A stretch of 64,000 nucleotides of DNA, taken from Alphaproteobacteria bacterium (GTDB lineage Bacteria; Pseudomonadota; Alphaproteobacteria; Rs-D84). How positions within the stretch are numbered: the stretch's first letter is position 1; every line of letters begins with the position of its first letter. The stretch is taken from NCBI GenBank assembly GCA_017629245.1, contig JAGBXO010000011.1:1-64000 (forward strand), in the 5' to 3' direction. A program made the translations under genes and the position numbers. This document shows positions 1 through 64,000 of this stretch, piece by piece. The notes below the pieces were generated by a model that was not told where the DNA came from, ran no database searches, and was given only the letters and a program-made list of their open reading frames with translations.

Positions 1-630
1 AGATATCGCAGGCGTATATTCATCATCACTGTAATCGGTGGCCAGACCGCCAATTTTCACGGTATATGTGCCAGATGTCGTGCCGTAATCATGGGTGTAT
101 GTGACCGCGTCCGTATTATCTTTCTTAATGGTTTCGGTTGTTCCATCCCCCCAATCAACATAGAATGTGCCCGACGCCCCCAGGTCAAAACCAAATTCTG
201 TTACTGTCGCAGAACCAATTAGATTATCATCATACAAACTCAAATCAATTGTTGCGATGAATTTATATTCGGGCGCGGGTTCGCCTGTTGTAGGATCACA
301 CGGCACAACCGCACATTCAAGACACTCAGACGCACCACCGGTTGAATATGTTCCATCCGGACACGACTGACACACATCTGTCGACGATGCACCGAGCGTA
401 TCTGAATATGTACCCGCAGGACAAGGATACTGAACCCCTGCTATGCAATATCCGCCATCTGCACACATTTGCACACTATCTTCACTACAAAACGCCCCAT
501 CCAAAACCACATTACCCTGCATCGGCACACCATTAACACACGACTGCGGCAAAGGCACAGAAAGCGCCCACGCATTCATGCCAGGCAACAATGCAAACAG
601 AAATAAAAAAATCAATCTTATACGACGCAA
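1..630 (-). CDS. Secreted Cys-rich protein with PKD-like segment, partial (C-terminus beyond the left edge)
   Basis: Reading the minus strand from 630 leftwards gives 210 uninterrupted codons that run off the window. The start is a TTG with a strong G-rich ribosome site (GGGGAAGGGG, 7 bases upstream). A signal peptide follows (RRIRLIFLFLFALLPG, then NAWA before mature ALSVPLP). Residues about 30-105 hold paired-cysteine units of the type CPAGTYS...CQSCPDGTYS, like GCC2/GCC3-type Cys-rich domains. Residues about 120-200 look like a PKD-type beta domain (VDWGDGT, then THDYGTTSGTYTVKI). This suggests an envelope or surface protein. It resembles the Cys-rich proteins at 13.5-17.1 kb in cysteine spacing but has its own C-terminal part. 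Function is unknown. Confidence 0.75.
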   Translation of the reverse strand, partial: MRRIRLIFLFLFALLPGMNAWALSVPLPQSCVNGVPMQGNVVLDGAFCSEDSVQMCADGGYCIAGVQYPCPAGTYSDTLGASSTDVCQSCPDGTYSTGGASECLECAVVPCDPTTGEPAPEYKFIATIDLSLYDDNLIGSATVTEFGFDLGASGTFYVDWGDGTTETIKKDNTDAVTYTHDYGTTSGTYTVKIGGLATDYSDDEYTPAIS

Positions 631-653
631 AATTGTTCCCCTTCCCCGAACAC

Positions 654-770
654 AAAGAAAAACCACCAGAAAATTCAGGTGGTCAGGAGGTTGAAGACAA
701 TTTATTGGAATTGTGCTGCTTATTCAATATATTCACAAGCCCTCCTGACCAAGTGGGATTGATCAGGAGA
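654..770 (-). promoter_or_regulatory. Leader with mutually exclusive hairpins (attenuator-like) before the Cys-rich gene
   Basis: On the minus strand ACCACC (683-678) pairs with GGTGGT (667-662), followed by TTTTTCTTT: an intrinsic terminator 23 bases before the TTG start. Its 5' arm is also part of CCTCCTGACCA (690-680), the exact complement of TGGTCAGGAGG (751-741). That segment can instead pair with CTCCTGA (769-763). The three pairings exclude each other, as in terminator, antiterminator and anti-antiterminator arrangements. The pairing is seen in the sequence; the regulatory role and ligand are inferred or unknown. Confidence 0.5.
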
Positions 771-779
771 ATATCGTCA

Positions 780-872
780 GAATAATAAAAACAGCGCATA
801 CATGCGCCACAGATTCTTATTCCGACGCCAACAAACGGGTCTTCACACCCCATCATGGCAACCCGCCATGAC
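780..872 (-). ncRNA. Candidate small RNA or upstream leader segment
   Basis: A sigma70-like promoter reads leftwards (TTGACA at 908-903, about 18 bases, TAAAAT at 884-879). The predicted start near 871 coincides with a perfect 7-bp hairpin, TCATGGC/GCCATGA (871-865 with 859-853). A GGGT/ACCC hairpin follows, and then GCGCATGTATGCGC (807-794) with TGTTTTTATTATT, an intrinsic terminator. This gives a compact transcript of about 90 bases. It may be a free sRNA or the first part of the Cys-rich gene leader. A 57-codon ORF (856-683) crosses the region, but the RNA structure seems the better explanation. Confidence 0.4.
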
Positions 873-875
873 AGA

Positions 876-908
876 ACTATTTTAATAAAGTTAAGAAATA
901 AATGTCAA
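876..908 (-). promoter_or_regulatory. Sigma70-like promoter, leftward
   Basis: TTGACA (908-903) and TAAAAT (884-879), spacing 18 bases. It drives the candidate small RNA/leader and probably the Cys-rich gene. The remaining 909-1088 holds only an imperfect inverted repeat (1028-1035 with 1050-1059), without a T tract. Confidence 0.5.
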
Positions 909-1088
909 TCATAAAAACAAAGGAATCCAACAAATAGATAGTTCTTCTTTTTATTGTGTTTTTTCCGCGAAAAACAAAAGGTTTGTTTAGTATTTTGAAA
1001 TGGTTATTTGGTGTACATTGCGCACGGTTAGTGGTCCCTACCCCACCGCACCACACTAAACTATTGTTTATCTGTGATTTTGCAGAAA

Positions 1089-1685
1089 TTACCGTTGTTT
1101 TTGCAGTTGGTCAATGTGTGCCATTAATCGTGGGTCATAAATTCCGTCAATTGGGCGCAAAATATAATCTATGCGCAGGTTTTCGCGTGTAAAATCCCCG
1201 GGATTACATGTGTTTAATGTACGAACCGTTGCATCATTTGGCATGTTTGCGCGGGAATTTACAGTATTTATATGATTGACCGGCGGCAGAAAATATGCCA
1301 CACGAAAATTATATTGCGCATCCAGCCCATGTCGTTTAAACCAATCCTTTAATTGGCGGGCATAGCGCGGTTCGATAACATCATAAATCAAATTCTGACC
1401 CAGATGGTCGAAAATCTCAGATTCTGGGATACCGTACATCCATTTTTTTTCGCCCGGCGTCCAAACATGCCGGTTCACCCACAGATGCGTTGCCAATGGA
1501 GTGTTATTAAAATAGGATTCATCACGAAAAAAATACGGATCGCCTTCGCTTTCGCCGGCGCGCATTGGGCGCGTGGTGGCAGAACGCAGATTATAAAACA
1601 GTCCCGCAGGCAATGTGTTTTTGATAAAATATGTTTTTCCACTGCCCGATATGCCATTACAAAACAAAAGCGTCTTCTTGTCCAT
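1089..1685 (-). CDS. Guanylate-kinase-like P-loop protein
   Basis: The protein begins MDKKTLLFCNGISGSGKTYF, with a P-loop GISGSGKT at about residues 10-17. Residues about 35-55 read SATTRPMRAGESEGDPYFF, matching the guanylate kinase signature SATTRxxRxGExxGxDYxF. The middle and C-terminal parts diverge from true Gmk: the region carrying the second GMP-binding signature is not recognisable. A guanylate kinase paralogue acting on another substrate is possible. I start at the second ATG because AAAGGG lies 7 bases upstream; the ATG at 1703 has no ribosome site. It follows the unknown gene ending at 1719, probably in the rpoD transcription unit. Confidence 0.55.
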   Translation of the reverse strand: MDKKTLLFCNGISGSGKTYFIKNTLPAGLFYNLRSATTRPMRAGESEGDPYFFRDESYFNNTPLATHLWVNRHVWTPGEKKWMYGIPESEIFDHLGQNLIYDVIEPRYARQLKDWFKRHGLDAQYNFRVAYFLPPVNHINTVNSRANMPNDATVRTLNTCNPGDFTRENLRIDYILRPIDGIYDPRLMAHIDQLQKQR

Positions 1686-1718
1686 TTCAATACCCTTTTT
1701 CATAAAGAAAATCAGCCA

Positions 1719-2117
1719 TTACAGCTGATTCCCTTGAACCTTGCGTAACCATTCTTGTTCCAGTGATGCATAATTAGTCTTGTCCCCGCTTTTGGCGTTT
1801 GTCTGATATTTAGAAAACATTTGTCGGGCCAGTTCTGTATGTTCAGGTCTAATAATAACATCTGACATAAGGCCATCCCTGGCAATAATAGATGCCTTGA
1901 TTCCACCATGATACAATACATTCGACAATAAATTCAATGTATCCAAACGCTGTGACACATCGGTTGTTGTATGCGAAAACACAAATGCACAGGAAGTTCC
2001 ATCTTGATATTGCGGATCAAAAAACCATTGATTACGATTTGGCAAACGATCAAGCTGATCATATAGTGTCATTAAATCCTGTATTTTCTGATTCGCTGAA
2101 TTTAACTTATTATTCAT
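1719..2117 (-). CDS. Hypothetical protein, 132 aa
   Basis: Not recognised. It is a soluble protein without signal peptide or membrane segment. The N-terminal 30 residues look helical (MNNKLNSANQKIQDLMTLYD). It lies 15 bases downstream of rpoD on the same strand with a good AGGAGTAGGC-type ribosome site, so it is probably co-transcribed with rpoD. Confidence 0.7.
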   Translation of the reverse strand: MNNKLNSANQKIQDLMTLYDQLDRLPNRNQWFFDPQYQDGTSCAFVFSHTTTDVSQRLDTLNLLSNVLYHGGIKASIIARDGLMSDVIIRPEHTELARQMFSKYQTNAKSGDKTNYASLEQEWLRKVQGNQL

Positions 2118-2132
2118 GCCTACTCCTTTCTT

Positions 2133-4214
2133 TTAATCCTCTAGGAAACTGCGTAATTTTCGTGCACGAGTTGGATGTTTCAACTTGTTCAGTGCCTTTT
2201 GTTCAATCTGGCGGATACGTTCACGTGTTACGCCAATGTATTCACCAACCTCTTCCAATGTGCTGGTCTTGTTAGTAGACATACCAAAACGCTGGCGCAG
2301 GACGGTTTCTTCCTTGGGGTCTAATTCAGACAAAATCTGGGTCACAATCTTGCGCAGATTCTTTTGCGCGGCAGATGTAAATGGATTCTTGGCAGTTTCA
2401 TCTGCGATAATTTCAATGCGCGAACTGTCGTCTTCGGTGCCAACAGGGGCTTCTAATGATATTGGTTTCAGATTTACCTTCATTGCCTTGTGAATCTTGT
2501 CAACCGGCAGATAAATAATCTTGGACAATTCTTCGGCGGTTGGTTGACGGCCGTATTTGTGCATAAACTGGCGCGAAGCGCGCTGAATCTTGTGAATGTT
2601 ATCAATCATATGCACAGGAATGCGGATTGTACGCGCCTGGTCGGCAATACTGCGTGAAATGCCCTGCTGAATCCAATTTGTTGCATAGGTCGAGAATTTG
2701 TTTCCCAAACGATAGTCAAATTTATCAACCGCCTTCATCAAACCAATATTTCCATCTTGGACCAAGTCCGAGAAGTCCAATCCCAGACCACGATTGCTGG
2801 ATTTTTTTGCAAATTTGATAACCAGACGCAAGTTAGCTTCAATCATTTCACGTTTGGCACGGGCAGCCTCGGTCTGGCCACGGCGTACCAGCTCAACAAC
2901 CTTTTTATATTCGGCCGTAGGTTGACCTGTTTCAGCGGTGATTGCGGTGATATCTTCTTGGATTTTCAAAATATCTGGTTCATGCTTTTTCACAAAGCCT
3001 GTCCAGGCTGCATTTTTATGCTTAGCCAGTTTTTTTACCCAATTGCGGTTAATTTCATTTCCAACATATTCCGCCAGAAAATCTTCGCGTTTAATCTTGT
3101 TCGCCATTGCAAGACGCAATAATTTCCCTTCCAGCCCCATTAACAACTGGTCACGCTTGGTTAACTGTTCCAGAATTTCAGCAATTCTGTCGTCGTTCAG
3201 ACGAATCTTGCTGACATGTTCGAATAATTCCAGGCGCATTTTGGTGTATTTCTTTTCTAGCGCTGTATCAGGCGTGTCAGATGACAACAAATTGTCCAGA
3301 CGTTTGGCCTGAAGTTTTTGCATGCTGTTAAAAATCTTTTTGATTTTTGCAAATAATTCCAAAACCATTGGCATCAGTGATTCTTCCATCACAGGAATTG
3401 GAACACCAGATGTGCCACGTGGCGTATCTTCTTTTTTTATACCGTCTTCGTCATCCAATTCTTCTTCGTCTTCATCTTCGGTTTCGACACTGTCGGTCAA
3501 ATCATCCAGGTCATCATCGTCTAGTTCATCAACATGTTCAACACCCTTGGATTTCAAAGCTTCGGACAATGCTGCCAGATTCTTTTGTTCAGAATCACTG
3601 GAATACATAACTTCTAAATTCACGATGTAACGCAGGCGAATTTCTTCATTTAATAATTGCTGATACCAATCCAACATTGCTTGGATTGTCATAGGACTTT
3701 CGCACAGGCCATATACCATCAGGCGCGATGCCGCCTCAATCCGTTGGGCGATTGCAACTTCGCCAGCAGCAGTCAATAATTGAACCGTACCAATCTGCTT
3801 CAAATACGATTGAACAGAATCTTGAACACCCAGAACCAGCGAGCCAGTCTGGCTGCGTTCCAGCTGTTTTGCATAATGTTCATAGTCGTCATCGTTTACA
3901 TCAACCTGTTCTGCGTCCGCATTTAACAGGTTGCGTGTTTTATCGCGCGACTCTTCGTCTTCGTCAGTGCCATAATAACGATTTAAATCCTGGGGATAAT
4001 TGTCAATTTCCAGGATTTCCAGTCCCAAGTCCTGTTGAAAAAAATCCAGAACTTCATCATGTTCTTCGGCCGGAACTTCGTCCGCTTCGGTTGCGGCATC
4101 AAAATCCATGCGCGACATATAGCCAACTTCGCTCGCGCTGGTTGCCAATTTCTGTAAGTTCTCTGGTAAAGACTCAATCAAAAGTCTTGTTGCCTCGTCC
4201 AGTTTTTTAGCCAT
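2133..4214 (-). CDS. rpoD: RNA polymerase primary sigma factor RpoD (sigma70)
   Basis: Housekeeping sigma factor, 693 aa. Region 2 lies at about residues 455-530 ([20 protein letters not shown], then [20 protein letters not shown]). Region 3 follows. Region 4 with its helix-turn-helix is near the C-terminus ([20 protein letters not shown]). The nonconserved region between 1.2 and 2 contains a strongly acidic insert at about residues 230-265, rich in Asp/Glu runs. The promoters in this window (TTGACA/TTGCAA and TATAAT) fit recognition by this factor. It lies directly downstream of trcR on the same strand, 40 bases apart. Confidence 0.97.
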
Positions 4215-4254
4215 TAATAACCTGCTTGCAATATTAAAGTGTTAATGGGATATA

Positions 4255-4809
4255 TTATTTTTTCTTGCTTTTCTTTTTTGGGGCAGACGCCATTTTCTGC
4301 GCCTTGGCCACAGCATCATGAATTGCAGATTCCGATACCAACCCTAAAACAATTGGACTTTGAATCTGAATAAGAGAATATGACGCATGTGTTTTATTTC
4401 GAACAGACGCAACCGTTGTATTAGTACTGCGCATCAGGCGCGCAACCTGGCCATCTGTTAAATCTGGATAGTTCTTGACAATCCACAAAATACCCCCCAA
4501 ACGATTTTGACGATGTAATTTTGGCGTATAGCCAACGCCACGTTTATTCTGTTTCTGCTGCGCATCAACAATTTCTTTGCGCAAAGTCAAGCGCGCGGTT
4601 GGGTCTGCTTCGCATTTTGCGATATCTTCACGCGTAACCTGGCCACTTAAAATTGGATTCAAGGGTTGAATTTTATATGTTTCTGCATCAGCGATACTTT
4701 TCACTTCCAATTCGTGCAACCCGCAGAATTCCGAGATTTGTTCGAATGTCAACGCAGTGTTTTCAATTAACCACAGTGCAGTTGATTTTGGCATATATGG
4801 ATAGTTCAT
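4255..4809 (-). CDS. trcR: TrcR-family (DUF1013) cell-cycle transcriptional regulator
   Basis: 184 aa matching the alphaproteobacterial DUF1013/TrcR family from end to end: a start of the type MPKSTALWLIENTALTFEQI, a central YTPKLHRQNRLGGILWIVKN, and RSTNTTVASVRNKTHASYSL. The family is confined to Alphaproteobacteria and its members are annotated as cell-cycle transcription regulators. The C-terminus is a Lys-rich tail (PKKKSKKK). The ribosome site is AGAGGAAA. A perfect 10-bp inverted repeat lies just upstream. Position immediately before rpoD suggests co-transcription. Confidence 0.85.
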   Translation of the reverse strand: MNYPYMPKSTALWLIENTALTFEQISEFCGLHELEVKSIADAETYKIQPLNPILSGQVTREDIAKCEADPTARLTLRKEIVDAQQKQNKRGVGYTPKLHRQNRLGGILWIVKNYPDLTDGQVARLMRSTNTTVASVRNKTHASYSLIQIQSPIVLGLVSESAIHDAVAKAQKMASAPKKKSKKK

Positions 4810-4832
4810 GGAAATTTCCTCTATTGTTAACG

Positions 4833-4860
4833 TGGGGCAATATACACTAATATTGCCCCA
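4833..4860. repeat. Perfect 10-bp inverted repeat upstream of trcR
   Basis: TGGGGCAATA (4833-4842) and TATTGCCCCA (4851-4860) are exact inverse complements separated by 8 bases. There is no T tract on either side, so it is a weak terminator candidate for the gene ending at 4878. Its place 24 bases before the trcR start fits an operator or a leader hairpin. Confidence 0.6.
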
Positions 4861-4877
4861 ATTTCAACAGTTTTTTG

Positions 4878-6338
4878 TTATTTTTTAGAAAAAACATGCG
4901 CCCCCATGTAATTAAACATCGCATTAACCGCATTACATTCTTCCAGATAGTTACTTTGCGCCAGCATAGTCGCCATCGCATCCATTTCTTGATCCGTCAA
5001 TGAATATATGTCTTTATCAAGCTCATCTCCGCCAGCAGATTGTTTTGACAACTGATTTGCAGGGACACCCCATGTCTCTTTACTTGGTATCTGCTTAGCA
5101 AAAGCGTCTGTCAATTTCATAAAAGATATAATAAATCGGTACTGTTTTGCACCCATAATAAAAGAATCCAGACTGTCCGACCTTAGATACAGTTCTGAAA
5201 ATCCGTTGTTATCAACAAATTGTAATGTACCACAGGGATTGGTTTTGCCAAAGTGCCTTAACAAGGTTGGCACACATTGATTTATACCCGTCTTATGTTC
5301 AATATCTGCAGCGTTCAACAAATCACTGTCGCGCCTTTTTTTATCTATGATTTTAACCAACGAATATGGCGCACCGGAAAACTCGCGCAATTTTATATTG
5401 TAAAACGAAGCAAAATCTATACAGTAGTCTATGACCTGAGTAATGTCATTCTTGCGGTGTCCTGGGTACATACGTTCAAATACAGCAACTTTTTCTGGGC
5501 TAAGTGTTGTTGGGTCCGCAAAAAATGTTTTCAACACTGAATTTTTTAACATTGCATTATTATCTCTTTGGACCCATCCCAGGAAATCATCAAGATTGCC
5601 AACAGGCAGATACACATAACCATTATTATTACGAATAAAATTGATTGATTTCTTTGTGCCAGATGCCCAGTATTGCTTTAATAACCCGTCCCCCAATCCT
5701 GGCGCCTTGATATATCTTTCTATGTCGGCACCATTTAACAACCTGCCTTCGCCGTGCGATTTTTCCAGATATTTTATAAAATCTGCAGATTCCTGTCGGT
5801 CATAAACCGTTAATCCATTTGAAATACAATAATCCATCATATATCGCATACAATCATTCACGGTTCGAAGTATTATATTTGCATCATTTTTCCACGGTCG
5901 AACATTTGTTATCTTATATATCTTTGCGTTTAACCGATCACGTAAAAGCGCCTGATAAAAAAGCGGTTTATATTTTGTTTGTAATAACATTGAAGAATCT
6001 GGACATGTAATAACACCGCGCCCAACGTGTGCTAATAAATTACAAGCGTTAAGAATACCGTACTCTTTATCTAAATCATGCTCACTTAATAAAGCCCCTT
6101 CGGCATATTTTTTGCATATGTATTTCGTAAATCCGATACCATCCAGGTGAGCCTTTCTGTCATTTGGCAAACGTAAATTATAATACCCTGCAAAATTTAA
6201 AATATAATCCAACAAATCTTCTTTGTTTTTTATTTCAGGACGTCTTTTTGTAAAATACACGCGATCAAAATCAGCAATGTTATGCTCTGCTCGCAGTCTT
6301 TCTCCAAAAAGTATTTTTAATATTTCTTTGTGTAACAT
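4878..6338 (-). CDS. Unknown protein with three internal repeats, 486 aa
   Basis: Not recognised. Three diverged repeats of about 70 residues are visible near residues 40-110, 155-225 and 300-365. Each has a helix with an aromatic/hydrophobic pattern (LLDYILNFAGYYNL; NDCMRYMMDYCISNGL; VIDYCIDFASFYNI) and later LL-(S/N)-x-x-D-(L/I)-(D/E) (LLSEHDLDKEYG; LLNGADIERYI; LLNAADIEHKTG). No signal peptide or transmembrane segment. The ATG at 6338 has GAGG 10 bases upstream; a TTG at 6347 is an alternative. Possibly an alpha-helical scaffold or nucleic-acid-binding repeat, but no function can be assigned. Confidence 0.75.
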   Translation of the reverse strand: MLHKEILKILFGERLRAEHNIADFDRVYFTKRRPEIKNKEDLLDYILNFAGYYNLRLPNDRKAHLDGIGFTKYICKKYAEGALLSEHDLDKEYGILNACNLLAHVGRGVITCPDSSMLLQTKYKPLFYQALLRDRLNAKIYKITNVRPWKNDANIILRTVNDCMRYMMDYCISNGLTVYDRQESADFIKYLEKSHGEGRLLNGADIERYIKAPGLGDGLLKQYWASGTKKSINFIRNNNGYVYLPVGNLDDFLGWVQRDNNAMLKNSVLKTFFADPTTLSPEKVAVFERMYPGHRKNDITQVIDYCIDFASFYNIKLREFSGAPYSLVKIIDKKRRDSDLLNAADIEHKTGINQCVPTLLRHFGKTNPCGTLQFVDNNGFSELYLRSDSLDSFIMGAKQYRFIISFMKLTDAFAKQIPSKETWGVPANQLSKQSAGGDELDKDIYSLTDQEMDAMATMLAQSNYLEECNAVNAMFNYMGAHVFSKK

Positions 6339-6392
6339 GTTTGACAAGCCTCTTCTCTACACAAAGATACAACACATAATAATATTTTGTCA

Positions 6393-6431
6393 ATAAAAAT
6401 TTCCCCCCATCTTCTTGTTGATGCGGGGGGG
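6393..6431 (-). terminator. Intrinsic terminator of cysS
   Basis: A C-run stem with GCATC pairs with GATGGGGGG and is followed by AAATTTTTATT on the minus strand, just after the cysS stop. Confidence 0.8.
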
Positions 6432-6445
6432 GCACTTTTGTTACT

Positions 6446-7870
6446 TTATGCCTTTTTGACGATTTTATAACCGTCTTTTCCGTCCAAAACAGTCCAGCCA
6501 GCGGCATCGATTTCGGCACGCAGGCTATCTGCCGTTGCCCAGTCTTTGTTCGCCTTGGCGGCCAGTCTTTGTTCTGCTAACTCAACAATTTCTGACGGTG
6601 CACTTTCGCGTTCCAGCGCAATCAATTTTTTTGCACGGTCAATAAATTGCAGCCCCAACAGTTCATCAATAAAACGAACCAATGCTAACTTGGTCGCATT
6701 ATCAATATCATTTGATTTAATAAATTCTTGCAACAGAACCAAAACCGATGCAGTTTTCAGATTATCAGACATGGCTGCCACCATATCATCATGCCATTTG
6801 TTATATATTTCCTGATTTATTGCCTGACCCTCTGCACCCATAAGGTCTGCAACACGACGAACCAGGTTTGTATAACTTTTTGCAGTAGCGTCCATCGTTT
6901 CCCATGAAAACGCCAACTGGGACTGATAGTGCCCCATAGCAACAAAATAGCGATATACCATTGGATCATAACCACGGGTACGCACAGCATCCATCCCCAG
7001 GAACTCACCCTTGGACTTGGCCATTTTTTCACCAGATTTATCAAGTAAGAAACTGTAATGCAACCATGTGTTTACCCACGGCGCGCCAGTAATCGGTTCG
7101 CTTTGCGCAATTTCATTTGCATGATGAACGCGTGATAAATCTTCGCCACCGGTATGAATATCAAAATGATTACCCAGTAACTTCATACTCATTGCACTGC
7201 ATTCTGCGTGCCAACCAGGAAAACCAACGCCCCACGGGCTGTCCCATTCCATTTGACGTTTAGCGTCTTTTGGAGAATATTTCCATAACGCAAAGTCTGT
7301 TGGATTACGTTTAGCGTCGTTGAAGTCAACGCGCGCCCCTGCCCGATTACCAGATAATGTTCCGCCGGTCAATGCGCCATATGCCGCAAATTTTGCTGTA
7401 TCATAATATATACCATCCCCTGGTATCTCATATGTAAAGCCCAGCTCTTCCAGCTTTTGAACCAGTTCAATTTGTTCGGTGATATAATCTGTTGCATGAG
7501 GCATTACTGTTGGCGCAATCATATTCAAATCATTAAAGTCGCGCAAAAATTCGTCTTTATAGAATTTTGCAATATCCCAGACAGATTTGTTTTCGCGCGC
7601 TGCGCCCTTTTCCATTTTGTCTTCGCCAGAATCGTCTTCATCATTGGTCAAATGCCCAACATCTGTTATGTTCATAACATGGCGCACTTCATAATTGTTC
7701 GCCAGAAACATACGTTTTAGAAAATCATTATGCAAAAATGTGCGCAGATTGCCCAGGTGTGTGTAATGATAAACCGTTGGACCACATGAATAAAAACCAA
7801 CTTTGCCGGGCTGTAATGGGATAAATTCTTCTAGGCGGCGGGTCAATGTATTATATAATTTTATCGTCAT
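6446..7870 (-). CDS. cysS: Cysteinyl-tRNA synthetase
   Basis: Class I aminoacyl-tRNA synthetase charging tRNA-Cys, 474 aa (usual about 460). Zinc ligands and the HIGH motif appear as YSCGPTVYHYTHLGNLRTF at about residues 27-45. HAECSAM and GGEDLSRVHHANEIAQSE supply the other zinc-site residues; SRV replaces the more usual IFP. The KMSKS loop is GEKMAKSKG at about residue 276. The ribosome site AGGAAAG precedes the start. It is a single gene with its own terminator. Confidence 0.96.
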   Translation of the reverse strand: MTIKLYNTLTRRLEEFIPLQPGKVGFYSCGPTVYHYTHLGNLRTFLHNDFLKRMFLANNYEVRHVMNITDVGHLTNDEDDSGEDKMEKGAARENKSVWDIAKFYKDEFLRDFNDLNMIAPTVMPHATDYITEQIELVQKLEELGFTYEIPGDGIYYDTAKFAAYGALTGGTLSGNRAGARVDFNDAKRNPTDFALWKYSPKDAKRQMEWDSPWGVGFPGWHAECSAMSMKLLGNHFDIHTGGEDLSRVHHANEIAQSEPITGAPWVNTWLHYSFLLDKSGEKMAKSKGEFLGMDAVRTRGYDPMVYRYFVAMGHYQSQLAFSWETMDATAKSYTNLVRRVADLMGAEGQAINQEIYNKWHDDMVAAMSDNLKTASVLVLLQEFIKSNDIDNATKLALVRFIDELLGLQFIDRAKKLIALERESAPSEIVELAEQRLAAKANKDWATADSLRAEIDAAGWTVLDGKDGYKIVKKA

Positions 7871-8034
7871 GTTATGCTTTCCTTTGTCGGTTTATTTATT
7901 TGAAATTTTAGTGATTGTGTATTCTGTGTGCAAACAGATTATGTTCGCAAAATGTGCAAATTAACAACAACAGTAAAAATTAATAAAACGAATTGTCATT
8001 ACGGTTTGACTATGCCATTTTTTGACCAAAAAAG

Positions 8035-8490
8035 TCAAGCGGACTTTTTAGCACGGCGCAACACAAAAAAATCACGCAGCATTTGTGCAGACACATCTGC
8101 AAATTCTGGCAATTGGTGTACGCACGGTTTCCACAGGTGTGGGTCTGTTTCATATATGCGGGAATTAGATGTTATTCCACCGCCCTTGACATCGGTTGCG
8201 GCGAAATAAATATTATTGATGCGCGCGAATGATATTGCCGTCGCACACATTGCACACGGTTCCAATGTCACATAAATATCACAGCCGTCCAGAAATTTTG
8301 TGCCTAATTTTTTGCATGCACGATTAATCGCGACAATTTCTGCGTGCAGGGTTGGGTTCTTTTTCAATTGCACCTGATTTTCGCCACGCGCAATAACCAC
8401 ACCGTCACGAACAATAACGGCACCAATTGGTACATCGTCGTGTGCAAATGCGCGCCGGGCGCAAGTAAGGGCTTGATTCATAAATTTCAT
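8035..8490 (-). CDS. tadA: tRNA-specific adenosine deaminase TadA
   Basis: Zinc deaminase making inosine at position 34 of tRNA-Arg(ACG). The catalytic HAEIVAI and PCAMCATA motifs are present, and the start MKFMNQALTCARRAFAHDDV is typical. A longer upstream ATG (8517) would overlap the divergent rsmD start, so I use 8490; no clear ribosome site precedes it. A TATACA-like box is only a few bases upstream. The 164 bases between this gene and cysS hold no gene; TTGAC/GTCAA arms around 8027-8045 are the only structure seen. Confidence 0.93.
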   Translation of the reverse strand: MKFMNQALTCARRAFAHDDVPIGAVIVRDGVVIARGENQVQLKKNPTLHAEIVAINRACKKLGTKFLDGCDIYVTLEPCAMCATAISFARINNIYFAATDVKGGGITSNSRIYETDPHLWKPCVHQLPEFADVSAQMLRDFFVLRRAKKSA

Positions 8491-8491
8491 G

Positions 8492-8510
8492 TTGTATACT
8501 TTAACGCATG
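8492..8510. promoter_or_regulatory. Shared divergent start region of tadA and rsmD
   Basis: TATACT (8494-8499) lies 8 bases before the rsmD ATG with no ribosome site, suggesting a leaderless rsmD mRNA. The complementary strand reads AGTATACA close to the tadA start. Only 17 bases separate the two start codons. Confidence 0.4.
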
Positions 8511-9068
8511 GATTCAAAATTGCAAATTATTTCAGGAAATTATCGCGGACGTAAATTGCGCCTGCCGCCAAATGCGCGTCCGACACAAAATCGTGCGCGA
8601 ATTGCGCTGTTTAATATGATTGAATCTGGGATTGTTGATTTTGATAACCTGCAAAATGTGTGGGATGCGTTTGGTGGCAGTGGCGCATTTGGAATTGAAT
8701 GCCTGTCGCGATATGCGGGGGCAAATGTTGTCTTTACAGATATTGCGCCGACATCTGTTAAAACAATGCGTGATAATTTGGCGACCCTGGGGGTCGGGGC
8801 GCGTGCCAGTGTTATTCAGACCGATGCGATTTCGTCCGCACAAAAATATGCCCCCATGGCAGATTTGATATTTATTGATGCGCCGTACGATATGCACGAA
8901 TTGGGCGCGGCACTGGTTAAAAAGATTGGCACATTGGCAAAAAGTGGCACGATTGTAATCTGGGAACAAGAATCAATAAATCCACATCAGCCCGATGAAT
9001 CCAAATGGCAGATTTTACGCGACAAAACATACGGTCGCGCCAGATTTTTAATTATGATGAAAAATTAA
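8508..9068 (+). CDS. rsmD: 16S rRNA (guanine(966)-N(2))-methyltransferase RsmD
   Basis: SAM-dependent methyltransferase acting on the 30S subunit, 186 aa. The N-terminus LQIISGNYRGRKLRLP and RPTQNRARIALFNMI match the family. Motif I is WDAFGGSGAFGIECLSRYA. The catalytic tetrapeptide is DAPY in FIDAPYDMHEL (DPPY in most homologues). It is divergent from tadA with a probable leaderless start. Confidence 0.93.
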   Translation: MDSKLQIISGNYRGRKLRLPPNARPTQNRARIALFNMIESGIVDFDNLQNVWDAFGGSGAFGIECLSRYAGANVVFTDIAPTSVKTMRDNLATLGVGARASVIQTDAISSAQKYAPMADLIFIDAPYDMHELGAALVKKIGTLAKSGTIVIWEQESINPHQPDESKWQILRDKTYGRARFLIMMKN

Positions 9069-9088
9069 TTATTTTTGATTATTTTTAC

Positions 9089-9117
9089 TTGATTTTTCGT
9101 GTTTTTTAGGTCATAAT
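9089..9117 (+). promoter_or_regulatory. rplY promoter
   Basis: TTGATT (9089-9094), 17 bases, CATAAT (9112-9117). Downstream in the 5' leader, CACAGC and GCTGTG form a hairpin at about 9126-9146. Confidence 0.6.
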
Positions 9118-9180
9118 GCGCGACGCACAGCACCCTTGGAGGCTGTGTACAGTTAAACAAAACCATTAAAAGGATTTAAA

Positions 9181-9801
9181 ATGGCAATTGAATTAAGCGC
9201 AGAAATTCGCAATGTTGCTGGCAAGGGGGCCGCACGTTGTATCCGCAACAACAAAAATATCCCTGCTGTTATTTACGGGGAAAAGAAATCCCCTGTCGCG
9301 ATTGAATTAAACGGTCGTGAATTTGATATGTTGTTGAAAACACCAGGCTTGCGGACAAAATTATTCCAAATCAAAACATCAAATGGTACAGAAGATGCTA
9401 TGCTGATGGATATTCAGTATCACCCAGTAAGTGATGCAGTTATTCACGCAGACTTTAAGCGCATTGATGTTAAAAAACCAGTTAACGTTGTTGTGCCAGT
9501 TGAAGTTATCAACGCAGAAATCTCAAAGGGCCTGAAATTGGGTGGCACATTGAACTTTGCCGTGCGCAAGGTTGCATTGCGTGGCTTGGTTGATGTTATC
9601 CCAGAAAAAATCATTATTGACCTGGCAACATTGACAATCGGTGATGTGGTTCACGGAACCGACCTGGTATTACCAGCGGGTGTTGAATTAGGTCTGCACC
9701 AGGCTGAATTGGCGTTTGCAACAATCGGTGGTAAAATGCCAATGGAAGAAGATGAAAAAGCCAAGGCAGCAGCGATGGCTGCGGCAGCGGCAAAGAAATA
9801 A
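9181..9801 (+). CDS. rplY: 50S ribosomal protein L25 / Ctc family
   Basis: 5S rRNA-binding ribosomal protein of the long two-domain CTC type, 206 aa. The N-terminal L25 domain covers residues 1-90 (IRNVAGKGAARCIRNNKNIPAVIYG). The C-terminal TL5 domain spans about 95-190. The tail is Lys/Ala-rich. The ribosome site AAAGGA precedes the ATG. The pth gene that often follows it in other bacteria is not here; a terminator and a tRNA follow. Confidence 0.95.
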   Translation: MAIELSAEIRNVAGKGAARCIRNNKNIPAVIYGEKKSPVAIELNGREFDMLLKTPGLRTKLFQIKTSNGTEDAMLMDIQYHPVSDAVIHADFKRIDVKKPVNVVVPVEVINAEISKGLKLGGTLNFAVRKVALRGLVDVIPEKIIIDLATLTIGDVVHGTDLVLPAGVELGLHQAELAFATIGGKMPMEEDEKAKAAAMAAAAAKK

Positions 9802-9823
9802 TAGATATTTTTCTGTTATTGTT

Positions 9824-9848
9824 CCCGCCCCTGTGGCGGGATTTTTTA
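9824..9848 (+). terminator. rplY terminator
   Basis: CCCGCC / GGCGGG with a 5-base loop, followed by ATTTTTT. Confidence 0.9.
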
Positions 9849-9860
9849 TTATTTTACCAC

Positions 9861-9889
9861 TTGCAATTATTTTTATAATTCTATATAAT
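9861..9889 (+). promoter_or_regulatory. Promoter of tRNA-Ser(GCU)
   Basis: TTGCAA (9861-9866), 17 bases, TATAAT (9884-9889). The same -35 variant occurs before ssrA and other tRNAs here. Confidence 0.75.
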
Positions 9890-9900
9890 GTCACCTGCAC

Positions 9901-9988
9901 GGAGCGTTGGCAGAGTGGTAATGCAGCAGATTGCTAATCTGTGACCGAAATTTTTGGTCCATAGGTTCGAGTCCTATACGCTCCGCCA
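9901..9988 (+). tRNA. tRNA-Ser(GCU)
   Basis: 88 bases with encoded CCA. Acceptor GGAGCGT / ACGCTCC, anticodon GCT in CAGATTGCTAATCTG, a long variable arm (ACCGAAATTTTTGGT) as expected for class II tRNA-Ser, and T-loop GGTTCGAGTCC. Confidence 0.96.
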
Positions 9989-9996
9989 GAAATTTA

Positions 9997-10025
9997 CCCA
10001 CCAGAAATGGTGGGTTGATTTTTAT
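9997..10025 (+). terminator. Terminator of tRNA-Ser(GCU)
   Basis: CCCACC / GGTGGG with a 6-base loop, then TTGATTTTTATT. Confidence 0.8.
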
Positions 10026-10047
10026 TGCGTTAATTAATTACGCAATT

Positions 10048-10076
10048 AAAATACCCGCCGATTGGCGGGTGTTTTA
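10048..10076. terminator. Bidirectional terminator at the accDA 3' end
   Basis: ACCCGCC / GGCGGGT with a 4-base loop, flanked by A-rich and T-rich runs. It overlaps the accDA stop. Confidence 0.75.
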
Positions 10077-11819
10077 GTGTTCTTCGCCGACATGTTCAGG
10101 GCGATATATTTCAACATCGCGCGTCATTGCCAGGAATTTTTCTGCACGACGCGTTGGCAATTCTTCAATTGGCAACTGTTGCAATTCTGTTATGTGTTTT
10201 TCAACAGACTTGGCCAGTAATTCCATTGTTGTTTGCCAATCTGTGTGCGCACCACCGGCAGGTTCATGTATTATTTCATCAATAACATTCATATCCGCCA
10301 TATCGCGCGCAGTTAACTTCATCGCAGCAGATGCAGTTGCACGATAGTTATTATCGCGCCACAGAATACTGGCGCATGATTCAGGCGCGATTACCGAATA
10401 AATCGCATTTTCCAACATTAATACACGGTCACCTGTGCCAATCGCAATTGCACCACCAGACCCACCCTGACCTACATTGACAGCGACATAAGGCGCGCGC
10501 ATAGACAACCCCGCTGCAATAGATGACGCAACCGCCTGGGATTGACCGCGTTCTTCGCCTTCGCGTCCGGCAAATGCGCCTGCGGTATCAAACAGGGAAA
10601 TTAATGGCAGTTGGAACTTTTCCGCCATGCGCATCATACGCACTGCTTTGCGATATCCATCAGGATTTACCATACCAAAGCGATGTTTTTGACGGGTTTC
10701 AATTGTGCGACCTTGCTCCTGACCAATAATTACAGCAGGAATCCCACGCCAGAATCCCAGCCCTGTTGCCATGGCGGCATCTTCGGCAAAGCAACGATCG
10801 CCCGCCAAATATGTCCAATCAGAAACAATGCCATTAATATAATCCAAGAAATGCGGACGATTTTCATGGCGCGCCAATAAAACCTTGTCATAAGCTTCAT
10901 TTTCGCCCATACCGCGAATCTTTTTAGATATATCATGTACAGGTGTTGTAACGGTAATCTGTTTCGGTTCGCGTGTTTGCTTGGTCAAAACCGCCAAAAC
11001 GCGTGCGATTGTGTCGTGCAGGTCGCCACGCGCGACAACCATATCAACCATACCATGTTCATACAGATATTCGGCAGTCTGGAAATTAGATGGTAATTTT
11101 TCGCGAATATTTTGTTCAATTACACGACGACCAGCAAAGCCAATGCGTGCGCCCTTTTCCGCGATATGAATGTCGCCCAGCATTGCAAAAGATGCCGTCA
11201 CACCACCAAAGGTTGGGTCTGTTAACAGCACGATATATGGAATACCGTTTGCATGCAATTTATTTACCGCAACAGTTGTACGCGCCATCTGCATTAAAGA
11301 TAAAATGTTTTCCTGCATTCTGGCACCACCACTGGATGTAACCATAACGAACGCGCGATGTTCGGCGACGGCATGTTCCATCGCAGCCACAATTGCATCA
11401 CCCGCTGCGCGCCCCATAGACCCCATCATAAACAGGCCATTTAAAACACAGACAGTTGTCGGCACGCCACCAATTGTACCATCGGCCGATGTTATTGCAT
11501 CATAGCAACCAGTTTCAGCACGCGCAGAATCCAGACGCTCTTGATAAGGGACACGGTCTGAAAATTTTAGCGGGTCGTCCGAAACATTTGGCGACGGCAA
11601 ACGCTGCCACGAATTATCATCAAACAGCAAATCAAATCGCTGCTTTGGGTTCATGATAAATGCGCGCCCACAGCGCGGACAGATATACTTATTTTCTTTA
11701 TAATCCTTGTAATAAACCAACTTACCACAGGATTCACACTTAATCCACATCAGGCGACGCACGCGTTCATAGCGTTCACGATTCCGATTTTTTATGCCCG
11801 ATTTTTTACCAAATAACAT
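10074..11819 (-). CDS. accDA: Acetyl-CoA carboxylase carboxyltransferase, fused beta (AccD) and alpha (AccA)
   Basis: 581-aa single chain. The N-terminal half is AccD: a zinc ribbon with two CxxC pairs (CESCGKLVYY ... CPRCGRAF) at about residues 28-50, then MGRAAGDAIVAAMEHAV and VTSSGGARMQENILSLMQMA. From about residue 330 the chain continues as AccA (GFWRGIPAVIIGQEQGRTIE, MVNPDGYRKAVRMM, LFDTAGAFAGREGEERGQSQ, NVGQGGSGGAIAIG). The enzyme transfers carboxyl from biotin to acetyl-CoA, the first step of fatty acid synthesis. Most Proteobacteria encode the two subunits separately. ihfB ends 1 base upstream, so the two genes form an operon. Confidence 0.93.
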   Translation of the reverse strand: MLFGKKSGIKNRNRERYERVRRLMWIKCESCGKLVYYKDYKENKYICPRCGRAFIMNPKQRFDLLFDDNSWQRLPSPNVSDDPLKFSDRVPYQERLDSARAETGCYDAITSADGTIGGVPTTVCVLNGLFMMGSMGRAAGDAIVAAMEHAVAEHRAFVMVTSSGGARMQENILSLMQMARTTVAVNKLHANGIPYIVLLTDPTFGGVTASFAMLGDIHIAEKGARIGFAGRRVIEQNIREKLPSNFQTAEYLYEHGMVDMVVARGDLHDTIARVLAVLTKQTREPKQITVTTPVHDISKKIRGMGENEAYDKVLLARHENRPHFLDYINGIVSDWTYLAGDRCFAEDAAMATGLGFWRGIPAVIIGQEQGRTIETRQKHRFGMVNPDGYRKAVRMMRMAEKFQLPLISLFDTAGAFAGREGEERGQSQAVASSIAAGLSMRAPYVAVNVGQGGSGGAIAIGTGDRVLMLENAIYSVIAPESCASILWRDNNYRATASAAMKLTARDMADMNVIDEIIHEPAGGAHTDWQTTMELLAKSVEKHITELQQLPIEELPTRRAEKFLAMTRDVEIYRPEHVGEEH

Positions 11820-11820
11820 A

Positions 11821-12102
11821 TTATTGACCGTTCATCTTTTTGGTTAATTCACGACTAGGCTTGAACAAAATAGTCGTACTGGCCGGCAGTGGCATAGGCT
11901 GGCCGGTGCATGGGTTGTACCCAATCTTAGTTGCGCGGGCGCGTGGCTGAAATGTGCCAAAACCACGGATTTCAATACGATTGCCATTTGCGATTGATTC
12001 AATCATATGGTCAGAAATTGTATCTAATATTGCCGCCGCATCAGATGCGCGCATATGCTTAAATTTCACCTGAATAGAACGTACTATGTCTGATCTTTTC
12101 AT
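11821..12102 (-). CDS. ihfB: Integration host factor subunit beta
   Basis: 93-aa HU/IHF-fold DNA-bending protein. RIEIRGFGTFQPRARATK followed by GYNPCTGQPM and FKPSRELTKKMN matches IHF-beta (IEIRGFGSF ... GRNPKTG ... FKPGKELR) better than HU or IHF-alpha. The arm motif GxNPxTG is preserved, including the intercalating proline. It is directly upstream of accDA. Confidence 0.85.
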   Translation of the reverse strand: MKRSDIVRSIQVKFKHMRASDAAAILDTISDHMIESIANGNRIEIRGFGTFQPRARATKIGYNPCTGQPMPLPASTTILFKPSRELTKKMNGQ

Positions 12103-12248
12103 GTTATATATCCTTATGTCTTGCCCTATATTATTAATATCTTAGCACATTTTATCAAGAGTAAAGTTTTTTATTTATGCAGAAAAGGTTCCTGTACAAA
12201 AAAAATCCCATAAATGTTAGTTTTTATGTAAAAAGAAGGGAGAAAAAA

Positions 12249-12950
12249 ATGGACGATATATTTGATTTAGACGATGGCACAATAATAAACGAAGATAAAA
12301 TGCCACTGATTGGCGATATTGCCCCAGAATTTCAGGCCAGCACGACAAATGGGCCTATTAAATTCCCAGATGATTTCAGGGGCAAATGGGTTGTATTCTT
12401 TTCGCACCCGTCGGACTTTACACCAGTGTGCACAACAGAATTTATTGCGTTTCAAAAAACAATTTCAGATTTTGAAAAAATGAATGTTGCATTGCTGGGC
12501 CTGTCGGTTGGATCGTTGCCATCGCATTTGGCGTGGTTTGATGCGATTGAAGGCATGCCAGATGGCGCGAAAATAACATTTCCATTAATTGATGATATGA
12601 ACATGGAAATCGCACGCAAATACGGAATGATTCATCGCAACGCATCAGATACACACACCGTGCGCGCGGTTTTTGTAATTGACCCAGCGACAAAAATCCG
12701 AACAATTTTGTATTATCCGGCAACACTGGGGCGAAACATATCCGAAATTTGGCGAATTTTAGTCGCGTTGCAGACGGCAGATGCATTCAAAGTTGCAACA
12801 CCGGCGAATTGGATGCCGGGCGATAAAGTACTGTGCCCCGCCCCAACAACGGCAGGAAAAATGCGCGAACACAATGGTGATGTGCCATGGTTTATGACAT
12901 ATAAAGCATTAGACAAGGCGGAAATATATGAAAAAATTTGTAAAAAGTAA
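12249..12950 (+). CDS. Peroxiredoxin, 1-Cys/Prx6-like
   Basis: Thiol peroxidase reducing H2O2 and organic peroxides, 233 aa. The peroxidatic cysteine is in FFSHPSDFTPVCTTEF at about residue 60. A second Cys is in GDKVLCPAP near residue 195, which may act as resolving Cys as in archaeal Prx6-type enzymes. The C-terminal extension is characteristic of the Prx6/1-Cys group. I start at 12249 because GGGAG lies 7 bases before it; upstream in-frame codons lack a ribosome site. With rubrerythrin (20.7 kb) it suggests a life at low oxygen. Confidence 0.92.
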   Translation: MDDIFDLDDGTIINEDKMPLIGDIAPEFQASTTNGPIKFPDDFRGKWVVFFSHPSDFTPVCTTEFIAFQKTISDFEKMNVALLGLSVGSLPSHLAWFDAIEGMPDGAKITFPLIDDMNMEIARKYGMIHRNASDTHTVRAVFVIDPATKIRTILYYPATLGRNISEIWRILVALQTADAFKVATPANWMPGDKVLCPAPTTAGKMREHNGDVPWFMTYKALDKAEIYEKICKK

Positions 12951-12982
12951 TCTGGGGGCCAATAACTGGGTATGCTATTGGT

Positions 12983-13327
12983 TCAAAATACCAGCGGAAA
13001 GTCGCGAATATCCAACGGTGCCACATCACGTTCAGGATCCCACTGATAAATCGGCATAATTACATGTTTTTCGTCGTCGAATTTTACCCCTTCGGTTTTT
13101 AAGGCACGGTACTGTTCGTCTGCAAAACCACAGCACAGGCTGCCATCCTTGAATACGACACGATGCCATGGCAGATGCCAACTGTTTTTATTATTAGATG
13201 CATATCCAACAAAACGCGCCATACGCGGACGGCCAATCATTTTTGCAATTTGACCAAATGTCGCAACACGCCCAGATGGAATTCGTGCGACAATATCATA
13301 AACCTGTTCGTTGAATGTTTTTTCCAT
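12983..13327 (-). CDS. Alkyltransferase-like protein (ATL, MGMT C-terminal domain family)
   Basis: 114 aa. The DNA-binding domain of O6-alkylguanine-DNA alkyltransferase is seen (VARIPSGRVATFGQIAKMIG, arginine-finger region GRPRMARFVGYA), but the active site reads LPWHRVV instead of PCHRV. Replacement of the acceptor Cys by Trp is the hallmark of ATL proteins, which bind alkylated bases and hand them to nucleotide excision repair rather than dealkylate. The upstream in-frame ATG at 13387 lies in the tRNA promoter region, so 13327 is preferred. Confidence 0.88.
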   Translation of the reverse strand: MEKTFNEQVYDIVARIPSGRVATFGQIAKMIGRPRMARFVGYASNNKNSWHLPWHRVVFKDGSLCCGFADEQYRALKTEGVKFDDEKHVIMPIYQWDPERDVAPLDIRDFPLVF

Positions 13328-13372
13328 GATATATAGTTTAGTCAGCGTATAAAAAAAGTCAAATATTTGGTC

Positions 13373-13401
13373 TTGCAAAATAATCATATTGCAATTATAA
13401 T
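13373..13401 (+). promoter_or_regulatory. Promoter of tRNA-Ser(CGA)
   Basis: TTGCAA (13373-13378), 17 bases, TATAAT (13396-13401). Confidence 0.75.
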
Positions 13402-13410
13402 GACCGGCAC

Positions 13411-13501
13411 GGAGACATGGCAGAGCGGTTGAATGCGCGCGACTCGAAATCGTGTATACGGCAACCCCGTATCAAGGGTTCAAATCCCTTTGTCTCCGCC
13501 A
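13411..13501 (+). tRNA. tRNA-Ser(CGA)
   Basis: 91 bases with CCA. Acceptor GGAGACA / TGTCTCC, anticodon CGA in GACTCGAAATC, long variable arm (TATACGGCAACCCCGTA), T-loop GGTTCAAATCC. Confidence 0.96.
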
Positions 13502-13504
13502 GGA

Positions 13505-13532
13505 TAAAACCCGCCGAACGGCGGGTGTTTTC
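13505..13532. terminator. Bidirectional terminator between tRNA-Ser and the Cys-rich gene
   Basis: ACCCGCC / GGCGGGT with loop GAAC, followed by GTTTTC on the plus strand and by TTTTATCC on the minus strand. Confidence 0.8.
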
Positions 13533-15677
13533 TTATTCGTTAGGCGATGTCCAGAAACACACAGCCCCCGTAAAACCAGAATAACCCAAACCGGTTTGTT
13601 CTGTAATTCCAGTTGTACTTTTAAAATAAAATTCACCATAGTCGTCTGTGTATGTGTATGCTGGTCCAGGATTGGCATATGCATAACAATCATTTATTCC
13701 TGTTGAACCTTGGACAGACAGCCCAGCACGGCCCCCGGCAACATCGGGGCATCTTGTGCACGAGGCACCAGTCCCAGAAACATTACCATAAAAACCAGTA
13801 ATACATACGCCCGTTGTTGCATTGGCATTGCATATAGCATTATCTGGGCATTTATAGCAACCCTTTGCGTCGCCATAATATGCAACACCGGTAGCATTCT
13901 GATTGATAGATCCAGTACAATCATCATCAGCCATTGTATATTTACAGCGAACGAAATTCCCATCAGAACAACACATACCTTCGCCACAAAGGGAACAAGC
14001 ATTTCCAACCTGGAAAGAACCTTCATTACACTTAAAGGTGGCGGTGCCGCCGCGACATGTTGCTTCGGCGGGACAGACCTGACATTTTTTTACCCCCTGG
14101 TCCAAGATGAGATAATATCCAGCATTGCATGATAATGCACCGTCTTCATTACATGTTGTGGCATTTCCGGTACATTTAATACATTCATTATCGCTTTTGT
14201 AAAACCCATCTTTACAAGTAAAGCCATTATTATTACATGTTTCGTAATTTGCAGGACATGATACACAAGCGCCATTGGATTTATAAAAATCATTATTACA
14301 TGTAAAATCCGTGTCGGATGTGCATGTTGAATTTGTTGGACATGCCGCACACTGACCAGCCTTGAGATAATACCCATCATAACAAGATGTTGCAGCCACA
14401 GCAGTACAGGTTATGGCATTTTCAAAAGCGTCTTTACACGCGGGACAGGCGGTACCGTTGTTGAAATATCCCTCCTTGCATGTAAATCCTTCATCCGTAC
14501 AGCTTTCATAATTTGTGGGGCATTCTTCGCAACCACCATTGGATTTGTAAAATCTATCGTTGCATACCCAGGTTCCATTGTCATGACATGTGGCATTATC
14601 TGGGCACTTAACGCATCCTTTGCCAACAAGATAATAATTTGTCTTGCATGATAAAGCGCCGGATTCATCACATGTTGCTGCGTTGCCAGTGCATGCTTTA
14701 CATACATATGTATCATATTTCCGGCTTATTTCACCCCCAAATACGCCTACGCCACTCCAAGTCATACTGGACCGTTCACGATAATATCCATCATTACAGG
14801 TCATCGAAAATGTTTCTTGATCGCATTCGGCATTGGCGGGACAGGCGTGACAACCATTATCTAACATATAATATGGCCCATATATATATCCACTGACACC
14901 CGTACCAGTGCCAGTATACGCTTCGCCAGTATAGGAACTGTCATTAACTTTACATCCCAAAACACCACCGTCATCGTCACCCTGGGGACAAATTTCCCAT
15001 GGGCGACATTCAAGGCACGAATCTGCCACTTCGTAATAACCACTTTTACAGTCGGTAACCTGGTCGCCATCGCATGTGTATGCCCCAGGCACCGAAGAAC
15101 AGATTATATCGCAATTATTTGTTTTATAATTTTCTACACTTTCCTGATCTTCGTAATCAATGCATCTAAATGTCTCGCCACCAGGACAAACCTTGTCTTT
15201 GTAGGCATCGCTGGTTGGGCAAGAGTTGCACCAAGAGACGTAATATAAGCTAAGGAAAGTATCACCCACGGGACATGCAGGCCCAAGATTTTCGGTACAT
15301 GTGCTTGATTCAAGTTCATGATACAACATTGTTTTTCCCCAGTATTTTTGTGGGCATCCAATCGCGCAGTCCCAGCTGCATTTGCTTAATGTACATACCC
15401 CATCTGAATCCTTGGACAGTGTGGTGCACGAAACAGCGGGATTGTATGTCATATGACTGGCGCCTGTGGCACCGCATGCGCCGGCCTCAGTTCCTTCTAT
15501 TTCATTATAGTCAGGAACAACATATGATTTGCACCCCGCTATGCTGGTGTTGCTGTACACGTTTCTGGAATTAACATATTCCGATGTTCTATACGCGCCG
15601 TATGCAGAATGCCCCTTGGTAAAATATGCGACGGTACAATAAAAACAATACAGGAAAAATCTTTTTAATGGTTTCAT
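13533..15677 (-). CDS. Large secreted Cys-rich CxxC-repeat protein, 714 aa
   Basis: Signal peptide MKPLKRFFLYCFYCTVAYF with cleavage near SAYGA. The mature protein carries dozens of cysteines in EGF/GCC-like units of 35-50 residues with consensus C-x2-CPxNxxC-(6 to 10)-C-x-x-GYY. A block of about 100 residues is duplicated: YKSNGGCEECPTNYESC and YKSNGACVSCPANYETC, then CTGNA(A/T)TCxExGALSC, around residues 325-540. The C-terminal domain (ASCTRCPDVAGGRAGLSVQG ... CYAYANPG) is shared with the neighbour at 15.8 kb. Probably a disulfide-rich surface protein; no catalytic motif seen. Start ATG 15677 with GAGAG upstream (GTG 15686 possible). Confidence 0.85.
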   Translation of the reverse strand: MKPLKRFFLYCFYCTVAYFTKGHSAYGAYRTSEYVNSRNVYSNTSIAGCKSYVVPDYNEIEGTEAGACGATGASHMTYNPAVSCTTLSKDSDGVCTLSKCSWDCAIGCPQKYWGKTMLYHELESSTCTENLGPACPVGDTFLSLYYVSWCNSCPTSDAYKDKVCPGGETFRCIDYEDQESVENYKTNNCDIICSSVPGAYTCDGDQVTDCKSGYYEVADSCLECRPWEICPQGDDDGGVLGCKVNDSSYTGEAYTGTGTGVSGYIYGPYYMLDNGCHACPANAECDQETFSMTCNDGYYRERSSMTWSGVGVFGGEISRKYDTYVCKACTGNAATCDESGALSCKTNYYLVGKGCVKCPDNATCHDNGTWVCNDRFYKSNGGCEECPTNYESCTDEGFTCKEGYFNNGTACPACKDAFENAITCTAVAATSCYDGYYLKAGQCAACPTNSTCTSDTDFTCNNDFYKSNGACVSCPANYETCNNNGFTCKDGFYKSDNECIKCTGNATTCNEDGALSCNAGYYLILDQGVKKCQVCPAEATCRGGTATFKCNEGSFQVGNACSLCGEGMCCSDGNFVRCKYTMADDDCTGSINQNATGVAYYGDAKGCYKCPDNAICNANATTGVCITGFYGNVSGTGASCTRCPDVAGGRAGLSVQGSTGINDCYAYANPGPAYTYTDDYGEFYFKSTTGITEQTGLGYSGFTGAVCFWTSPNE

Positions 15678-15700
15678 ATTTAACACTCTCTTTGAATGCC

Positions 15701-15730
15701 AGTATAAATTATATAATCTGTTTTAATCAA
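15701..15730 (-). promoter_or_regulatory. Promoter of the 714-aa Cys-rich gene
   Basis: On the minus strand TTGATT (15730-15725), 18 bases, TATACT (15706-15701). Confidence 0.6.
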
Positions 15731-15742
15731 GCCATTTTTCAC

Positions 15743-15778
15743 TAAAAAAAACAGACGCCAAGGGCATCTGTTTTTTTC
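15743..15778. terminator. Bidirectional terminator between the two Cys-rich genes
   Basis: CAGACGCC / GGCATCTG (one G-T pair) flanked by A8 and T7. It ends the gene on its right and separates it from the next promoter. Confidence 0.85.
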
Positions 15779-15793
15779 ACACACGGCGTATTA

Positions 15794-17134
15794 TTATTCA
15801 TAGTAGGCATCTGTATCACAGAACATTACACCAATAGATGTCCCAATGGTTCCTCCGGTAATGGAACCGGAGTAGCCATCAGAATAAACTGTCCCCGGAA
15901 TGTAACACTGGTTCACACTGGTTACACCAGTAATAGACATACCTGTCGCACTATTTTCACCCCATGGACATCTATTGCATGTGTGTCCGAGTCCTGAAAC
16001 TCCTCTGTAAAAGCCTGTTTGACAAACCAATCCATCGTTATCACAGTAATCGTAAGACCCACTTGCAGGGCAAGATGCACAATTGCCAGTGCCAGTTTCC
16101 GGTTGATTATAATAATAACCACCCGTACAATAAAAACGTCTGCCATCACAAGATGCTGCACTTGGCGGACAGGGAACACAACTGGCAATACCATCAGCAG
16201 AAACGACTGAATAATAACCAGACGTACCAGTTCCACCGGCAGTGCATTCTATGTACCCATTGGCACAGGATACTGCGTTGTGGGGACATTCGACGCAATA
16301 TCTTGCCTTTTTTATATAACCTGATGCACATGTAAAAGATTGGGTATTTTCATCAATGTATGTTGGACATTCATCCGAATTATCTGGGCATGCCACGCAT
16401 ATTCCAGTCACATAGTACCCATCATCACCACATACGGTATATTGTGCATCAACGGTTTTTGCCGTCAAATCAGGGTAAACACTAAAATTTTCTGATAAAA
16501 TTCTGCCAGCGGTCGTTGTTGGACATTTTTCGCATGCAACACCCGTGCCGCCACCCGGTCCCCAATAACCCGCCGCACAAATATAAATACCATTACTTAG
16601 ACTTCTCCCTGCTTCATATTCAGACAAGTTGGGCGTACCAGGCGTATATTCTGGGTGACTGTCGCCATCAGGGAATTCACATACACAGTAATAATCATCA
16701 CGCACCAGCACCCCGTTGTTATTCTGTGAGGTTACATGTTCCAGAACCGGGCGTCCAACCATGTCCTGCTTGATTATGCATAAATGATCATTGGCATAAT
16801 CATATGATTGAGCTGCGGACCATCCAAGACTCCCCCGATAGTACACGTCATATTTATCTTCACCTAACGCACTATTGTAATAGGACTTTAATTTGGTCAG
16901 TGTCCCTTGGCGTAATCTGTACCCCAGTGGGATATCTCTTGTTGAACCATTGCTGTATGTAATTGTACAATATGCGCCAGGCATACATCCGCCAATCAAT
17001 GTATCACATCCATACGACGAACCATCCTTTGGTTCATACAGCGTTGTAGGATTTGCATCTGCGCCATCCAGTCGAATTAAAAAAACTGCAAAAAATGACA
17101 ATAAATGCTTTGCAAAACGATTGAGCTTTAACAT
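15794..17134 (-). CDS. Secreted Cys-rich CxxC-repeat protein, 446 aa
   Basis: Paralogue of the 714-aa protein downstream. Signal peptide MLKLNRFAKHLLSFFAVFLI, with cleavage probably near GADA. Residues 30-180 are a less repetitive domain with several Cys. From about residue 185 the protein has CxxCP units (CEKCPTTTAGRILS, CVACPDNSDECPTY, CVECPHNAVSC, CVPCPPSAASC, CASCPASGSYDYC). The C-terminal unit CNRCPWGENSATGMSITGVT ... CYIPG aligns with the end of the 714-aa protein. The ribosome site is AGGGGGAAAG. Envelope or extracellular role inferred. Confidence 0.85.
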   Translation of the reverse strand: MLKLNRFAKHLLSFFAVFLIRLDGADANPTTLYEPKDGSSYGCDTLIGGCMPGAYCTITYSNGSTRDIPLGYRLRQGTLTKLKSYYNSALGEDKYDVYYRGSLGWSAAQSYDYANDHLCIIKQDMVGRPVLEHVTSQNNNGVLVRDDYYCVCEFPDGDSHPEYTPGTPNLSEYEAGRSLSNGIYICAAGYWGPGGGTGVACEKCPTTTAGRILSENFSVYPDLTAKTVDAQYTVCGDDGYYVTGICVACPDNSDECPTYIDENTQSFTCASGYIKKARYCVECPHNAVSCANGYIECTAGGTGTSGYYSVVSADGIASCVPCPPSAASCDGRRFYCTGGYYYNQPETGTGNCASCPASGSYDYCDNDGLVCQTGFYRGVSGLGHTCNRCPWGENSATGMSITGVTSVNQCYIPGTVYSDGYSGSITGGTIGTSIGVMFCDTDAYYE

Positions 17135-17160
17135 AAACTTTCCCCCTGTGTTCTGTGACA

Positions 17161-17189
17161 GGATAATTTATTTATTATCATTTGGTCAA
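17161..17189 (-). promoter_or_regulatory. Promoter of the 446-aa Cys-rich gene
   Basis: On the minus strand TTGACC (17189-17184), 17 bases, TTATCC (17166-17161). It is divergent from recG. Confidence 0.5.
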
Positions 17190-17239
17190 GCACAATTTTC
17201 GTATTGAACATTTATTAAAAATTCACTAAATTTTATACC

Positions 17240-19297
17240 ATGAAAACTGAATTGTTTAATTTTTTTAATTCTGACCTGCAATTTATTCGCGGTGTGGGAC
17301 CGGTATTGGCGGCGCGGTTGGACGAAGTGCTGGGGGGGCGGCGCGTGTTGGACTTTCTGTTGCATCGGCCATCATATGTGCGGGCGCGTGGCGTGACAGA
17401 AAATGTTATGGATGCAAATCCAGGTGATGTTATTACAATACCACTGATGATAAAATCACACAGGCGGGGTGGTGCCTTTGGTCGTGGCCGGCGCAGACCA
17501 ACCCAGATTATCTGTAATGACAAGATGAACAATGTCGTTGTGTTACAATTCTTTAATGCGAATTATTTGGATTATTGGTTAAAAAAATTACCGGTCGGTT
17601 CGTGGCGTATGGTATCGGGCAAACTGGAACGCGGCGCGCGCCCAACAATCAGTCATCCGGACTTTATAGAAGAATTACAAAATGCACATAAAATACCGTC
17701 TGCCCAGGTGATATATCCGGCGGGCGAAGGATTGACACAAAAAATATTTACAAGTATTCGTGATGCTATTTTTAATACCCTGCCCGAGAAAACAAAAAAC
17801 GAACCAGACGAACGTGTGGTTGAATTTGTCGATGCGTTGAAACATGTGCATTATGCCGGGTCTGATGCAGACCTGATGCCAAATGCGACATTTATGGCCA
17901 AGTTGGCGTACTGCGAACTGTTGGCGCATCAGGCGGCGATTGTTATCAGTCGGCAAAACCGAATGGATGTGCGAAACCGTCGTATGCCACGGCCGATAAA
18001 GTATAACCTGATGGAACGATTTTGGGAAAGTATTCCTTTTGAAATGACGGGTGCACAAAGGCGAACATGCGATGAAATATTTGACGATATGCAACGCGAT
18101 ATTCCAATGATGCGCCTGGTTCAGGGGGATGTCGGCAGCGGCAAGACCATTGTTGCAACCGCCGCCGCCGTAAAAATGGCAGAAACAGGGGCGCAGACCG
18201 CCCTGTTGGCACCGACAGACACATTGGCACAGCAACACTTTGTAAAACTGAAACCAATGTGCGATAAAATCGGGATTGTGTGCGATATTCTGACTGGGCG
18301 TGACAAGGGGGTGGCACGACGCGAAAAACTGATATCACTGCGGTCGGGGCGTACACGCGTTGTTGTGGGAACACATGCGTTGTTTTCCGAAGATGTTGAA
18401 TATCGCGATTTGGGACTGGTTATAATTGATGAACAACATAGATTTGGCGTTGCACAACGCGAAGCATTACGCAATAAAGGTAAAAATCCAGATATGTTGG
18501 CGTTGTCCGCAACACCAATTCCGCGAACCCTGTCTATGACGGTGTATGGCGATATGGATGTTTCAATTATTAATGAAAAGCCTGCGGGCCGTAAGCCAAT
18601 TAAGACAACTAAATTACCAACTGCGCGAATTATGGAATTAATTGAACGGATTCGACCACAAATTGCATCGGGGGCCAAGGTTTTCTGGGTATGCCCATTA
18701 GTGGAAGAATCTGAAAACGAAAACGCAATGGGGGCCGCAGAAGAACGGCATAAAATGTTGGCGCAAATTTTCCCAAATGTAGGTCTGGTTCATGGCAAGA
18801 TGGACAAGAAAGAACGCGACAAGGTTATGGCAGAATTTGCAGATGACAATTCGAACATGTCGTTATTGGTCGCAACAACGGTGATAGAGGTCGGAATTGA
18901 TGTTCCGCGCGCGTCTATTATTGTGATTGAAAATGCAGAAAGGTTCGGATTGGCCGCCTTGCACCAATTGCGCGGGCGCGTCGGACGCGGCAACACACAA
19001 TCGTTTTGCGTTCTGGTGTTTGGATATGGGGTCAGCGAAGATGGATTAAAGCGATTGGATGTCCTGTGCGAGACGGACGACGGCTTTGTTATCGCAGAAC
19101 AAGATCTGATGATGCGCGGGGTTGGCGAATTATTGGGCACACGACAAAGCGGTTGGATGCGCTATCATTTTGTAGATTGGCGTGAACACAGGGATTTATT
19201 CAAATTGGCATCGACCGCAGCACGTGATAACGATATAGATTCATGGGTGCATGATTTAATGTTTATCTTTGACCGTGGGGTGGTATTGGGTGCGTAA
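17240..19297 (+). CDS. recG: ATP-dependent DNA helicase RecG
   Basis: Branch-migrating helicase that rescues stalled forks, 685 aa. The N-terminal wedge/OB domain starts with FIRGVGPVLAARLDEVLGG. Helicase motifs: I GDVGSGKTIVA (about 297), Ia LLAPTDTLAQQH, II DEQHRFG, III LALSATPIPRTLSMT, and VI HQLRGRVGRG. The C-terminal half ends with the RecG-specific tail MMRGVGELLGTRQSGW. The stop overlaps the start of the next gene by 8 bases, so the two are co-transcribed. Confidence 0.97.
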   Translation: MKTELFNFFNSDLQFIRGVGPVLAARLDEVLGGRRVLDFLLHRPSYVRARGVTENVMDANPGDVITIPLMIKSHRRGGAFGRGRRRPTQIICNDKMNNVVVLQFFNANYLDYWLKKLPVGSWRMVSGKLERGARPTISHPDFIEELQNAHKIPSAQVIYPAGEGLTQKIFTSIRDAIFNTLPEKTKNEPDERVVEFVDALKHVHYAGSDADLMPNATFMAKLAYCELLAHQAAIVISRQNRMDVRNRRMPRPIKYNLMERFWESIPFEMTGAQRRTCDEIFDDMQRDIPMMRLVQGDVGSGKTIVATAAAVKMAETGAQTALLAPTDTLAQQHFVKLKPMCDKIGIVCDILTGRDKGVARREKLISLRSGRTRVVVGTHALFSEDVEYRDLGLVIIDEQHRFGVAQREALRNKGKNPDMLALSATPIPRTLSMTVYGDMDVSIINEKPAGRKPIKTTKLPTARIMELIERIRPQIASGAKVFWVCPLVEESENENAMGAAEERHKMLAQIFPNVGLVHGKMDKKERDKVMAEFADDNSNMSLLVATTVIEVGIDVPRASIIVIENAERFGLAALHQLRGRVGRGNTQSFCVLVFGYGVSEDGLKRLDVLCETDDGFVIAEQDLMMRGVGELLGTRQSGWMRYHFVDWREHRDLFKLASTAARDNDIDSWVHDLMFIFDRGVVLGA

Positions 19298-20597
19298 GAT
19301 TATTGTATGTTTGATGACGTTAATGTTGGGCATGCCTGTGATGGCTGCATCACAGATTAGTGACACAGAAACAGAACGCGTATTAGGCACGCTGATTGCG
19401 CCATTGGCCGTGGCGGCAGATATTCCAGATGGACGGCTGAAAATTCACATAATTAACGACGATGATTTTAATGCGTTTGTTATGGGGGGCGAAGATGTAT
19501 ATATTTACACCGGACTATTGAAACAAATCAAGGCCCCAGATGCCCTGCAAGCAGTTGTGGCGCACGAAATGGGACATATGATTGGTGGGCACATGGCACA
19601 AATGCGCGACCGAATGGCGGCCGAGATGAAGCGAACAATGCTGATTCAGGCGTTGGGCGTGGGGCTGATGGTGGCGGGCGGCAACCCAACACTGGGGGCC
19701 GGCGTTCTGGCCGGTAGCAGCGGTATTGCACAACAGTCTATGTTGGCATTTTCGCGCGATGAAGAACGCATTGCCGATAACATGGGCGTTGATTTGATGG
19801 TGCGCGCAAAACAAAACCCAAATGGGTTTATTACCGTATTGAAACAAATGCAGGATTTAACGGGCGAAACAGAATCTAGGGTAAATCCAAACAGAATAAA
19901 TCACCCCCTGACCCGCGAAAGATTGAATAATGTTCAGGCGCGCATAAATGAAATTGCACCAGATTTTAAGCCAAACAAAAAACAGACAACCGAACGCGTG
20001 GCAGAATATGAACTGGTTCGGGCAAAGTTGGTTGGATATCTGGATACGCCGGGACGCGTTCGCGAACTGTACCCGTATGCAGACAAATCAGATGCGGCCA
20101 TTTATGCCCGCGCAATCGCAAATATGCAGGCTGGCAATCTGGACGGGGCGCGCGTAGGGGTGCAGACACTGATTTCACGAAAACCCGACAATCCATATTT
20201 CTGGGAATTGATGGGGGATATTGAATATCAATTTGGGCACTATGACGACAGTGTAAAATCATATGAAAAATCATTAGAATTGGCGGGCGATGCGCCACAG
20301 ATTCAGACTGCGCTGGCGCTGGTGTTGGTGGAACGAAATAAACCCGGGGATACAGAACACGCAATCAACCTGGGCAAGCGTGCATTATTGATTGATGCCG
20401 CACCACTGACATACTGGGTATTGGCACGTGCATACGGCAATACGGACCCGGGACGCAGCGCGTGGGCAATGGCGGAATACTATGCAATGATTAACAAACC
20501 AGATGAAGCAAAAAAATATGCACGACGTGCACAAAAAGAACTGAATAAAAATGCCCCCGAATATATCAAGGCCGGCGATATTATAAACACAAAATAA
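19290..20597 (+). CDS. Periplasmic M48 metalloprotease with C-terminal TPR region (BepA-like)
   Basis: 435 aa. The GTG start within the recG stop region gives a signal peptide (VRKIIVCLMTLMLGMPVMA). The zinc site HEMGH is at about residue 92, with the third ligand in the DEERIADNMGVDLM segment. A Gly-rich hydrophobic stretch follows the zinc helix. The C-terminal 200 residues contain TPR-like helices (YFWELMGDIEYQFGHYDDSV). The family (BepA/YfgC, LoiP) degrades or chaperones outer-membrane beta-barrel precursors. A TTG at 19269 is an alternative start but would spoil the signal peptide. Confidence 0.88.
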   Translation: MRKIIVCLMTLMLGMPVMAASQISDTETERVLGTLIAPLAVAADIPDGRLKIHIINDDDFNAFVMGGEDVYIYTGLLKQIKAPDALQAVVAHEMGHMIGGHMAQMRDRMAAEMKRTMLIQALGVGLMVAGGNPTLGAGVLAGSSGIAQQSMLAFSRDEERIADNMGVDLMVRAKQNPNGFITVLKQMQDLTGETESRVNPNRINHPLTRERLNNVQARINEIAPDFKPNKKQTTERVAEYELVRAKLVGYLDTPGRVRELYPYADKSDAAIYARAIANMQAGNLDGARVGVQTLISRKPDNPYFWELMGDIEYQFGHYDDSVKSYEKSLELAGDAPQIQTALALVLVERNKPGDTEHAINLGKRALLIDAAPLTYWVLARAYGNTDPGRSAWAMAEYYAMINKPDEAKKYARRAQKELNKNAPEYIKAGDIINTK

Positions 20598-20650
20598 TAA
20601 ACCAATAATTTATCTTGTTTGTGTGCGTTTAAGACGCACACGAAACGACA

Positions 20651-20680
20651 CAAAAAATCCCCCATCGGGGGATTTTGATT
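20651..20680. terminator. Bidirectional terminator
   Basis: AATCCCCC / GGGGGATT with a 3-base loop, flanked by A6 and a T-rich run. It lies between the convergent M48 and rubrerythrin genes. Confidence 0.85.
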
Positions 20681-21302
20681 AGTCATCGATTGCACTGTAT
20701 TCACAGAAACCTTCGTTTGTATCACAGCGTGAAATTGTACCTTCGCTGATGAAATATCCCTGTTCATGCAAGCATGCAGGACATACCTTTGGGGCTTCGT
20801 TGCTGATCTGCCACATACCGCAGTTTGTGCAACGCCACATAACAATCTTGTCCTGTTTGAACAATGTACCGTCTTCAATCGCTTCGGCCAAGGCACGGAA
20901 ACGCGATTCATGATAACGTTCGGCATAACCGATATTTTTTAAGATTTCTGCGATTGCAGGGAAACCTTCCTGGGCGGCGATTTGCGCGAATTTTGGATAC
21001 ATTTCTGTATTTTCTTCGTGTTCGCCATAGGCTGCAGCCTGCAGGTTTTCCAAGGTTGTGCCAATTTTACCCGCAGGGAATGAGGCTGTGATTTCTAATT
21101 CGCCACCTTCCAAGAACTTGAACAAGCGAGATGCGTGTTCTTTTTCCTGGTCTGCAGTTTCTAAAAAGATTTTTGAAATTGCCTGGAAACCTTCTTTCTT
21201 GGCTGCAGATGCATACATAGTATAACGATTACGCGCCTGGGATTCACCAGCAAATGCAATTAACAGATTCTTTTCAGTCTGTGTACCTTTTAATGACACC
21301 AT
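20679..21302 (-). CDS. rbr: Rubrerythrin
   Basis: Non-haem diiron peroxidase typical of anaerobes and microaerophiles, 207 aa. The ferritin-like domain has the Glu/His ligand helices ESQARNRYTMYA, ETADQEKEHASRLFKFLE, AAAYGEHEENTEMYPKFAQ and YAERYHESRFRALAEAI. The C-terminal rubredoxin-like domain has paired CxxC motifs (WRCTNCGMWQ ... CPACLHEQGYF). A tail with two further cysteines (SRCDTNEGFCEYSAIDD) extends beyond the usual end. The start follows an AGGAG-type site. Confidence 0.95.
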   Translation of the reverse strand: MVSLKGTQTEKNLLIAFAGESQARNRYTMYASAAKKEGFQAISKIFLETADQEKEHASRLFKFLEGGELEITASFPAGKIGTTLENLQAAAYGEHEENTEMYPKFAQIAAQEGFPAIAEILKNIGYAERYHESRFRALAEAIEDGTLFKQDKIVMWRCTNCGMWQISNEAPKVCPACLHEQGYFISEGTISRCDTNEGFCEYSAIDD

Positions 21303-21378
21303 TGTTTGTTCTCCTTTTATGGTTAGTTTTTAAGTTTCTGCCCAAATTTTAACAGACGAAATATTAAAATGCAAAAAA

Positions 21379-22879
<1,501 letters not shown>

Positions 22880-22912
22880 TTATCCTCTTAGAATTCATTA
22901 TAATCTAAAAAC

Positions 22913-22941
22913 TTGCAATTTCCAGTATAAAAGGCTATAAT
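22913..22941 (+). promoter_or_regulatory. ssrA promoter
   Basis: TTGCAA (22913-22918), 17 bases, TATAAT (22936-22941). This implies a start near 22948. Confidence 0.75.
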
Positions 22942-22947
22942 AATCGT

Positions 22948-23290
22948 GCTGCTGTGCAGTGATGATTCTGAAGCCGTTGTGAAATAGTCGTTTTGGACTG
23001 GGGGGCGGTACCCCACAGCTCCACCATGATTTGATATGATATTTGGGTCGTATCTGATTATGGGGCTGACATAGATTCGACAGGCGATGAAAGACAAATT
23101 GGTTGAATCCGACATGGCGTCGTTAAAAGCCAACTAAAAACTGAATGGCGATAGAATCGCTGCGAACGACAATGTTCGCCTTGCAATGGCTGCCTAAGAT
23201 GGCGTTGAATATGGTTGGCGATTGTTGACCGTATTCGTTTTAGCAATTGCGGTGTTCGCCGGGTACATGGCACCAGAAATCCCGGCATTT
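22948..23290 (+). ncRNA. ssrA: Circularly permuted two-piece tmRNA (ssrA)
   Basis: The acceptor piece comes first and ends CCACAGCTCCACCA at 23026. A short spacer follows, then the coding piece starting GGGGCTGACATAGATTCGAC at 23062. The 5' GGGGCUG pairs with CAGCUCC of the acceptor piece, which proves the permutation. The proteolysis tag is encoded at 23159-23197: AANDNVRLAMAA followed by TAA, keeping the AANDN start and the hydrophobic Ala-Ala end. A terminator (GCCGGG / CCCGGC, ATTTT) closes the gene at 23258-23290. Permuted ssrA is typical of alphaproteobacteria. End coordinates of the mature pieces are approximate. Confidence 0.93.
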
Positions 23291-23330
23291 TAAGTTTATA
23301 TGCATACATAAAAAAAGTAAGGACATAGAG

Positions 23331-23558
23331 ATGTTTGGAAAAATTAAAAAAGTATTTTTTACGGGCGTATTTGGTATTTTGTATATATCATTTATCGCAC
23401 AAATGGTTTATGTGTTGGGCTGGGTCGCGGGTTTTGAAAACAAAATCGCTGCGATGGGTTTGTTATCATTGGAATGGTTGATTTTGATTGCCGCGCGCTA
23501 TCTGTCAAAACGTTCCAGCAACAGCGCACAGCACAGCAATGGGTATCGTCGTCGCTAA
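23331..23558 (+). CDS. Small membrane protein, 75 aa
   Basis: Two hydrophobic segments are visible (residues about 9-31, VFFTGVFGILYISFIAQMVYV, and 38-57), with a positively charged, Ser-rich tail (SKRSSNSAQHSNGYRRR). AAGGA lies 7 bases before the ATG; longer in-frame starts would lie inside the ssrA terminator. Function unknown. Confidence 0.7.
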   Translation: MFGKIKKVFFTGVFGILYISFIAQMVYVLGWVAGFENKIAAMGLLSLEWLILIAARYLSKRSSNSAQHSNGYRRR

Positions 23559-23566
23559 GATTTTAG

Positions 23567-23587
23567 ACCGCCAATTGGCGGTTTTTT
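23567..23587 (+). terminator. Terminator of the 75-aa membrane protein gene
   Basis: ACCGCC / GGCGGT with loop AATT, then TTTTT. Confidence 0.85.
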
Positions 23588-23588
23588 C

Positions 23589-23617
23589 TTGATTTCAAGT
23601 GGCAAATGATTTATCAT
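23589..23617 (+). promoter_or_regulatory. Promoter of the 23.6-kb leader/small RNA
   Basis: TTGATT (23589-23594), 17 bases, TATCAT (23612-23617). It directly follows the preceding terminator. Confidence 0.6.
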
Positions 23618-23623
23618 ATTTTT

Positions 23624-23734
23624 GAATCCGCAGGGATGTGGGTTCGGGGTCGTCAAAAAGCCCACACACAAACGGCGCAATATTTTGTTGCGTTGATATC
23701 CGCATAAAAATTGACGCGGATGCGTCTTTTTTTG
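23624..23734 (+). ncRNA. Candidate small RNA or first leader segment, about 110 bases
   Basis: It runs from the promoter above to an intrinsic terminator (GACGC 23713-23717 / GCGTC 23722-23726, then T7). Internal hairpins: TGTGGG / CCCACA (23637-23642 with 23661-23666) and CGCAA / TTGCG (23676-23680 with 23688-23692). Two copies of ATCCGC (23626-23631 and 23698-23703) can each pair with GCGGAT (23716-23721) and so disrupt the terminator. This could be an sRNA or an attenuated leader of the secreted-protein gene at 23896. Confidence 0.4.
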
Positions 23735-23764
23735 TGCATAACCCGGCCGTTACCACTTTCTCTT

Positions 23765-23880
23765 GGTCGGGGTGCCGTCGGCCATACAACAGGGGGTAAC
23801 CCCAAAGGCCGACGGGGTCATTTTTGTGTATGATTTTTTGAACACCCCGACCGTCATATTCCCGTGGCGGTTATTTTTTT
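23765..23880 (+). promoter_or_regulatory. Nested inverted repeats in the leader of the 23.9-kb gene
   Basis: Outer arms GGTCGGGGTG (23765-23774) and CACCCCGACC (23843-23852) enclose inner arms CCGTCGGCC (23775-23783) and GGCCGACGG (23807-23815), which enclose GGGGGTAACCCC. The inner hairpin is followed by GGTCATTTTTG (terminator-like). A third hairpin, ACCG / CGGT ending in ATTTTTTT (23850-23879), shares bases with the outer arm. The pairings compete, as in an attenuator. Confidence 0.5.
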
Positions 23881-23895
23881 ACAACGGGGGAGTTT

Positions 23896-24654
23896 TTGAA
23901 ACACATTGTATTGTCATTTTTAGCACTGATGCCTTTTGTTACCTGTCCCGCATGGTCAGCCGGCAAATATTTGGAAGGTTATGGCGAAGTCGAACGGTGT
24001 TTTCAATATCCAGACGAAACAATTCCGACGTGTGACGGGTCGGATTATATTAATATGAAGTACGACCCAAAAAGCTATTGCTATATACCGTCGCGAAATT
24101 GTAATATCTTGGTAGAGGTTGAGGCGGCGTTTTCGTACTCTCCATCTAAATTCGCATCATTATACAAGGAAATTTCTGTAGCATCACCCAGCGAGGATAC
24201 AGTGTATTTGTATTGCAGAATGGTGAAACCATATGTCGCGCATTGGGTTGGGGTTTATGATAATCCTTCGGACCGTACAACGACACAAGCGTGCGCTAAT
24301 TTGTATGCAGAAGAAGATTCTTATGCATGTTATCAAGACCGCGCGGATGCAGATGATTTTTGTTGGGATGATTTTAGCTACACTGCATATTATTCTAAAG
24401 ATCAAGAAGAGTCGTTCTTGACAGCCTTGTTCGCGACGGAAATCCCAACGGAATATAAAAAATGTGAACTGGGGATAAGTAATTTTAAAACCTCAACCGG
24501 GTTGTCTTTTGCGCTGTATGCAGAAAAATATACCGAACCATCGTTGGTGGTTGGGTATAATGACGGAAAATGCTATGGCAAGTTAGAAACCGGCAAGGCC
24601 ACCGGCACCATCAACTTTAATTATAATGGCATGGTTTATCATTTGGTTGATTAA
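23896..24654 (+). CDS. Secreted Cys-containing protein, 252 aa
   Basis: Not recognised. TTG start with a strong GGGGGAG site 5 bases upstream. Signal peptide (KHIVLSFLALMPFVTCPAWS, then AGKYLEG). The mature part has about 13 cysteines at irregular spacing, many aromatic residues, and no CxxC repeat array, so it differs from the large Cys-rich proteins. Probably periplasmic or extracellular. The unusual leader (23.6-23.9 kb) and start-codon arrangement resemble the gene at 1-630. Confidence 0.75.
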   Translation: MKHIVLSFLALMPFVTCPAWSAGKYLEGYGEVERCFQYPDETIPTCDGSDYINMKYDPKSYCYIPSRNCNILVEVEAAFSYSPSKFASLYKEISVASPSEDTVYLYCRMVKPYVAHWVGVYDNPSDRTTTQACANLYAEEDSYACYQDRADADDFCWDDFSYTAYYSKDQEESFLTALFATEIPTEYKKCELGISNFKTSTGLSFALYAEKYTEPSLVVGYNDGKCYGKLETGKATGTINFNYNGMVYHLVD

Positions 24655-24663
24655 GGTTATATT

Positions 24664-24690
24664 ACGCCGTATGCTGATACGGATTTTATA
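24664..24690 (+). terminator. Probable terminator after the 252-aa gene
   Basis: CCGTAT / ATACGG with a 4-base loop, followed by ATTTTAT. Confidence 0.6.
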
Positions 24691-24732
24691 GTCCTTGAAA
24701 TTTGATGAAAATATATTATATTTATCAACGCT

Positions 24733-26496
24733 ATGAAGAAATACATTTTACCGTTTCGTGATTTAGTTGTTTCGCCGGGATTGACGGTACCGGCACTGAT
24801 TGATAATCAAATGTCTGTGGCCTGTATCAAGGCCGCATCCAAGACAGAAGGTCAGGAAATTGTTCTGGCCCCACAGAACACATGGTCATACCCCACAGAT
24901 ATCAAAGATATTTATGATGTTGGAACAATTGGCGAAATAATCCAGGTGTTAAGTATGCCAGATGGCGCAATGCATATACTGGTAAAAACACGCGATGCAG
25001 TTAAATTAAGCGAGATAGAGGTTAACAGCGGTATCTTTACCGGTGTCGCCACACCAATTGAGGTTGCAGACGATATGTTTGACGAAAAGACATTGATGCT
25101 GCGCGATATTGTTGCCGACAATATGGAAGAACTGGCACAGGCGACACGCAAATTTAAAGTTGATAAACTGCGTAATGTAATCGCCAACTATCCCCTGCCC
25201 GCGTTTATTGATTCTGTTATTCAAACCGCAGATATTGACAATGATACGGCGGTAAAGGTTTTAGCAGCGACCAGCTGGTCTGAAAAACTGACTATATTGC
25301 TGGAAGCGATTAAGCTATTGTTGGAAACCGCAAAAATAGAAGAATCGATTGCTAAACGCATTCACCAACAAATGGAAAGCGGGCGACGCGAAGCGATTCT
25401 GCAAGAAAAAATGCGCGCAATTCAAAAGGAAATGGGCGACGATGACGCTGAGATGGATACCGCCAATATACGCAAGAAAATTATGCGTTCGGCCATGCCA
25501 CGCGAAGCCAAAGAAAAAGCAATCAGTGAATGGAAGCGCATGCGTTCAATGTCGCCAATGTCAAACGAAGGCGGTTTACTGAAAACTTATTTGGACGAAT
25601 TGCTGGCTATGCCATGGGGAAAATCTGATAACGCACCAATAGATTTAAAACAGGCGCGCGCAATACTGGATTCGCAGCATTCAGGAATGACTGATGTCAA
25701 AGAACGCATTCTGGAACATATTGCGGTTATGAAAAAAACAAAATCTAACCAGGGCAGCATATTGTGTTTTGTTGGCGCGCCGGGCGTTGGAAAAACATCG
25801 CTGTGCAAATCAATCGCGGATGCGTTGGGGCGCAAATATCAGCGTATATCGCTGGGCGGGATATCGGACGAAGCGCATTTCCGTGGTCACCGTAAAACAT
25901 ATATTGGGGCGCAAACAGGGCGTATTATGGACGCACTGAAACGATGCAAAACCAACAACCCTGTTATCGTATTGGACGAGATTGACAAGATGGGGCGCGA
26001 TTGGCGTGGCGACCCGGAATCTGCATTGTTGGAAATTCTGGACCCAGAACAAAACAAGGCCTTTCGTGACCATTATTTGGAAGTGGACTTTGACCTGTCA
26101 AATGTGATGTTTATTGCCACAGCAAACAGTTTAAATATGTCAAATGCATTAAAAGACCGTATGGAGATTATTGAAATCCCGGGCTATTCAATGGATGACA
26201 AGATTAAGATTGCACGCGAACACTTGATTGGGCGCGCGGCACGTGATACAGGATGGCAGATCGACAATATCATTATGTCTGATGATGCGTTGCGACATAT
26301 TATCCAAAATTATACATCTGAACAAGGCGTGCGCCAGGCACAGCGCGAAATCACCGCTATACTGCGCCGTTCTTTGCTGGAAAACGATTGCGAAGATATC
26401 AAGACGGAATTTACACCACAAAAGATTGATCAATTAATGTCAACACGCAAATCAATTAATTCATCCAAAAAAATTGGATTTGGGGTTCGCGCATGA
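24733..26496 (+). CDS. Lon-family AAA+ protein lacking the protease domain
   Basis: 587 aa. It aligns with Lon through the N-terminal substrate domain (residues 1-200), the helical linker (LQEKMRAIQKEMGDDDAEMD), Walker A GAPGVGKTS (about 347-355), Walker B VIVLDEIDK (about 411), sensor 1 FIATANS, and sensor 2 SEQGVRQAQREI (about 531). It stops at residue 587, where Lon normally continues for about 190 residues with the Ser-Lys protease domain. The stop TGA overlaps the ATG of the next gene (ATGA), and no protease-domain sequence was found in any frame downstream. It could act as an unfoldase, or a complete Lon may exist elsewhere. Confidence 0.88.
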   Translation: MKKYILPFRDLVVSPGLTVPALIDNQMSVACIKAASKTEGQEIVLAPQNTWSYPTDIKDIYDVGTIGEIIQVLSMPDGAMHILVKTRDAVKLSEIEVNSGIFTGVATPIEVADDMFDEKTLMLRDIVADNMEELAQATRKFKVDKLRNVIANYPLPAFIDSVIQTADIDNDTAVKVLAATSWSEKLTILLEAIKLLLETAKIEESIAKRIHQQMESGRREAILQEKMRAIQKEMGDDDAEMDTANIRKKIMRSAMPREAKEKAISEWKRMRSMSPMSNEGGLLKTYLDELLAMPWGKSDNAPIDLKQARAILDSQHSGMTDVKERILEHIAVMKKTKSNQGSILCFVGAPGVGKTSLCKSIADALGRKYQRISLGGISDEAHFRGHRKTYIGAQTGRIMDALKRCKTNNPVIVLDEIDKMGRDWRGDPESALLEILDPEQNKAFRDHYLEVDFDLSNVMFIATANSLNMSNALKDRMEIIEIPGYSMDDKIKIAREHLIGRAARDTGWQIDNIIMSDDALRHIIQNYTSEQGVRQAQREITAILRRSLLENDCEDIKTEFTPQKIDQLMSTRKSINSSKKIGFGVRA

Positions 26497-26879
26497 GAAC
26501 TAAAAAAGCAAATGGCATTTACAACATGACAATCAATGGCAGACCTGAGGTCTTGTGCATAGATGGTGACGGTTGGCAGCAAATAGATACTTTTCACAAA
26601 ATCGAACATTACATGAAAACGCATCAAGCGACATTTAAATACGCAACCATACCAGCCAACAAAAATACACGTCAACAAGATATACTAAGTGTAAAATCTG
26701 ACAAATATGAAATCGTCGCATTCAGGGTCGCTACACCAGGTGCAACAAATTTACTGTTTACACCACAATATCGTGTTCAAGTTTACGACAGTAAAACAAA
26801 GGAAGCAAACACCTATATGGGAACTGTTGCAGGATTTATGTTCGATATGTTAAACAATTTTCGGGGGCAACAAAAATGA
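26493..26879 (+). CDS. Hypothetical protein, 128 aa
   Basis: Not recognised. It overlaps both neighbours by 4 bases (ATGA), so it is translationally coupled between the Lon-like gene and tsaB. A small mixed alpha/beta protein without signal or membrane segments. It takes the place where the Lon protease domain would be but shows no similarity to it: no conserved Ser or Lys region (for example PKDGPSAG) is visible. Confidence 0.75.
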   Translation: MRTKKANGIYNMTINGRPEVLCIDGDGWQQIDTFHKIEHYMKTHQATFKYATIPANKNTRQQDILSVKSDKYEIVAFRVATPGATNLLFTPQYRVQVYDSKTKEANTYMGTVAGFMFDMLNNFRGQQK

Positions 26880-27418
26880 TTCTGATAATAAATACTTCTG
26901 GCAAAGACCTAGAATTTGTATTGGGCGATAATTACAAATCTATTGCTGTGGAAAAACAATCGGTTGCCCTGCCCGCCCAATGCGAAAAGTTTATCGCCGA
27001 ATGTGGTGCAACATGGCGCGACATCAGCGCAATTGGTATTGTTGTTGGTCCGGGCAGTTTTACAGGCATTCGCCTGGGGATTGCATACGCCAAGGGACTG
27101 GGGTTGGGGCTGAATATCCCGGTCGTTGGTATCAGCGCATTTGACCTGTACCTGGCGGCGATGCCAGATGCGTTTGTTGCGATTGATTCTGGGCGTGGAG
27201 ATTTCTTTGTTGCGGCAAATGGATTGTCACCACAGACAATGGGAATTGATGAATTAGAGGTTAAACAAATGGAATGGCCGCGCACAGTTGGACATAAACC
27301 ATTTGATTTAAAACTGGGGGTCAGTATTGTGGAACAAAAAATCGCCGGTGGCGATTTGGAACCTGCGGTGCCAATGTATCTGCGCCCCAGTTATGCCGAA
27401 GAAAACAAGGGCAAATAA
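26876..27418 (+). CDS. tsaB: tRNA threonylcarbamoyladenosine biosynthesis protein TsaB
   Basis: Partner of TsaD in t6A37 synthesis, 180 aa. The N-terminus MILIINTSGKDLEF and GIVVGPGSFTGIRLGIAYAK (about residues 58-77) are diagnostic of the YeaZ family. Short relative to E. coli TsaB (231 aa). It overlaps the upstream ORF by 4 bases. rimI follows one ORF later, a common association. Confidence 0.94.
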   Translation: MILIINTSGKDLEFVLGDNYKSIAVEKQSVALPAQCEKFIAECGATWRDISAIGIVVGPGSFTGIRLGIAYAKGLGLGLNIPVVGISAFDLYLAAMPDAFVAIDSGRGDFFVAANGLSPQTMGIDELEVKQMEWPRTVGHKPFDLKLGVSIVEQKIAGGDLEPAVPMYLRPSYAEENKGK

Positions 27419-27421
27419 TAT

Positions 27422-27748
27422 ATGCAAGAAAACATCAAATCTTTATTAAAAAACCAAATACACAGTCGTATTGAATGCCTTGCAGATAATGAAAAGGTTT
27501 GTTTTTTACAGCATGCCCCATTTTGCAAACAATCATATAAATATATAGATACATATCGCATATGGAAAAGTAATGAATTTTTAGATGTTTATCACATCCG
27601 GGACTATAACAGCAAACAAAGTGTTGATTTACATTTTATTATGCAAATAGACGAAACAAATGTAAAAATTCAAGAAACAAATACTGAATTTGCAAAACAA
27701 ATATTAGAACAGTTAAAGCTGAAGCTCCTTAAACAAAATGTTAAATGA
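27422..27748 (+). CDS. Hypothetical protein, 108 aa
   Basis: Not recognised. It starts 3 bases after tsaB and overlaps the start of rimI by 11 bases. AT-rich and Lys/Gln-rich compared with its neighbours, with a helical C-terminus (FAKQILEQLKLKLLKQ). The codon character differs from tsaB and rimI, which hints at later insertion into the pair. Confidence 0.65.
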   Translation: MQENIKSLLKNQIHSRIECLADNEKVCFLQHAPFCKQSYKYIDTYRIWKSNEFLDVYHIRDYNSKQSVDLHFIMQIDETNVKIQETNTEFAKQILEQLKLKLLKQNVK

Positions 27749-28124
27749 ATTAGCAAATCTTCATCAAAAATGCTTTCCGCACAAACCATGGTCTGCGGAC
27801 GATTTTGCCGACTTGAAAAAATCAGGCTGTGAGATTATCGCCAGCCAAAATGGTTTTATCGTTTGGCGGGCGGTCGCGGACGAAGCAGAATTAATCACAA
27901 TTGGCGTTGCGCCTGATGCACGGCGTACAGGGATTGCAGCCGCCATGATGGGAATTATGGAAGGGGAATTGAAAAAGTCTGGTGTAAAATCTGTATTCTT
28001 AGAAGTTGCAGAAAATAACGCCCCCGCCCGCAAATTATATGAACAAAATGGCTATGTTCAAGTTGGCGTTCGCCCAAAGTACTATGATGGGATTGACGCC
28101 ATTATGATGAAGAAAGATTTATAA
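27738..28124 (+). CDS. rimI: Ribosomal-protein-alanine N-acetyltransferase RimI
   Basis: GNAT acetyltransferase, 128 aa. The acetyl-CoA-binding motif A is LITIGVAPDARRTGIAAAMM (R-x-x-G-x-A). Motif B/C is FLEVAENNAPARKLYEQNGY. It acetylates the N-terminus of S18 or related targets by homology. Last gene of the Lon-like/tsaB unit and convergent with the helicase gene, overlapping by 6 bases at the 3' ends. Confidence 0.88.
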   Translation: MLNELANLHQKCFPHKPWSADDFADLKKSGCEIIASQNGFIVWRAVADEAELITIGVAPDARRTGIAAAMMGIMEGELKKSGVKSVFLEVAENNAPARKLYEQNGYVQVGVRPKYYDGIDAIMMKKDL

Positions 28125-29429
28125 ATCATTTACAAAATCCAAGACCCGCCGGTCAAATATAACATCGCGTTCGCGCAGTGGTGCAGACATGTGTATATCA
28201 GACGCACGACGCGTACGCGACAGCGCAACATATGTTTGGCCATGCGCAAAACAACCACGCGAAACATCAATCACGACCGCATCCAGTGTTTTGCCCTGGG
28301 CACGATGGATTGTCATGGCGTACCCCAGACTTAATGGGAATTGTTTGTATGAACCAACTTCGTTTTCAACCAGGCGTTCGTTTTCATCGCGCGTGTACTC
28401 AATCTTTTGCCATTTTTCGGGTTTAACCGTCACGGTTTCGTGCGAATCAGACAGCAGTTGTACCGTTATATCGCGTGCAGACATTGCGCGGACAATTCCC
28501 ATTGAACCGTTGTGCCATTTATCGCCGTTCTTTACAAAAACAACCAATGCGCCGACCTTTAATTCCAATGCCAGGGGCGCGGGCACATCACGATCAGAAA
28601 AATTACCGCTTAATACACCGTTATACACGACCGCTGTTTCATTTATTTGATTCAGGCGCGTGGCATTAATGCGTTCGGCAACCGCACGAAATGGCGTTAT
28701 CAAAACCGCATTTTCACGGCGTGTGGCATCATCTATTCTGCAATCATTGAAAAAAGACAGCGCGCCCGTATCGCCATTGCGCAATCGCACCAGATTTTCC
28801 AACAGTGGCAGGTCATTTTGGCGATACACAAAATCAAAATTATATTTGATGAAATTTGCACGCTTGTAAACATTGCTGTCAAAAAAGTATGCGTTTGGAT
28901 GCCCGTATTCTGTTTCATAGTATTGATTCGCTTCGCGTGTTATGACCGGTGGCAACTGATATAAATCGCCAATGGCAACAACCTGAATCCCGCCAAAGGG
29001 TTCGTTATTACGGCGGGCATAGCGCGCCAGAATATCAATCGCATCCAGCAAATCGGGCGCAACCATTGATATTTCATCAATAATCAGCACATCTGTCGCC
29101 GTCAGGATATTGCGTGGCTTAGCCTTTAGTTTTAAAAATTCGGGCAATGTAAAATCGCGTGGCGGAATTTGAAACAGGGAATGTATCGTCTGTCCCCCAA
29201 CATTTAATGCAGACACCGCCGTTGGACAGGCGCACACAATCCTTTTGCGCGATGCGGATTTCAGATAATTCACAAATGTTGATTTACCTGTTCCGGCTGG
29301 CCCCAATATCAACAGGTTTGAATTTGTGCGCTCAATCGCATCAAATGCAGACATCTGGGTTGCGTTTAAAATTGGGGTTATTCCATTCATGCGACAATCA
29401 TTACATAAATAAATATTAAAATAAATCAT
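28119..29429 (-). CDS. Pif1/RecD2-like superfamily 1B DNA helicase
   Basis: 436 aa. Motif I GPAGTGKSTF (about residue 41-50), motif II DEISMVA, motif III AIGDLYQLPPV, and motifs V/VI YAMTIHRAQGKTLDAV and TYVALSRTRR. This is the compact AAA_30/Pif1 architecture with a 2B SH3-like insert (VGALVVFVKNGDKWHNGSMG). 5'-3' helicase activity is inferred from the family. The start is uncertain: ATG 29429 has a weak AAGA site, and ATG 29390 (MNGITPIL) is an alternative. Confidence 0.85.
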   Translation of the reverse strand: MIYFNIYLCNDCRMNGITPILNATQMSAFDAIERTNSNLLILGPAGTGKSTFVNYLKSASRKRIVCACPTAVSALNVGGQTIHSLFQIPPRDFTLPEFLKLKAKPRNILTATDVLIIDEISMVAPDLLDAIDILARYARRNNEPFGGIQVVAIGDLYQLPPVITREANQYYETEYGHPNAYFFDSNVYKRANFIKYNFDFVYRQNDLPLLENLVRLRNGDTGALSFFNDCRIDDATRRENAVLITPFRAVAERINATRLNQINETAVVYNGVLSGNFSDRDVPAPLALELKVGALVVFVKNGDKWHNGSMGIVRAMSARDITVQLLSDSHETVTVKPEKWQKIEYTRDENERLVENEVGSYKQFPLSLGYAMTIHRAQGKTLDAVVIDVSRGCFAHGQTYVALSRTRRASDIHMSAPLRERDVIFDRRVLDFVNDL

Positions 29430-29437
29430 TTTTTATC

Positions 29438-29465
29438 TTGCATGATTTTTCAAATCGTATATAAT
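29438..29465 (+). promoter_or_regulatory. Promoter of tRNA(CAU)
   Basis: TTGCAT (29438-29443), 16 bases, TATAAT (29460-29465). Confidence 0.65.
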
Positions 29466-29472
29466 GGGCGCC

Positions 29473-29551
29473 GTGGGTTAGTAGCTCAGTTGGTTAGAGC
29501 GGAGCGCTCATAACGCTTTGGTCGTGGGTTCAAGTCCTACCTAACCCACCA
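29473..29551 (+). tRNA. tRNA with CAU anticodon (elongator Met, or Ile with lysidine)
   Basis: 79 bases with CCA. Acceptor GTGGGTT / AACCCAC and anticodon loop CTCATAA. Not an initiator: the 1-72 pair is G-C and the anticodon stem lacks the three G-C pairs. The TTGGTCG variable region resembles tRNA-Ile2(CAU), but elongator Met cannot be excluded without comparison. Confidence 0.9.
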
Positions 29552-29561
29552 AAGTTTTAAA

Positions 29562-29587
29562 ATCCGTCCGTTTGGATGGATTTTTTC
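29562..29587 (+). terminator. Terminator of tRNA(CAU)
   Basis: ATCCGTCC / GGATGGAT with loop GTTT, then T6. Confidence 0.85.
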
Positions 29588-29612
29588 ATTTACTGTGATA
29601 AAATATAATAGT

Positions 29613-30770
29613 ATGAAAAAGTATTATGATGTTATTATTATTGGCGCAGGTGCCGCAGGATTAAGCGCAGCCGTCGTGGCAATTACCCGCGGATTAAGTG
29701 TTGCGATTTTTGACATGGGCGCCTTACCCGCCCGCAAGGTTTTGGCATCAGGCGGTGGCAAATGCAACATAACAAACACTGCCGCCACACGCGACAGATA
29801 TTTTGGGCAAAACCCAGACTTTGTGCGCGGTGCACTGAGCCGTGTATCACCACACGATATTTTAAATTGGGCAAAAAATCACAAAATCAAACTGTATGAG
29901 AAGACACCGGGGCGATATTTCTGTACAGATGGAGCGGGAGTGGTTGTTGACGCATTAATGCGCGATGTGTGGGATGCAGATATTTTTTATGATACACATA
30001 TTGATTCTGTTGCAAAAACAGATATGGGATTTATGGTAAATAACATTATGTGCAAAAACCTGATTGTGGCGACAGGTGGGATTTCCTTTGCCACATTGGG
30101 CGTGTCGGACGCAGGATACAAAATCGCGAAACAGTTTGGACACAAAATCATACCGCCCCGCCCTGGGCTGTGCGCACTAGCCACGCCAGATATACCGCCC
30201 GAACTTGCTGGCATATCAATAAATGCCAAAATTAAAATTGGGCGCGCAGTGGTTCAAGATGATTTATTATTTACACACTTTGGAATTGGCGGGCCGGCAG
30301 CGTATCGCGCCAGTTTGTATGATATAACTAACGGCATGCACATAAACCTGATTCCAGACATGGATGTTTTAGAAATACTGAAAAACACAAAAAAGACCAA
30401 TGGTCGCAAAACTGTTGCGGGTGTGCTGGGGCAATATTTACCCACCCGCGTTGCAAAATGGATTGCCGGGAACAACACACGAAATATAGCAGATGTCAGG
30501 GATGCAGAATTGGGTCGGATTGCAGAACACGCAACTAATTTCCATATTCGGGGTGACAAAATAAAATATCACACTATGGTCAGCGCCGAAGTGACATTTG
30601 GTGGCATAAATACACGCGACATATCATCAAAAACAATGGAATCAAAATTGTGTCCGGGACTATACTTTGCGGGCGAAGTAATGGATATAACAGGCGATTT
30701 GGGCGGTTTTAATCTGCAATGGGCATGGGCCAGTGGGCGTGTGGCCGGCAACAATGTGTGCAGTGAATAG
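29613..30770 (+). CDS. FAD-dependent oxidoreductase, HI0933 (YhiN) family
   Basis: 385 aa. N-terminal dinucleotide-binding motif DVIIIGAGAAGLSAAVVA, then the family motif ASGGGKCNITN (about residue 50), and C-terminal FAGEVMDITGDLGGFNLQWA typical of HI0933-like flavoproteins. The physiological substrate of the family is not established. The ATG has no obvious ribosome site; TATAAT lies only 4 bases upstream, so the transcript start is unclear. Confidence 0.88.
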   Translation: MKKYYDVIIIGAGAAGLSAAVVAITRGLSVAIFDMGALPARKVLASGGGKCNITNTAATRDRYFGQNPDFVRGALSRVSPHDILNWAKNHKIKLYEKTPGRYFCTDGAGVVVDALMRDVWDADIFYDTHIDSVAKTDMGFMVNNIMCKNLIVATGGISFATLGVSDAGYKIAKQFGHKIIPPRPGLCALATPDIPPELAGISINAKIKIGRAVVQDDLLFTHFGIGGPAAYRASLYDITNGMHINLIPDMDVLEILKNTKKTNGRKTVAGVLGQYLPTRVAKWIAGNNTRNIADVRDAELGRIAEHATNFHIRGDKIKYHTMVSAEVTFGGINTRDISSKTMESKLCPGLYFAGEVMDITGDLGGFNLQWAWASGRVAGNNVCSE

Positions 30771-30832
30771 ATACCTATGTCACAGGACCCCTTAAACATG
30801 TAATATTTATACATAATTTAAGGAAATGCCCC

Positions 30833-31375
30833 ATGAGACAACAATCAGAAGAACCTGTTGGTATTGTGAATATTGTTTATGACACAGATGCAAACATACA
30901 AAACTGCAACCTGTTAACAAATTTCTTTAGTCAACACAGATATGCTGTGCAGCAATTTAACATAAAAAATATTTCACGACATGCGCGCACTATGAATAAT
31001 TTGCCGACATTCTTGGTTGGGGTTGGGCGCGCAGGCGATATTGTACAAAATATAACACGCACCAATAACACATATACTGGTGGAATATCAATAATGGCGC
31101 GCCCATCCGTTGCACAAAGATTACAACAGGCATGTAATTTGAATTTTAGGCGCAGCCCTGCCCCCAAAATACCATTACTGATTATTGGTGGATGGACTGC
31201 AATACGACAGATGCAGACATTTGTATCGGTCGGCGAATGCGGGATTTATAATGATACAAATTTAAATAATTTAAATATCGTGATATATCCTGAAATAAAT
31301 GCGCAAAACGCACTGTCTGTTGCACAGGATGACATATTAAGTTTTCTAAATTCCGCACGACAAAATTGCGCATAA
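30833..31375 (+). CDS. Hypothetical protein, 180 aa
   Basis: Not recognised. Rossmann-like alternation is suggested by VGIVNIVYDTDANIQNCN, TFLVGVGRAGDIVQNI and KIPLLIIGGW, but no catalytic motif can be named. The ribosome site AAGGAAAT precedes the start. Monocistronic with its own terminator. Confidence 0.7.
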   Translation: MRQQSEEPVGIVNIVYDTDANIQNCNLLTNFFSQHRYAVQQFNIKNISRHARTMNNLPTFLVGVGRAGDIVQNITRTNNTYTGGISIMARPSVAQRLQQACNLNFRRSPAPKIPLLIIGGWTAIRQMQTFVSVGECGIYNDTNLNNLNIVIYPEINAQNALSVAQDDILSFLNSARQNCA

Positions 31376-31403
31376 AAAATCCCCACACTGTGGGGATGTA
31401 AAA
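31375..31403. terminator. Terminator between the 180-aa gene and the lipoprotein gene
   Basis: ATCCCCA / TGGGGAT with a 5-base loop, flanked by A-rich and GTAAAATT sequence. Confidence 0.7.
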
Positions 31404-31410
31404 TTCTGGA

Positions 31411-31734
31411 TTATTCCGCAGGCGCGTCGGCTAAAACCATAACCGTTCCCTGGTCAACGACCATATCGGGATCATCAGATGTTGTTTTATTACCCGCCCA
31501 CACATAATACGTGTACGGCGTACCAGGATTGGCGGTAATTTGAATAACATGTTTGTCCGTTTCCAACATCAAATCGTTACCATTTGGCGTGGTATAACGA
31601 ATAATGCTGCAATCTTCACCAATGCATTCAGATGCCATTTCTTGTTCAACAATAACACCATCGGATGCCGTCTGACAACCCGCCAAGGCGAACATCGCAC
31701 CCATAATAATGGGCAATAAAAATATACGTTTCAT
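31411..31734 (-). CDS. Small lipoprotein, 107 aa
   Basis: Start MKRIFLLPIIMGAMFALAGC with lipobox LAGC; Cys20 is the predicted lipidation site. The mature part has one CIGEDC motif that could form a disulfide and a beta-rich sequence (YTYYVWAGNKTT). I chose ATG 31734 because the upstream extension in the longer frame is AT-rich and precedes the signal peptide. Confidence 0.75.
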   Translation of the reverse strand: MKRIFLLPIIMGAMFALAGCQTASDGVIVEQEMASECIGEDCSIIRYTTPNGNDLMLETDKHVIQITANPGTPYTYYVWAGNKTTSDDPDMVVDQGTVMVLADAPAE

Positions 31735-31857
31735 GTCGGTAATTTTATCATATTTTTTATATGGAAAAAAGATAAAAATGTAAGCAAACAGCAATGTTGA
31801 CAACCTGGTTTTTTTGTGGTAATTTTTAATACAAACTAAGATTAAAAGGATAAAATA

Positions 31858-32055
31858 ATGCCATTTGTAGATTTAATAGACGAACAAAACAAAAAGATTT
31901 CAGTAAATACCGATTATGTTATTATGATTGGCGAAACAATGTGTGGCAATGGGTATATTGTTGACTCAACAAAAACCACAACATACACGAATCAAAAATA
32001 CCAGGATGTGTTAAATGCGATTAAATCTGCATTAGCCCCAACGAAAAAGAAATAA
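31858..32055 (+). CDS. Small hypothetical protein, 65 aa
   Basis: Not recognised. AAAAGGATAAA precedes the ATG (good ribosome site), and an intrinsic terminator follows directly. These support a real short gene. Acidic start and Lys-rich end (TKKK); no membrane segment. Confidence 0.65.
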   Translation: MPFVDLIDEQNKKISVNTDYVIMIGETMCGNGYIVDSTKTTTYTNQKYQDVLNAIKSALAPTKKK

Positions 32056-32063
32056 TCAGTAAA

Positions 32064-32092
32064 AAAAACGCCCAAAATGGGCGTTTGATTTT
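32064..32092 (+). terminator. Terminator of the 65-aa gene
   Basis: AACGCCC / GGGCGTT with a 5-base loop, then TGATTTTTG. It can also serve the opposite tRNA-Ser. Confidence 0.8.
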
Positions 32093-32094
32093 TG

Positions 32095-32185
32095 TGGCGG
32101 AGATGAAGGGATTCGAACCCTTGATACCCTTGCGGGTATACCACATTTCCAATGTGGCGCACTAGACCAACTATGCGACATCTCC
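32095..32185 (-). tRNA. tRNA-Ser(GGA)
   Basis: 91 bases with CCA. Acceptor GGAGATG / CATCTCC, anticodon GGA in CACATTGGAAATGTG, long variable arm (TACCCGCAAGGGTA), T-loop GGTTCGAATCC. Confidence 0.96.
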
Positions 32186-32195
32186 GGGTCTGAGA

Positions 32196-32573
32196 TTATT
32201 CTGCATCTGTAACTTCTGCAACCGCTTCTTCGGCAGAGATTACACCAGGTTCTTCATCGGACAGCGTTGCTTCTAATTCGGCGTCAATTTCACGTAACAA
32301 TGGATCTTCGCTGCCAACCTCTAATGTTTCTTCGGCCATTTCTGCAGATGGTGCATCTTTGTAAGACTGAACAAATTCATGGCGAACATTCGCAACATCT
32401 AATTTACCTGTTGCAATTTCACGCAATGCAACAACTGTCAGTTTATCCCTGCCACGTTCTACAACCATTTCAGCACCACCATCCAGGTCACGAACGCGTT
32501 GAGATGCCAACATCCCCAGTTCATATCGGCTTTCCACATATGGTAATGTATCAGAATTTGTTGTACGTGCCAT
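32196..32573 (-). CDS. rpoZ: RNA polymerase subunit omega
   Basis: 125 aa. The conserved core is RYELGMLASQRVRDLDGGAE followed by KLTVVALREIATGKL, matching the omega family. The C-terminal extension is acidic, as in alphaproteobacterial RpoZ. It lies 10 bases before the tRNA-Ser(GGA) gene on the same strand and diverges from mtaB. Confidence 0.92.
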   Translation of the reverse strand: MARTTNSDTLPYVESRYELGMLASQRVRDLDGGAEMVVERGRDKLTVVALREIATGKLDVANVRHEFVQSYKDAPSAEMAEETLEVGSEDPLLREIDAELEATLSDEEPGVISAEEAVAEVTDAE

Positions 32574-32588
32574 TTCTAAAATCCTTTG

Positions 32589-32616
32589 TTGAAATCATTT
32601 TTAACCCCGCTATAAT
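32589..32616 (+). promoter_or_regulatory. mtaB promoter (probably leaderless transcript)
   Basis: TTGAAA (32589-32594), 16 bases, TATAAT (32611-32616). The first ATG codons lie 6-10 bases further on, leaving no room for a ribosome site. Confidence 0.55.
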
Positions 32617-32625
32617 GCCCTATGG

Positions 32626-33882
32626 ATGGTCAAAATGCAAGCAGAAAATAAAAAAAACAATATAAAAACATTATCTTTTGGGTGCAGACTGAATGCATTG
32701 GAATCTGAAAAGATTCAAAAAATGCTGGAATCGCATATAAATTGCGCGATTGTTGTTAATACCTGTGCCGTCACAGCCGAGGCGGAACGCCAATCAGGCC
32801 AGACAGTTCGTCGCATTGCGCGCGAAAACCCGAACGCACCAATTTTTGTCACAGGATGTGCGGCAACACGCAACCCGCAACTGTTTACAGAAATAGAAAA
32901 CACAGCCATTGTACATAATTATGATAAGTTAAATCTGAATGCATACATTTCTGCAATTAACAACATACCATGCGCCACACAATCTGCAAAAATTGAAAAG
33001 TTTGAACACCATGAGTCAAAACTGTCCAAGCAATTTGTTCAAATTCAAAATGGTTGCAATCACAATTGCGCATATTGCATAACACGCGCGTTGCGCGGAC
33101 CATCGGTGTCATTTGAATACGAAAATATATTGGCTGATGTCAGGACGGCCGTTGAAAATGGATTTGGCGAAATTGTTTTGACGGGGATAGATATCGCATC
33201 ATACATCCAGAAAAAAAACGGCAAATTGTTCCAGTTATCCAATCTGTGTAAAGAATTACTGACAGATGTACCAGGTATAAAAAGGTTGCGACTGTCATCC
33301 GTTGATCCAGCGGTGCCAGACATTGATAAAATTATTGATTTAATCCTGGAAGAGCCACGAATGATGCCACACATGCATTTTTCTATGCAATCGGGGTCTG
33401 ACAGCATTCTGCGCAAAATGGGGCGCCGACATAATTCGCAACGCGTTCGCGATTTGGTTGCACGCGCAATGGGCAAGATTACATTCAGTTGGGATATAAT
33501 TTGTGGGTTCCCGGGCGAGTCAGAAGAGCTGTTTCAAGAAACATTTGATTTAGTTTGCGAAACAAAACCGATTAAGATTCACGCATTCCCATTTTCACCA
33601 CGACCAGGCACGCCTGCCGCGGTTATGCCGGAACAGGTTGACAGGCATGTATCAAAAGAACGCGTAAAAATTATCAATGATTTGGCTAACAAAAACCGCA
33701 CAGATTTTATGCGCGCACAGATTGGCAATGTTGTTCAGGTCTTGGTTGAAGAAAACAATATTGCGCGATGCCCACATGATATTGCGGTAAAAATTGATGG
33801 GGCGCCCATCCCTGCCCGTACAATTTGCGATATAGAAATTACAGATATGAGGGACGATTATTTTATTGGCAAAGTTATTTAA
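32626..33882 (+). CDS. mtaB: tRNA t6A37 C2-methylthiotransferase MtaB
   Basis: Radical-SAM enzyme converting t6A37 to ms2t6A, 418 aa. The N-terminal UPF0004 domain has three Cys (FGCRLNALES, NTCAVT, VTGCAATRN). The radical-SAM cluster motif is CNHNCAYC at about residues 144-151. A TRAM-like C-terminal domain ends the chain. Missing BL-type MiaB signatures and the CRLN motif favour MtaB. Likely works downstream of the TsaB pathway gene at 26.9 kb. ATG 32635 is an alternative start. Confidence 0.92.
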   Translation: MVKMQAENKKNNIKTLSFGCRLNALESEKIQKMLESHINCAIVVNTCAVTAEAERQSGQTVRRIARENPNAPIFVTGCAATRNPQLFTEIENTAIVHNYDKLNLNAYISAINNIPCATQSAKIEKFEHHESKLSKQFVQIQNGCNHNCAYCITRALRGPSVSFEYENILADVRTAVENGFGEIVLTGIDIASYIQKKNGKLFQLSNLCKELLTDVPGIKRLRLSSVDPAVPDIDKIIDLILEEPRMMPHMHFSMQSGSDSILRKMGRRHNSQRVRDLVARAMGKITFSWDIICGFPGESEELFQETFDLVCETKPIKIHAFPFSPRPGTPAAVMPEQVDRHVSKERVKIINDLANKNRTDFMRAQIGNVVQVLVEENNIARCPHDIAVKIDGAPIPARTICDIEITDMRDDYFIGKVI

Positions 33883-33901
33883 AATTGCTAATATCACGAA
33901 C

Positions 33902-35080
33902 ATGAAAAAGAAATTATTTGTATTATTTTTATCTGTATTCGTATCTGTGGCACACGGGGCTGAGTTTAAAACCAAAGCAAAATCTGTATTTCTGGTTGAC
34001 TATGATTCAGGGGCAGAAATTGTTGCCAAGGCAGCAGACACACTAATGCCACCATCTTCTATGATAAAATTAATGACATTGGCGGTACTGTTTGATGAAC
34101 TGGCGGCGGGGAATATCACAATGGACACGCGATTCCCGGTTGGGGAAAATGCGGACTATAACCGGCCAGAATGGTATCCCGCCAGTAAAATTTGCCTGGT
34201 TGCGGGACAGGATATTTCTGTGCGTGATTTGATATTGGGGTTGATTGTTTTGTCTGGTGGCGATGCATCCGTTGTTGTGGCAGAAAAACTGGCGGGCAGC
34301 GAAAACGCCTTTACCGCAAAGATGGAGAAAAAGGCCCGCAGTATCGGCATGGAAAAATCTACATTTGGGAACGCAAGCGGTTTGCCAGACCCGAACAACC
34401 TGATGACCAGTCGGGAATTGGCAATACTGGCCCAGCATGTTATTTCAGACTATCCAGAAATATACCCAATGTTTGCAACCAAACGCTTTGAATTCAAAGA
34501 ACATAAAACCGACTGGTGTCGTGAATGGGGACGCACGCATACAGTAAACTATAACAAACTGTTGTTTACAATGCGCGGAGCGGACGGATTAAAAACAGGA
34601 CATACCGCCCAGGGTGGATACGGTATGGTTGCCAGTGCCAAGGTCGGTGGTCGTCGCCTGATTGGGGTTATAAATGGCTTTAACGGCAAGGGGCATGATG
34701 CCCTGGCGGCAGAAATGAAAAAGTTAATGGAATTTGGGTTCAACAATACCATGAACAAGGTTTTCTATAACCCGGGCGATGTGGTTGCCGAAATTCCGGT
34801 ATGGTATGGTCGCGTCCCATCGGTCGTGGCAACGGTTGCAAAGCCGTTTGCAATTACGGTTGATAAAGAAGGTGGCTTGAACGGTGTACGCGTGTTGGCG
34901 CGATTTGATGAACCGATTAATGCACCAGTTAACACAGGCGATAAAATTGGCGAAATAATTGCAGAACAAAACGGGCGTGTGATTTCGCGCGCACCGATTG
35001 TCGCCAAGGATTCTGTGCGTAAAATCCGATTCCTGGGGCGCGCAATGAAAAATATCATGGTAATGTTTGGGTGGAATTAA
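33902..35080 (+). CDS. D-alanyl-D-alanine carboxypeptidase (PBP5/DacA-type) with altered SxN motif
   Basis: 392 aa. Signal peptide MKKKLFVLFLSVFVSVAHG. Serine active site SSMIKLMT (S-x-x-K) at about residues 50-57. KTG motif in DGLKTGHT at about 225. The family SxN motif, usually SGN in GLIV-SGNDA, here reads VLSGGDAS at about residues 115-122: Asn is replaced by Gly. A C-terminal PBP5_C-like beta domain and an amphipathic end (GRAMKNIMVMFGW) for membrane contact follow. It trims peptidoglycan pentapeptides in the periplasm by homology. Co-directional with mtaB and holB. Confidence 0.92.
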   Translation: MKKKLFVLFLSVFVSVAHGAEFKTKAKSVFLVDYDSGAEIVAKAADTLMPPSSMIKLMTLAVLFDELAAGNITMDTRFPVGENADYNRPEWYPASKICLVAGQDISVRDLILGLIVLSGGDASVVVAEKLAGSENAFTAKMEKKARSIGMEKSTFGNASGLPDPNNLMTSRELAILAQHVISDYPEIYPMFATKRFEFKEHKTDWCREWGRTHTVNYNKLLFTMRGADGLKTGHTAQGGYGMVASAKVGGRRLIGVINGFNGKGHDALAAEMKKLMEFGFNNTMNKVFYNPGDVVAEIPVWYGRVPSVVATVAKPFAITVDKEGGLNGVRVLARFDEPINAPVNTGDKIGEIIAEQNGRVISRAPIVAKDSVRKIRFLGRAMKNIMVMFGWN

Positions 35081-35081
35081 A

Positions 35082-35987
35082 ATGGCACCACGAAAAAAGG
35101 CAGTTAGCGAATATAACTTTCCACACCCAATGGATAACGAACATCTGGTTGGGCACAGGGATGTTTTGCAAAACTTTATGGCAGCATGGGAACGACGCGA
35201 CAGCCATCCAATTCATCCGGTTTGGATGCTGACCGGGCCGATTGGTATTGGCAAGGCAACACTGGCATACAAAATCGCAAAGATGGTGTATGGGAATGTT
35301 GGCGACTTTTTCATTATTGATCAAGAACGCAATATTGATAAAGATGGAAAACCAAAACCTGATGGCAAAGTTATTTCGGTCTATACCGTGCGTGCAATGA
35401 TTGATAAAATGCAAATGTCGTCTATGTCTGGCGATTGGCGCGTTATTCTGATTGATTCTGTGGACGAATTGAATACATCTGCGTCTAATGCGATATTAAA
35501 ATTGCTGGAAGAACCGCCGGCCAAAACATTGTTTTTATTGGTTGTGCATCAGTTGGCAAATGTGCTGCCGACCGTTCGTTCACGTGCGCGCGTTGAAAAG
35601 ATGCGCCCGCTGACCATTTCACAATTGCGTGAACTGTGCGCAAAATTCATACCAGAAGATGAAGTTAGCACTGAAACACTGCGTTTAAGCAATGGCAGTT
35701 TTGGTAAAATTGCAAATCTGAAAAAATCAGGTGGAGATTTGATATACGCAGAACTGATCGAATTATTAGAATCCAAGACAGTGACCAGCGCGGATGCAAT
35801 GATGTTGGCCAAGAAAATCGCCCCTGCCCCAGAGCTGCATGGAATTTTATTAGACGCCGTTGCGTATTTTGGGTTGGCCGAACTGTATCCAAATGTCACA
35901 CACGCGATTGCAGATATCAAGAATGTATATCTGGAACCAGAAATCGGTATTTTTAAGATAATTATGGAAATCAAAAAATGTTTATAG
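35082..35987 (+). CDS. holB: DNA polymerase III delta-prime subunit
   Basis: Clamp-loader subunit, 301 aa. P-loop-like MLTGPIGIGKATLAYKIAK at about residue 50, then VILIDSVDELNTSASNAILK and LLEEPPAKTLFLLVVH with the SRC-like arginine region (VRSRARVEKMRPL). The chain is degenerate in the P-loop Ser/Thr, as usual for delta-prime. The start is 1 base after the dac stop. It overlaps tatD by 10 bases. The tmk gene that often precedes holB in this order is absent. Confidence 0.92.
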   Translation: MAPRKKAVSEYNFPHPMDNEHLVGHRDVLQNFMAAWERRDSHPIHPVWMLTGPIGIGKATLAYKIAKMVYGNVGDFFIIDQERNIDKDGKPKPDGKVISVYTVRAMIDKMQMSSMSGDWRVILIDSVDELNTSASNAILKLLEEPPAKTLFLLVVHQLANVLPTVRSRARVEKMRPLTISQLRELCAKFIPEDEVSTETLRLSNGSFGKIANLKKSGGDLIYAELIELLESKTVTSADAMMLAKKIAPAPELHGILLDAVAYFGLAELYPNVTHAIADIKNVYLEPEIGIFKIIMEIKKCL

Positions 35988-36730
35988 ACACCCACTGCCA
36001 TTTAACCGATAAATACACCGGTGGCGCAGAAGGCATTATTGGGCGTGCAATGGATGCCGAGGTTAATGTAATGATTTGTCCAACCGCAGACCCGGCAGAT
36101 ATTCCAGGGGCATTAAAACTGAGCGAGGCCAACGATAACATATTCTGTACAATTGGGATTCATCCAGAATATGCACCGGTGGATGCATCGCAATATTTGA
36201 CAGATTCCGTTTTAAACCACCCACGCGTTGTTGGGGTTGGGGAAATCGGGTTGGACTATCACTATGCTGCTGACAGCAGACATCAACAAATCCAGTTATT
36301 TGAACAACAATTAGAAATCGCAAAAAAACACGCCCTGCCCGTGGCAATTCATACACGCGAAGCCGAAGAAGATACAGCAAATATTTTAAAAGGTGATGTG
36401 CGTGGTGTTATGCACTGCTTTACTAGTTCATGGGATTTGGCAAAAAAAATGCTGGACCGTGGGTTCTATTTTTCCGCCAGTGGAATTTTAACATTCAAAA
36501 ACGCGGCAGAAATTCGTGACACCTTTGCAAAAATTCCATTGGATAGAATAGTTATTGAGACAGATGCACCATATTGTGCGCCGGTACCATATCGAGGAAA
36601 GACATGTGAACCTGCGATGGTAATTGAAACCGCGCGTGTTTTAGCCCAGATAAAAAATACTGATATGGACACATTGCAGACGACACTGATGAAAAATGTC
36701 CAGGAACTGTATCCGCGAATAAAATTATAA
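35978..36730 (+). CDS. tatD: TatD-family metal-dependent deoxyribonuclease
   Basis: 250 aa TIM-barrel hydrolase. Metal ligands are visible in order: DTHCHL (residues 4-9), GEIGLDYHYA, AIHTREAEED, VMHCFTSSWD and ETDAPYCAP. The family has 3'-5' exonuclease/DNA-repair activity. Start overlap with holB shows translational coupling; metG, which often lies between them, is missing here. Confidence 0.93.
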   Translation: MFIDTHCHLTDKYTGGAEGIIGRAMDAEVNVMICPTADPADIPGALKLSEANDNIFCTIGIHPEYAPVDASQYLTDSVLNHPRVVGVGEIGLDYHYAADSRHQQIQLFEQQLEIAKKHALPVAIHTREAEEDTANILKGDVRGVMHCFTSSWDLAKKMLDRGFYFSASGILTFKNAAEIRDTFAKIPLDRIVIETDAPYCAPVPYRGKTCEPAMVIETARVLAQIKNTDMDTLQTTLMKNVQELYPRIKL

Positions 36731-36964
36731 ATTTGTTTTATTCACTTGATTTTAGGGACAAATGCACTATTATATAATTACGCGAGAGAATGCCGGGCGA
36801 GGTTTATCGTTCGGGTGGAATTTATCCCTGTATCTTTATTAACGATAATAAAATACCCTGGGGAATGGCGCATGGCCACAGATTCACTGTGTATAAAGAC
36901 ATGTTCTTTATTGATAATGAATTTGGTGGCCGTGCAAATGTAAACAAAACAAAAAGGATTATAA
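36731..36964 (+). other. Leader region of rnj with a possible small ORF
   Basis: 234 bases between tatD and rnj. A promoter-like TTGATT...TATTAT lies near 36750-36775. An ORF begins at 36790 (MPGEVYRSGGIYPCIFINDN..., GAGAGA just upstream) and runs 93 codons, the last third overlapping rnj in another frame. Its first 55 codons look plausible, but no family is recognised. It may be a small gene, a regulatory upstream ORF or chance. Confidence 0.3.
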
Positions 36965-38785
36965 ATGGTAAAAGTACGAGAAAAAAAACAGGCAACACAA
37001 ACACCACACGCGCCATCAAAGAAAAAAGGTGCAATAGCAAAAGCCCCAAAGGCAATCAAGGGCACAAATAAACATGAAACAGATACCAATGACGACAAAG
37101 TCTATTTTATGGCGTTGGGCGGTCTGGAACACATTGGCCAGAATATGTATGTCTATAAATATCGTGGCAAATACCTGGTGGTGGATTGCGGTATGGGATT
37201 CTTGGACGAAGAAATTGGCGCAGGCGATGTTCAATATTGTGATACAACATGGTTGGAAAAGCGCAAGAAGGACGTTGTCGGATTTGTTATCACACACGGA
37301 CACGAAGACCATATTGGGGCGCTGAAATATATTTGGCCAAAATTCAGAAAGCCAATATACTGCACCCGCTTTCCGGCGGAAATTTTGCGTCGCACATTTA
37401 CAGGAATAGAATTGGATTTTGATTCAAAGAAAGATATTGTGGAATTTGACCACAATGGCGCAACATTAGATATCGCACCATTTGAAGTTGAAACATTCCA
37501 TGTCACGCACAGCGTACCAGAAGCACAAATGTTAATCATTAAAACTGGCGCTGGCAAGATTTTACATACAGGTGACTGGACATTCAATGACGATAACCCG
37601 GTTGAGGCAACGACAGATTTTGCCCGTCTGAGCGAAATTGGTTCTGATCCAAAATTGCTGGCATGTATGTGTGATTCTACAAATTCTTCACGCCAGACAA
37701 AACAGGTAACAGAAACCCAGGTTCGTGATGCATTAACAGAAATTATGAAGAATGCCCCAGGCCGCGTATTGGTGACCGGATATTCACGCAGTCTGGCGCG
37801 TATCAAAATGTTTTCCCAGGCAGCACGCGCAGCAGGACGTGTTGCAGCGATAAAAGAACGCAGTAATCCAAATCCTGTGCCATATGTGGGATTGCCAGAA
37901 TTTCGTGAAATGGGGATTAAATTCGGATATCTGGATAAAGATGATGTGTATCTACACAGCGAAATCAAAGATTTGCCAGCAGAAAAACAGGCAATATTCT
38001 TGACTGGTTCACAAGGTGAAAAGTTTGCAATGCTGACCCGCCTGTGCCATGGCCAGGTAAAAGAATTGAAATTACAACCAACAGATACTGTTGTGTTCAG
38101 CGCAATTATTATTCCAGGTCGTGAACAGGATGTATCATATCTGTATAACAAATTGGCGCGTATGGGTGTAAAAACACATACAATATTTGATACCGATAAC
38201 CTGCACGCCAGTGGTCATGCCGGCCGTCCAGAATTAGAAAGATTCTATGACATGGTGCATCCACAGATTTCTGTGCCAATGCATGGCGACTATATAAACG
38301 AAATGCTGAACGGAAAAATGGCGATGGAACGTGGTGGCGCAAAACATATGATGGTTGTGCATAATGGCGAAATGATTGCACTGCGCGATGGCGATGCGCC
38401 GTATGTTTCAGAAACAATTGAAACCAGTTATGTTGTTATGGAAGGCGAAACAGAACGCAGCGCCAATGATCAGGTTTATAAAAACCGTAAGAAAATCGCA
38501 TCAAACGGCGCTGTATTTGTGACACTGCCGGTTGACAAGCGTGGATTCTTGAAAGGCGTACCTGAAGTTTCCAGCGCCGGTATATTTGAAACGGACGACA
38601 CAGGTTTTATGAAACGTCAAATTCAAATTGAAATCACCAAGGCAATCGAAGGCCTGACCAAGGCGGAACGCAAAGACCGTAACAATCTGATCCGCGCCGT
38701 ACAGGTTGCGTCAAACAAGGTTGTGCGCGCATCACTGGGGGCGGATAAGAAACCACAGTACAGCGTTCACTTTATACAAAAATAA
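36965..38785 (+). CDS. rnj: Ribonuclease J
   Basis: Metallo-beta-lactamase-fold 5'-3' exo/endoribonuclease, 606 aa. The metal motif THGHEDHIGALKYIW is at about residues 112-126. Later beta-CASP motifs: CDSTNSSR, VTGYSRSLARIKMFSQAARA and HASGHAGR. A Lys-rich N-terminal extension of about 45 residues precedes the domain. RNase J is a central RNA-decay and rRNA-maturation enzyme in many alphaproteobacteria. The ribosome site AAAAGGAT lies 7 bases before the ATG. Confidence 0.95.
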   Translation: MVKVREKKQATQTPHAPSKKKGAIAKAPKAIKGTNKHETDTNDDKVYFMALGGLEHIGQNMYVYKYRGKYLVVDCGMGFLDEEIGAGDVQYCDTTWLEKRKKDVVGFVITHGHEDHIGALKYIWPKFRKPIYCTRFPAEILRRTFTGIELDFDSKKDIVEFDHNGATLDIAPFEVETFHVTHSVPEAQMLIIKTGAGKILHTGDWTFNDDNPVEATTDFARLSEIGSDPKLLACMCDSTNSSRQTKQVTETQVRDALTEIMKNAPGRVLVTGYSRSLARIKMFSQAARAAGRVAAIKERSNPNPVPYVGLPEFREMGIKFGYLDKDDVYLHSEIKDLPAEKQAIFLTGSQGEKFAMLTRLCHGQVKELKLQPTDTVVFSAIIIPGREQDVSYLYNKLARMGVKTHTIFDTDNLHASGHAGRPELERFYDMVHPQISVPMHGDYINEMLNGKMAMERGGAKHMMVVHNGEMIALRDGDAPYVSETIETSYVVMEGETERSANDQVYKNRKKIASNGAVFVTLPVDKRGFLKGVPEVSSAGIFETDDTGFMKRQIQIEITKAIEGLTKAERKDRNNLIRAVQVASNKVVRASLGADKKPQYSVHFIQK

Positions 38786-38811
38786 TAAATCCCCCGTTTG
38801 GGGGATTTTTT
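38786..38811. terminator. Bidirectional terminator between rnj and the amidase gene
   Basis: AATCCCCC / GGGGGATT with loop GTTT, then TTTTTA; A-rich on the other side. Confidence 0.9.
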
Positions 38812-38821
38812 ATAGCTATAT

Positions 38822-39988
38822 CTAAACTTCAAAATTGTAGTTTTTGATTGATTTCACAATAGCGTTGACTAATTTATCCTGATGCGCACCAGATTTTAAC
38901 AATTTTTCTTCACCTGGGTTTGATAAGTGCCCCAATTCCAGCAACGCCCCTGGCACTGTTGAACGCAACACTGCAAATGGCGCATGACGAACATCAGGCC
39001 CAGGCTGCTGCTCAATAGATGCGCGCTTGAACGATTTGGCGCAGCCGTTGGCGTATTCCTCGCTCATTTCTGCAACAGCATGCTGTTGCAAGGACGATAA
39101 TGCAATGCGAATATTTTCTTCAAATTCAGTAAACCCTTCTACCCCGATTTTGTCAGCGGCATTTTCAGCCTCGGCCAGTTTTTTCGCTTCTTCGTCAGAT
39201 GCCTTTTCAGATAGAGTATAGATTGAAAAGCCCTTCATCTTGCGCGATGGGTTTGCATTTGCATGCAATGATATAAACAAATCCGCATGGCGCGATTCTG
39301 CAATTTCTGCGCGTTGCCCCAGTTTCAAATAACGGTCATCACTGCGTGTTAAATACGTTTTGAATCCATTTGAATCCAGTTTGTTTTTTAATTTTTTAGC
39401 AACGGATAATACAATATCTTTTTCGCGGGTTCCACCCTTGCCTATGCAACCGGGGTCTTTGCCCCCGTGACCAGCATCGATAACAATTATATATTTACGC
39501 GATGCGGTAATCGCAGTTGTCGCCGTGGCGGACGACGTTGTGTACGATTCATTTGCCGCTGCAGGTGCGCCGGCCTTAAAATCCAGAACCAAACGATAAT
39601 CATTGTCCCCATTCGGCGACAAGACCATGATGCCAGATTTTGGAATTTGGGATATCGGTTTCTTTAATGTAGCAATAATCTGAAGCGCATCACCATTTTG
39701 AACCTGAGTCACAGATTTTACCAATCCACCAGATGCCAGCGATGCAGTCACCCCAGTATTTGCAGATGTATTTGATAAATTCACAACCAGTTGCCCCGTC
39801 GGATATGACAAAGAATACGATGGACGGTTGGCGGTTTCAATTACCAGGCGTGTTTTATCCCCAGGCTGAACACCAGTGCGCATTGAGCGCAATGTATTGC
39901 GTGCAGCAAACGCCATACGCGGTAAAACAAACAGGCCCATCAATCCAAAACCGGTAATTTTTAAAACATTTCGTCTGCTGAATTTCAT
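38822..39988 (-). CDS. N-acetylmuramoyl-L-alanine amidase, Tat-exported (AmiC-like)
   Basis: 388 aa. The start at 39988 gives a twin-arginine signal (MKFSRRNVLKITGFGLMGLF, cleavage near AFAA). An AMIN domain covers about residues 35-130 and an Amidase_3 zinc hydrolase domain about 170-385, with ligand motifs VIDAGHGGKDPG, GTREKD and SLHANAN, and the C-terminal catalytic Glu in PGALLELGHLSN. It cleaves the glycan-peptide bond in the periplasm, probably during cell separation. The longer upstream frame to 40030 would place sequence before the Tat motif. Confidence 0.92.
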   Translation of the reverse strand: MKFSRRNVLKITGFGLMGLFVLPRMAFAARNTLRSMRTGVQPGDKTRLVIETANRPSYSLSYPTGQLVVNLSNTSANTGVTASLASGGLVKSVTQVQNGDALQIIATLKKPISQIPKSGIMVLSPNGDNDYRLVLDFKAGAPAAANESYTTSSATATTAITASRKYIIVIDAGHGGKDPGCIGKGGTREKDIVLSVAKKLKNKLDSNGFKTYLTRSDDRYLKLGQRAEIAESRHADLFISLHANANPSRKMKGFSIYTLSEKASDEEAKKLAEAENAADKIGVEGFTEFEENIRIALSSLQQHAVAEMSEEYANGCAKSFKRASIEQQPGPDVRHAPFAVLRSTVPGALLELGHLSNPGEEKLLKSGAHQDKLVNAIVKSIKNYNFEV

Positions 39989-40108
39989 AATACTGATTAT
40001 ATCAAAAATCACGTTTCCATTCAAGACCATTTCAGGAATATCTGATTGCGTTTAGGAATTTATTCGGCTATGGTACAGGTATACTTAAAGCATAAAGGGA
40101 GTTTATTT

Positions 40109-40999
40109 ATGACCACAACAAATGCAACACCATTAGTATCCGTCATTATACCTATGTATAATGCAGAAAAATTTATTGATAAATGCATAACACACCTGGT
40201 ACATCAGACATACAAAAATCTGGAGATTATTATTGTTGATGACGGCAGCACCGATGGCTGTGTTAATGTTTGCAAACAGTGGGCAAAACAGGACAATCGC
40301 ATAAAAATAATATCACAAGAAAACGCAGGACCTGCCACAGCTTCAAACACAGGATTGGACGCGGCAAAAGGTGAATGGATTCACTTTCACGACCATGACG
40401 ACTTTGTCAATCTGGACTATTTTGAAAAAATGGTAAATGCAGCAATACTGACCGATGCAGATATATTGTGTGGAGAAGTTAACCAGCCTGATTATAACTT
40501 TCCTGTGTTTGATAAAATTGAAATATGCACACATATCGCTGATAAAATATTAACAACACGCGCAAATAAATTTAAACCTGCCTGGAGATATGTATACAAA
40601 AAGGAATTCTTGGACCGGACAGGTTTGCGTTTTGAACCGGCAATATTTGGGGCACAAGACCTGGTATTTACCAGGCCGGCAATTGTGTTGGCAAACAGTA
40701 TAGCAACCGTACCAGGCGCACGATACAATGTCGTAAATACTATTACCGCATTGGGAAAACAACGTAAAAAGCTAAAAAAAGAGGCAACAAAGCCAGAAAC
40801 CGAAGCAGCATGGCGTAGATATTGGCAATTCTTGGTCGATCACGATGTGGTTGATTTGTTGTCCGCACCAGAAGAGCCGTATAAAACAGAAACTTTCAAG
40901 ATGTTTAACAGACCTATATTTAGAAAAGAAATCCTGACAAAAAGGATTCGTTATTATCTGTTCGGAATTAACATCGGCACAAAACACATTAATCCATAA
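40109..40999 (+). CDS. Family 2 glycosyltransferase
   Basis: 296 aa. GT-A start PLVSVIIPMYNAEKFIDKCI, VDDGSTDGC (about 40-48), GPATASNTGLDAAKGEWIHF, and the DxD-like HDHDDFV. The C-terminal part differs among GT2 enzymes and gives no acceptor. GGGAG lies 8 bases before ATG 40109, so the upstream in-frame extension is excluded. Likely adds a sugar to an envelope polysaccharide or lipid. Confidence 0.9.
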   Translation: MTTTNATPLVSVIIPMYNAEKFIDKCITHLVHQTYKNLEIIIVDDGSTDGCVNVCKQWAKQDNRIKIISQENAGPATASNTGLDAAKGEWIHFHDHDDFVNLDYFEKMVNAAILTDADILCGEVNQPDYNFPVFDKIEICTHIADKILTTRANKFKPAWRYVYKKEFLDRTGLRFEPAIFGAQDLVFTRPAIVLANSIATVPGARYNVVNTITALGKQRKKLKKEATKPETEAAWRRYWQFLVDHDVVDLLSAPEEPYKTETFKMFNRPIFRKEILTKRIRYYLFGINIGTKHINP

Positions 41000-41002
41000 A
41001 AA

Positions 41003-41030
41003 AACGCCCGTTTGGGCGTTATTTTTATTT
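41003..41030. terminator. Bidirectional terminator
   Basis: AACGCCC / GGGCGTT with loop GTTT, followed by ATTTTTATTT; A-rich on the other side. Confidence 0.85.
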
Positions 41031-42278
41031 ACTGATACAATTCGCAAACGATTGTGCCAACAATGACTGTTCCATTTGGGTCATTTCAACAACAGGTATA
41101 ACATAACAGCGTGCACTGTCACGAATAATAAACGCCTTGGTTCCGCGGGTATAAGCGCGCTGCATATCGTCCATTTGGGCACTGGTTAAATACGCATTAT
41201 CAACGAATGTATTTGCAGGATTTAAACCAGCATTTATAACCTGATATGCTGTCTGATAATCAAACACTTCATGACGGGATACAAGCTCCATCCAAATAGA
41301 TTGATTTGCGTATGGATTTTCAGTTGGCATCGCAGGCGCCGCAGGAAATGCAGCCCCAACCGCAATCGCCGCCATTGTCTGCAGATTTGTCGGTTGGTTA
41401 GAACCTGTTGGGTGTGATACAGTATTTAACTGCATATTGTCACCACATGCCAGATTCATACGGTTTGTATAGCCCGCCAGAACAGCATCAACCGCGGCCT
41501 GCCAATCAGCCCCCTTGGCGTTCATTTCCAGGGACACAATTTTTTCAGCCCAACCAAAGATATCTGCACCAACATTGCCAGCATTGGCAAAACGCGTGAC
41601 CATTTCTGCACTGCCCCCGGGGACACCTGCCCCACAATAATCAGTCAGCGCATTGTTCAATTTGCTGCTGGTTTCATTACCGTACGCAAGTGCAACAGAA
41701 TGGCATGCCATGGCCGCTTCTAATTCCTGGCGACGTTTTAGACACAGGTCAGAATTTGATTTTGACAACTGGTTTGCCATGTTGGACATAGACAGATATG
41801 ACATAACCTCTTGCTGAACATATGAAGGACAAAGATGTGCCGCAGTATTGGAACCATTTTTCCCATTAACCGTATTCACGCCATATTGTGGCAATAAAAT
41901 TTCTGTATCTTTCTGCAAGCACAGCAAAGCATAGTTATACAATTCATTTTCTGATGCATATTGACACTTTGACTGACGCTGTCCTGGGACAATTGTTACA
42001 TCCCCACAGTAATCAGACAAACACGCATAAATCTTTTGACGACAGGCCGTGTCAACATCAGGCTGAGTCACCATAAAATATGTATTTCGTTGATTGGTCT
42101 TGTACGCCTGGGCAATGCCGGCGTTGCCACGCAGATTTGTTCCACCCGTCGATGGGGCACCCGCAATCAGACCACGCCCCTGACCTGGGTTATTCGCAGT
42201 ACCCGCAGACACAGCAAACGCGCCACCTGACAATAAACACGCACCAATAAAACCAAATAAACCAAAGAAACGCTTCAT
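41025..42278 (-). CDS. Secreted Cys-containing protein, 417 aa
   Basis: Not recognised. Signal peptide MKRFFGLFGFIGACLLSGGA, cleavage near AFAVSA. A Gly/Asn-rich linker (residues 25-55) precedes a helical body with about 11 cysteines (ACRQKIYACLSDYCGDV, SKCQYA, ALLCLQ, CLKRRQELEAAMAC, ALTDYCGAG), some spaced like disulfide-bonded helical pairs. An Ala/Pro-rich hydrophobic stretch lies at about residue 300 (AAIAVGAAFPAAPAMP). Probably periplasmic or surface. GAGGG precedes the ATG. Confidence 0.75.
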   Translation of the reverse strand: MKRFFGLFGFIGACLLSGGAFAVSAGTANNPGQGRGLIAGAPSTGGTNLRGNAGIAQAYKTNQRNTYFMVTQPDVDTACRQKIYACLSDYCGDVTIVPGQRQSKCQYASENELYNYALLCLQKDTEILLPQYGVNTVNGKNGSNTAAHLCPSYVQQEVMSYLSMSNMANQLSKSNSDLCLKRRQELEAAMACHSVALAYGNETSSKLNNALTDYCGAGVPGGSAEMVTRFANAGNVGADIFGWAEKIVSLEMNAKGADWQAAVDAVLAGYTNRMNLACGDNMQLNTVSHPTGSNQPTNLQTMAAIAVGAAFPAAPAMPTENPYANQSIWMELVSRHEVFDYQTAYQVINAGLNPANTFVDNAYLTSAQMDDMQRAYTRGTKAFIIRDSARCYVIPVVEMTQMEQSLLAQSFANCISK

Positions 42279-42338
42279 GATATTATCCCTCTCGTTATGC
42301 AGATTCTATCACAACCGCAAAAAAAAGTAAACAATCAT

Positions 42339-42366
42339 TTGCATTGAAAAAATATATTGTTAAGAT
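42339..42366 (+). promoter_or_regulatory. prfB promoter (probably leaderless transcript)
   Basis: TTGCAT (42339-42344), 16 bases, TAAGAT (42361-42366). The ATG is at 42374 with no ribosome site. Confidence 0.5.
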
Positions 42367-42373
42367 ATGTTTT

Positions 42374-43445
42374 ATGATTATCGCAACAGACATCTTATCA
42401 CAAATCGCGGACGACATTTCTGCCGTCAGGGGGTTTCTTTGACCCAGAAAAATTACAATCACAAATCAATGAATTAGAAATTCAGGTTAATGCACCAGAT
42501 CTGTGGGACAATCCAGATAACGCCCGTGTTGTACTGCAAAAAAAGGCAGGACTGGAAAAGACACTGAAAGATTTGCAGAATTTGGAATCGGAATATCAAA
42601 ACCTGGCGGAATTGTACGAAATTGCACCAGATGATGCAGATGTTCTGGGCGCAATTGAAAATTTATCAATCGCGGCGCACCAGGCAAAATTTATCACACT
42701 GTTTCGTGAACCAGCGGACAATAATGGCGCATTCTTGTTCATTCAGGCTGGCGCAGGTGGAACCGAGGCACAAGACTGGGCACAAATGCTGTCACGAATG
42801 TATGCCAGATGGGCAGAAAGGCATGGATTTGTAACCGAGATTATCGAAGAGCACGAAGGTGATACAGCCGGCATAAAAAATATCACATATCGTATTTCGG
42901 GCGATCGAGCATATGGATGGCTAAAAAATGAAATCGGAGTACACAGACTGGTTAGAATTTCGCCATTTAATGCAAATGGCAAACGCCAGACCAGCTTCGC
43001 ATCGGTTGATGTATGGCCAGACATAGACGATGCAATTGAAATTGAAATTAATGAAAAAGACCTGCGGATTGATACATATCGCGCATCAGGCGCCGGCGGT
43101 CAGCATGTTAACAAAACAGACAGCGCAGTTCGCATTACGCATATTCCAACCAACACGGTTGTCACATGCCAAAACGAACGCAGCCAGATTCAAAACCGGG
43201 AAATGGCAATGAAAATGTTGCGCAGTAAATTGTATGAATTGGAAATGCAAAAGCGCGCCGAGGCCGAAGATGCCGCCAAGGCTGCACAAAAGAAAATTGA
43301 GTGGGGCAGCCAAATCAGAAACTATGTTTTGTATCCATACCAATTGGTTAAGGATGTCCGTACAAATGTTGAAAAAACAGATTCCGGATCAGTTTTAGAT
43401 GGCGAATTGGATGATTTTATGCTGGCGTCGTTGCAACAATCATAA
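42374..43445 (+). CDS. prfB: Peptide chain release factor 2, with programmed +1 frameshift
   Basis: The zero frame starts at ATG 42374 (MIIATDILSQIADDISAVRGFL) and meets TGA at 42440-42442. The site is AGGGGGTTTCTTTGAC: an internal Shine-Dalgarno-like AGGGGG, then CTT-TGA-C, the classical autoregulatory RF2 frameshift. After +1 slippage at CTT the frame continues LDPEKLQSQINELE to 43445, giving 356 aa. The RF2 codon-recognition motif SPF (RISPFNANGKRQTS) and the catalytic GGQ (SGAGGQHVNKTDSA) are present. RF2 recognises UGA, so low RF2 favours frameshifting. Confidence 0.95.
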
Positions 43446-43491
43446 TACACAACTTAACAAAGCAACCGGTCGGCAACATAATAAATCTGTT

Positions 43492-44298
43492 ATGAAAAAC
43501 ATACCTAATCTTTATCGCGATGCAGTTATTGGCCGGTATCCAAATGCACAAAACCTGCGTATGCCAGTGGTAGCAGGCTCGCAGAACAATGTGATTTATG
43601 CAGAAATCGCTGGGGAAACCCGTGTTTTTAAGTTCGGCTCGGCAGATTCTGTTAAAAAGAATGCCCAGATAAGCAAACTGTATAAAATGCATAAAATACC
43701 CTGCCCCCAAATAAACATTGGCGAATATAACAGCCTGTTTTTTGAAGAATACGAATTGTTGCCGGGTACAACATTGTTTGAAGCCATACAAAATGGCATG
43801 GACGCAAACAAAATTAAGCAAATATATCGTGAGATTATAGAATGCTTTTCCAAAATGGACAGAATCCCAGGATACATAATATCAGACATTCCAAATAAAC
43901 ATGCACATGAATTCGCAAAACAACACATAACAAACACAAACGGTGCAATACTGGGACAAATATGCATGGCACTGGTTTATATGCTAAATATCGGAAACAA
44001 CAAGAACGACGCGGTTTATCATTCTGACATTACGCCCAAGAATACAATTGTGTCTGCAGACGGGCACCTGGTTGGGTTTATTGACATGGACTCGGTTGTG
44101 GTATGTAATATAAACTATGCGTTTGGCATGTTGGCGGCAAAATACATCCAAATGGGATTTGATATTAATGAATTAATTAATATCTACAATAAATTTGGCA
44201 CAAAAAAACTGAGCCCGAAACGCATCGCGTTTTTAGCCGACGGAATGAATTTTGTAAAAAAACAATTATGGGAATATAGCAACAACAAACAAAAATAA
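43492..44298 (+). CDS. Phosphotransferase of the APH/choline-kinase-like fold
   Basis: 268 aa. The protein-kinase-like catalytic loop is YHSDITPKNTIV (H-x-D-x4-N) at about residues 181-192, and the metal-binding GFIDMDS at about 199-205. The N-terminal lobe has RVFKFGSADSVKK where an ATP-contacting Lys is expected. The substrate cannot be predicted; lipopolysaccharide-type or small-molecule kinases share this fold. It follows prfB by 46 bases on the same strand. No strong ribosome site. Confidence 0.7.
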   Translation: MKNIPNLYRDAVIGRYPNAQNLRMPVVAGSQNNVIYAEIAGETRVFKFGSADSVKKNAQISKLYKMHKIPCPQINIGEYNSLFFEEYELLPGTTLFEAIQNGMDANKIKQIYREIIECFSKMDRIPGYIISDIPNKHAHEFAKQHITNTNGAILGQICMALVYMLNIGNNKNDAVYHSDITPKNTIVSADGHLVGFIDMDSVVVCNINYAFGMLAAKYIQMGFDINELINIYNKFGTKKLSPKRIAFLADGMNFVKKQLWEYSNNKQK

Positions 44299-44314
44299 AC
44301 CCAACAGTAACGAC

Positions 44315-44342
44315 TTGCATTTTATACACAAATAATTATAAT
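44315..44342 (+). promoter_or_regulatory. Promoter of tRNA-Arg(CCG)
   Basis: TTGCAT (44315-44320), 16 bases, TATAAT (44337-44342). Confidence 0.7.
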
Positions 44343-44352
44343 TATGGCGTTT

Positions 44353-44429
44353 GCACCCGTGGCTTAACTGGATAGAGCATCGCCCTCCGAAGGCGGGGAT
44401 TGCGCGTTCGAATCGCGCCGGGTGCGCCA
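44353..44429 (+). tRNA. tRNA-Arg(CCG)
   Basis: 77 bases with CCA. Acceptor GCACCCG / CGGGTGC, anticodon CCG in GCCCTCCGAAGGC, T-loop CGTTCGAATCG. Confidence 0.95.
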
Positions 44430-44435
44430 GAAATT

Positions 44436-44463
44436 AAACCGACCCAAAAGGTCGGTTTTTTTG
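44436..44463. terminator. Terminator of tRNA-Arg
   Basis: AACCGACC / GGTCGGTT with a 5-base loop, then T6. Confidence 0.88.
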
Positions 44464-44477
44464 TTGTGTATAAACGA

Positions 44478-45878
44478 TTACTTTTTGTAGTAACGCTGAA
44501 CCTCGGTCATGACAAAGTTAAACAACTTGCCCGCCTGGGTCGTTTGGGGCATCGCCCAATCACGTTGCATATACGGCATTGCAGCAACCAAAACAAATCG
44601 CGCCATAAAATGGAATATATTTGCCTGCTGCACACGTGACAACTTAATCGGTGCATTATCAATAGAAAACAATTCATTTTCAATCGCATCGTCCAATTTT
44701 TCATTTATATTATCCAAAATTTTTTGCGGATAATACAATTTACACTCTTTTGGAAAGCCTTCGAACATAGCGGTTGAATCACCCTGGGAATATAATAAAT
44801 TCCAACCGACACGATCAAACAAATCTTCCAGGCAGTTACAAATCATACTGTTATATGACTTTACACCATTTTCCATAAATGTGGCCAAATGCGCTTCGAT
44901 ACTGTCTGATTTTGCACATTTTTTCTTGCGCGCATCTTCGTACGCCAAATGTGTTTGACGTTCAAATTCAAAGAAAGTACGAACCTGGCATATAATCTCC
45001 ATTGGAACGATAGTTTCTGGATTTGGACCTATATTAATCACAATCTTGGCATCACGATAATTACGCGGATTTTGCATATTATAAAAACTGTCACGAACCG
45101 AAATAATACGTTCTGGCATCATTGCCTGAATCCGTTCAATAAATGTGCGCGCCTGGGGGATTAAATCAAACAAGCATTTTACACGCCAGACATCCTGCAG
45201 GCGCATACGCGGTTTTTCAACCCGGTCCAGAGCACGAACCAATTCCACCGCAATATCTTCATGGCCAGAGCCAATAATAGACAATACCGTTTCTGATGGT
45301 GTTGAAATAAATTTTTCGTTCAGTTTATCGCGAATCTTGGTCGCAATAGCACGGGCAGACGCTTCGCGTTCGTGCGATGCGATTACGCGATATACGGTTG
45401 ACGAAACTTCGTCCACGTATTTGGCATAGTATTTGCCCGTCATTTTATCCAGTGCGCGCCCAATTTTCTTCTGGGCAGCCACAATAACCGTGACAATGGA
45501 CGATACCGCCAAATCAATCTTGTGACCGGCAGAACTTGTAAAAAACTGATTACGCATTGGGTCCGCATCCAAACGATGCTGCACAATATATGGTGACAAT
45601 GGATTAATATCAGCAATGCGCATCGGTTCATCAATGGCACTGTCTGTGTCATAATCATATTTCATAACCGCAGCCTTGGGCGCACCAAAGCATTTGCCCA
45701 GAACATAAAACACTTCACGGAACCAGTGCATACTGTCCGAATACAGCAGGCGCAAATGATCAGCTGCAACTTCGTTTATACGTCCAGATTCCAAGGCCCG
45801 ATCTATGGCAATCAGATTCTTTCTATCATTTTCTGTGGCGATGTCTTGGGCAACTGTTTCAGCACCGATATAAGACAT
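44478..45878 (-). CDS. Unknown 466-aa protein with a possible RelA/SpoT-like region
   Basis: No firm family. Residues about 225-335 read RLQDVWRVKCLFD ... YRDAKIVINIGPN ... MEIICQVRTFFEFERQTHLAYE. This order resembles the nucleotidyltransferase domain of RelA/SpoT proteins (D-x-x-R-x-K, YRD, EIQxRT, H-x-x-YE). The N-terminal 200 residues are helical and unassigned. No HD hydrolase motif or ACT/TGS domain is visible. AAGGGGG precedes the ATG, 20 bases after lysS on the same strand. A stress-nucleotide role would be inference only. Confidence 0.6.
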   Translation of the reverse strand: MSYIGAETVAQDIATENDRKNLIAIDRALESGRINEVAADHLRLLYSDSMHWFREVFYVLGKCFGAPKAAVMKYDYDTDSAIDEPMRIADINPLSPYIVQHRLDADPMRNQFFTSSAGHKIDLAVSSIVTVIVAAQKKIGRALDKMTGKYYAKYVDEVSSTVYRVIASHEREASARAIATKIRDKLNEKFISTPSETVLSIIGSGHEDIAVELVRALDRVEKPRMRLQDVWRVKCLFDLIPQARTFIERIQAMMPERIISVRDSFYNMQNPRNYRDAKIVINIGPNPETIVPMEIICQVRTFFEFERQTHLAYEDARKKKCAKSDSIEAHLATFMENGVKSYNSMICNCLEDLFDRVGWNLLYSQGDSTAMFEGFPKECKLYYPQKILDNINEKLDDAIENELFSIDNAPIKLSRVQQANIFHFMARFVLVAAMPYMQRDWAMPQTTQAGKLFNFVMTEVQRYYKK

Positions 45879-45897
45879 TATTACCCCCTTTGGCTGG

Positions 45898-47373
45898 TCA
45901 CTTCATTATTGGAAACAGAATCACATCACGCAGTGTTGGCTGGTCAAAAATAATGCTGGCCAATCTATCAACACCAACGCCCACACCAGAAATCGGTGGG
46001 AACCCGTGTTCCATCGCACGCACAAAATCGTTGTCGGGGTTAAAGGCTTCTTCGTCCCCATCGGCAATGTTGCGCGCCTGTTCTTCGAACGCCGCCAATT
46101 GCTGAATTGGGTTTACAAGTTCTGAATACCCTTTGCATATTTCAGCCCCACAAACCAACAACTGATACATATCAATTCGTCGGTCATCAGCATCATTACG
46201 GCGCGCCAAAGGCACCATATATGCAGGATAGTTATACAAGAATGTTGGATTGACGATGTTGCCACGAATCTTGCGCTTGTAGACATAGTCAACCAGGGTT
46301 GGGATTGACTTTAAATCTTCTAATTCCGAATATGGGAACATGCCATTATCAACCAATTTCTGGCGCAAGGCATCAACATCATCAAAATCCAGAATATCAC
46401 AACCAAAGAATTCGTTCATTTTGGCCGTATAATCAATCATTTCATATTTGCTAAAGTCCAATTTTGTGCCCTGGTATTCAATCTGTAATGTGCCACGACA
46501 TTTCATCAATAAATCTTGGATTAAATCCCAGGTAAACTTGATATTATCATTGAAATCCCAATAGGCAGCATACCATTCAACCATCGAAAATTCCTGCAGA
46601 TGCATGGCATCCATACCTTCGTTGCGAAAATCTTTGGCAACTTCGTATACGCGGTCGAAACCGGCACCAATCGCCTGCTTTAAGAATAATTCTGGTGAGA
46701 TGCGCAACTGAAAATCGGCATCCAGTGCATTATGGTGCGTTGTAAATGGACGCGCCGCCGCACCCGATGCAATATTCTGCATAATCGGTGTTTCAATTTC
46801 TAAAAATCCACGTGCATTCATAAAATCACGCCAATATTGCATCATCTTGAAACGCCCCAACAATGCGTTGCGCGATTCTGGGTTTGAAATAATATCCAGA
46901 TAACGCTGGCGATAGCGGGTTTCCATATCGGTCAGACCATGATATTTTTCAGGCAATGGACGCAGGGCCTTGGACAGGATTTCGTATGCCGACACCCGAA
47001 CTGTCAGTTCGCCGGCGGTAGTGTGATACAATTCGCCAGTAATGCCGATAAAATCGCCCAGGTCAACATTTGCCTTCATAAATTTATAGTTTTCTTCGCC
47101 CAGTTCTTCGCGTGACATAGAAAACTGAATTTCGCCGTTAATGTCGTAGATGCGACCAAACATCAATTTACCCAGCCAACGCAACGCCGTCACACGACCC
47201 GCCAGGCGCACAGGCACCCCATCTGCTAATTCACGTGCAGTTTCAATTGTATGGGTACGGTCAAATTTGTCTTTCCACACAACACCGTCACGCGCACGAA
47301 TATTTTCTGCCTTTTGCAGACGTGCGGTTAATTCATTTGTTGAAATTGCATTGTTTGTTGTGTTTTCTGACAT
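45898..47373 (-). CDS. lysS: Lysyl-tRNA synthetase, class II
   Basis: 491 aa. The N-terminal OB anticodon-binding domain includes VRLAGRVTALRWLGKLMFG. Class II motif 1 is in RDFMNARGFLEIETPIMQ. Motif 2 is FRNEGMDAMHLQEFSMVEWY, where HLQEF replaces the usual HNPEF. Motif 3 is GVGVGVDRLASIIFDQP. It charges tRNA-Lys. It is the probable first gene of a unit with the unknown 466-aa gene. Confidence 0.96.
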   Translation of the reverse strand: MSENTTNNAISTNELTARLQKAENIRARDGVVWKDKFDRTHTIETARELADGVPVRLAGRVTALRWLGKLMFGRIYDINGEIQFSMSREELGEENYKFMKANVDLGDFIGITGELYHTTAGELTVRVSAYEILSKALRPLPEKYHGLTDMETRYRQRYLDIISNPESRNALLGRFKMMQYWRDFMNARGFLEIETPIMQNIASGAAARPFTTHHNALDADFQLRISPELFLKQAIGAGFDRVYEVAKDFRNEGMDAMHLQEFSMVEWYAAYWDFNDNIKFTWDLIQDLLMKCRGTLQIEYQGTKLDFSKYEMIDYTAKMNEFFGCDILDFDDVDALRQKLVDNGMFPYSELEDLKSIPTLVDYVYKRKIRGNIVNPTFLYNYPAYMVPLARRNDADDRRIDMYQLLVCGAEICKGYSELVNPIQQLAAFEEQARNIADGDEEAFNPDNDFVRAMEHGFPPISGVGVGVDRLASIIFDQPTLRDVILFPIMK

Positions 47374-47513
47374 TTTACCTGGCCTTTTGGTTAAAATAAA
47401 AAAAACGGACGCATAAAAGTGCGCCCGCAGTTTGTTAATCTGTTGGTCGCACCATATTAATTAAAACGTTTCAACAAGCATTTCATTTATAATGCACCCT
47501 GGGTTTTATGTTA

Positions 47514-47540
47514 TAAAACCGCCTTACGGCGGTTTTGAAT
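47514..47540. terminator. Bidirectional terminator next to tRNA-Gly
   Basis: AACCGCC / GGCGGTT with loop TTAC, flanked by A and T runs. The 170 bases between lysS and this tRNA hold nothing else recognisable. Confidence 0.8.
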
Positions 47541-47543
47541 CCT

Positions 47544-47620
47544 TGGTGCGAGCAAAGGGGCTCGAACCCTCGACCTCAACCTTGGCAAGGTTGCGCTCTA
47601 GCCAACTGAGCTACGCTCGC
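47544..47620 (-). tRNA. tRNA-Gly(GCC)
   Basis: 77 bases with CCA. Acceptor GCGAGCG / TGCTCGC (one G-U), anticodon GCC in AACCTTGCCAAGGTT, T-loop GGTTCGAGCCC. A TTGCAA -35 with CATTAT, 17 bases apart, lies upstream on the minus strand. Confidence 0.95.
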
Positions 47621-47694
47621 ATTGCGTGACATATAATGACATATATTTTATATAATTGCAAGTGTTTTTTATAAAAATTTAAAAGTCCCGAATT

Positions 47695-47949
47695 TTACGG
47701 AACTTTTTGCAAGTTTTGCGATTTAATGTATTCGAATTTTAGCGAATCCAGCGCATATTGTCGTTTTAGTTGTTCCAGCTCTTGGCGTTTAATATCTTTG
47801 ATTTCCCGGGTATTAACATTGGTCGTACATGTATTAAACACCAATGCAACCAAACATGCGACAGCAAAAAACGCCCGCCCACCGACCAATCTAACACGTA
47901 TGGCGTTATCAAAAAAATCTTGAACAACCCTAACCTTGTGCTCTGACAT
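47695..47949 (-). CDS. Small membrane protein, 84 aa
   Basis: Not recognised. One transmembrane segment (residues about 24-42, GRAFFAVACLVALVFNTCT) followed by a charged, possibly coiled-coil helix (REIKDIKRQELEQLKRQYAL). It lies 15 bases after the 329-aa membrane protein gene and is probably co-transcribed with it. Confidence 0.65.
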   Translation of the reverse strand: MSEHKVRVVQDFFDNAIRVRLVGGRAFFAVACLVALVFNTCTTNVNTREIKDIKRQELEQLKRQYALDSLKFEYIKSQNLQKVP

Positions 47950-47964
47950 ATATGCCCTTTTTTT

Positions 47965-48954
47965 TTAAAACCATGTCCATGGCTGAAACACCTTTAATAA
48001 CCCCAGCGCAGTGCGCTTATCAGCATAGGTATGCCCACAACGTGGACAGACGTTAAATGGTTTCAGAATTGATTTTGCCTTTTTAAACATCATAAACCAG
48101 ATGTACAGACCGATTGCCCACGCGGCAACCACCAGCCCCCATGCAACATAACCAAAATATTTATCAACCGTATTTGTAATAACCGTTATTGTTGTCACAT
48201 CCGATTTAGATAAATCATTATAAATTTTTGTCGCCACACCCCAACTGGATGGACGCCATGGATACACATGTTCAATACCATAATTCGTCAGCAATGTTGT
48301 GCCCAGACCACCAGATTGTTTATCCAGCGCAGTTTTAATCGCACTGTCCAGCGCTTTATCAATTTCTATCTGGGCAACGCGTGTCAGGTTAGATTTTACA
48401 GAATCCAGCTTTTCATTTACCAGTTTTGCTGTGTTATCAACTTTTTCTATTGCTGCGTTTGCCTTAGCCACACCTTCATCAACAGATGCAACCGCCTTGT
48501 CAACACCGTCTGTTTTAACACCGAATTTATTGGCCAACCCCGCCAGTTTCTTGACACCGGTTGTTTTTTCTGAGACTTGGGCTGTTTTTTCTTTGGCTGC
48601 CGCGGTTTTATCGCTCACTTTATCAACCACATCTTCTGCCATTTTTACGCCGTCAATAGCAACTGCAATCGGCTTTTCCAAATTTATAGAATCCGCGACA
48701 CCGTCCAGCAAGGCCTCGTATTGCTTTACAATACCCTTTTGCAGATCAAAGAACATAGACACCACAATAGATTTCTTAATCGGGGACGAATATGTGTTTT
48801 TCACATGTAATGGCGCCCACGCAACCAATACCAACCATATAACCGTTATTATCGTAAATATACGTTTAGTCCATGTTATGACAGATTGTTTCTTTTTAAC
48901 GGTTTTTGCGCCGCCCATATCAATTACTTCAACCTGATTATTCTTGCGTGACAT
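47965..48954 (-). CDS. Membrane protein with periplasmic coiled coil and C-terminal zinc-ribbon-like motif, 329 aa
   Basis: A basic N-terminus is followed by a membrane segment (IFTIITVIWLVLVAWAPL, residues about 32-49). A long helical, Ala/Lys/Val-rich region with heptad-like pattern spans about 75-205. A second membrane segment (FGYVAWGLVVAAWAIGLYIW) lies near 268-290. The C-terminus has CPRCGHTYADKRT, half of a zinc ribbon, which would lie in the cytoplasm. Unknown function; an envelope-spanning or sensor role is possible. Confidence 0.7.
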   Translation of the reverse strand: MSRKNNQVEVIDMGGAKTVKKKQSVITWTKRIFTIITVIWLVLVAWAPLHVKNTYSSPIKKSIVVSMFFDLQKGIVKQYEALLDGVADSINLEKPIAVAIDGVKMAEDVVDKVSDKTAAAKEKTAQVSEKTTGVKKLAGLANKFGVKTDGVDKAVASVDEGVAKANAAIEKVDNTAKLVNEKLDSVKSNLTRVAQIEIDKALDSAIKTALDKQSGGLGTTLLTNYGIEHVYPWRPSSWGVATKIYNDLSKSDVTTITVITNTVDKYFGYVAWGLVVAAWAIGLYIWFMMFKKAKSILKPFNVCPRCGHTYADKRTALGLLKVFQPWTWF

Positions 48955-49017
48955 AGAAAAAACTCCTTTACATTATGTAAAAGAGTTTAGACGATTATTA
49001 TTACCGTTTGCAATAAT

Positions 49018-50459
<1,442 letters not shown>

Positions 50460-50478
50460 TTATTTCCCTGTTGATACC

Positions 50479-51075
50479 TTATGCAGCCTGTCGTTCATAG
50501 GCAGCGGACATAATGGCCTGATTTTGTGCAGTCTTCGCCCCTTCAAGTTGTTCCAGGATTGCGCGCATTTCAGCAATTGATTGCTTCATATTGCGTGCTA
50601 TTTCTTGAACCTGTTCTGGAGTTAAATCCTGGGAAGAAATAGCCTCTTTGCTGTTGCGAACATTGTTTTTGGCGTTTGTATATTTTTCTTCCTGCGATTT
50701 ACTCATTTTGCGCATGTTATTGTTAACAAACTTTTCTATTGCACGCATAGCTTCTTTACTGTTCAAAAAATCTATTCCAAAATTGAACATAGCTTTCTTG
50801 CCCGCTTTGGTCCCCAGGAATCGCCCGGCGACACGCGGATTTTTCGCCAGACGCGATATCGTGGGCATTGCTTCGGTGACAATTTTTCCCGCACTTTTTG
50901 ATGCGACAGCCTTGGCCCCCTGTTTTGCGGCAGCCTTGGCCCCTTGTTTCGCGGCGGTTTTCGCGGCGGTCTTAGCACCTTGTTTTACCGCGGCTTTTGC
51001 TGTCTGTTTTGCTACGATTTTTGCGCCCTGGGTGACGGCAACTCTGCCGGCCGCGACAACTACTGGTGCAACCAT
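50479..51075 (-). CDS. Lys/Ala-rich unknown protein, 198 aa
   Basis: Not recognised. Residues 15-65 are a low-complexity run of (A/T)AKQGAKAA-type units, predicted as a cationic helix. Residues 70-125 include GRFLGTKAGKKAMFNFGIDF. The C-terminal 70 residues form probable coiled coil (PEQVQEIARNMKQSIAEMRA). No signal peptide is obvious, though the first 12 residues are hydrophobic. It sits between queA (2 bases) and tgt (22 bases) on the same strand. The repeats suggest nucleic-acid or membrane contact; this is inference. Confidence 0.7.
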   Translation of the reverse strand: MVAPVVVAAGRVAVTQGAKIVAKQTAKAAVKQGAKTAAKTAAKQGAKAAAKQGAKAVASKSAGKIVTEAMPTISRLAKNPRVAGRFLGTKAGKKAMFNFGIDFLNSKEAMRAIEKFVNNNMRKMSKSQEEKYTNAKNNVRNSKEAISSQDLTPEQVQEIARNMKQSIAEMRAILEQLEGAKTAQNQAIMSAAYERQAA

Positions 51076-51077
51076 AA

Positions 51078-52103
51078 TTATTCTCCTTTCCTAAATAGTA
51101 AACAACAATCACCATAACTGAAAAAGCGATACTTTTCAGCGACGGCGCGCGAATATGCCGCCTGCATTTCTGACAGACCAGCAAATGCCGACACCAACAT
51201 AAACAGCGTTGATTTTGGCAGGTGAAAATTAGTTAACAGCACATCAACTGCACGGAATTTATATCCTGGTGTGATAAAAATGTTTGTTGTTGTGCAAAAT
51301 GGTGCAACACGGCGATATTTTTCGGGTTCACTGTTGGCCATTGCCGCACTTTCCAGCAATCGCAGTGATGTTGTCCCTACCGAAATAACACGCGTGGCGC
51401 CGTTGATTACATCTGCCTGTTCTGCGGTAATGCACCCCCATTCGCTGTGCATTTTATGTTCGGACAGATTTTCGGTCTTGACCGGCATCCATGTACCTGC
51501 ACCAACATGCAAGGTAATATTTACAATTTTTGCACCGCGCGCACGAATTTCATCCAACAAATCAGGTGTAAAGTGCAATCCGGCTGTTGGAGCAGCCATT
51601 GAACCAATCGGATCGGCATAGACCGTCTGATAGCGGTCACGGTCAGATATTTCTGCGTCACGCTTCATATATGGTGGCAATGGCATTTTGCCCACCCGGT
51701 CCAGTGTGGCAAACACATCTTCGGTCATGAATTTGATTTTCAGACCACTGTCCGAATCAATATCACAGATTTTGATTTGCGTGCCGTCGTCCAGCGACAT
51801 TGTTTCACCAACCCGTATTTTTGTAAATTTTCGGCACAATCCCCACCAGCACCCGTCATCGGTTGCAGTATGCAATGTTATTTCATGTTTGCCATCTGCC
51901 ATAAAACGCGCAGGAATAACACGTGAATTATTAAAGACAACAACATCGCCCGGGCGCAGATAATCCAAAAAATCACGGACATTTTTGTCTGCACAGTTTT
52001 CGCCTTCAACAACCAACATGCGCGATGCATCGCGTACATCCAGCGGGCGCGATGCGATTAATTCAGTTGGCAATTCAAAATCAAAATCGGACAGTGTTAA
52101 CAT
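51078..52103 (-). CDS. queA: S-adenosylmethionine:tRNA ribosyltransferase-isomerase
   Basis: Makes epoxyqueuosine from preQ1-tRNA, 341 aa. Conserved segments: FDFELPTELIASRPLDVRDA, GDVVVFNNSRVIPARF, MPLPPYMKR, GSMAAPTAGLHFT and TNFHLPKSTLFMLVSAFAG. It follows era by 3 bases. Together with tgt it forms the last steps of queuosine insertion; the preQ1 synthesis genes are not in the window. Confidence 0.97.
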   Translation of the reverse strand: MLTLSDFDFELPTELIASRPLDVRDASRMLVVEGENCADKNVRDFLDYLRPGDVVVFNNSRVIPARFMADGKHEITLHTATDDGCWWGLCRKFTKIRVGETMSLDDGTQIKICDIDSDSGLKIKFMTEDVFATLDRVGKMPLPPYMKRDAEISDRDRYQTVYADPIGSMAAPTAGLHFTPDLLDEIRARGAKIVNITLHVGAGTWMPVKTENLSEHKMHSEWGCITAEQADVINGATRVISVGTTSLRLLESAAMANSEPEKYRRVAPFCTTTNIFITPGYKFRAVDVLLTNFHLPKSTLFMLVSAFAGLSEMQAAYSRAVAEKYRFFSYGDCCLLFRKGE

Positions 52104-52106
52104 GTT

Positions 52107-53003
52107 CTATTTCTTAAATTCCAGACCCTGGTCAATGTAATTTTCGGCCTTTTCTTCCCAATCAGGTTCAACACGAACAAACAGATGCAGGCGCGCGTTT
52201 ACACCCCACTGATCCTGAATATCATGGCGGGCGGCGGTACCAATGCGTTTTAACTGTTCACCACCCTTGCCCACAACAATCTTTTTATGCCCATCGTTGC
52301 GCACGGCAATTTTCTGATAGATGTCCAGAACGCCATCTTCGGCGACATCAACACGTTCGGTGACAACATTGATATGATATGGCAATTCTTGGTGAATGTA
52401 TTTGTATATCTTTTCACGCGTTAATTCCGATAAATATAATTCATCAGGCACATCGGGCGCATCAACCGTATCGAATAAGTACGGGCTTTCTGGCATAACA
52501 TTTGCCAGTGCAGTCAGCATTTTCTCAATACCGTCATTCTTTAACGCAGAAATCATAAAGATTTCGCCCCACGGTGCCATTTGTGATATTTCAGCCACCA
52601 TTGGCAGCAGTTCCAGTTTTGGAATCGCATCAACCTTATTCAATGCGACAAATATATTTGGACGGTCAGCAATCTTGTTTGCCAGGGCGCGAATTGTTTC
52701 GGTTATACCCTTTTGCGCATCAATCAACAGCAACACCGCATCAGCATCAGACACCGCATCCATTGCGGCGGCGACCATTGCACGATCCAGACGGCGCGAA
52801 GGCTTAAAAACGCCGGGTGTATCAACAAATATCAACTGTTTATCTCCGACCATTTTAACGGCACGCAGGCGTGTGCGCGTGGTCTGCACCTTGTGCGAGA
52901 CAATTGAGACTTTACGCCCCATAATTTGGTTTAACAATGTACTTTTGCCCGCATTTGTCGGGCCAATGATGGCAACAAAGCCAGAATATGTTTTTTTAGT
53001 CAT
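52107..53003 (-). CDS. era: GTPase Era
   Basis: Ribosome-assembly GTPase binding the 16S 3' end, 298 aa. G1 [14 protein letters not shown]2 QTTRTRLRA, G3 DTPGVF, G4 NKVD, G5 SALK. The C-terminal KH domain contains KKIVVGKGGEQLKRIGTAAR. The start at 53003 (MTKKTYSGFVAIIG) is typical; the longer frame to 53060 is not. First gene of the era-queA-ORF-tgt run. Confidence 0.97.
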   Translation of the reverse strand: MTKKTYSGFVAIIGPTNAGKSTLLNQIMGRKVSIVSHKVQTTRTRLRAVKMVGDKQLIFVDTPGVFKPSRRLDRAMVAAAMDAVSDADAVLLLIDAQKGITETIRALANKIADRPNIFVALNKVDAIPKLELLPMVAEISQMAPWGEIFMISALKNDGIEKMLTALANVMPESPYLFDTVDAPDVPDELYLSELTREKIYKYIHQELPYHINVVTERVDVAEDGVLDIYQKIAVRNDGHKKIVVGKGGEQLKRIGTAARHDIQDQWGVNARLHLFVRVEPDWEEKAENYIDQGLEFKK

Positions 53004-53106
53004 GCTTAGAATGATATCACAGCATTTTGAAAAGTAAACAAAAACCTTGCAAATCTGCATATTTGTGCTAAATCTGACACATAATAATTAACCCAAGGAA
53101 TCCGAT

Positions 53107-53808
53107 ATGCAATTAACAGGACCAGAAATTTTAAAACGCATGCAGGCAAAAAATCCAGATATTGTTATTGAACCATTTGACCTGCGATGTCTGGGCAGCA
53201 ACAGTTATGACCTGCACCTGGCAGATACACTGCGTGTATACCGGCACACATTGCCGGGTGGCATGAAACCAGCGATTGAATATAAAGGCAACCCAAAATA
53301 TCATTCTATGCGCGATTGGTTTGAAGATGAAGAAAGATATGAAAGATTTTGCAAATTTCCAGATATATATGACATTCGCAATCCACACTATTTAATTGAC
53401 CCAACGAATCCAAAACACCACGAAACAATTGATATAAAAATCCCAAAAACCGGGTTGATTTTATCACCAGATATCGGGTACCTGGGGTCAACAGTTGAAT
53501 ACACAGAAACGCGCAATCTGTTCCCGTATATCGACGGAAAATCCAGTGTTGGGCGCAACTTTATATTAAATCACCACACTGCAGGTCGCGGCGACGATGG
53601 ATTCTGTGGTGAATGGACATTGGAAATACGCGTTTTATACCCAACAGTTGTTTATCCGAACATGCGCATTGGCCAGATTTACTATGAAAAGTTTTCAGGC
53701 AATCGTATGCCGTATGATAAAAACCCAGCCAGCCACTATAACGGGCAACGCGGACCAACCGCCGCCGCAGTTATACCAATTGATGATTTTATACAAAAGA
53801 AGAGATAA
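53107..53808 (+). CDS. dcd: dCTP deaminase, enlarged
   Basis: Produces dUTP from dCTP, 233 aa against a usual 185-195. Family motifs: LGSNSYDLHLADTLRVY, the active-site GKSSVGRNF, and HHTAGRGDDGFCGEWTLEI. Extra sequence lies between residues about 50 and 100 (MRDWFEDEERYERFCKFPDI), where other Dcd proteins have a short loop. Ribosome site AAGGAATCC precedes the ATG. Confidence 0.9.
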   Translation: MQLTGPEILKRMQAKNPDIVIEPFDLRCLGSNSYDLHLADTLRVYRHTLPGGMKPAIEYKGNPKYHSMRDWFEDEERYERFCKFPDIYDIRNPHYLIDPTNPKHHETIDIKIPKTGLILSPDIGYLGSTVEYTETRNLFPYIDGKSSVGRNFILNHHTAGRGDDGFCGEWTLEIRVLYPTVVYPNMRIGQIYYEKFSGNRMPYDKNPASHYNGQRGPTAAAVIPIDDFIQKKR

Positions 53809-53819
53809 AAGGTTTTTAT

Positions 53820-54317
53820 ATGAGCGAATTTATGCAAGATTCTGAACAGTACTATTTTACCGTCCGCGATACTTTTGAGGTTGCGCATCGCATATTAAAC
53901 GCTTCAAAAGAACTGCCTGAAAACAAAGCTTTTATCAAAGATTTTAACGATATGGGCGAACTGTTTTGTGCAATGGAAAACGCGATTATTTCCAACCCAG
54001 ATTCCACAGGTAATATAACATACGACATCGCGTATCAAATATTGGTACTGTGCCGGAATGAAAAATTTGCATGTATGCTGATGAAGCGCAGATTTTATCA
54101 AAATATGCTGATTGTATTGAAACGCGCAAACCGCGGTGTGCCAGTTGACCCGGCGTTGCGCCATGCACTGTCGGGGATGCAACAGAAATTTGCACCCTTG
54201 ATGCTACAAAATCTGAATGATATCATTGCGCCCGAACAGACCGTCAGAACATTTGATGAAACACGGCACAAAATTATCCATCAGAAAATTCAGGTTAAAC
54301 ACCCGCGCAAGAAGTAA
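53820..54317 (+). CDS. Hypothetical protein, 165 aa
   Basis: Not recognised. Predominantly helical, soluble. Basic C-terminus (IHQKIQVKHPRKK). It starts 11 bases after dcd, so it is probably co-transcribed, and ends at an intrinsic terminator. Confidence 0.7.
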   Translation: MSEFMQDSEQYYFTVRDTFEVAHRILNASKELPENKAFIKDFNDMGELFCAMENAIISNPDSTGNITYDIAYQILVLCRNEKFACMLMKRRFYQNMLIVLKRANRGVPVDPALRHALSGMQQKFAPLMLQNLNDIIAPEQTVRTFDETRHKIIHQKIQVKHPRKK

Positions 54318-54320
54318 AAA

Positions 54321-54346
54321 CACCGCCCTTTGGCGGTTTTTTATTG
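54321..54346 (+). terminator. Terminator of the dcd unit
   Basis: ACCGCC / GGCGGT with a 4-base loop, then TTTTTATT. Confidence 0.85.
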
Positions 54347-54372
54347 ATTTTTTTTCGTGTTTTGTCTATAAT
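54344..54372 (+). promoter_or_regulatory. trpS-region promoter
   Basis: TTGATT (54344-54349), 17 bases, TATAAT (54367-54372). The expected start coincides with ATG 54379. Confidence 0.7.
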
Positions 54373-54378
54373 ACGCGT

Positions 54379-54438
54379 ATGTTAAGAAAAATTTGTATCT
54401 TTTCTGATTCTAAATGCTGGCGCGTTGTCGCCGACTAA
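54379..54438 (+). CDS. Putative leader peptide with one Trp codon, upstream of trpS
   Basis: A 19-codon ORF (MLRKICIFSDSKCWRVVAD) begins where transcription should start, so it is probably read leaderless. Codon 14 is TGG (54418-54420). That codon lies at the 5' arm of competing hairpins: GGCG/CGCC (54419-54422 with 54429-54432) or GGCGC/GCGCC (54419-54423 with 54445-54449). A further hairpin TTTTGC/GCAAAA (54441-54446 with 54462-54467) follows. trpS starts about 100 bases later. Ribosome stalling at Trp could control trpS; no T-tailed terminator is evident. Confidence 0.45.
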   Translation: MLRKICIFSDSKCWRVVAD

Positions 54439-54539
54439 ATTTTTGCGCCCCTGGGGCCCGGGCAAAATAAATTTGGGCTTTCATTTCATAAACAAAATTA
54501 CTAAAATACAAACGATAAAAATAATAAAAGGTATTTACT

Positions 54540-55532
54540 ATGTCTGAAAAGGTAGTATTAACAGGGATTAAACCGACCGGCATGCCGCATTTGGGGAACT
54601 ATGTTGGCGCACTAAAACCATTAATTGAACAGTCAAAAACACAGAAAACATTTATGTTTATTGCGGATTTGCATGCGTTGAACACTATTCACGATGCCGC
54701 GCAGATAAAACAGCACACTTATGAAATTGCGGCACTGATGGTTGCGTTGGGGTTGGATTTGAATAATGCGATATTATTCCGTCAGTCTGATATTAGTGAA
54801 ATCTATCATTTGAACACACTGTTGACGAATGTCACGCCCAAGGGGTTAATGAACCGTGCACATTCGTATAAAGCCGCAATGGATAAAAACATTGCAATTG
54901 GCGCGGATGTTGACGCAGGGATTAATATGGGGCTGTACACATATCCAATTTTAATGACGGCGGATATTTTGCTGTATAATTCTGATATTGTGCCGGTGGG
55001 CGCAGACCAAAAGCAGCATGTTGAATTTGCGCGTGATATTGCGGGGTACTTTAACAAAATATATGGCGACACATTTAAAATGCCAGAACCCATCATCGGC
55101 ACAGAAACAGGTCTGATTCCCGGGCTGGACGGGCGAAAGATGAGCAAATCTTATGACAATATTATTCCGCTGTTTGCGCCGGAAAAGGATTTGAAAAAGA
55201 AAATTATGCGCATTATTACGGATTCTAAACTGCCCGAAGATAAAAAAGACCCGGATGAATCCACGATATATCAACTGTATAAACATTTTGCAACAGATGC
55301 CGAGATTGCAGAATTCGCAGAAATGTTTCGTCGTGGTGGGATGGGGTATGGTACAGCAAAAACAATACTGTTTGAAAAAATCAATTCTGTATTGGCAGAA
55401 CCGCGGGCAAAATATGAATATCTGATGTCAAACACGGCGGAAATTGAGGCGATTTTGGCAGATGGCGCAAAACGCGCAGGCGCGGTTGCACGCGAAACAC
55501 TGGGGCGCGTAAAAAAGGCAATGTTAGGCTAA
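54540..55532 (+). CDS. trpS: Tryptophanyl-tRNA synthetase
   Basis: Class I synthetase, 330 aa. HIGH region TGIKPTGMPHLGNYVGAL at residues 8-25, ADLHALN, GADQKQHVEFARDIA, and the KMSKS loop GLDGRKMSKSYDN at about 196. The ribosome site AAAGG precedes the ATG. Followed at 27 bases by the SIMPL-domain gene. Confidence 0.97.
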   Translation: MSEKVVLTGIKPTGMPHLGNYVGALKPLIEQSKTQKTFMFIADLHALNTIHDAAQIKQHTYEIAALMVALGLDLNNAILFRQSDISEIYHLNTLLTNVTPKGLMNRAHSYKAAMDKNIAIGADVDAGINMGLYTYPILMTADILLYNSDIVPVGADQKQHVEFARDIAGYFNKIYGDTFKMPEPIIGTETGLIPGLDGRKMSKSYDNIIPLFAPEKDLKKKIMRIITDSKLPEDKKDPDESTIYQLYKHFATDAEIAEFAEMFRRGGMGYGTAKTILFEKINSVLAEPRAKYEYLMSNTAEIEAILADGAKRAGAVARETLGRVKKAMLG

Positions 55533-55559
55533 GAACAACACACACAGGAGAGAGAACAG

Positions 55560-56294
55560 ATGAAAAAAACACTGATTTGGATTGGAACAGTTATTGGGGC
55601 GGGTGCAGTAATGGCACTGGCGTTCGGGGCAATTAATCGCGACAGGCCGGTTCGCACAATTTCGGTAAATGGCGAATGCCTAACAACCGTCAAAAAGGAC
55701 AAGGTTGCAATTACACTGCGCGTGACAACATTGGCACCGACGGCGGCAGAATCTATGAAACGCGCCACGGACAAGGTTGCTGAAATAACAAAAAGTCTGG
55801 AAACCCTGCCGGTGGAAATGCAGACCACACAATTTAATTCCTATGAAAAGACCGAATGGAATCGCGATGAACAAAAATCAATTACCCTGGGGGTTGAAAC
55901 GACCATCGCGTTAGAGGTTTCTGCAAACGGTATGACCACAATTGAAAATGTGTTGGGGCAATTTGCAGGCGCAACAGATGTATATACCGAAAATCTGCGC
56001 ATGTATGCCAGTCCAAATGTCACCAAGGTGGCGTTGGAAAAATGCCTGGGGGAGGCGGTGGAAAATGCCCGCGTGCGTGCAGATGCCCTGGCCCATGGGG
56101 ACGGTATGCGCGTGGGCAAGATGCTGTCCGTATCATATGGGACACAAATGGCAGAATCTGCGGTGCCAACATATGGACTGATGCGCACTAAAATGGCCCT
56201 GAACGACGCGGTTGCAATGGATGCAGCAGGCACAATTGTCGCAAAAGACGCCGAAGTATCTGTGTCTGTGTCCGCAATCTTTGAAATTAAATAA
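55560..56294 (+). CDS. SIMPL-domain (DUF541) protein, membrane-anchored or exported
   Basis: 244 aa. N-terminal hydrophobic segment (LIWIGTVIGAGAVMALAFGA, residues 4-23). The rest is the SIMPL domain: RTISVNGECLTTVKKDKVAI, ATDKVAEITKSL, and C-terminal AVENARVRADALAHGDGMRV with VGKMLSVSYG. Members are periplasmic or envelope proteins of unclear function. The start has AGGAGAG upstream. xerC follows in 7 bases. Confidence 0.88.
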   Translation: MKKTLIWIGTVIGAGAVMALAFGAINRDRPVRTISVNGECLTTVKKDKVAITLRVTTLAPTAAESMKRATDKVAEITKSLETLPVEMQTTQFNSYEKTEWNRDEQKSITLGVETTIALEVSANGMTTIENVLGQFAGATDVYTENLRMYASPNVTKVALEKCLGEAVENARVRADALAHGDGMRVGKMLSVSYGTQMAESAVPTYGLMRTKMALNDAVAMDAAGTIVAKDAEVSVSVSAIFEIK

Positions 56295-56301
56295 GGATAC
56301 T

Positions 56302-57213
56302 ATGAACGAATTAATCGCAGAATTTATTGGGTATCTGGTCGGGGTAAAAAATTATTCCGACCATACGGCAACGGGGTACGAAAAAGATATTCGCGATTTT
56401 ATCGGGTTCTGTACTGACTTTAATGGGGCACGCCCCCTGCCCGCAGATTTAGCAAATATTGATACAATCTGTTTTCGCGCATATCTGGCAAATCGCCAGC
56501 GGCGCGGGTTGGGCCACGCATCAACGGCGCGGGCATTGTCTTCGTTGCGCGGTTTTTACAGATTTCTGGGGAAAAATTGCGGGATAAAAAATGAGGCAAT
56601 CGGTCTGATATCTGCACCCAAGATTCCGCGAAAATTATCCAAGGCAATCGCACCGGTTGATGTTGAAAATATGCATGATGCAATATCTGAAATTGACGCG
56701 CGCGAACCATGGATTGCGGCGCGCGACTGGGCGTTGGTAGTGCTGCTGTTTGGGTGCGGCCTGCGCATATCCGAGGCATTGGGACTGAAGAACAAAGACA
56801 TTGCCGGATTTCCAGAGGTATTAAGAATTACCGGTAAAGGAAAAAAGGAAAGATTGGTACCGGTTCTGCCGGCGGTTTGGGGTGCGATTGAAAAATATAT
56901 GCGACTGCGTCCATTTGGCAATGGGATGGACGACGCACTGTTTCGCAGCGTACGCGGTCTGCCGATGTCGGCCCGCATGGCGGAAAAGGTTATAGAGGCA
57001 CTGCGACACTATCTGCAATTGCCAGATTATGTGACACCACATGCGTTGCGACATACTTTTGCGACCGCCCTGTTGGCAGATGGGGCAGATTTACGCAGTT
57101 TGCAAGAATTGCTGGGGCATTCGTCGTTGTCAACCACGCAATTATATACGCGCGTGAACATGGCAGAAATCACGGATATTTACGCAAATGCACATCCGCG
57201 CGCCAATGATTGA
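56302..57213 (+). CDS. xerC: Tyrosine recombinase XerC
   Basis: 303 aa. N-terminal SAM-like core-binding domain (NYSDHTATGYEKDIRDFIGF). Catalytic residues in order: Arg in GCGLRISEALGL, Lys in GKGKKERLVPV, His and Arg in HALRHTFATALL, His in LLGHSSLSTTQ, and Tyr in QLYTRVN. XerC resolves chromosome dimers at dif with XerD. XerC is preferred to XerD because of the trpS/SIMPL context and the sequence of the C-terminal box, but this is not certain. ATAAGGA precedes the ATG. Confidence 0.88.
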   Translation: MNELIAEFIGYLVGVKNYSDHTATGYEKDIRDFIGFCTDFNGARPLPADLANIDTICFRAYLANRQRRGLGHASTARALSSLRGFYRFLGKNCGIKNEAIGLISAPKIPRKLSKAIAPVDVENMHDAISEIDAREPWIAARDWALVVLLFGCGLRISEALGLKNKDIAGFPEVLRITGKGKKERLVPVLPAVWGAIEKYMRLRPFGNGMDDALFRSVRGLPMSARMAEKVIEALRHYLQLPDYVTPHALRHTFATALLADGADLRSLQELLGHSSLSTTQLYTRVNMAEITDIYANAHPRAND

Positions 57214-57245
57214 TTTATTTTTTTACAACAATTGCAAAAAAGTAC

Positions 57246-57274
57246 TTGCATTTATTCCAAGAACATTATATTAT
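57246..57274 (+). promoter_or_regulatory. Promoter of tRNA-Asp
   Basis: TTGCAT (57246-57251), 17 bases, TATTAT (57269-57274). Confidence 0.65.
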
Positions 57275-57287
57275 ATGCAACGCTTTA

Positions 57288-57364
57288 GGGGTTGTAGCTC
57301 AGCTGGTTAGAGCGTCTGCCTGTCACGCAGAAGGTCGCGGGTTCGAGCCCCGTCAATCCCGCCA
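57288..57364 (+). tRNA. tRNA-Asp(GUC)
   Basis: 77 bases with CCA. Acceptor GGGGTTG / CAATCCC (one G-U), anticodon GTC in CTGCCTGTCACGCAG, T-loop GGTTCGAGCCC. Confidence 0.96.
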
Positions 57365-57368
57365 GTAT

Positions 57369-57394
57369 TTACCGCAGTTTTCTGCGGTTTTTCT
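57369..57394 (+). terminator. Terminator of tRNA-Asp
   Basis: ACCGCAG / CTGCGGT with loop TTTT, then TTTTTC. Confidence 0.88.
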
Positions 57395-57409
57395 TTTGTT
57401 TGTTTTCCA

Positions 57410-57446
57410 CATAAAAAAAACGCACACACAGTTGGTATGCGTTTTA
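57410..57446 (-). terminator. Terminator of the outer-membrane barrel gene
   Basis: On the minus strand ACGCATACC pairs with a TGTGCGT-containing arm and is followed by T8. Confidence 0.7.
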
Positions 57447-57463
57447 TCCCGTGTTTCAAAAAA

Positions 57464-58177
57464 TTAAAACCTGTAGCCCACTCCCATGGCAACAGAAAAA
57501 GAATCCGCGCTTATTGAAACATCGGTATCATCAATTTCCGTTTCAGGGATAAAGGCATAGCTGGCAACCCCATATAAAAAGAAGTTATCATTTACATAGT
57601 AATTTATACCTGCGCCAAATTTTATCATCATCGCAGAAAAATCTACATCATCCGTTTCAGCAAAAACACCAGCCAACCCTAATCGCACGAATGGCGACAC
57701 ATTTTTTGTTCCGTCAATAAAACCATCAACTGTTATTCCGTATACGCCGGCATCGGTTTCTGTATCGCTATCCCCATCTATTGATGTTTCAATATTCTGG
57801 TGCGCGATATCAAACGATAGACGAACCCTGTTATCTATATCAAAACCAAACACCAAAGACACATCATCAAAAATCCCCTTATTAACAGTAAATTCCGATG
57901 TATCCTGATTAATTTCTTCTCCATATAAATCCACGTTCAAATTCGTTGTATTATAAGATATCAGTGGCGCTTCCACACTCATAAAAATTCGTGAATTTGA
58001 CGATCTTTTTGGAACATAAACCGTGTCATTGTATATGATTTCGCCTGTAACATCTTGAAAGATGATTTCTTCAGCCTCTTGCGTATCAATATTGGATTCC
58101 GTAACATTATCTTCGGCAAAACAGGCAGTTGAAACTGATAAAGCCGCAGTCAAAGCTAATAATAAATTCGTTTTCAT
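57464..58177 (-). CDS. Outer-membrane beta-barrel protein, 237 aa
   Basis: Signal peptide MKTNLLLALTAALSVSTACFA. The mature chain has alternating amphipathic strands (RVRLSFDIAHQNIET, VSPFVRLGLAGVFAET, FFLYGVASYAFIPE) and ends in FSVAMGVGYRF, a C-terminal Phe typical for BAM-assembled barrels. About 8 strands would fit the OmpA/OmpW-like small barrel class. No specific family assigned. The leader contains a hairpin (GTAA/TTAC plus CGCAG/CTGCG, 58193-58217). Confidence 0.8.
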   Translation of the reverse strand: MKTNLLLALTAALSVSTACFAEDNVTESNIDTQEAEEIIFQDVTGEIIYNDTVYVPKRSSNSRIFMSVEAPLISYNTTNLNVDLYGEEINQDTSEFTVNKGIFDDVSLVFGFDIDNRVRLSFDIAHQNIETSIDGDSDTETDAGVYGITVDGFIDGTKNVSPFVRLGLAGVFAETDDVDFSAMMIKFGAGINYYVNDNFFLYGVASYAFIPETEIDDTDVSISADSFSVAMGVGYRF

Positions 58178-58266
58178 TTTCCCCTCTTTTGTAGTAACTG
58201 CGCAGTATTTCTGCGTTACATCTTTATGTTAGGAAAAAATATTACATATTGCAAATTTTATTTGTG

Positions 58267-58292
58267 ACCACCGTCGTTTGACGGTGTTTTTT
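58267..58292 (+). terminator. Orphan plus-strand terminator between divergent genes
   Basis: CACCGTC / GACGGTG with loop GTTT, then T6. No plus-strand gene lies upstream: the barrel gene is on the minus strand and the lipoprotein gene starts at 58358. It may end an unannotated small or antisense RNA. Confidence 0.7.
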
Positions 58293-58357
58293 CTTGTTTA
58301 TTATTTTAAATTAATAATCTATAATCCAAATATACAAAACAAACAAAGGAGAATATT

Positions 58358-58819
58358 ATGAACCTGAAATCTTTTATCGCAGGCGCATGTGTGTTGGCGT
58401 TGGCCGCATGTGGCGACAATGCACAAAACCCAGAATTATTAAAGGGTGCGAACTTTGTTTCTGCACAGCCGGGCGCAGATATCACACTGACATTTGATCC
58501 AAATGAAATGCGCGTTTATGGTCGCGTGGTAAACCTGTATAATGGCGGATATACCGCAGACGGCAATAACATTAAATTTGAAGGCTTTGCATCAACAATG
58601 ATGATGGGCGAACCCCAGGCGATGGAGGCAGAACAAGAATACTTTCAGTTTATGCCAACGGTTGAAAAATACGAACTGGGCGATGGGAAATTAACACTGA
58701 TTTCCGGCGATGGCAAAGAAATTGTCTTTACCCAGGTTGAAGAATTGCCAGGCGAAGAAGCACCAGCCAACGCCGATGCGCCAGCCGCTGAAACACCCGC
58801 CGCAGCGGATGCAAAATAA
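58358..58819 (+). CDS. META/HslJ-domain lipoprotein, 153 aa
   Basis: Signal MNLKSFIAGACVLALAACGD with lipobox LAAC (Cys18). The body resembles the META domain: NNIKFEGFASTMMMGEPQAM, EQEYFQFMPTVEKYELGDGK and LTLISGDGKEIVFTQ. A tail rich in Ala/Pro/Glu follows. Probably outer-membrane anchored. Ribosome site AAAGGAG. Homologues are tied to envelope stress, but the role here is unknown. Confidence 0.82.
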   Translation: MNLKSFIAGACVLALAACGDNAQNPELLKGANFVSAQPGADITLTFDPNEMRVYGRVVNLYNGGYTADGNNIKFEGFASTMMMGEPQAMEAEQEYFQFMPTVEKYELGDGKLTLISGDGKEIVFTQVEELPGEEAPANADAPAAETPAAADAK

Positions 58820-58845
58820 ATCGGAATAAAATCATTGTTATTTAC

Positions 58846-58874
58846 TTGACAATTGATTTGAATACCGTTATAAT
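58846..58874 (+). promoter_or_regulatory. Promoter of tRNA-Glu
   Basis: TTGACA (58846-58851), 17 bases, TATAAT (58869-58874): the consensus. Confidence 0.8.
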
Positions 58875-58907
58875 TTGCCAGCGTTTGATTAAGAACATGG
58901 CAGTTTT

Positions 58908-58983
58908 GGCCCCATCGTCTAGAGGCCTAGGACACCGCCCTTTCAAGGCGAGAACACCGGTTCGAATCCGGTTGGGGCTGCCA
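58908..58983 (+). tRNA. tRNA-Glu(UUC)
   Basis: 76 bases with CCA. Acceptor GGCCCCA / TGGGGCT (terminal G-U), anticodon TTC in GCCCTTTCAAGGC, T-loop GGTTCGAATCC. Confidence 0.95.
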
Positions 58984-58986
58984 GAA

Positions 58987-59018
58987 TTAAAAAATCGGGT
59001 TTTATACCCGATTTTTCT
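58987..59018 (+). terminator. Terminator of tRNA-Glu
   Basis: AAATCGGGT / ACCCGATTT with a 5-base loop, then TTC. Confidence 0.85.
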
Positions 59019-59097
59019 TTATTTTCCAATACTTTCAACAGTTCGAAAGTTAAGTGTTGAAAACATACATCGTTTTACATATTTACGAACTTTTAAA

Positions 59098-59126
59098 ATA
59101 AAAAACTCGCCAAAATGGCGAGTCCT
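59098..59126 (-). terminator. Terminator of the 516-aa J-domain gene
   Basis: On the minus strand ACTCGCC / GGCGAGT with a 5-base loop, then TTTTTTATTTT. Confidence 0.85.
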
Positions 59127-59151
59127 TGTGGTTTTTGCATACCAACCTAAA

Positions 59152-60702
59152 TTACGCGGCACGCTGATATTCACAACATTTTTGTTGGTACATTTTTGTA
59201 TATTTTTGCATACGTAACAAGTTGTATTCACGTTCGCATTTTTCTTTATATCCCTGCGCCCGGATTTTGTTATTAACACATGCAGACCAAGTCATTTGCG
59301 CTTTGCTTAATTGCTGTTCCAACTTTCTTTTCTTTGGATCATTTGCCGGTGTTCTGGCGTATTCATTTTTGATTCTTTCTTTTTCTGCTGTGGCGGCTTT
59401 TAATCTGTCCACCGCACAATCATAATCACGAATAGCCAGTTGCAATTTATTCCATGCCTGTTGTATCCGATTAGCATGTTCAGGACGAGGCTGACGTGGC
59501 TGCTCTGGACGAGATTGCCCCCCACGATTTCTGATGTATCGCGACATAACACTGTATGCCTCGTTTATTTGTTGCATCTTGCGTTTTGCTGCTTCTTCAT
59601 TACCCTGGTTTCTGTCTGGGTGCCAGATTTTGCACAATTTACGATACGCCGCTTTTACATCTTGCTCGGTTGCATTCAAGGACACACCTAAAATGCTTGC
59701 TGCCTGTTGTGGCGTCATAATAGCCTTGGCAAACGATTTTATATTCTGGGTATTTTGTTTCGTTTTCTGAGCGGCTTTATATATATCCTGATAATTTTCT
59801 GTTCCTTGCTGGGTGCTGCTTTGTGGTTTACCCTGCTCATCATAGGTTACAGAAGACACAACCTTGCCGTCTTGGTAATTTGTTATTGTGCACAAATTTC
59901 CAGATGGATAATATGTTGTCTGAGACATGGTTTCCAGACTATCGCCTTTCTTAACACGTCTGGTGATACAGGCAACTTTATCGCCATTAAAACTTATCTC
60001 GTCATATTCACCTAATTGGGCCGATACTTGCATTTTGCCATTTTCGCTGTATTGCGTTATAGAAGCAATGTATGAGGCCGCTTCATCTTCTTGGTTTTCG
60101 GAATGCCACTGGCCTGTGCGTTTTGTCTTTTGCTTATACGTGATATGACTGGCCATTTGTCCATTAGGATAGTATTGTTTTGTGTCTGTTGTCAGCCATT
60201 TTTCACGTCCTGGGCCAAACCAGTCCGTCATTTTCACCTTATGTACAGAAGACACTATGTACCCAGCATCATTGAATGAAATTTCTTCAATTTCATTTGT
60301 TTTGCCAAAACCATTGTATTCCGATAAATGTTTGATAACCGACCTAACATGTCCCGATGGTGCAAAGTTTACAATATCGTCTTTGTTAGCATTTATAGTC
60401 GCAATAACATGACCTTTTTCATCGTATTGAGAAATGGCCCTGTTGCCCCAAATATCACGACGCGTAATCGATGCAACGCACCCATTATGATATGTTATGT
60501 CTTTTTCATTAAAGTACAATGCGTCCAATTTTTCTTTGAACACAGCCTGACCTTGGGAATCGTATTGGATTAAATATTTATCGAATCCGATTTTTAATAT
60601 CTGTGTAGCCAAAGAACCGTCTGGACGACGTGTTTCAGAAATGATATTTTCTGCTTTGTTGATTGATGATGTTTCAGGAAGATTTGTTTTTACGTTTGTC
60701 AT
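59152..60702 (-). CDS. J-domain protein with N-terminal MORN/YwqK-like repeats, 516 aa
   Basis: Residues about 1-310 contain tandem beta-hairpin repeats of the type YYPNGQMASHITY and YYPSGNLCTITNYQDGKVVSSV, as in MORN_2/YwqK proteins. A J domain follows at about 325-390 (MTPQQAASILGVSLNATEQD, HPD in KIWHPDRNQGNE). The C-terminal 110 residues are a charged, Cys-containing coiled-coil region. J domains recruit DnaK. No Gly/Phe or zinc-finger part, so it is not canonical DnaJ. The joining of MORN-like repeats to a J domain is uncommon. Confidence 0.82.
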   Translation of the reverse strand: MTNVKTNLPETSSINKAENIISETRRPDGSLATQILKIGFDKYLIQYDSQGQAVFKEKLDALYFNEKDITYHNGCVASITRRDIWGNRAISQYDEKGHVIATINANKDDIVNFAPSGHVRSVIKHLSEYNGFGKTNEIEEISFNDAGYIVSSVHKVKMTDWFGPGREKWLTTDTKQYYPNGQMASHITYKQKTKRTGQWHSENQEDEAASYIASITQYSENGKMQVSAQLGEYDEISFNGDKVACITRRVKKGDSLETMSQTTYYPSGNLCTITNYQDGKVVSSVTYDEQGKPQSSTQQGTENYQDIYKAAQKTKQNTQNIKSFAKAIMTPQQAASILGVSLNATEQDVKAAYRKLCKIWHPDRNQGNEEAAKRKMQQINEAYSVMSRYIRNRGGQSRPEQPRQPRPEHANRIQQAWNKLQLAIRDYDCAVDRLKAATAEKERIKNEYARTPANDPKKRKLEQQLSKAQMTWSACVNNKIRAQGYKEKCEREYNLLRMQKYTKMYQQKCCEYQRAA

Positions 60703-61092
60703 GATAGCACCTCTTGGTTATGCTGTTCATGATACGGCTTACTCTCCGTATCGTGCATATATAGCACAACAATTGTATTTGTCAAGTTATATTATAATAA
60801 ATATATACGTTTTTTATAAAGACTTCTAAAACGCCTTAACATCTTTCCCAAACAACAACAAATCTTTGATAGTATCATCTTGTGAATTGCACAGTTGGCC
60901 CTGCCAAATCTGATTTTCCGTCCATTTGGGCGGATTTTTTTGTTTGATTTTCAATCCTTCTAAGAGCCCGTAAGTTGGGCGGAAAAATATCATGATATTA
61001 TTTATTTGACTAATCCCACAATATGTGCTATTAATGCAGGATACGGAAGGTTCTGTATCATATACACAAAAACATTGATTAAGAGGTGTAAT
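60703..61092. other. 390-base divergent intergenic region with orphan terminator and possible small RNA
   Basis: A plus-strand promoter-like pair TTGTCA/TATATA (about 60779-60807) and a plus-strand terminator at 60917-60942 (TCCGTCC / GGGCGGA with a G-U pair, then T6) could define a small RNA of about 130 bases. TTGACT (61006-61011) with TATTAA 17 bases later probably serves the 61093 gene. A 100-codon minus-strand frame (61128-60826) also crosses here; I see no support for it. Confidence 0.4.
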
Positions 61093-62013
61093 ATGCAGAA
61101 ACAAAATCAAGAGCAGCCGTCGCAACAAACGCAGACAGCAAACACAATTCCAACTTTACAATTAGCCGCACTGATGTTGATATGGCAATACAATACAGAG
61201 AGTGCAAAGTTAAACAAGAAACCGACAACTGCTGTGGGACATCCAATAACCACCAGTCCAATCATAATATTATTAATCGTACAGTCGTCTCGGGGCAACA
61301 ATCTGGCAAACACGCAGACCCCAAACAATATCACTGACAAGTCAATCGACAAGCAACCAGATGATATTAAGCAGAAAAAATCTGACACCCAGCAAAATGG
61401 CCAGATGCAAAAAAAACTTGCAGAATGGATGCAACTGCAACAAAAAAGAGTCGCGCAATTACGCGAAAAACGCAAACAAGCATGGCGCAAGTTTAACGAA
61501 TGGATTCACAATCAGCAAAAACGCGCTGAACAAGAATACAAGGCGCGCCAACAGGCGAAAAATACACAAGGTAAATCTGGACACACTATAAATAAAACGC
61601 CAGAAATGTCGGTGCAGGATGCCGCAAAAATCTTGGGCGTGAATATGAATACATCACACAATAAAATCAAGCGCGCGTATCGTAAATTATGTCTGCGGTG
61701 GCACCCGGATAAAAATCCAAACAATATGGAAATGGCCACACGCATGATTCAGCAGATTAATATGGCGTACATAGTTATGAAAGCGCACGCAAAAGAGAAT
61801 CTGGCAAACAATCGTCACCCAACAAACAAACCGGCAAATTCAATGGCACATAAATTAAAATCAGCAACAAAGCCGCAGATACTGATCCTGCCGGCAAGGA
61901 CAGATAAAGTTGCCAAAAAGACAAACAATATAATCAAGGCTAACAAGGAACAGCTAAAACAGCTGATGCGCATGCAACAATTGAAGAAACAAATGCGCGT
62001 GCATACCAAATAA
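61093..62013 (+). CDS. Second J-domain protein, 306 aa
   Basis: The N-terminal part includes a hydrophobic stretch (PITTSPIIILLIVQSS, about residues 50-65), possibly a membrane anchor. It is followed by a Lys/Gln-rich helical region (residues 105-165). The J domain is at about 170-235 (MSVQDAAKILGVNMNTSHNK, HPD in RWHPDKNPNN, INMAYIVM). The C-terminus is Lys-rich. GAGG precedes ATG 61093. The J domain is closely related in phrasing to that of the divergent 516-aa protein (ILGVxxN, AAYRKLC versus RAYRKLC), suggesting duplication. Confidence 0.8.
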   Translation: MQKQNQEQPSQQTQTANTIPTLQLAALMLIWQYNTESAKLNKKPTTAVGHPITTSPIIILLIVQSSRGNNLANTQTPNNITDKSIDKQPDDIKQKKSDTQQNGQMQKKLAEWMQLQQKRVAQLREKRKQAWRKFNEWIHNQQKRAEQEYKARQQAKNTQGKSGHTINKTPEMSVQDAAKILGVNMNTSHNKIKRAYRKLCLRWHPDKNPNNMEMATRMIQQINMAYIVMKAHAKENLANNRHPTNKPANSMAHKLKSATKPQILILPARTDKVAKKTNNIIKANKEQLKQLMRMQQLKKQMRVHTK

Positions 62014-62015
62014 AG

Positions 62016-62044
62016 AAAAACGCCCTGTCTGGGCGTTTTTCTTA
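62016..62044 (+). terminator. Terminator of the second J-domain gene
   Basis: AACGCCC / GGGCGTT with a 5-base loop, then TTTTC. Confidence 0.88.
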
Positions 62045-62122
62045 ATAATTTATTTCAACGCACCTTGCTGCTTGACATTTATTTAAATTTGTCTATATAT
62101 AACTGTGAGATTGAGGACAGTT

Positions 62123-63181
62123 ATGGACTATAAAAAGAGAAATTTTCTAAATGCCCCGCAGTATATTATGGACATTAAACGGAACACAAGGTATGAAAAA
62201 GCGCGAAAGTTCGTAGATGCGGATGTAATGGGAATGGACAAGACAACACTAAGCGAATTAACCGCGCTGTTGCGCAATCTTATAAGCATGGCGGGCCAAC
62301 TTAGCCTGATACAAGGGGTAAACATAACAAAAACCATTCAACAACAGTTGGAAAAATTGCCACAATTAATTCAACATATGATTTCTATTTGGGGAATCGA
62401 AGAGTTTATCAGACGGTGTGAACATGCAGTAAAAATCGATGCATACAGACCAAAAAATATGCCGATACTGGATTTAGTAGCAGAGCCAGATTTATTCTGT
62501 ATTAATGGGCCTTTTTCAACATTTGATAAAAAACTGGGCAAAAAACAAATCGCAAATAAGACAGTCGATCAGATTAAGGAATACATTAACAAAAATATAC
62601 CAACAGCAAACATCTGCGCAAACACAATCGCAAACACCGCACTAAGCGTATTAAACAAAAATGCGGACCAACAAAAACACTTGATATTTGATGGTGATAT
62701 ATTGACCTATAATTTACACTTTCAAAAAATCGCGAACGATATGCTAAAAGAATTAAATTTGCCAAGCGATGCACCATGGGTATATTTTGTTGAATCATGG
62801 GATTTTTTACCGAATGCACCAGAAGGATTAATGGGCATATCCAGCAAGATAAAAATGACTGCCGATGGCACACCTGAAACATGCATAATAATAAATATAA
62901 ACAATATAAGAAAAAAAACATCCGTACTGTCTGATGAATTTTTGCAAAATTTGGTAACATTCTGTGAAGCAGCAGCAACATTTACACATGAATTTGTTCA
63001 CTTTATTGACCGCGAACACCCAAACCACGGGGCATTAGGCGCACAACAATCACACATCTGCAACAAAATATACGACAGTAAAGAATCAGAATACAAAAAA
63101 AATCCATGCGAAATGGTACCACTGATGACAGGCGATATCGTAAAACAAGAATTAATCAGAAATGCATTAAAAATACGGTAA
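62123..63181 (+). CDS. Unknown protein with HExxH metallopeptidase motif, 352 aa
   Basis: A zinc-protease-like motif FTHEFVHFID lies at about residues 286-295, followed by EHPNHGALG and later KKNPCEMVPLMTG, where Glu could be the third ligand. The first 250 residues match no family known to me and are helix-rich. No signal peptide, so cytoplasmic or exported by another route. GAGG 7 bases before ATG 62123 fixes the start. A protease role is inferred from the motif only. Confidence 0.65.
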   Translation: MDYKKRNFLNAPQYIMDIKRNTRYEKARKFVDADVMGMDKTTLSELTALLRNLISMAGQLSLIQGVNITKTIQQQLEKLPQLIQHMISIWGIEEFIRRCEHAVKIDAYRPKNMPILDLVAEPDLFCINGPFSTFDKKLGKKQIANKTVDQIKEYINKNIPTANICANTIANTALSVLNKNADQQKHLIFDGDILTYNLHFQKIANDMLKELNLPSDAPWVYFVESWDFLPNAPEGLMGISSKIKMTADGTPETCIIININNIRKKTSVLSDEFLQNLVTFCEAAATFTHEFVHFIDREHPNHGALGAQQSHICNKIYDSKESEYKKNPCEMVPLMTGDIVKQELIRNALKIR

Positions 63182-63212
63182 AGAATGCACGCTTGGGCAT
63201 TCTTTATTTTTT
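63182..63212. terminator. Terminator between convergent genes
   Basis: AGAATGC / GCATTCT with an 8-base loop, then TTATTTTTT. Confidence 0.75.
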
Positions 63213-64000
63213 GCATGCAAACAATATGCGATTTGCCCCACCCCATAATATTAATGCAACGCTAATTAACAACAAATACCAACGCAACCAGGCATATCCA
63301 CCAAACACGCCGATATACATTAACCCAGTAAAACCAATCCATCGACCAATAAATAATGCAAAATCACGAAAAACAAAGTACTCTATGCGCGTATTATTCG
63401 TTATACAACGCGAACGAGATAATTTATATATACCAATGTTGTTTATCTGGTCCAAAAACACGATCGCCGTCGCGTAGATAAAATTATATATCAAGAACGA
63501 AACAGGCGTTGCCCTATACACAAACAACGACATCGACAAGAACACCAGCAAAATACATATCATCAAAATAACACGATAGGTTATATTTTTGTGAACATAA
63601 CGCAAAGCCCAACATGTTGCGACAGAGCACAGCGAAAACACCGTTGTCAGAATCCCAAGATTTAAATTAGTATGAAATATATAAACAGTGTACATTGTTA
63701 TCACCGTCCCCAGTAACCCCATACCAAACCCACGTAAAATCTCCATAAAAAACATTCTGCGAACAACAGGGAAACGCATCATACAGTGATAAAATCCAAT
63801 AAAGTCTATTTTGTCAGCCGAAGATTGAGATGTGGACGACAAGAAAAAAACCAACCCAAGTTCAACAAATGTGAACAATAATAAAACAAACGCAACATCT
63901 GTATATGACCCGGTATCAATAAAGCACCCAAGGATAACAGGAGCAATAATTTTTACCAAATACCCAATCGCATTCTTTGTTCCCAAGAATCGCCCAACAC
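63204..64000 (-). CDS. MFS-type transporter, partial (N-terminus beyond the right edge)
   Basis: 265 codons visible, open at the window edge. Hydrophobic segments alternate with short basic loops; the 5' part reads VGRFLGTKNAIGYLVKIIAP, similar to MFS segments after TM4. About eight membrane segments are visible (IIAPVILGCFIDTG, VAFVLLLFTFVELGLVFFLS, MGLLGTVITMYTVYIF, MICILLVFLSMSLFVYRAT and others). The substrate is unknown. The protein ends in a short basic tail. Confidence 0.75.
   Translation of the reverse strand, partial: VGRFLGTKNAIGYLVKIIAPVILGCFIDTGSYTDVAFVLLLFTFVELGLVFFLSSTSQSSADKIDFIGFYHCMMRFPVVRRMFFMEILRGFGMGLLGTVITMYTVYIFHTNLNLGILTTVFSLCSVATCWALRYVHKNITYRVILMICILLVFLSMSLFVYRATPVSFLIYNFIYATAIVFLDQINNIGIYKLSRSRCITNNTRIEYFVFRDFALFIGRWIGFTGLMYIGVFGGYAWLRWYLLLISVALILWGGANRILFACKK

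Follow-up and report, generated by a model that had tools for sequence, protein, structure and literature searches.

We find that the leader ahead of a Cys-rich surface gene on the minus strand (908-658) of the window, a 64,000-nt stretch of contig JAGBXO010000011.1, is one copy of a large, multicopy and previously undescribed RNA family in the Candidatus Enterousia group. The 5' part of the leader, a target module consisting of the K loop and the strand that follows it, has, within each individual copy, complementarity to L' and the P5 loop, which make up a 3' antisense module. We think it probable that the leader attenuates transcription by an antisense-type mechanism, with a two-part address particular to its locus.

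The window copy is ~215 nt long, and its transcript is predicted from the sequence to start at about position 872. Its features are as follows.
908-879, minus strand: sigma70-like promoter, with TTGACA at 908-903, an 18-nt spacer and TAAAAT at 884-879 (11/12 consensus match)
872-852, minus strand: P0, the 5' terminal hairpin, in which 872-865 pairs with 859-852
850-837, minus strand: K hairpin, GGG at 850-848 with CCC at 839-837
845-839, minus strand: target address a, UGAAGAC, in the K loop, complementary to L' at 698-692
834-828 (element 835-828), minus strand: target address b, UUGUUGG, which pairs with the P5 loop at 708-702
827-775, minus strand: P2, a variable hairpin, in which 827-817 pairs with 785-775
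about 810-791 (807-794), minus strand: T-tailed hairpin inside P2
769-761, minus strand: segment 1, which forms the P3 hairpin with segment 2
751-741, minus strand: segment 2, with segment 1 and segment 3 as alternative partners; the sRNA-Xcc1-like module begins here
740-715, minus strand: P4 hairpin, with the conserved loop GAAUAUAUUGAAUAA at 734-720
714-697, minus strand: P5 hairpin, 714-709 with 702-697; its loop CCAAUAA (708-702) is antisense to address b
698-692, minus strand: L', GUCUUCA, antisense to address a in the K loop
690-680, minus strand: segment 3, which pairs with segment 2 as the antiterminator and the counterpart of the sRNA-Xcc1 closing helix
683-658, minus strand: intrinsic terminator, ACCACC (683-678) with GGUGGU (667-662), then a T tract
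630-1, minus strand: downstream gene with a TTG start at 630, encoding a signal peptide and then Cys-rich repeats
P2 differs in length and sequence among copies and is absent from many. The Cys-rich gene runs past the end of the window and contig, and its product has sub-threshold Pfam matches to TNFR_c6 and Ephrin_rec_like.

An initial annotation of this region had described an attenuator-like leader with three mutually exclusive hairpins, and most of that description stands. Its three pairings all hold exactly on the minus strand, over 11 bp for 680-690 with 741-751 (CCTCCTGACCA/TGGTCAGGAGG), over 7 bp for 763-769 with 742-748, and over 6 bp for 678-683 with 662-667, which has the T tract after it. 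The 11-bp complementarity had been judged unlikely by chance, and among 2000 dinucleotide-shuffled versions of 640-908 just 9 contained any such complement. The claim of a structured leader is borne out by the folding of the 269-nt strand, at -95.6 kcal/mol (z = -6.1, with 0 of 200 shuffles as good). The promoter (TTGACA/TAAAAT, 11/12) and the T-tailed hairpin at 810-791 are present, and the TTG at 630 fits as a start, 27 nt past the T tract (the family median is 29 nt). What had been missed are the two long-range pairings, 845-839 with 698-692 and 834-828 with 708-702, and the multicopy nature of the leader. The reading as attenuator-like and undescribed survives; the suggestion of a riboswitch or of protein control gives way to an antisense reading.

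The family is large. A DNA search recovered strong copies from the source genome as well as from nearly all relatives. A covariance model (R1), made from a 34-copy alignment, matches 10 copies in the source genome, 57 in one relative (G073), 31 in a complete genome (G103) and 27 in another relative (G003). R1 matches occur in 106 of 115 genomes of the genus and in 170 of 190 genomes of the order; in a class-wide sample, 10 genomes outside the order have 1-5 copies each, and the family is also present on five IMG/VR contigs. Enterousia belongs to the reduced-genome order Rs-D84 (PMC12306168). A T tract is present in 110 of 115 copies, and a promoter-like match lies at the expected place in 104 of the 115, versus 11.3 expected. 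A search of the whole window with Rfam at the gathering score returned only tRNAs and a tmRNA, and the number of families reaching threshold on the leader was zero, in agreement with the earlier word "undescribed". This is a family with tens of copies per genome, in most sampled genomes of the order, and it is below threshold for every Rfam model.

The helices of the leader covary. In the 115-copy alignment used for helix counts, which was fitted to the P0, K, P3, P4, P5 and terminator helices, 93% of the cells of these six helices are paired, and both-side changes are found in 32 of 36 pairs versus 25.2 in shuffles; slid controls collapse. In the same fitted alignment, P0 is 96.7% paired (both-side changes in 7/8 pairs), the K stem 98.2%, segment 1 92.3% (7/9 pairs), the P4 stem 97.7% (4/4 pairs) and the terminator helix 83.6% (5/6 pairs). 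Helices outside the model, segment 2:3 and K loop:L', provide a stronger test. In segment 2:3, to which the alignment was not fitted, pairing reaches 93.6% and 7 of the 10 pairs have compensatory changes; column counts give 94.2% pairing for K loop:L'. The initial annotation had conceded that its reading would fall if relatives had no compensatory changes; such changes exist, and refutation by their absence is excluded.

We also compared the duplex energies of own and swapped partners across the 115 copies, using these instead of column counts for the P1a:P5 pairs because they vary in length. Own partners were favored for K loop:L' (z = -30), address b:P5 loop (z = -39) and segment 2:3 (z = -16), and mis-assigned pairs used as controls gave z ~0; the copies are related, so these z-scores overstate independence. 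Segment 2 has two partners, since segment 1:2 and segment 2:3 are both supported by the pairing tests, and segment 3 overlaps the terminator, sharing 3-4 nt with its stem, as the initial annotation had proposed. The mutually exclusive segment 1:2, segment 2:3 and terminator helices covary over the 115 copies. The leader therefore has the hallmark of an attenuator with an intrinsic terminator, exclusive antiterminator and terminator helices that are both conserved.

The two long-range pairings behave as locus-specific recognition codes. Both addresses are shared by none of the 2059 non-tandem pairs of copies from the same genome and by 5 of the 14 tandem pairs (Fisher p = 6e-12, with pairs that are not independent). 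By the strict rule used, the remaining 9 tandem pairs differ in at least one address. Elsewhere in the leader, tandem copies are only 41-64% identical. Tandem leaders that have both addresses in common and have otherwise diverged to 49-64% identity are found at L095, L097, L101, L103 and L119. The reverse case is a pair of leaders from one genome (L124:7515-7665 and L126:4501-4647) that are 100% identical save for the four address patches and an adjacent A/T linker; the 300 nt downstream of them are 96% identical. Such a replacement of matched patches in near-identical leaders is what specificity would call for and structure alone would not.

These observations bear on an alternative that we consider unlikely, namely that the leader is an attenuator acting only in cis, in which the long-range helices hold a shape that a protein or the kinetics of transcription would sense and their sequences drift neutrally. 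Variability is generally greatest in the helices of structured RNAs, and the conserved P4 loop GAAUAUAUUGAAUAA could bind a protein. However, neutral drift fails to account for L124 and L126, in which four matched patches have been replaced while the other ~120 nt remained 100% identical, and it does not account for tandem copies that share addresses even though they have diverged elsewhere like random pairs.

We return to antisense attenuation, for which we propose the following mechanism alongside the anatomy, covariation and address behaviour that we observe. Segment 2:segment 3 closes a three-way junction that contains the antisense module. Pairing between target and antisense, either in cis or through an RNA with the same address made in an earlier round of transcription or by a tandem copy, would favor segment 1:2 and the terminator, and the gene would be off. 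If this pairing is lost or gives way to a competitor, formation of the segment 2:3 junction would weaken the terminator and allow transcription of the surface gene. We infer both the direction of control and the action in trans, and the direction is the least certain element of the model. In nested folding, the difference between the terminator and antiterminator states has a median of -11.8 kcal/mol for the whole leader, -2.2 kcal/mol from segment 1 and +1.0 kcal/mol from segment 2 only. The trend suggests that target-antisense pairing could maintain the terminated state, although this is a weak argument because in nested folding the long-range pairs and segment 2:3 are incompatible, which leaves the pseudoknotted alternative unrepresented.

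A metabolite or ion riboswitch that governs formation of the terminator is improbable. The leader does resemble one in its multiple helices, pseudoknot-like core, unpaired conserved P4 loop, switchable terminator and tandem copies, and, as in riboswitches and trp-type attenuators, its antiterminator and terminator hairpins exclude each other. Unlike these, it has no match to a ligand domain and no conserved leader peptide, and it has locus-specific address pairs, which a riboswitch does not need. No Rfam riboswitch matches it, the genes that follow have no common pathway (surface proteins, XRE regulators, porins), and the relatives in RF02221 (sRNA-Xcc1) precede antirepressors and SymE. The P4 loop is the only strongly conserved part; variability and covariation are both highest in the address pairs. 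For this reason, riboswitch or protein control, as initially suggested, is not the best reading, and it is weakened further by the likeness of the 3' half to sRNA-Xcc1, whose loci look antisense. The behaviour of the addresses fits antisense specificity better than it fits a ligand-binding riboswitch.

The genes behind the leaders are diverse. They fall into Cys-rich secreted proteins with a signal peptide, small XRE/HTH proteins, and outer-membrane proteins or lipoproteins; in distant Alphaproteobacteria the leaders precede porin-like, lipoprotein and prepilin-like genes, among others. Many copies (L087, L106, L116, L117, L119, L120 and L125-L128) stand ahead of XRE/HTH proteins of 70-117 aa, some of which are near-identical paralogues with differing leader addresses. 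An ATG is found within 140 nt in 91 of 115 copies, at a median of 29 nt from the T tract and mostly at 25-34 nt. Two to four copies of the leader may stand in tandem ahead of one gene. We give a small probability to the view that the element is a free-standing sRNA gene and that the surface gene behind it has a promoter of its own. The element has its own promoter and terminator, and sRNA-Xcc1 was discovered as a stable 88-nt RNA in Xanthomonas (PMC2996969). In contrast, a distance of 25-34 nt from T tract to ATG, kept across unrelated genes, is too short for a second promoter, and tandem copies stand one behind another ahead of a single gene. Action as a trans sRNA as the sole role was rejected on the same fixed spacing to the start codon.

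Attenuation by ribosome stalling on a leader peptide, encoded by a small ORF at 683-856 or by a GTG ORF at segment 2, is very improbable and was rejected: the window copy has such an ORF with an SD-like AGGAGGG, but GUG is GCG in many copies, the reading frames differ and are not conserved among copies, and the covariation acts on the RNA.

Among Rfam families, the window leader comes closest to RF02221, sRNA-Xcc1, with a score well below threshold (29.2 bits, E 0.004, against 53 bits). The alignment runs end to end (1-87/87), from segment 2 to just beyond segment 3. A copy on a phage contig (L248) scores 34.1 bits (E 0.038), and a relative (G098) has two matches of 39.7 bits (E 6e-6) and 35.2 bits that coincide with R1 matches. 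In the reverse search, R1 matched the RF02221 loci L272 (E 1.6e-6) and L279 (E 3.6e-5). A search of the whole source genome with RF02221 gave no match. Like sRNA-Xcc1, the window leader has a three-way junction of closing helix, P4 and P5 in a module ordered segment 2-P4-P5-L'-segment 3, with AAUA.../GAAUAA loop parts and a trailing CACC, and its L' and P5 loop are complementary to the loop and flank of an upstream hairpin (z -30/-39 in Enterousia, from the related copies above). RF02221 loci, like the Enterousia leaders, also have an upstream K-hairpin/address target. Unlike sRNA-Xcc1, the Enterousia copies have no downstream target and a terminator instead, are followed by surface and XRE genes in place of antirepressors or SymE, and occur in tens of chromosomal copies. 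We infer homology between sRNA-Xcc1 and the 3' module, with support that is below threshold. At 53 bits, neither the window leader (29.2) nor the best relative (39.7) belongs to the family, and the leader is best filed as an antisense-controlled attenuator that is related to sRNA-Xcc1 without being formally a member of it.

sRNA-Xcc1 has been known since 2010. It accompanies symE in integron cassettes (PMC12444791), and its copies are clustered in Xylella (PMC12189769). The portions of PMC2996969, PMC12444791 and PMC12189769 drawn on here give no antisense target for it on its own transcript. We analysed 25 RF02221 loci from Proteobacteria. The loop of an upstream hairpin is complementary to L' (z = -9.6 over the 25 loci), and the P5 region has complements on both sides, upstream with z = -4.1 and, over the downstream ribosome-binding site, with z = -4.5. 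The genes that follow encode SymE toxins or antirepressors with Bro-N, KilA-N, P22_AR_N or pRha domains, and in phages Aaphi23 and Rac-SA53 the element directly precedes ant. No Rfam family covers the upstream target half. In the RF02221 set, the comparison of own and swapped partners gave no signal for a segment 1-like complement of segment 2 upstream (z -0.9); support for the segment 1:2 alternative is thus limited to Enterousia and does not extend to the wider family. Among phage-like copies, L248, L249, L261 and L270 have one or both addresses repeated just ahead of the start codon; L248 precedes an AntA antirepressor gene and L270 a Bro-N antirepressor gene.

C4 RNAs have a two-part layout with flanking targets. 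From their arrangement of target, antisense and target, the sRNA-Xcc1 loci (L271-L295, L302, L303) may be an unrecognised C4-like system. As in C4 (P1/P7; RF01695, c4-2 RF02944, c4-a1b1 RF03163), short antisense stretches match targets on their own transcript, and the RF02221 loci lie ahead of antirepressor genes as C4 does. The window leader differs from C4 in having no start-codon target, in an intrinsic terminator that adjoins the antisense part and in a gene that is not an antirepressor: the antisense does not face a same-strand antirepressor mRNA, and the window gene is secreted and Cys-rich. In the Enterousia copies, a second target at the downstream ribosome-binding site or start codon gave no signal (z -0.6, +1.5), and these copies thus lack the classical step of C4 repression. 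Membership in C4 by covariance model (RF01695, RF02944, RF03163) was rejected, the only match being to c4-a1b1 at 11.5 bits (E 3.5). At one sRNA-Xcc1 locus, a sub-threshold c4-2 match (L280:2890-2958, 34.8 bits, cut-off 41) lies ~1.3 kb from the element that precedes a P22_AR_N antirepressor gene.

In the immunity of phage P4 by CI RNA and in prophage leaders of the IsrK type, RNA-RNA pairing controls premature termination in the leader, and one central antisense segment has sequence-related partners upstream and downstream. The resemblance of these to the window leader is functional only. The function of c4 has been described as antisense control with sequence-specific immunity groups (PMC12197685).

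The best reading of the origin of the leader is that an antisense cassette like sRNA-Xcc1 and C4 was turned into a locus-specific attenuator of surface genes. More tentatively, we speculate that a reduced-genome gut lineage converted a phage- or integron-type antisense immunity RNA into genome-wide orthogonal switches whose addresses diversify under selection against cross-talk, and that sRNA-Xcc1 is the antisense half of an ancestral C4-like system. If so, tens of genes for surface proteins and regulators would each be under their own RNA address pair, and the logic of RNA-based phage immunity would have been reused for orthogonal switches of cell-surface genes in host-associated bacteria. 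The widespread sRNA-Xcc1 family would gain a concrete, testable function, with an upstream target half that is outside every Rfam family. Such naturally occurring orthogonal address pairs would, in addition, offer a model of antisense specificity.

Of the four closest leader copies in the source genome, three are at contig ends (window:1-872, G000 C1:223-440 and G000 C6:135444-135655), which suggests that the repeated surface genes behind the leaders break the assembly there. Elsewhere in the window, the alphaproteobacterial tmRNA model and the permuted one both match the tmRNA at 22909-23287, which would be expected of the two-piece form found in Alphaproteobacteria.
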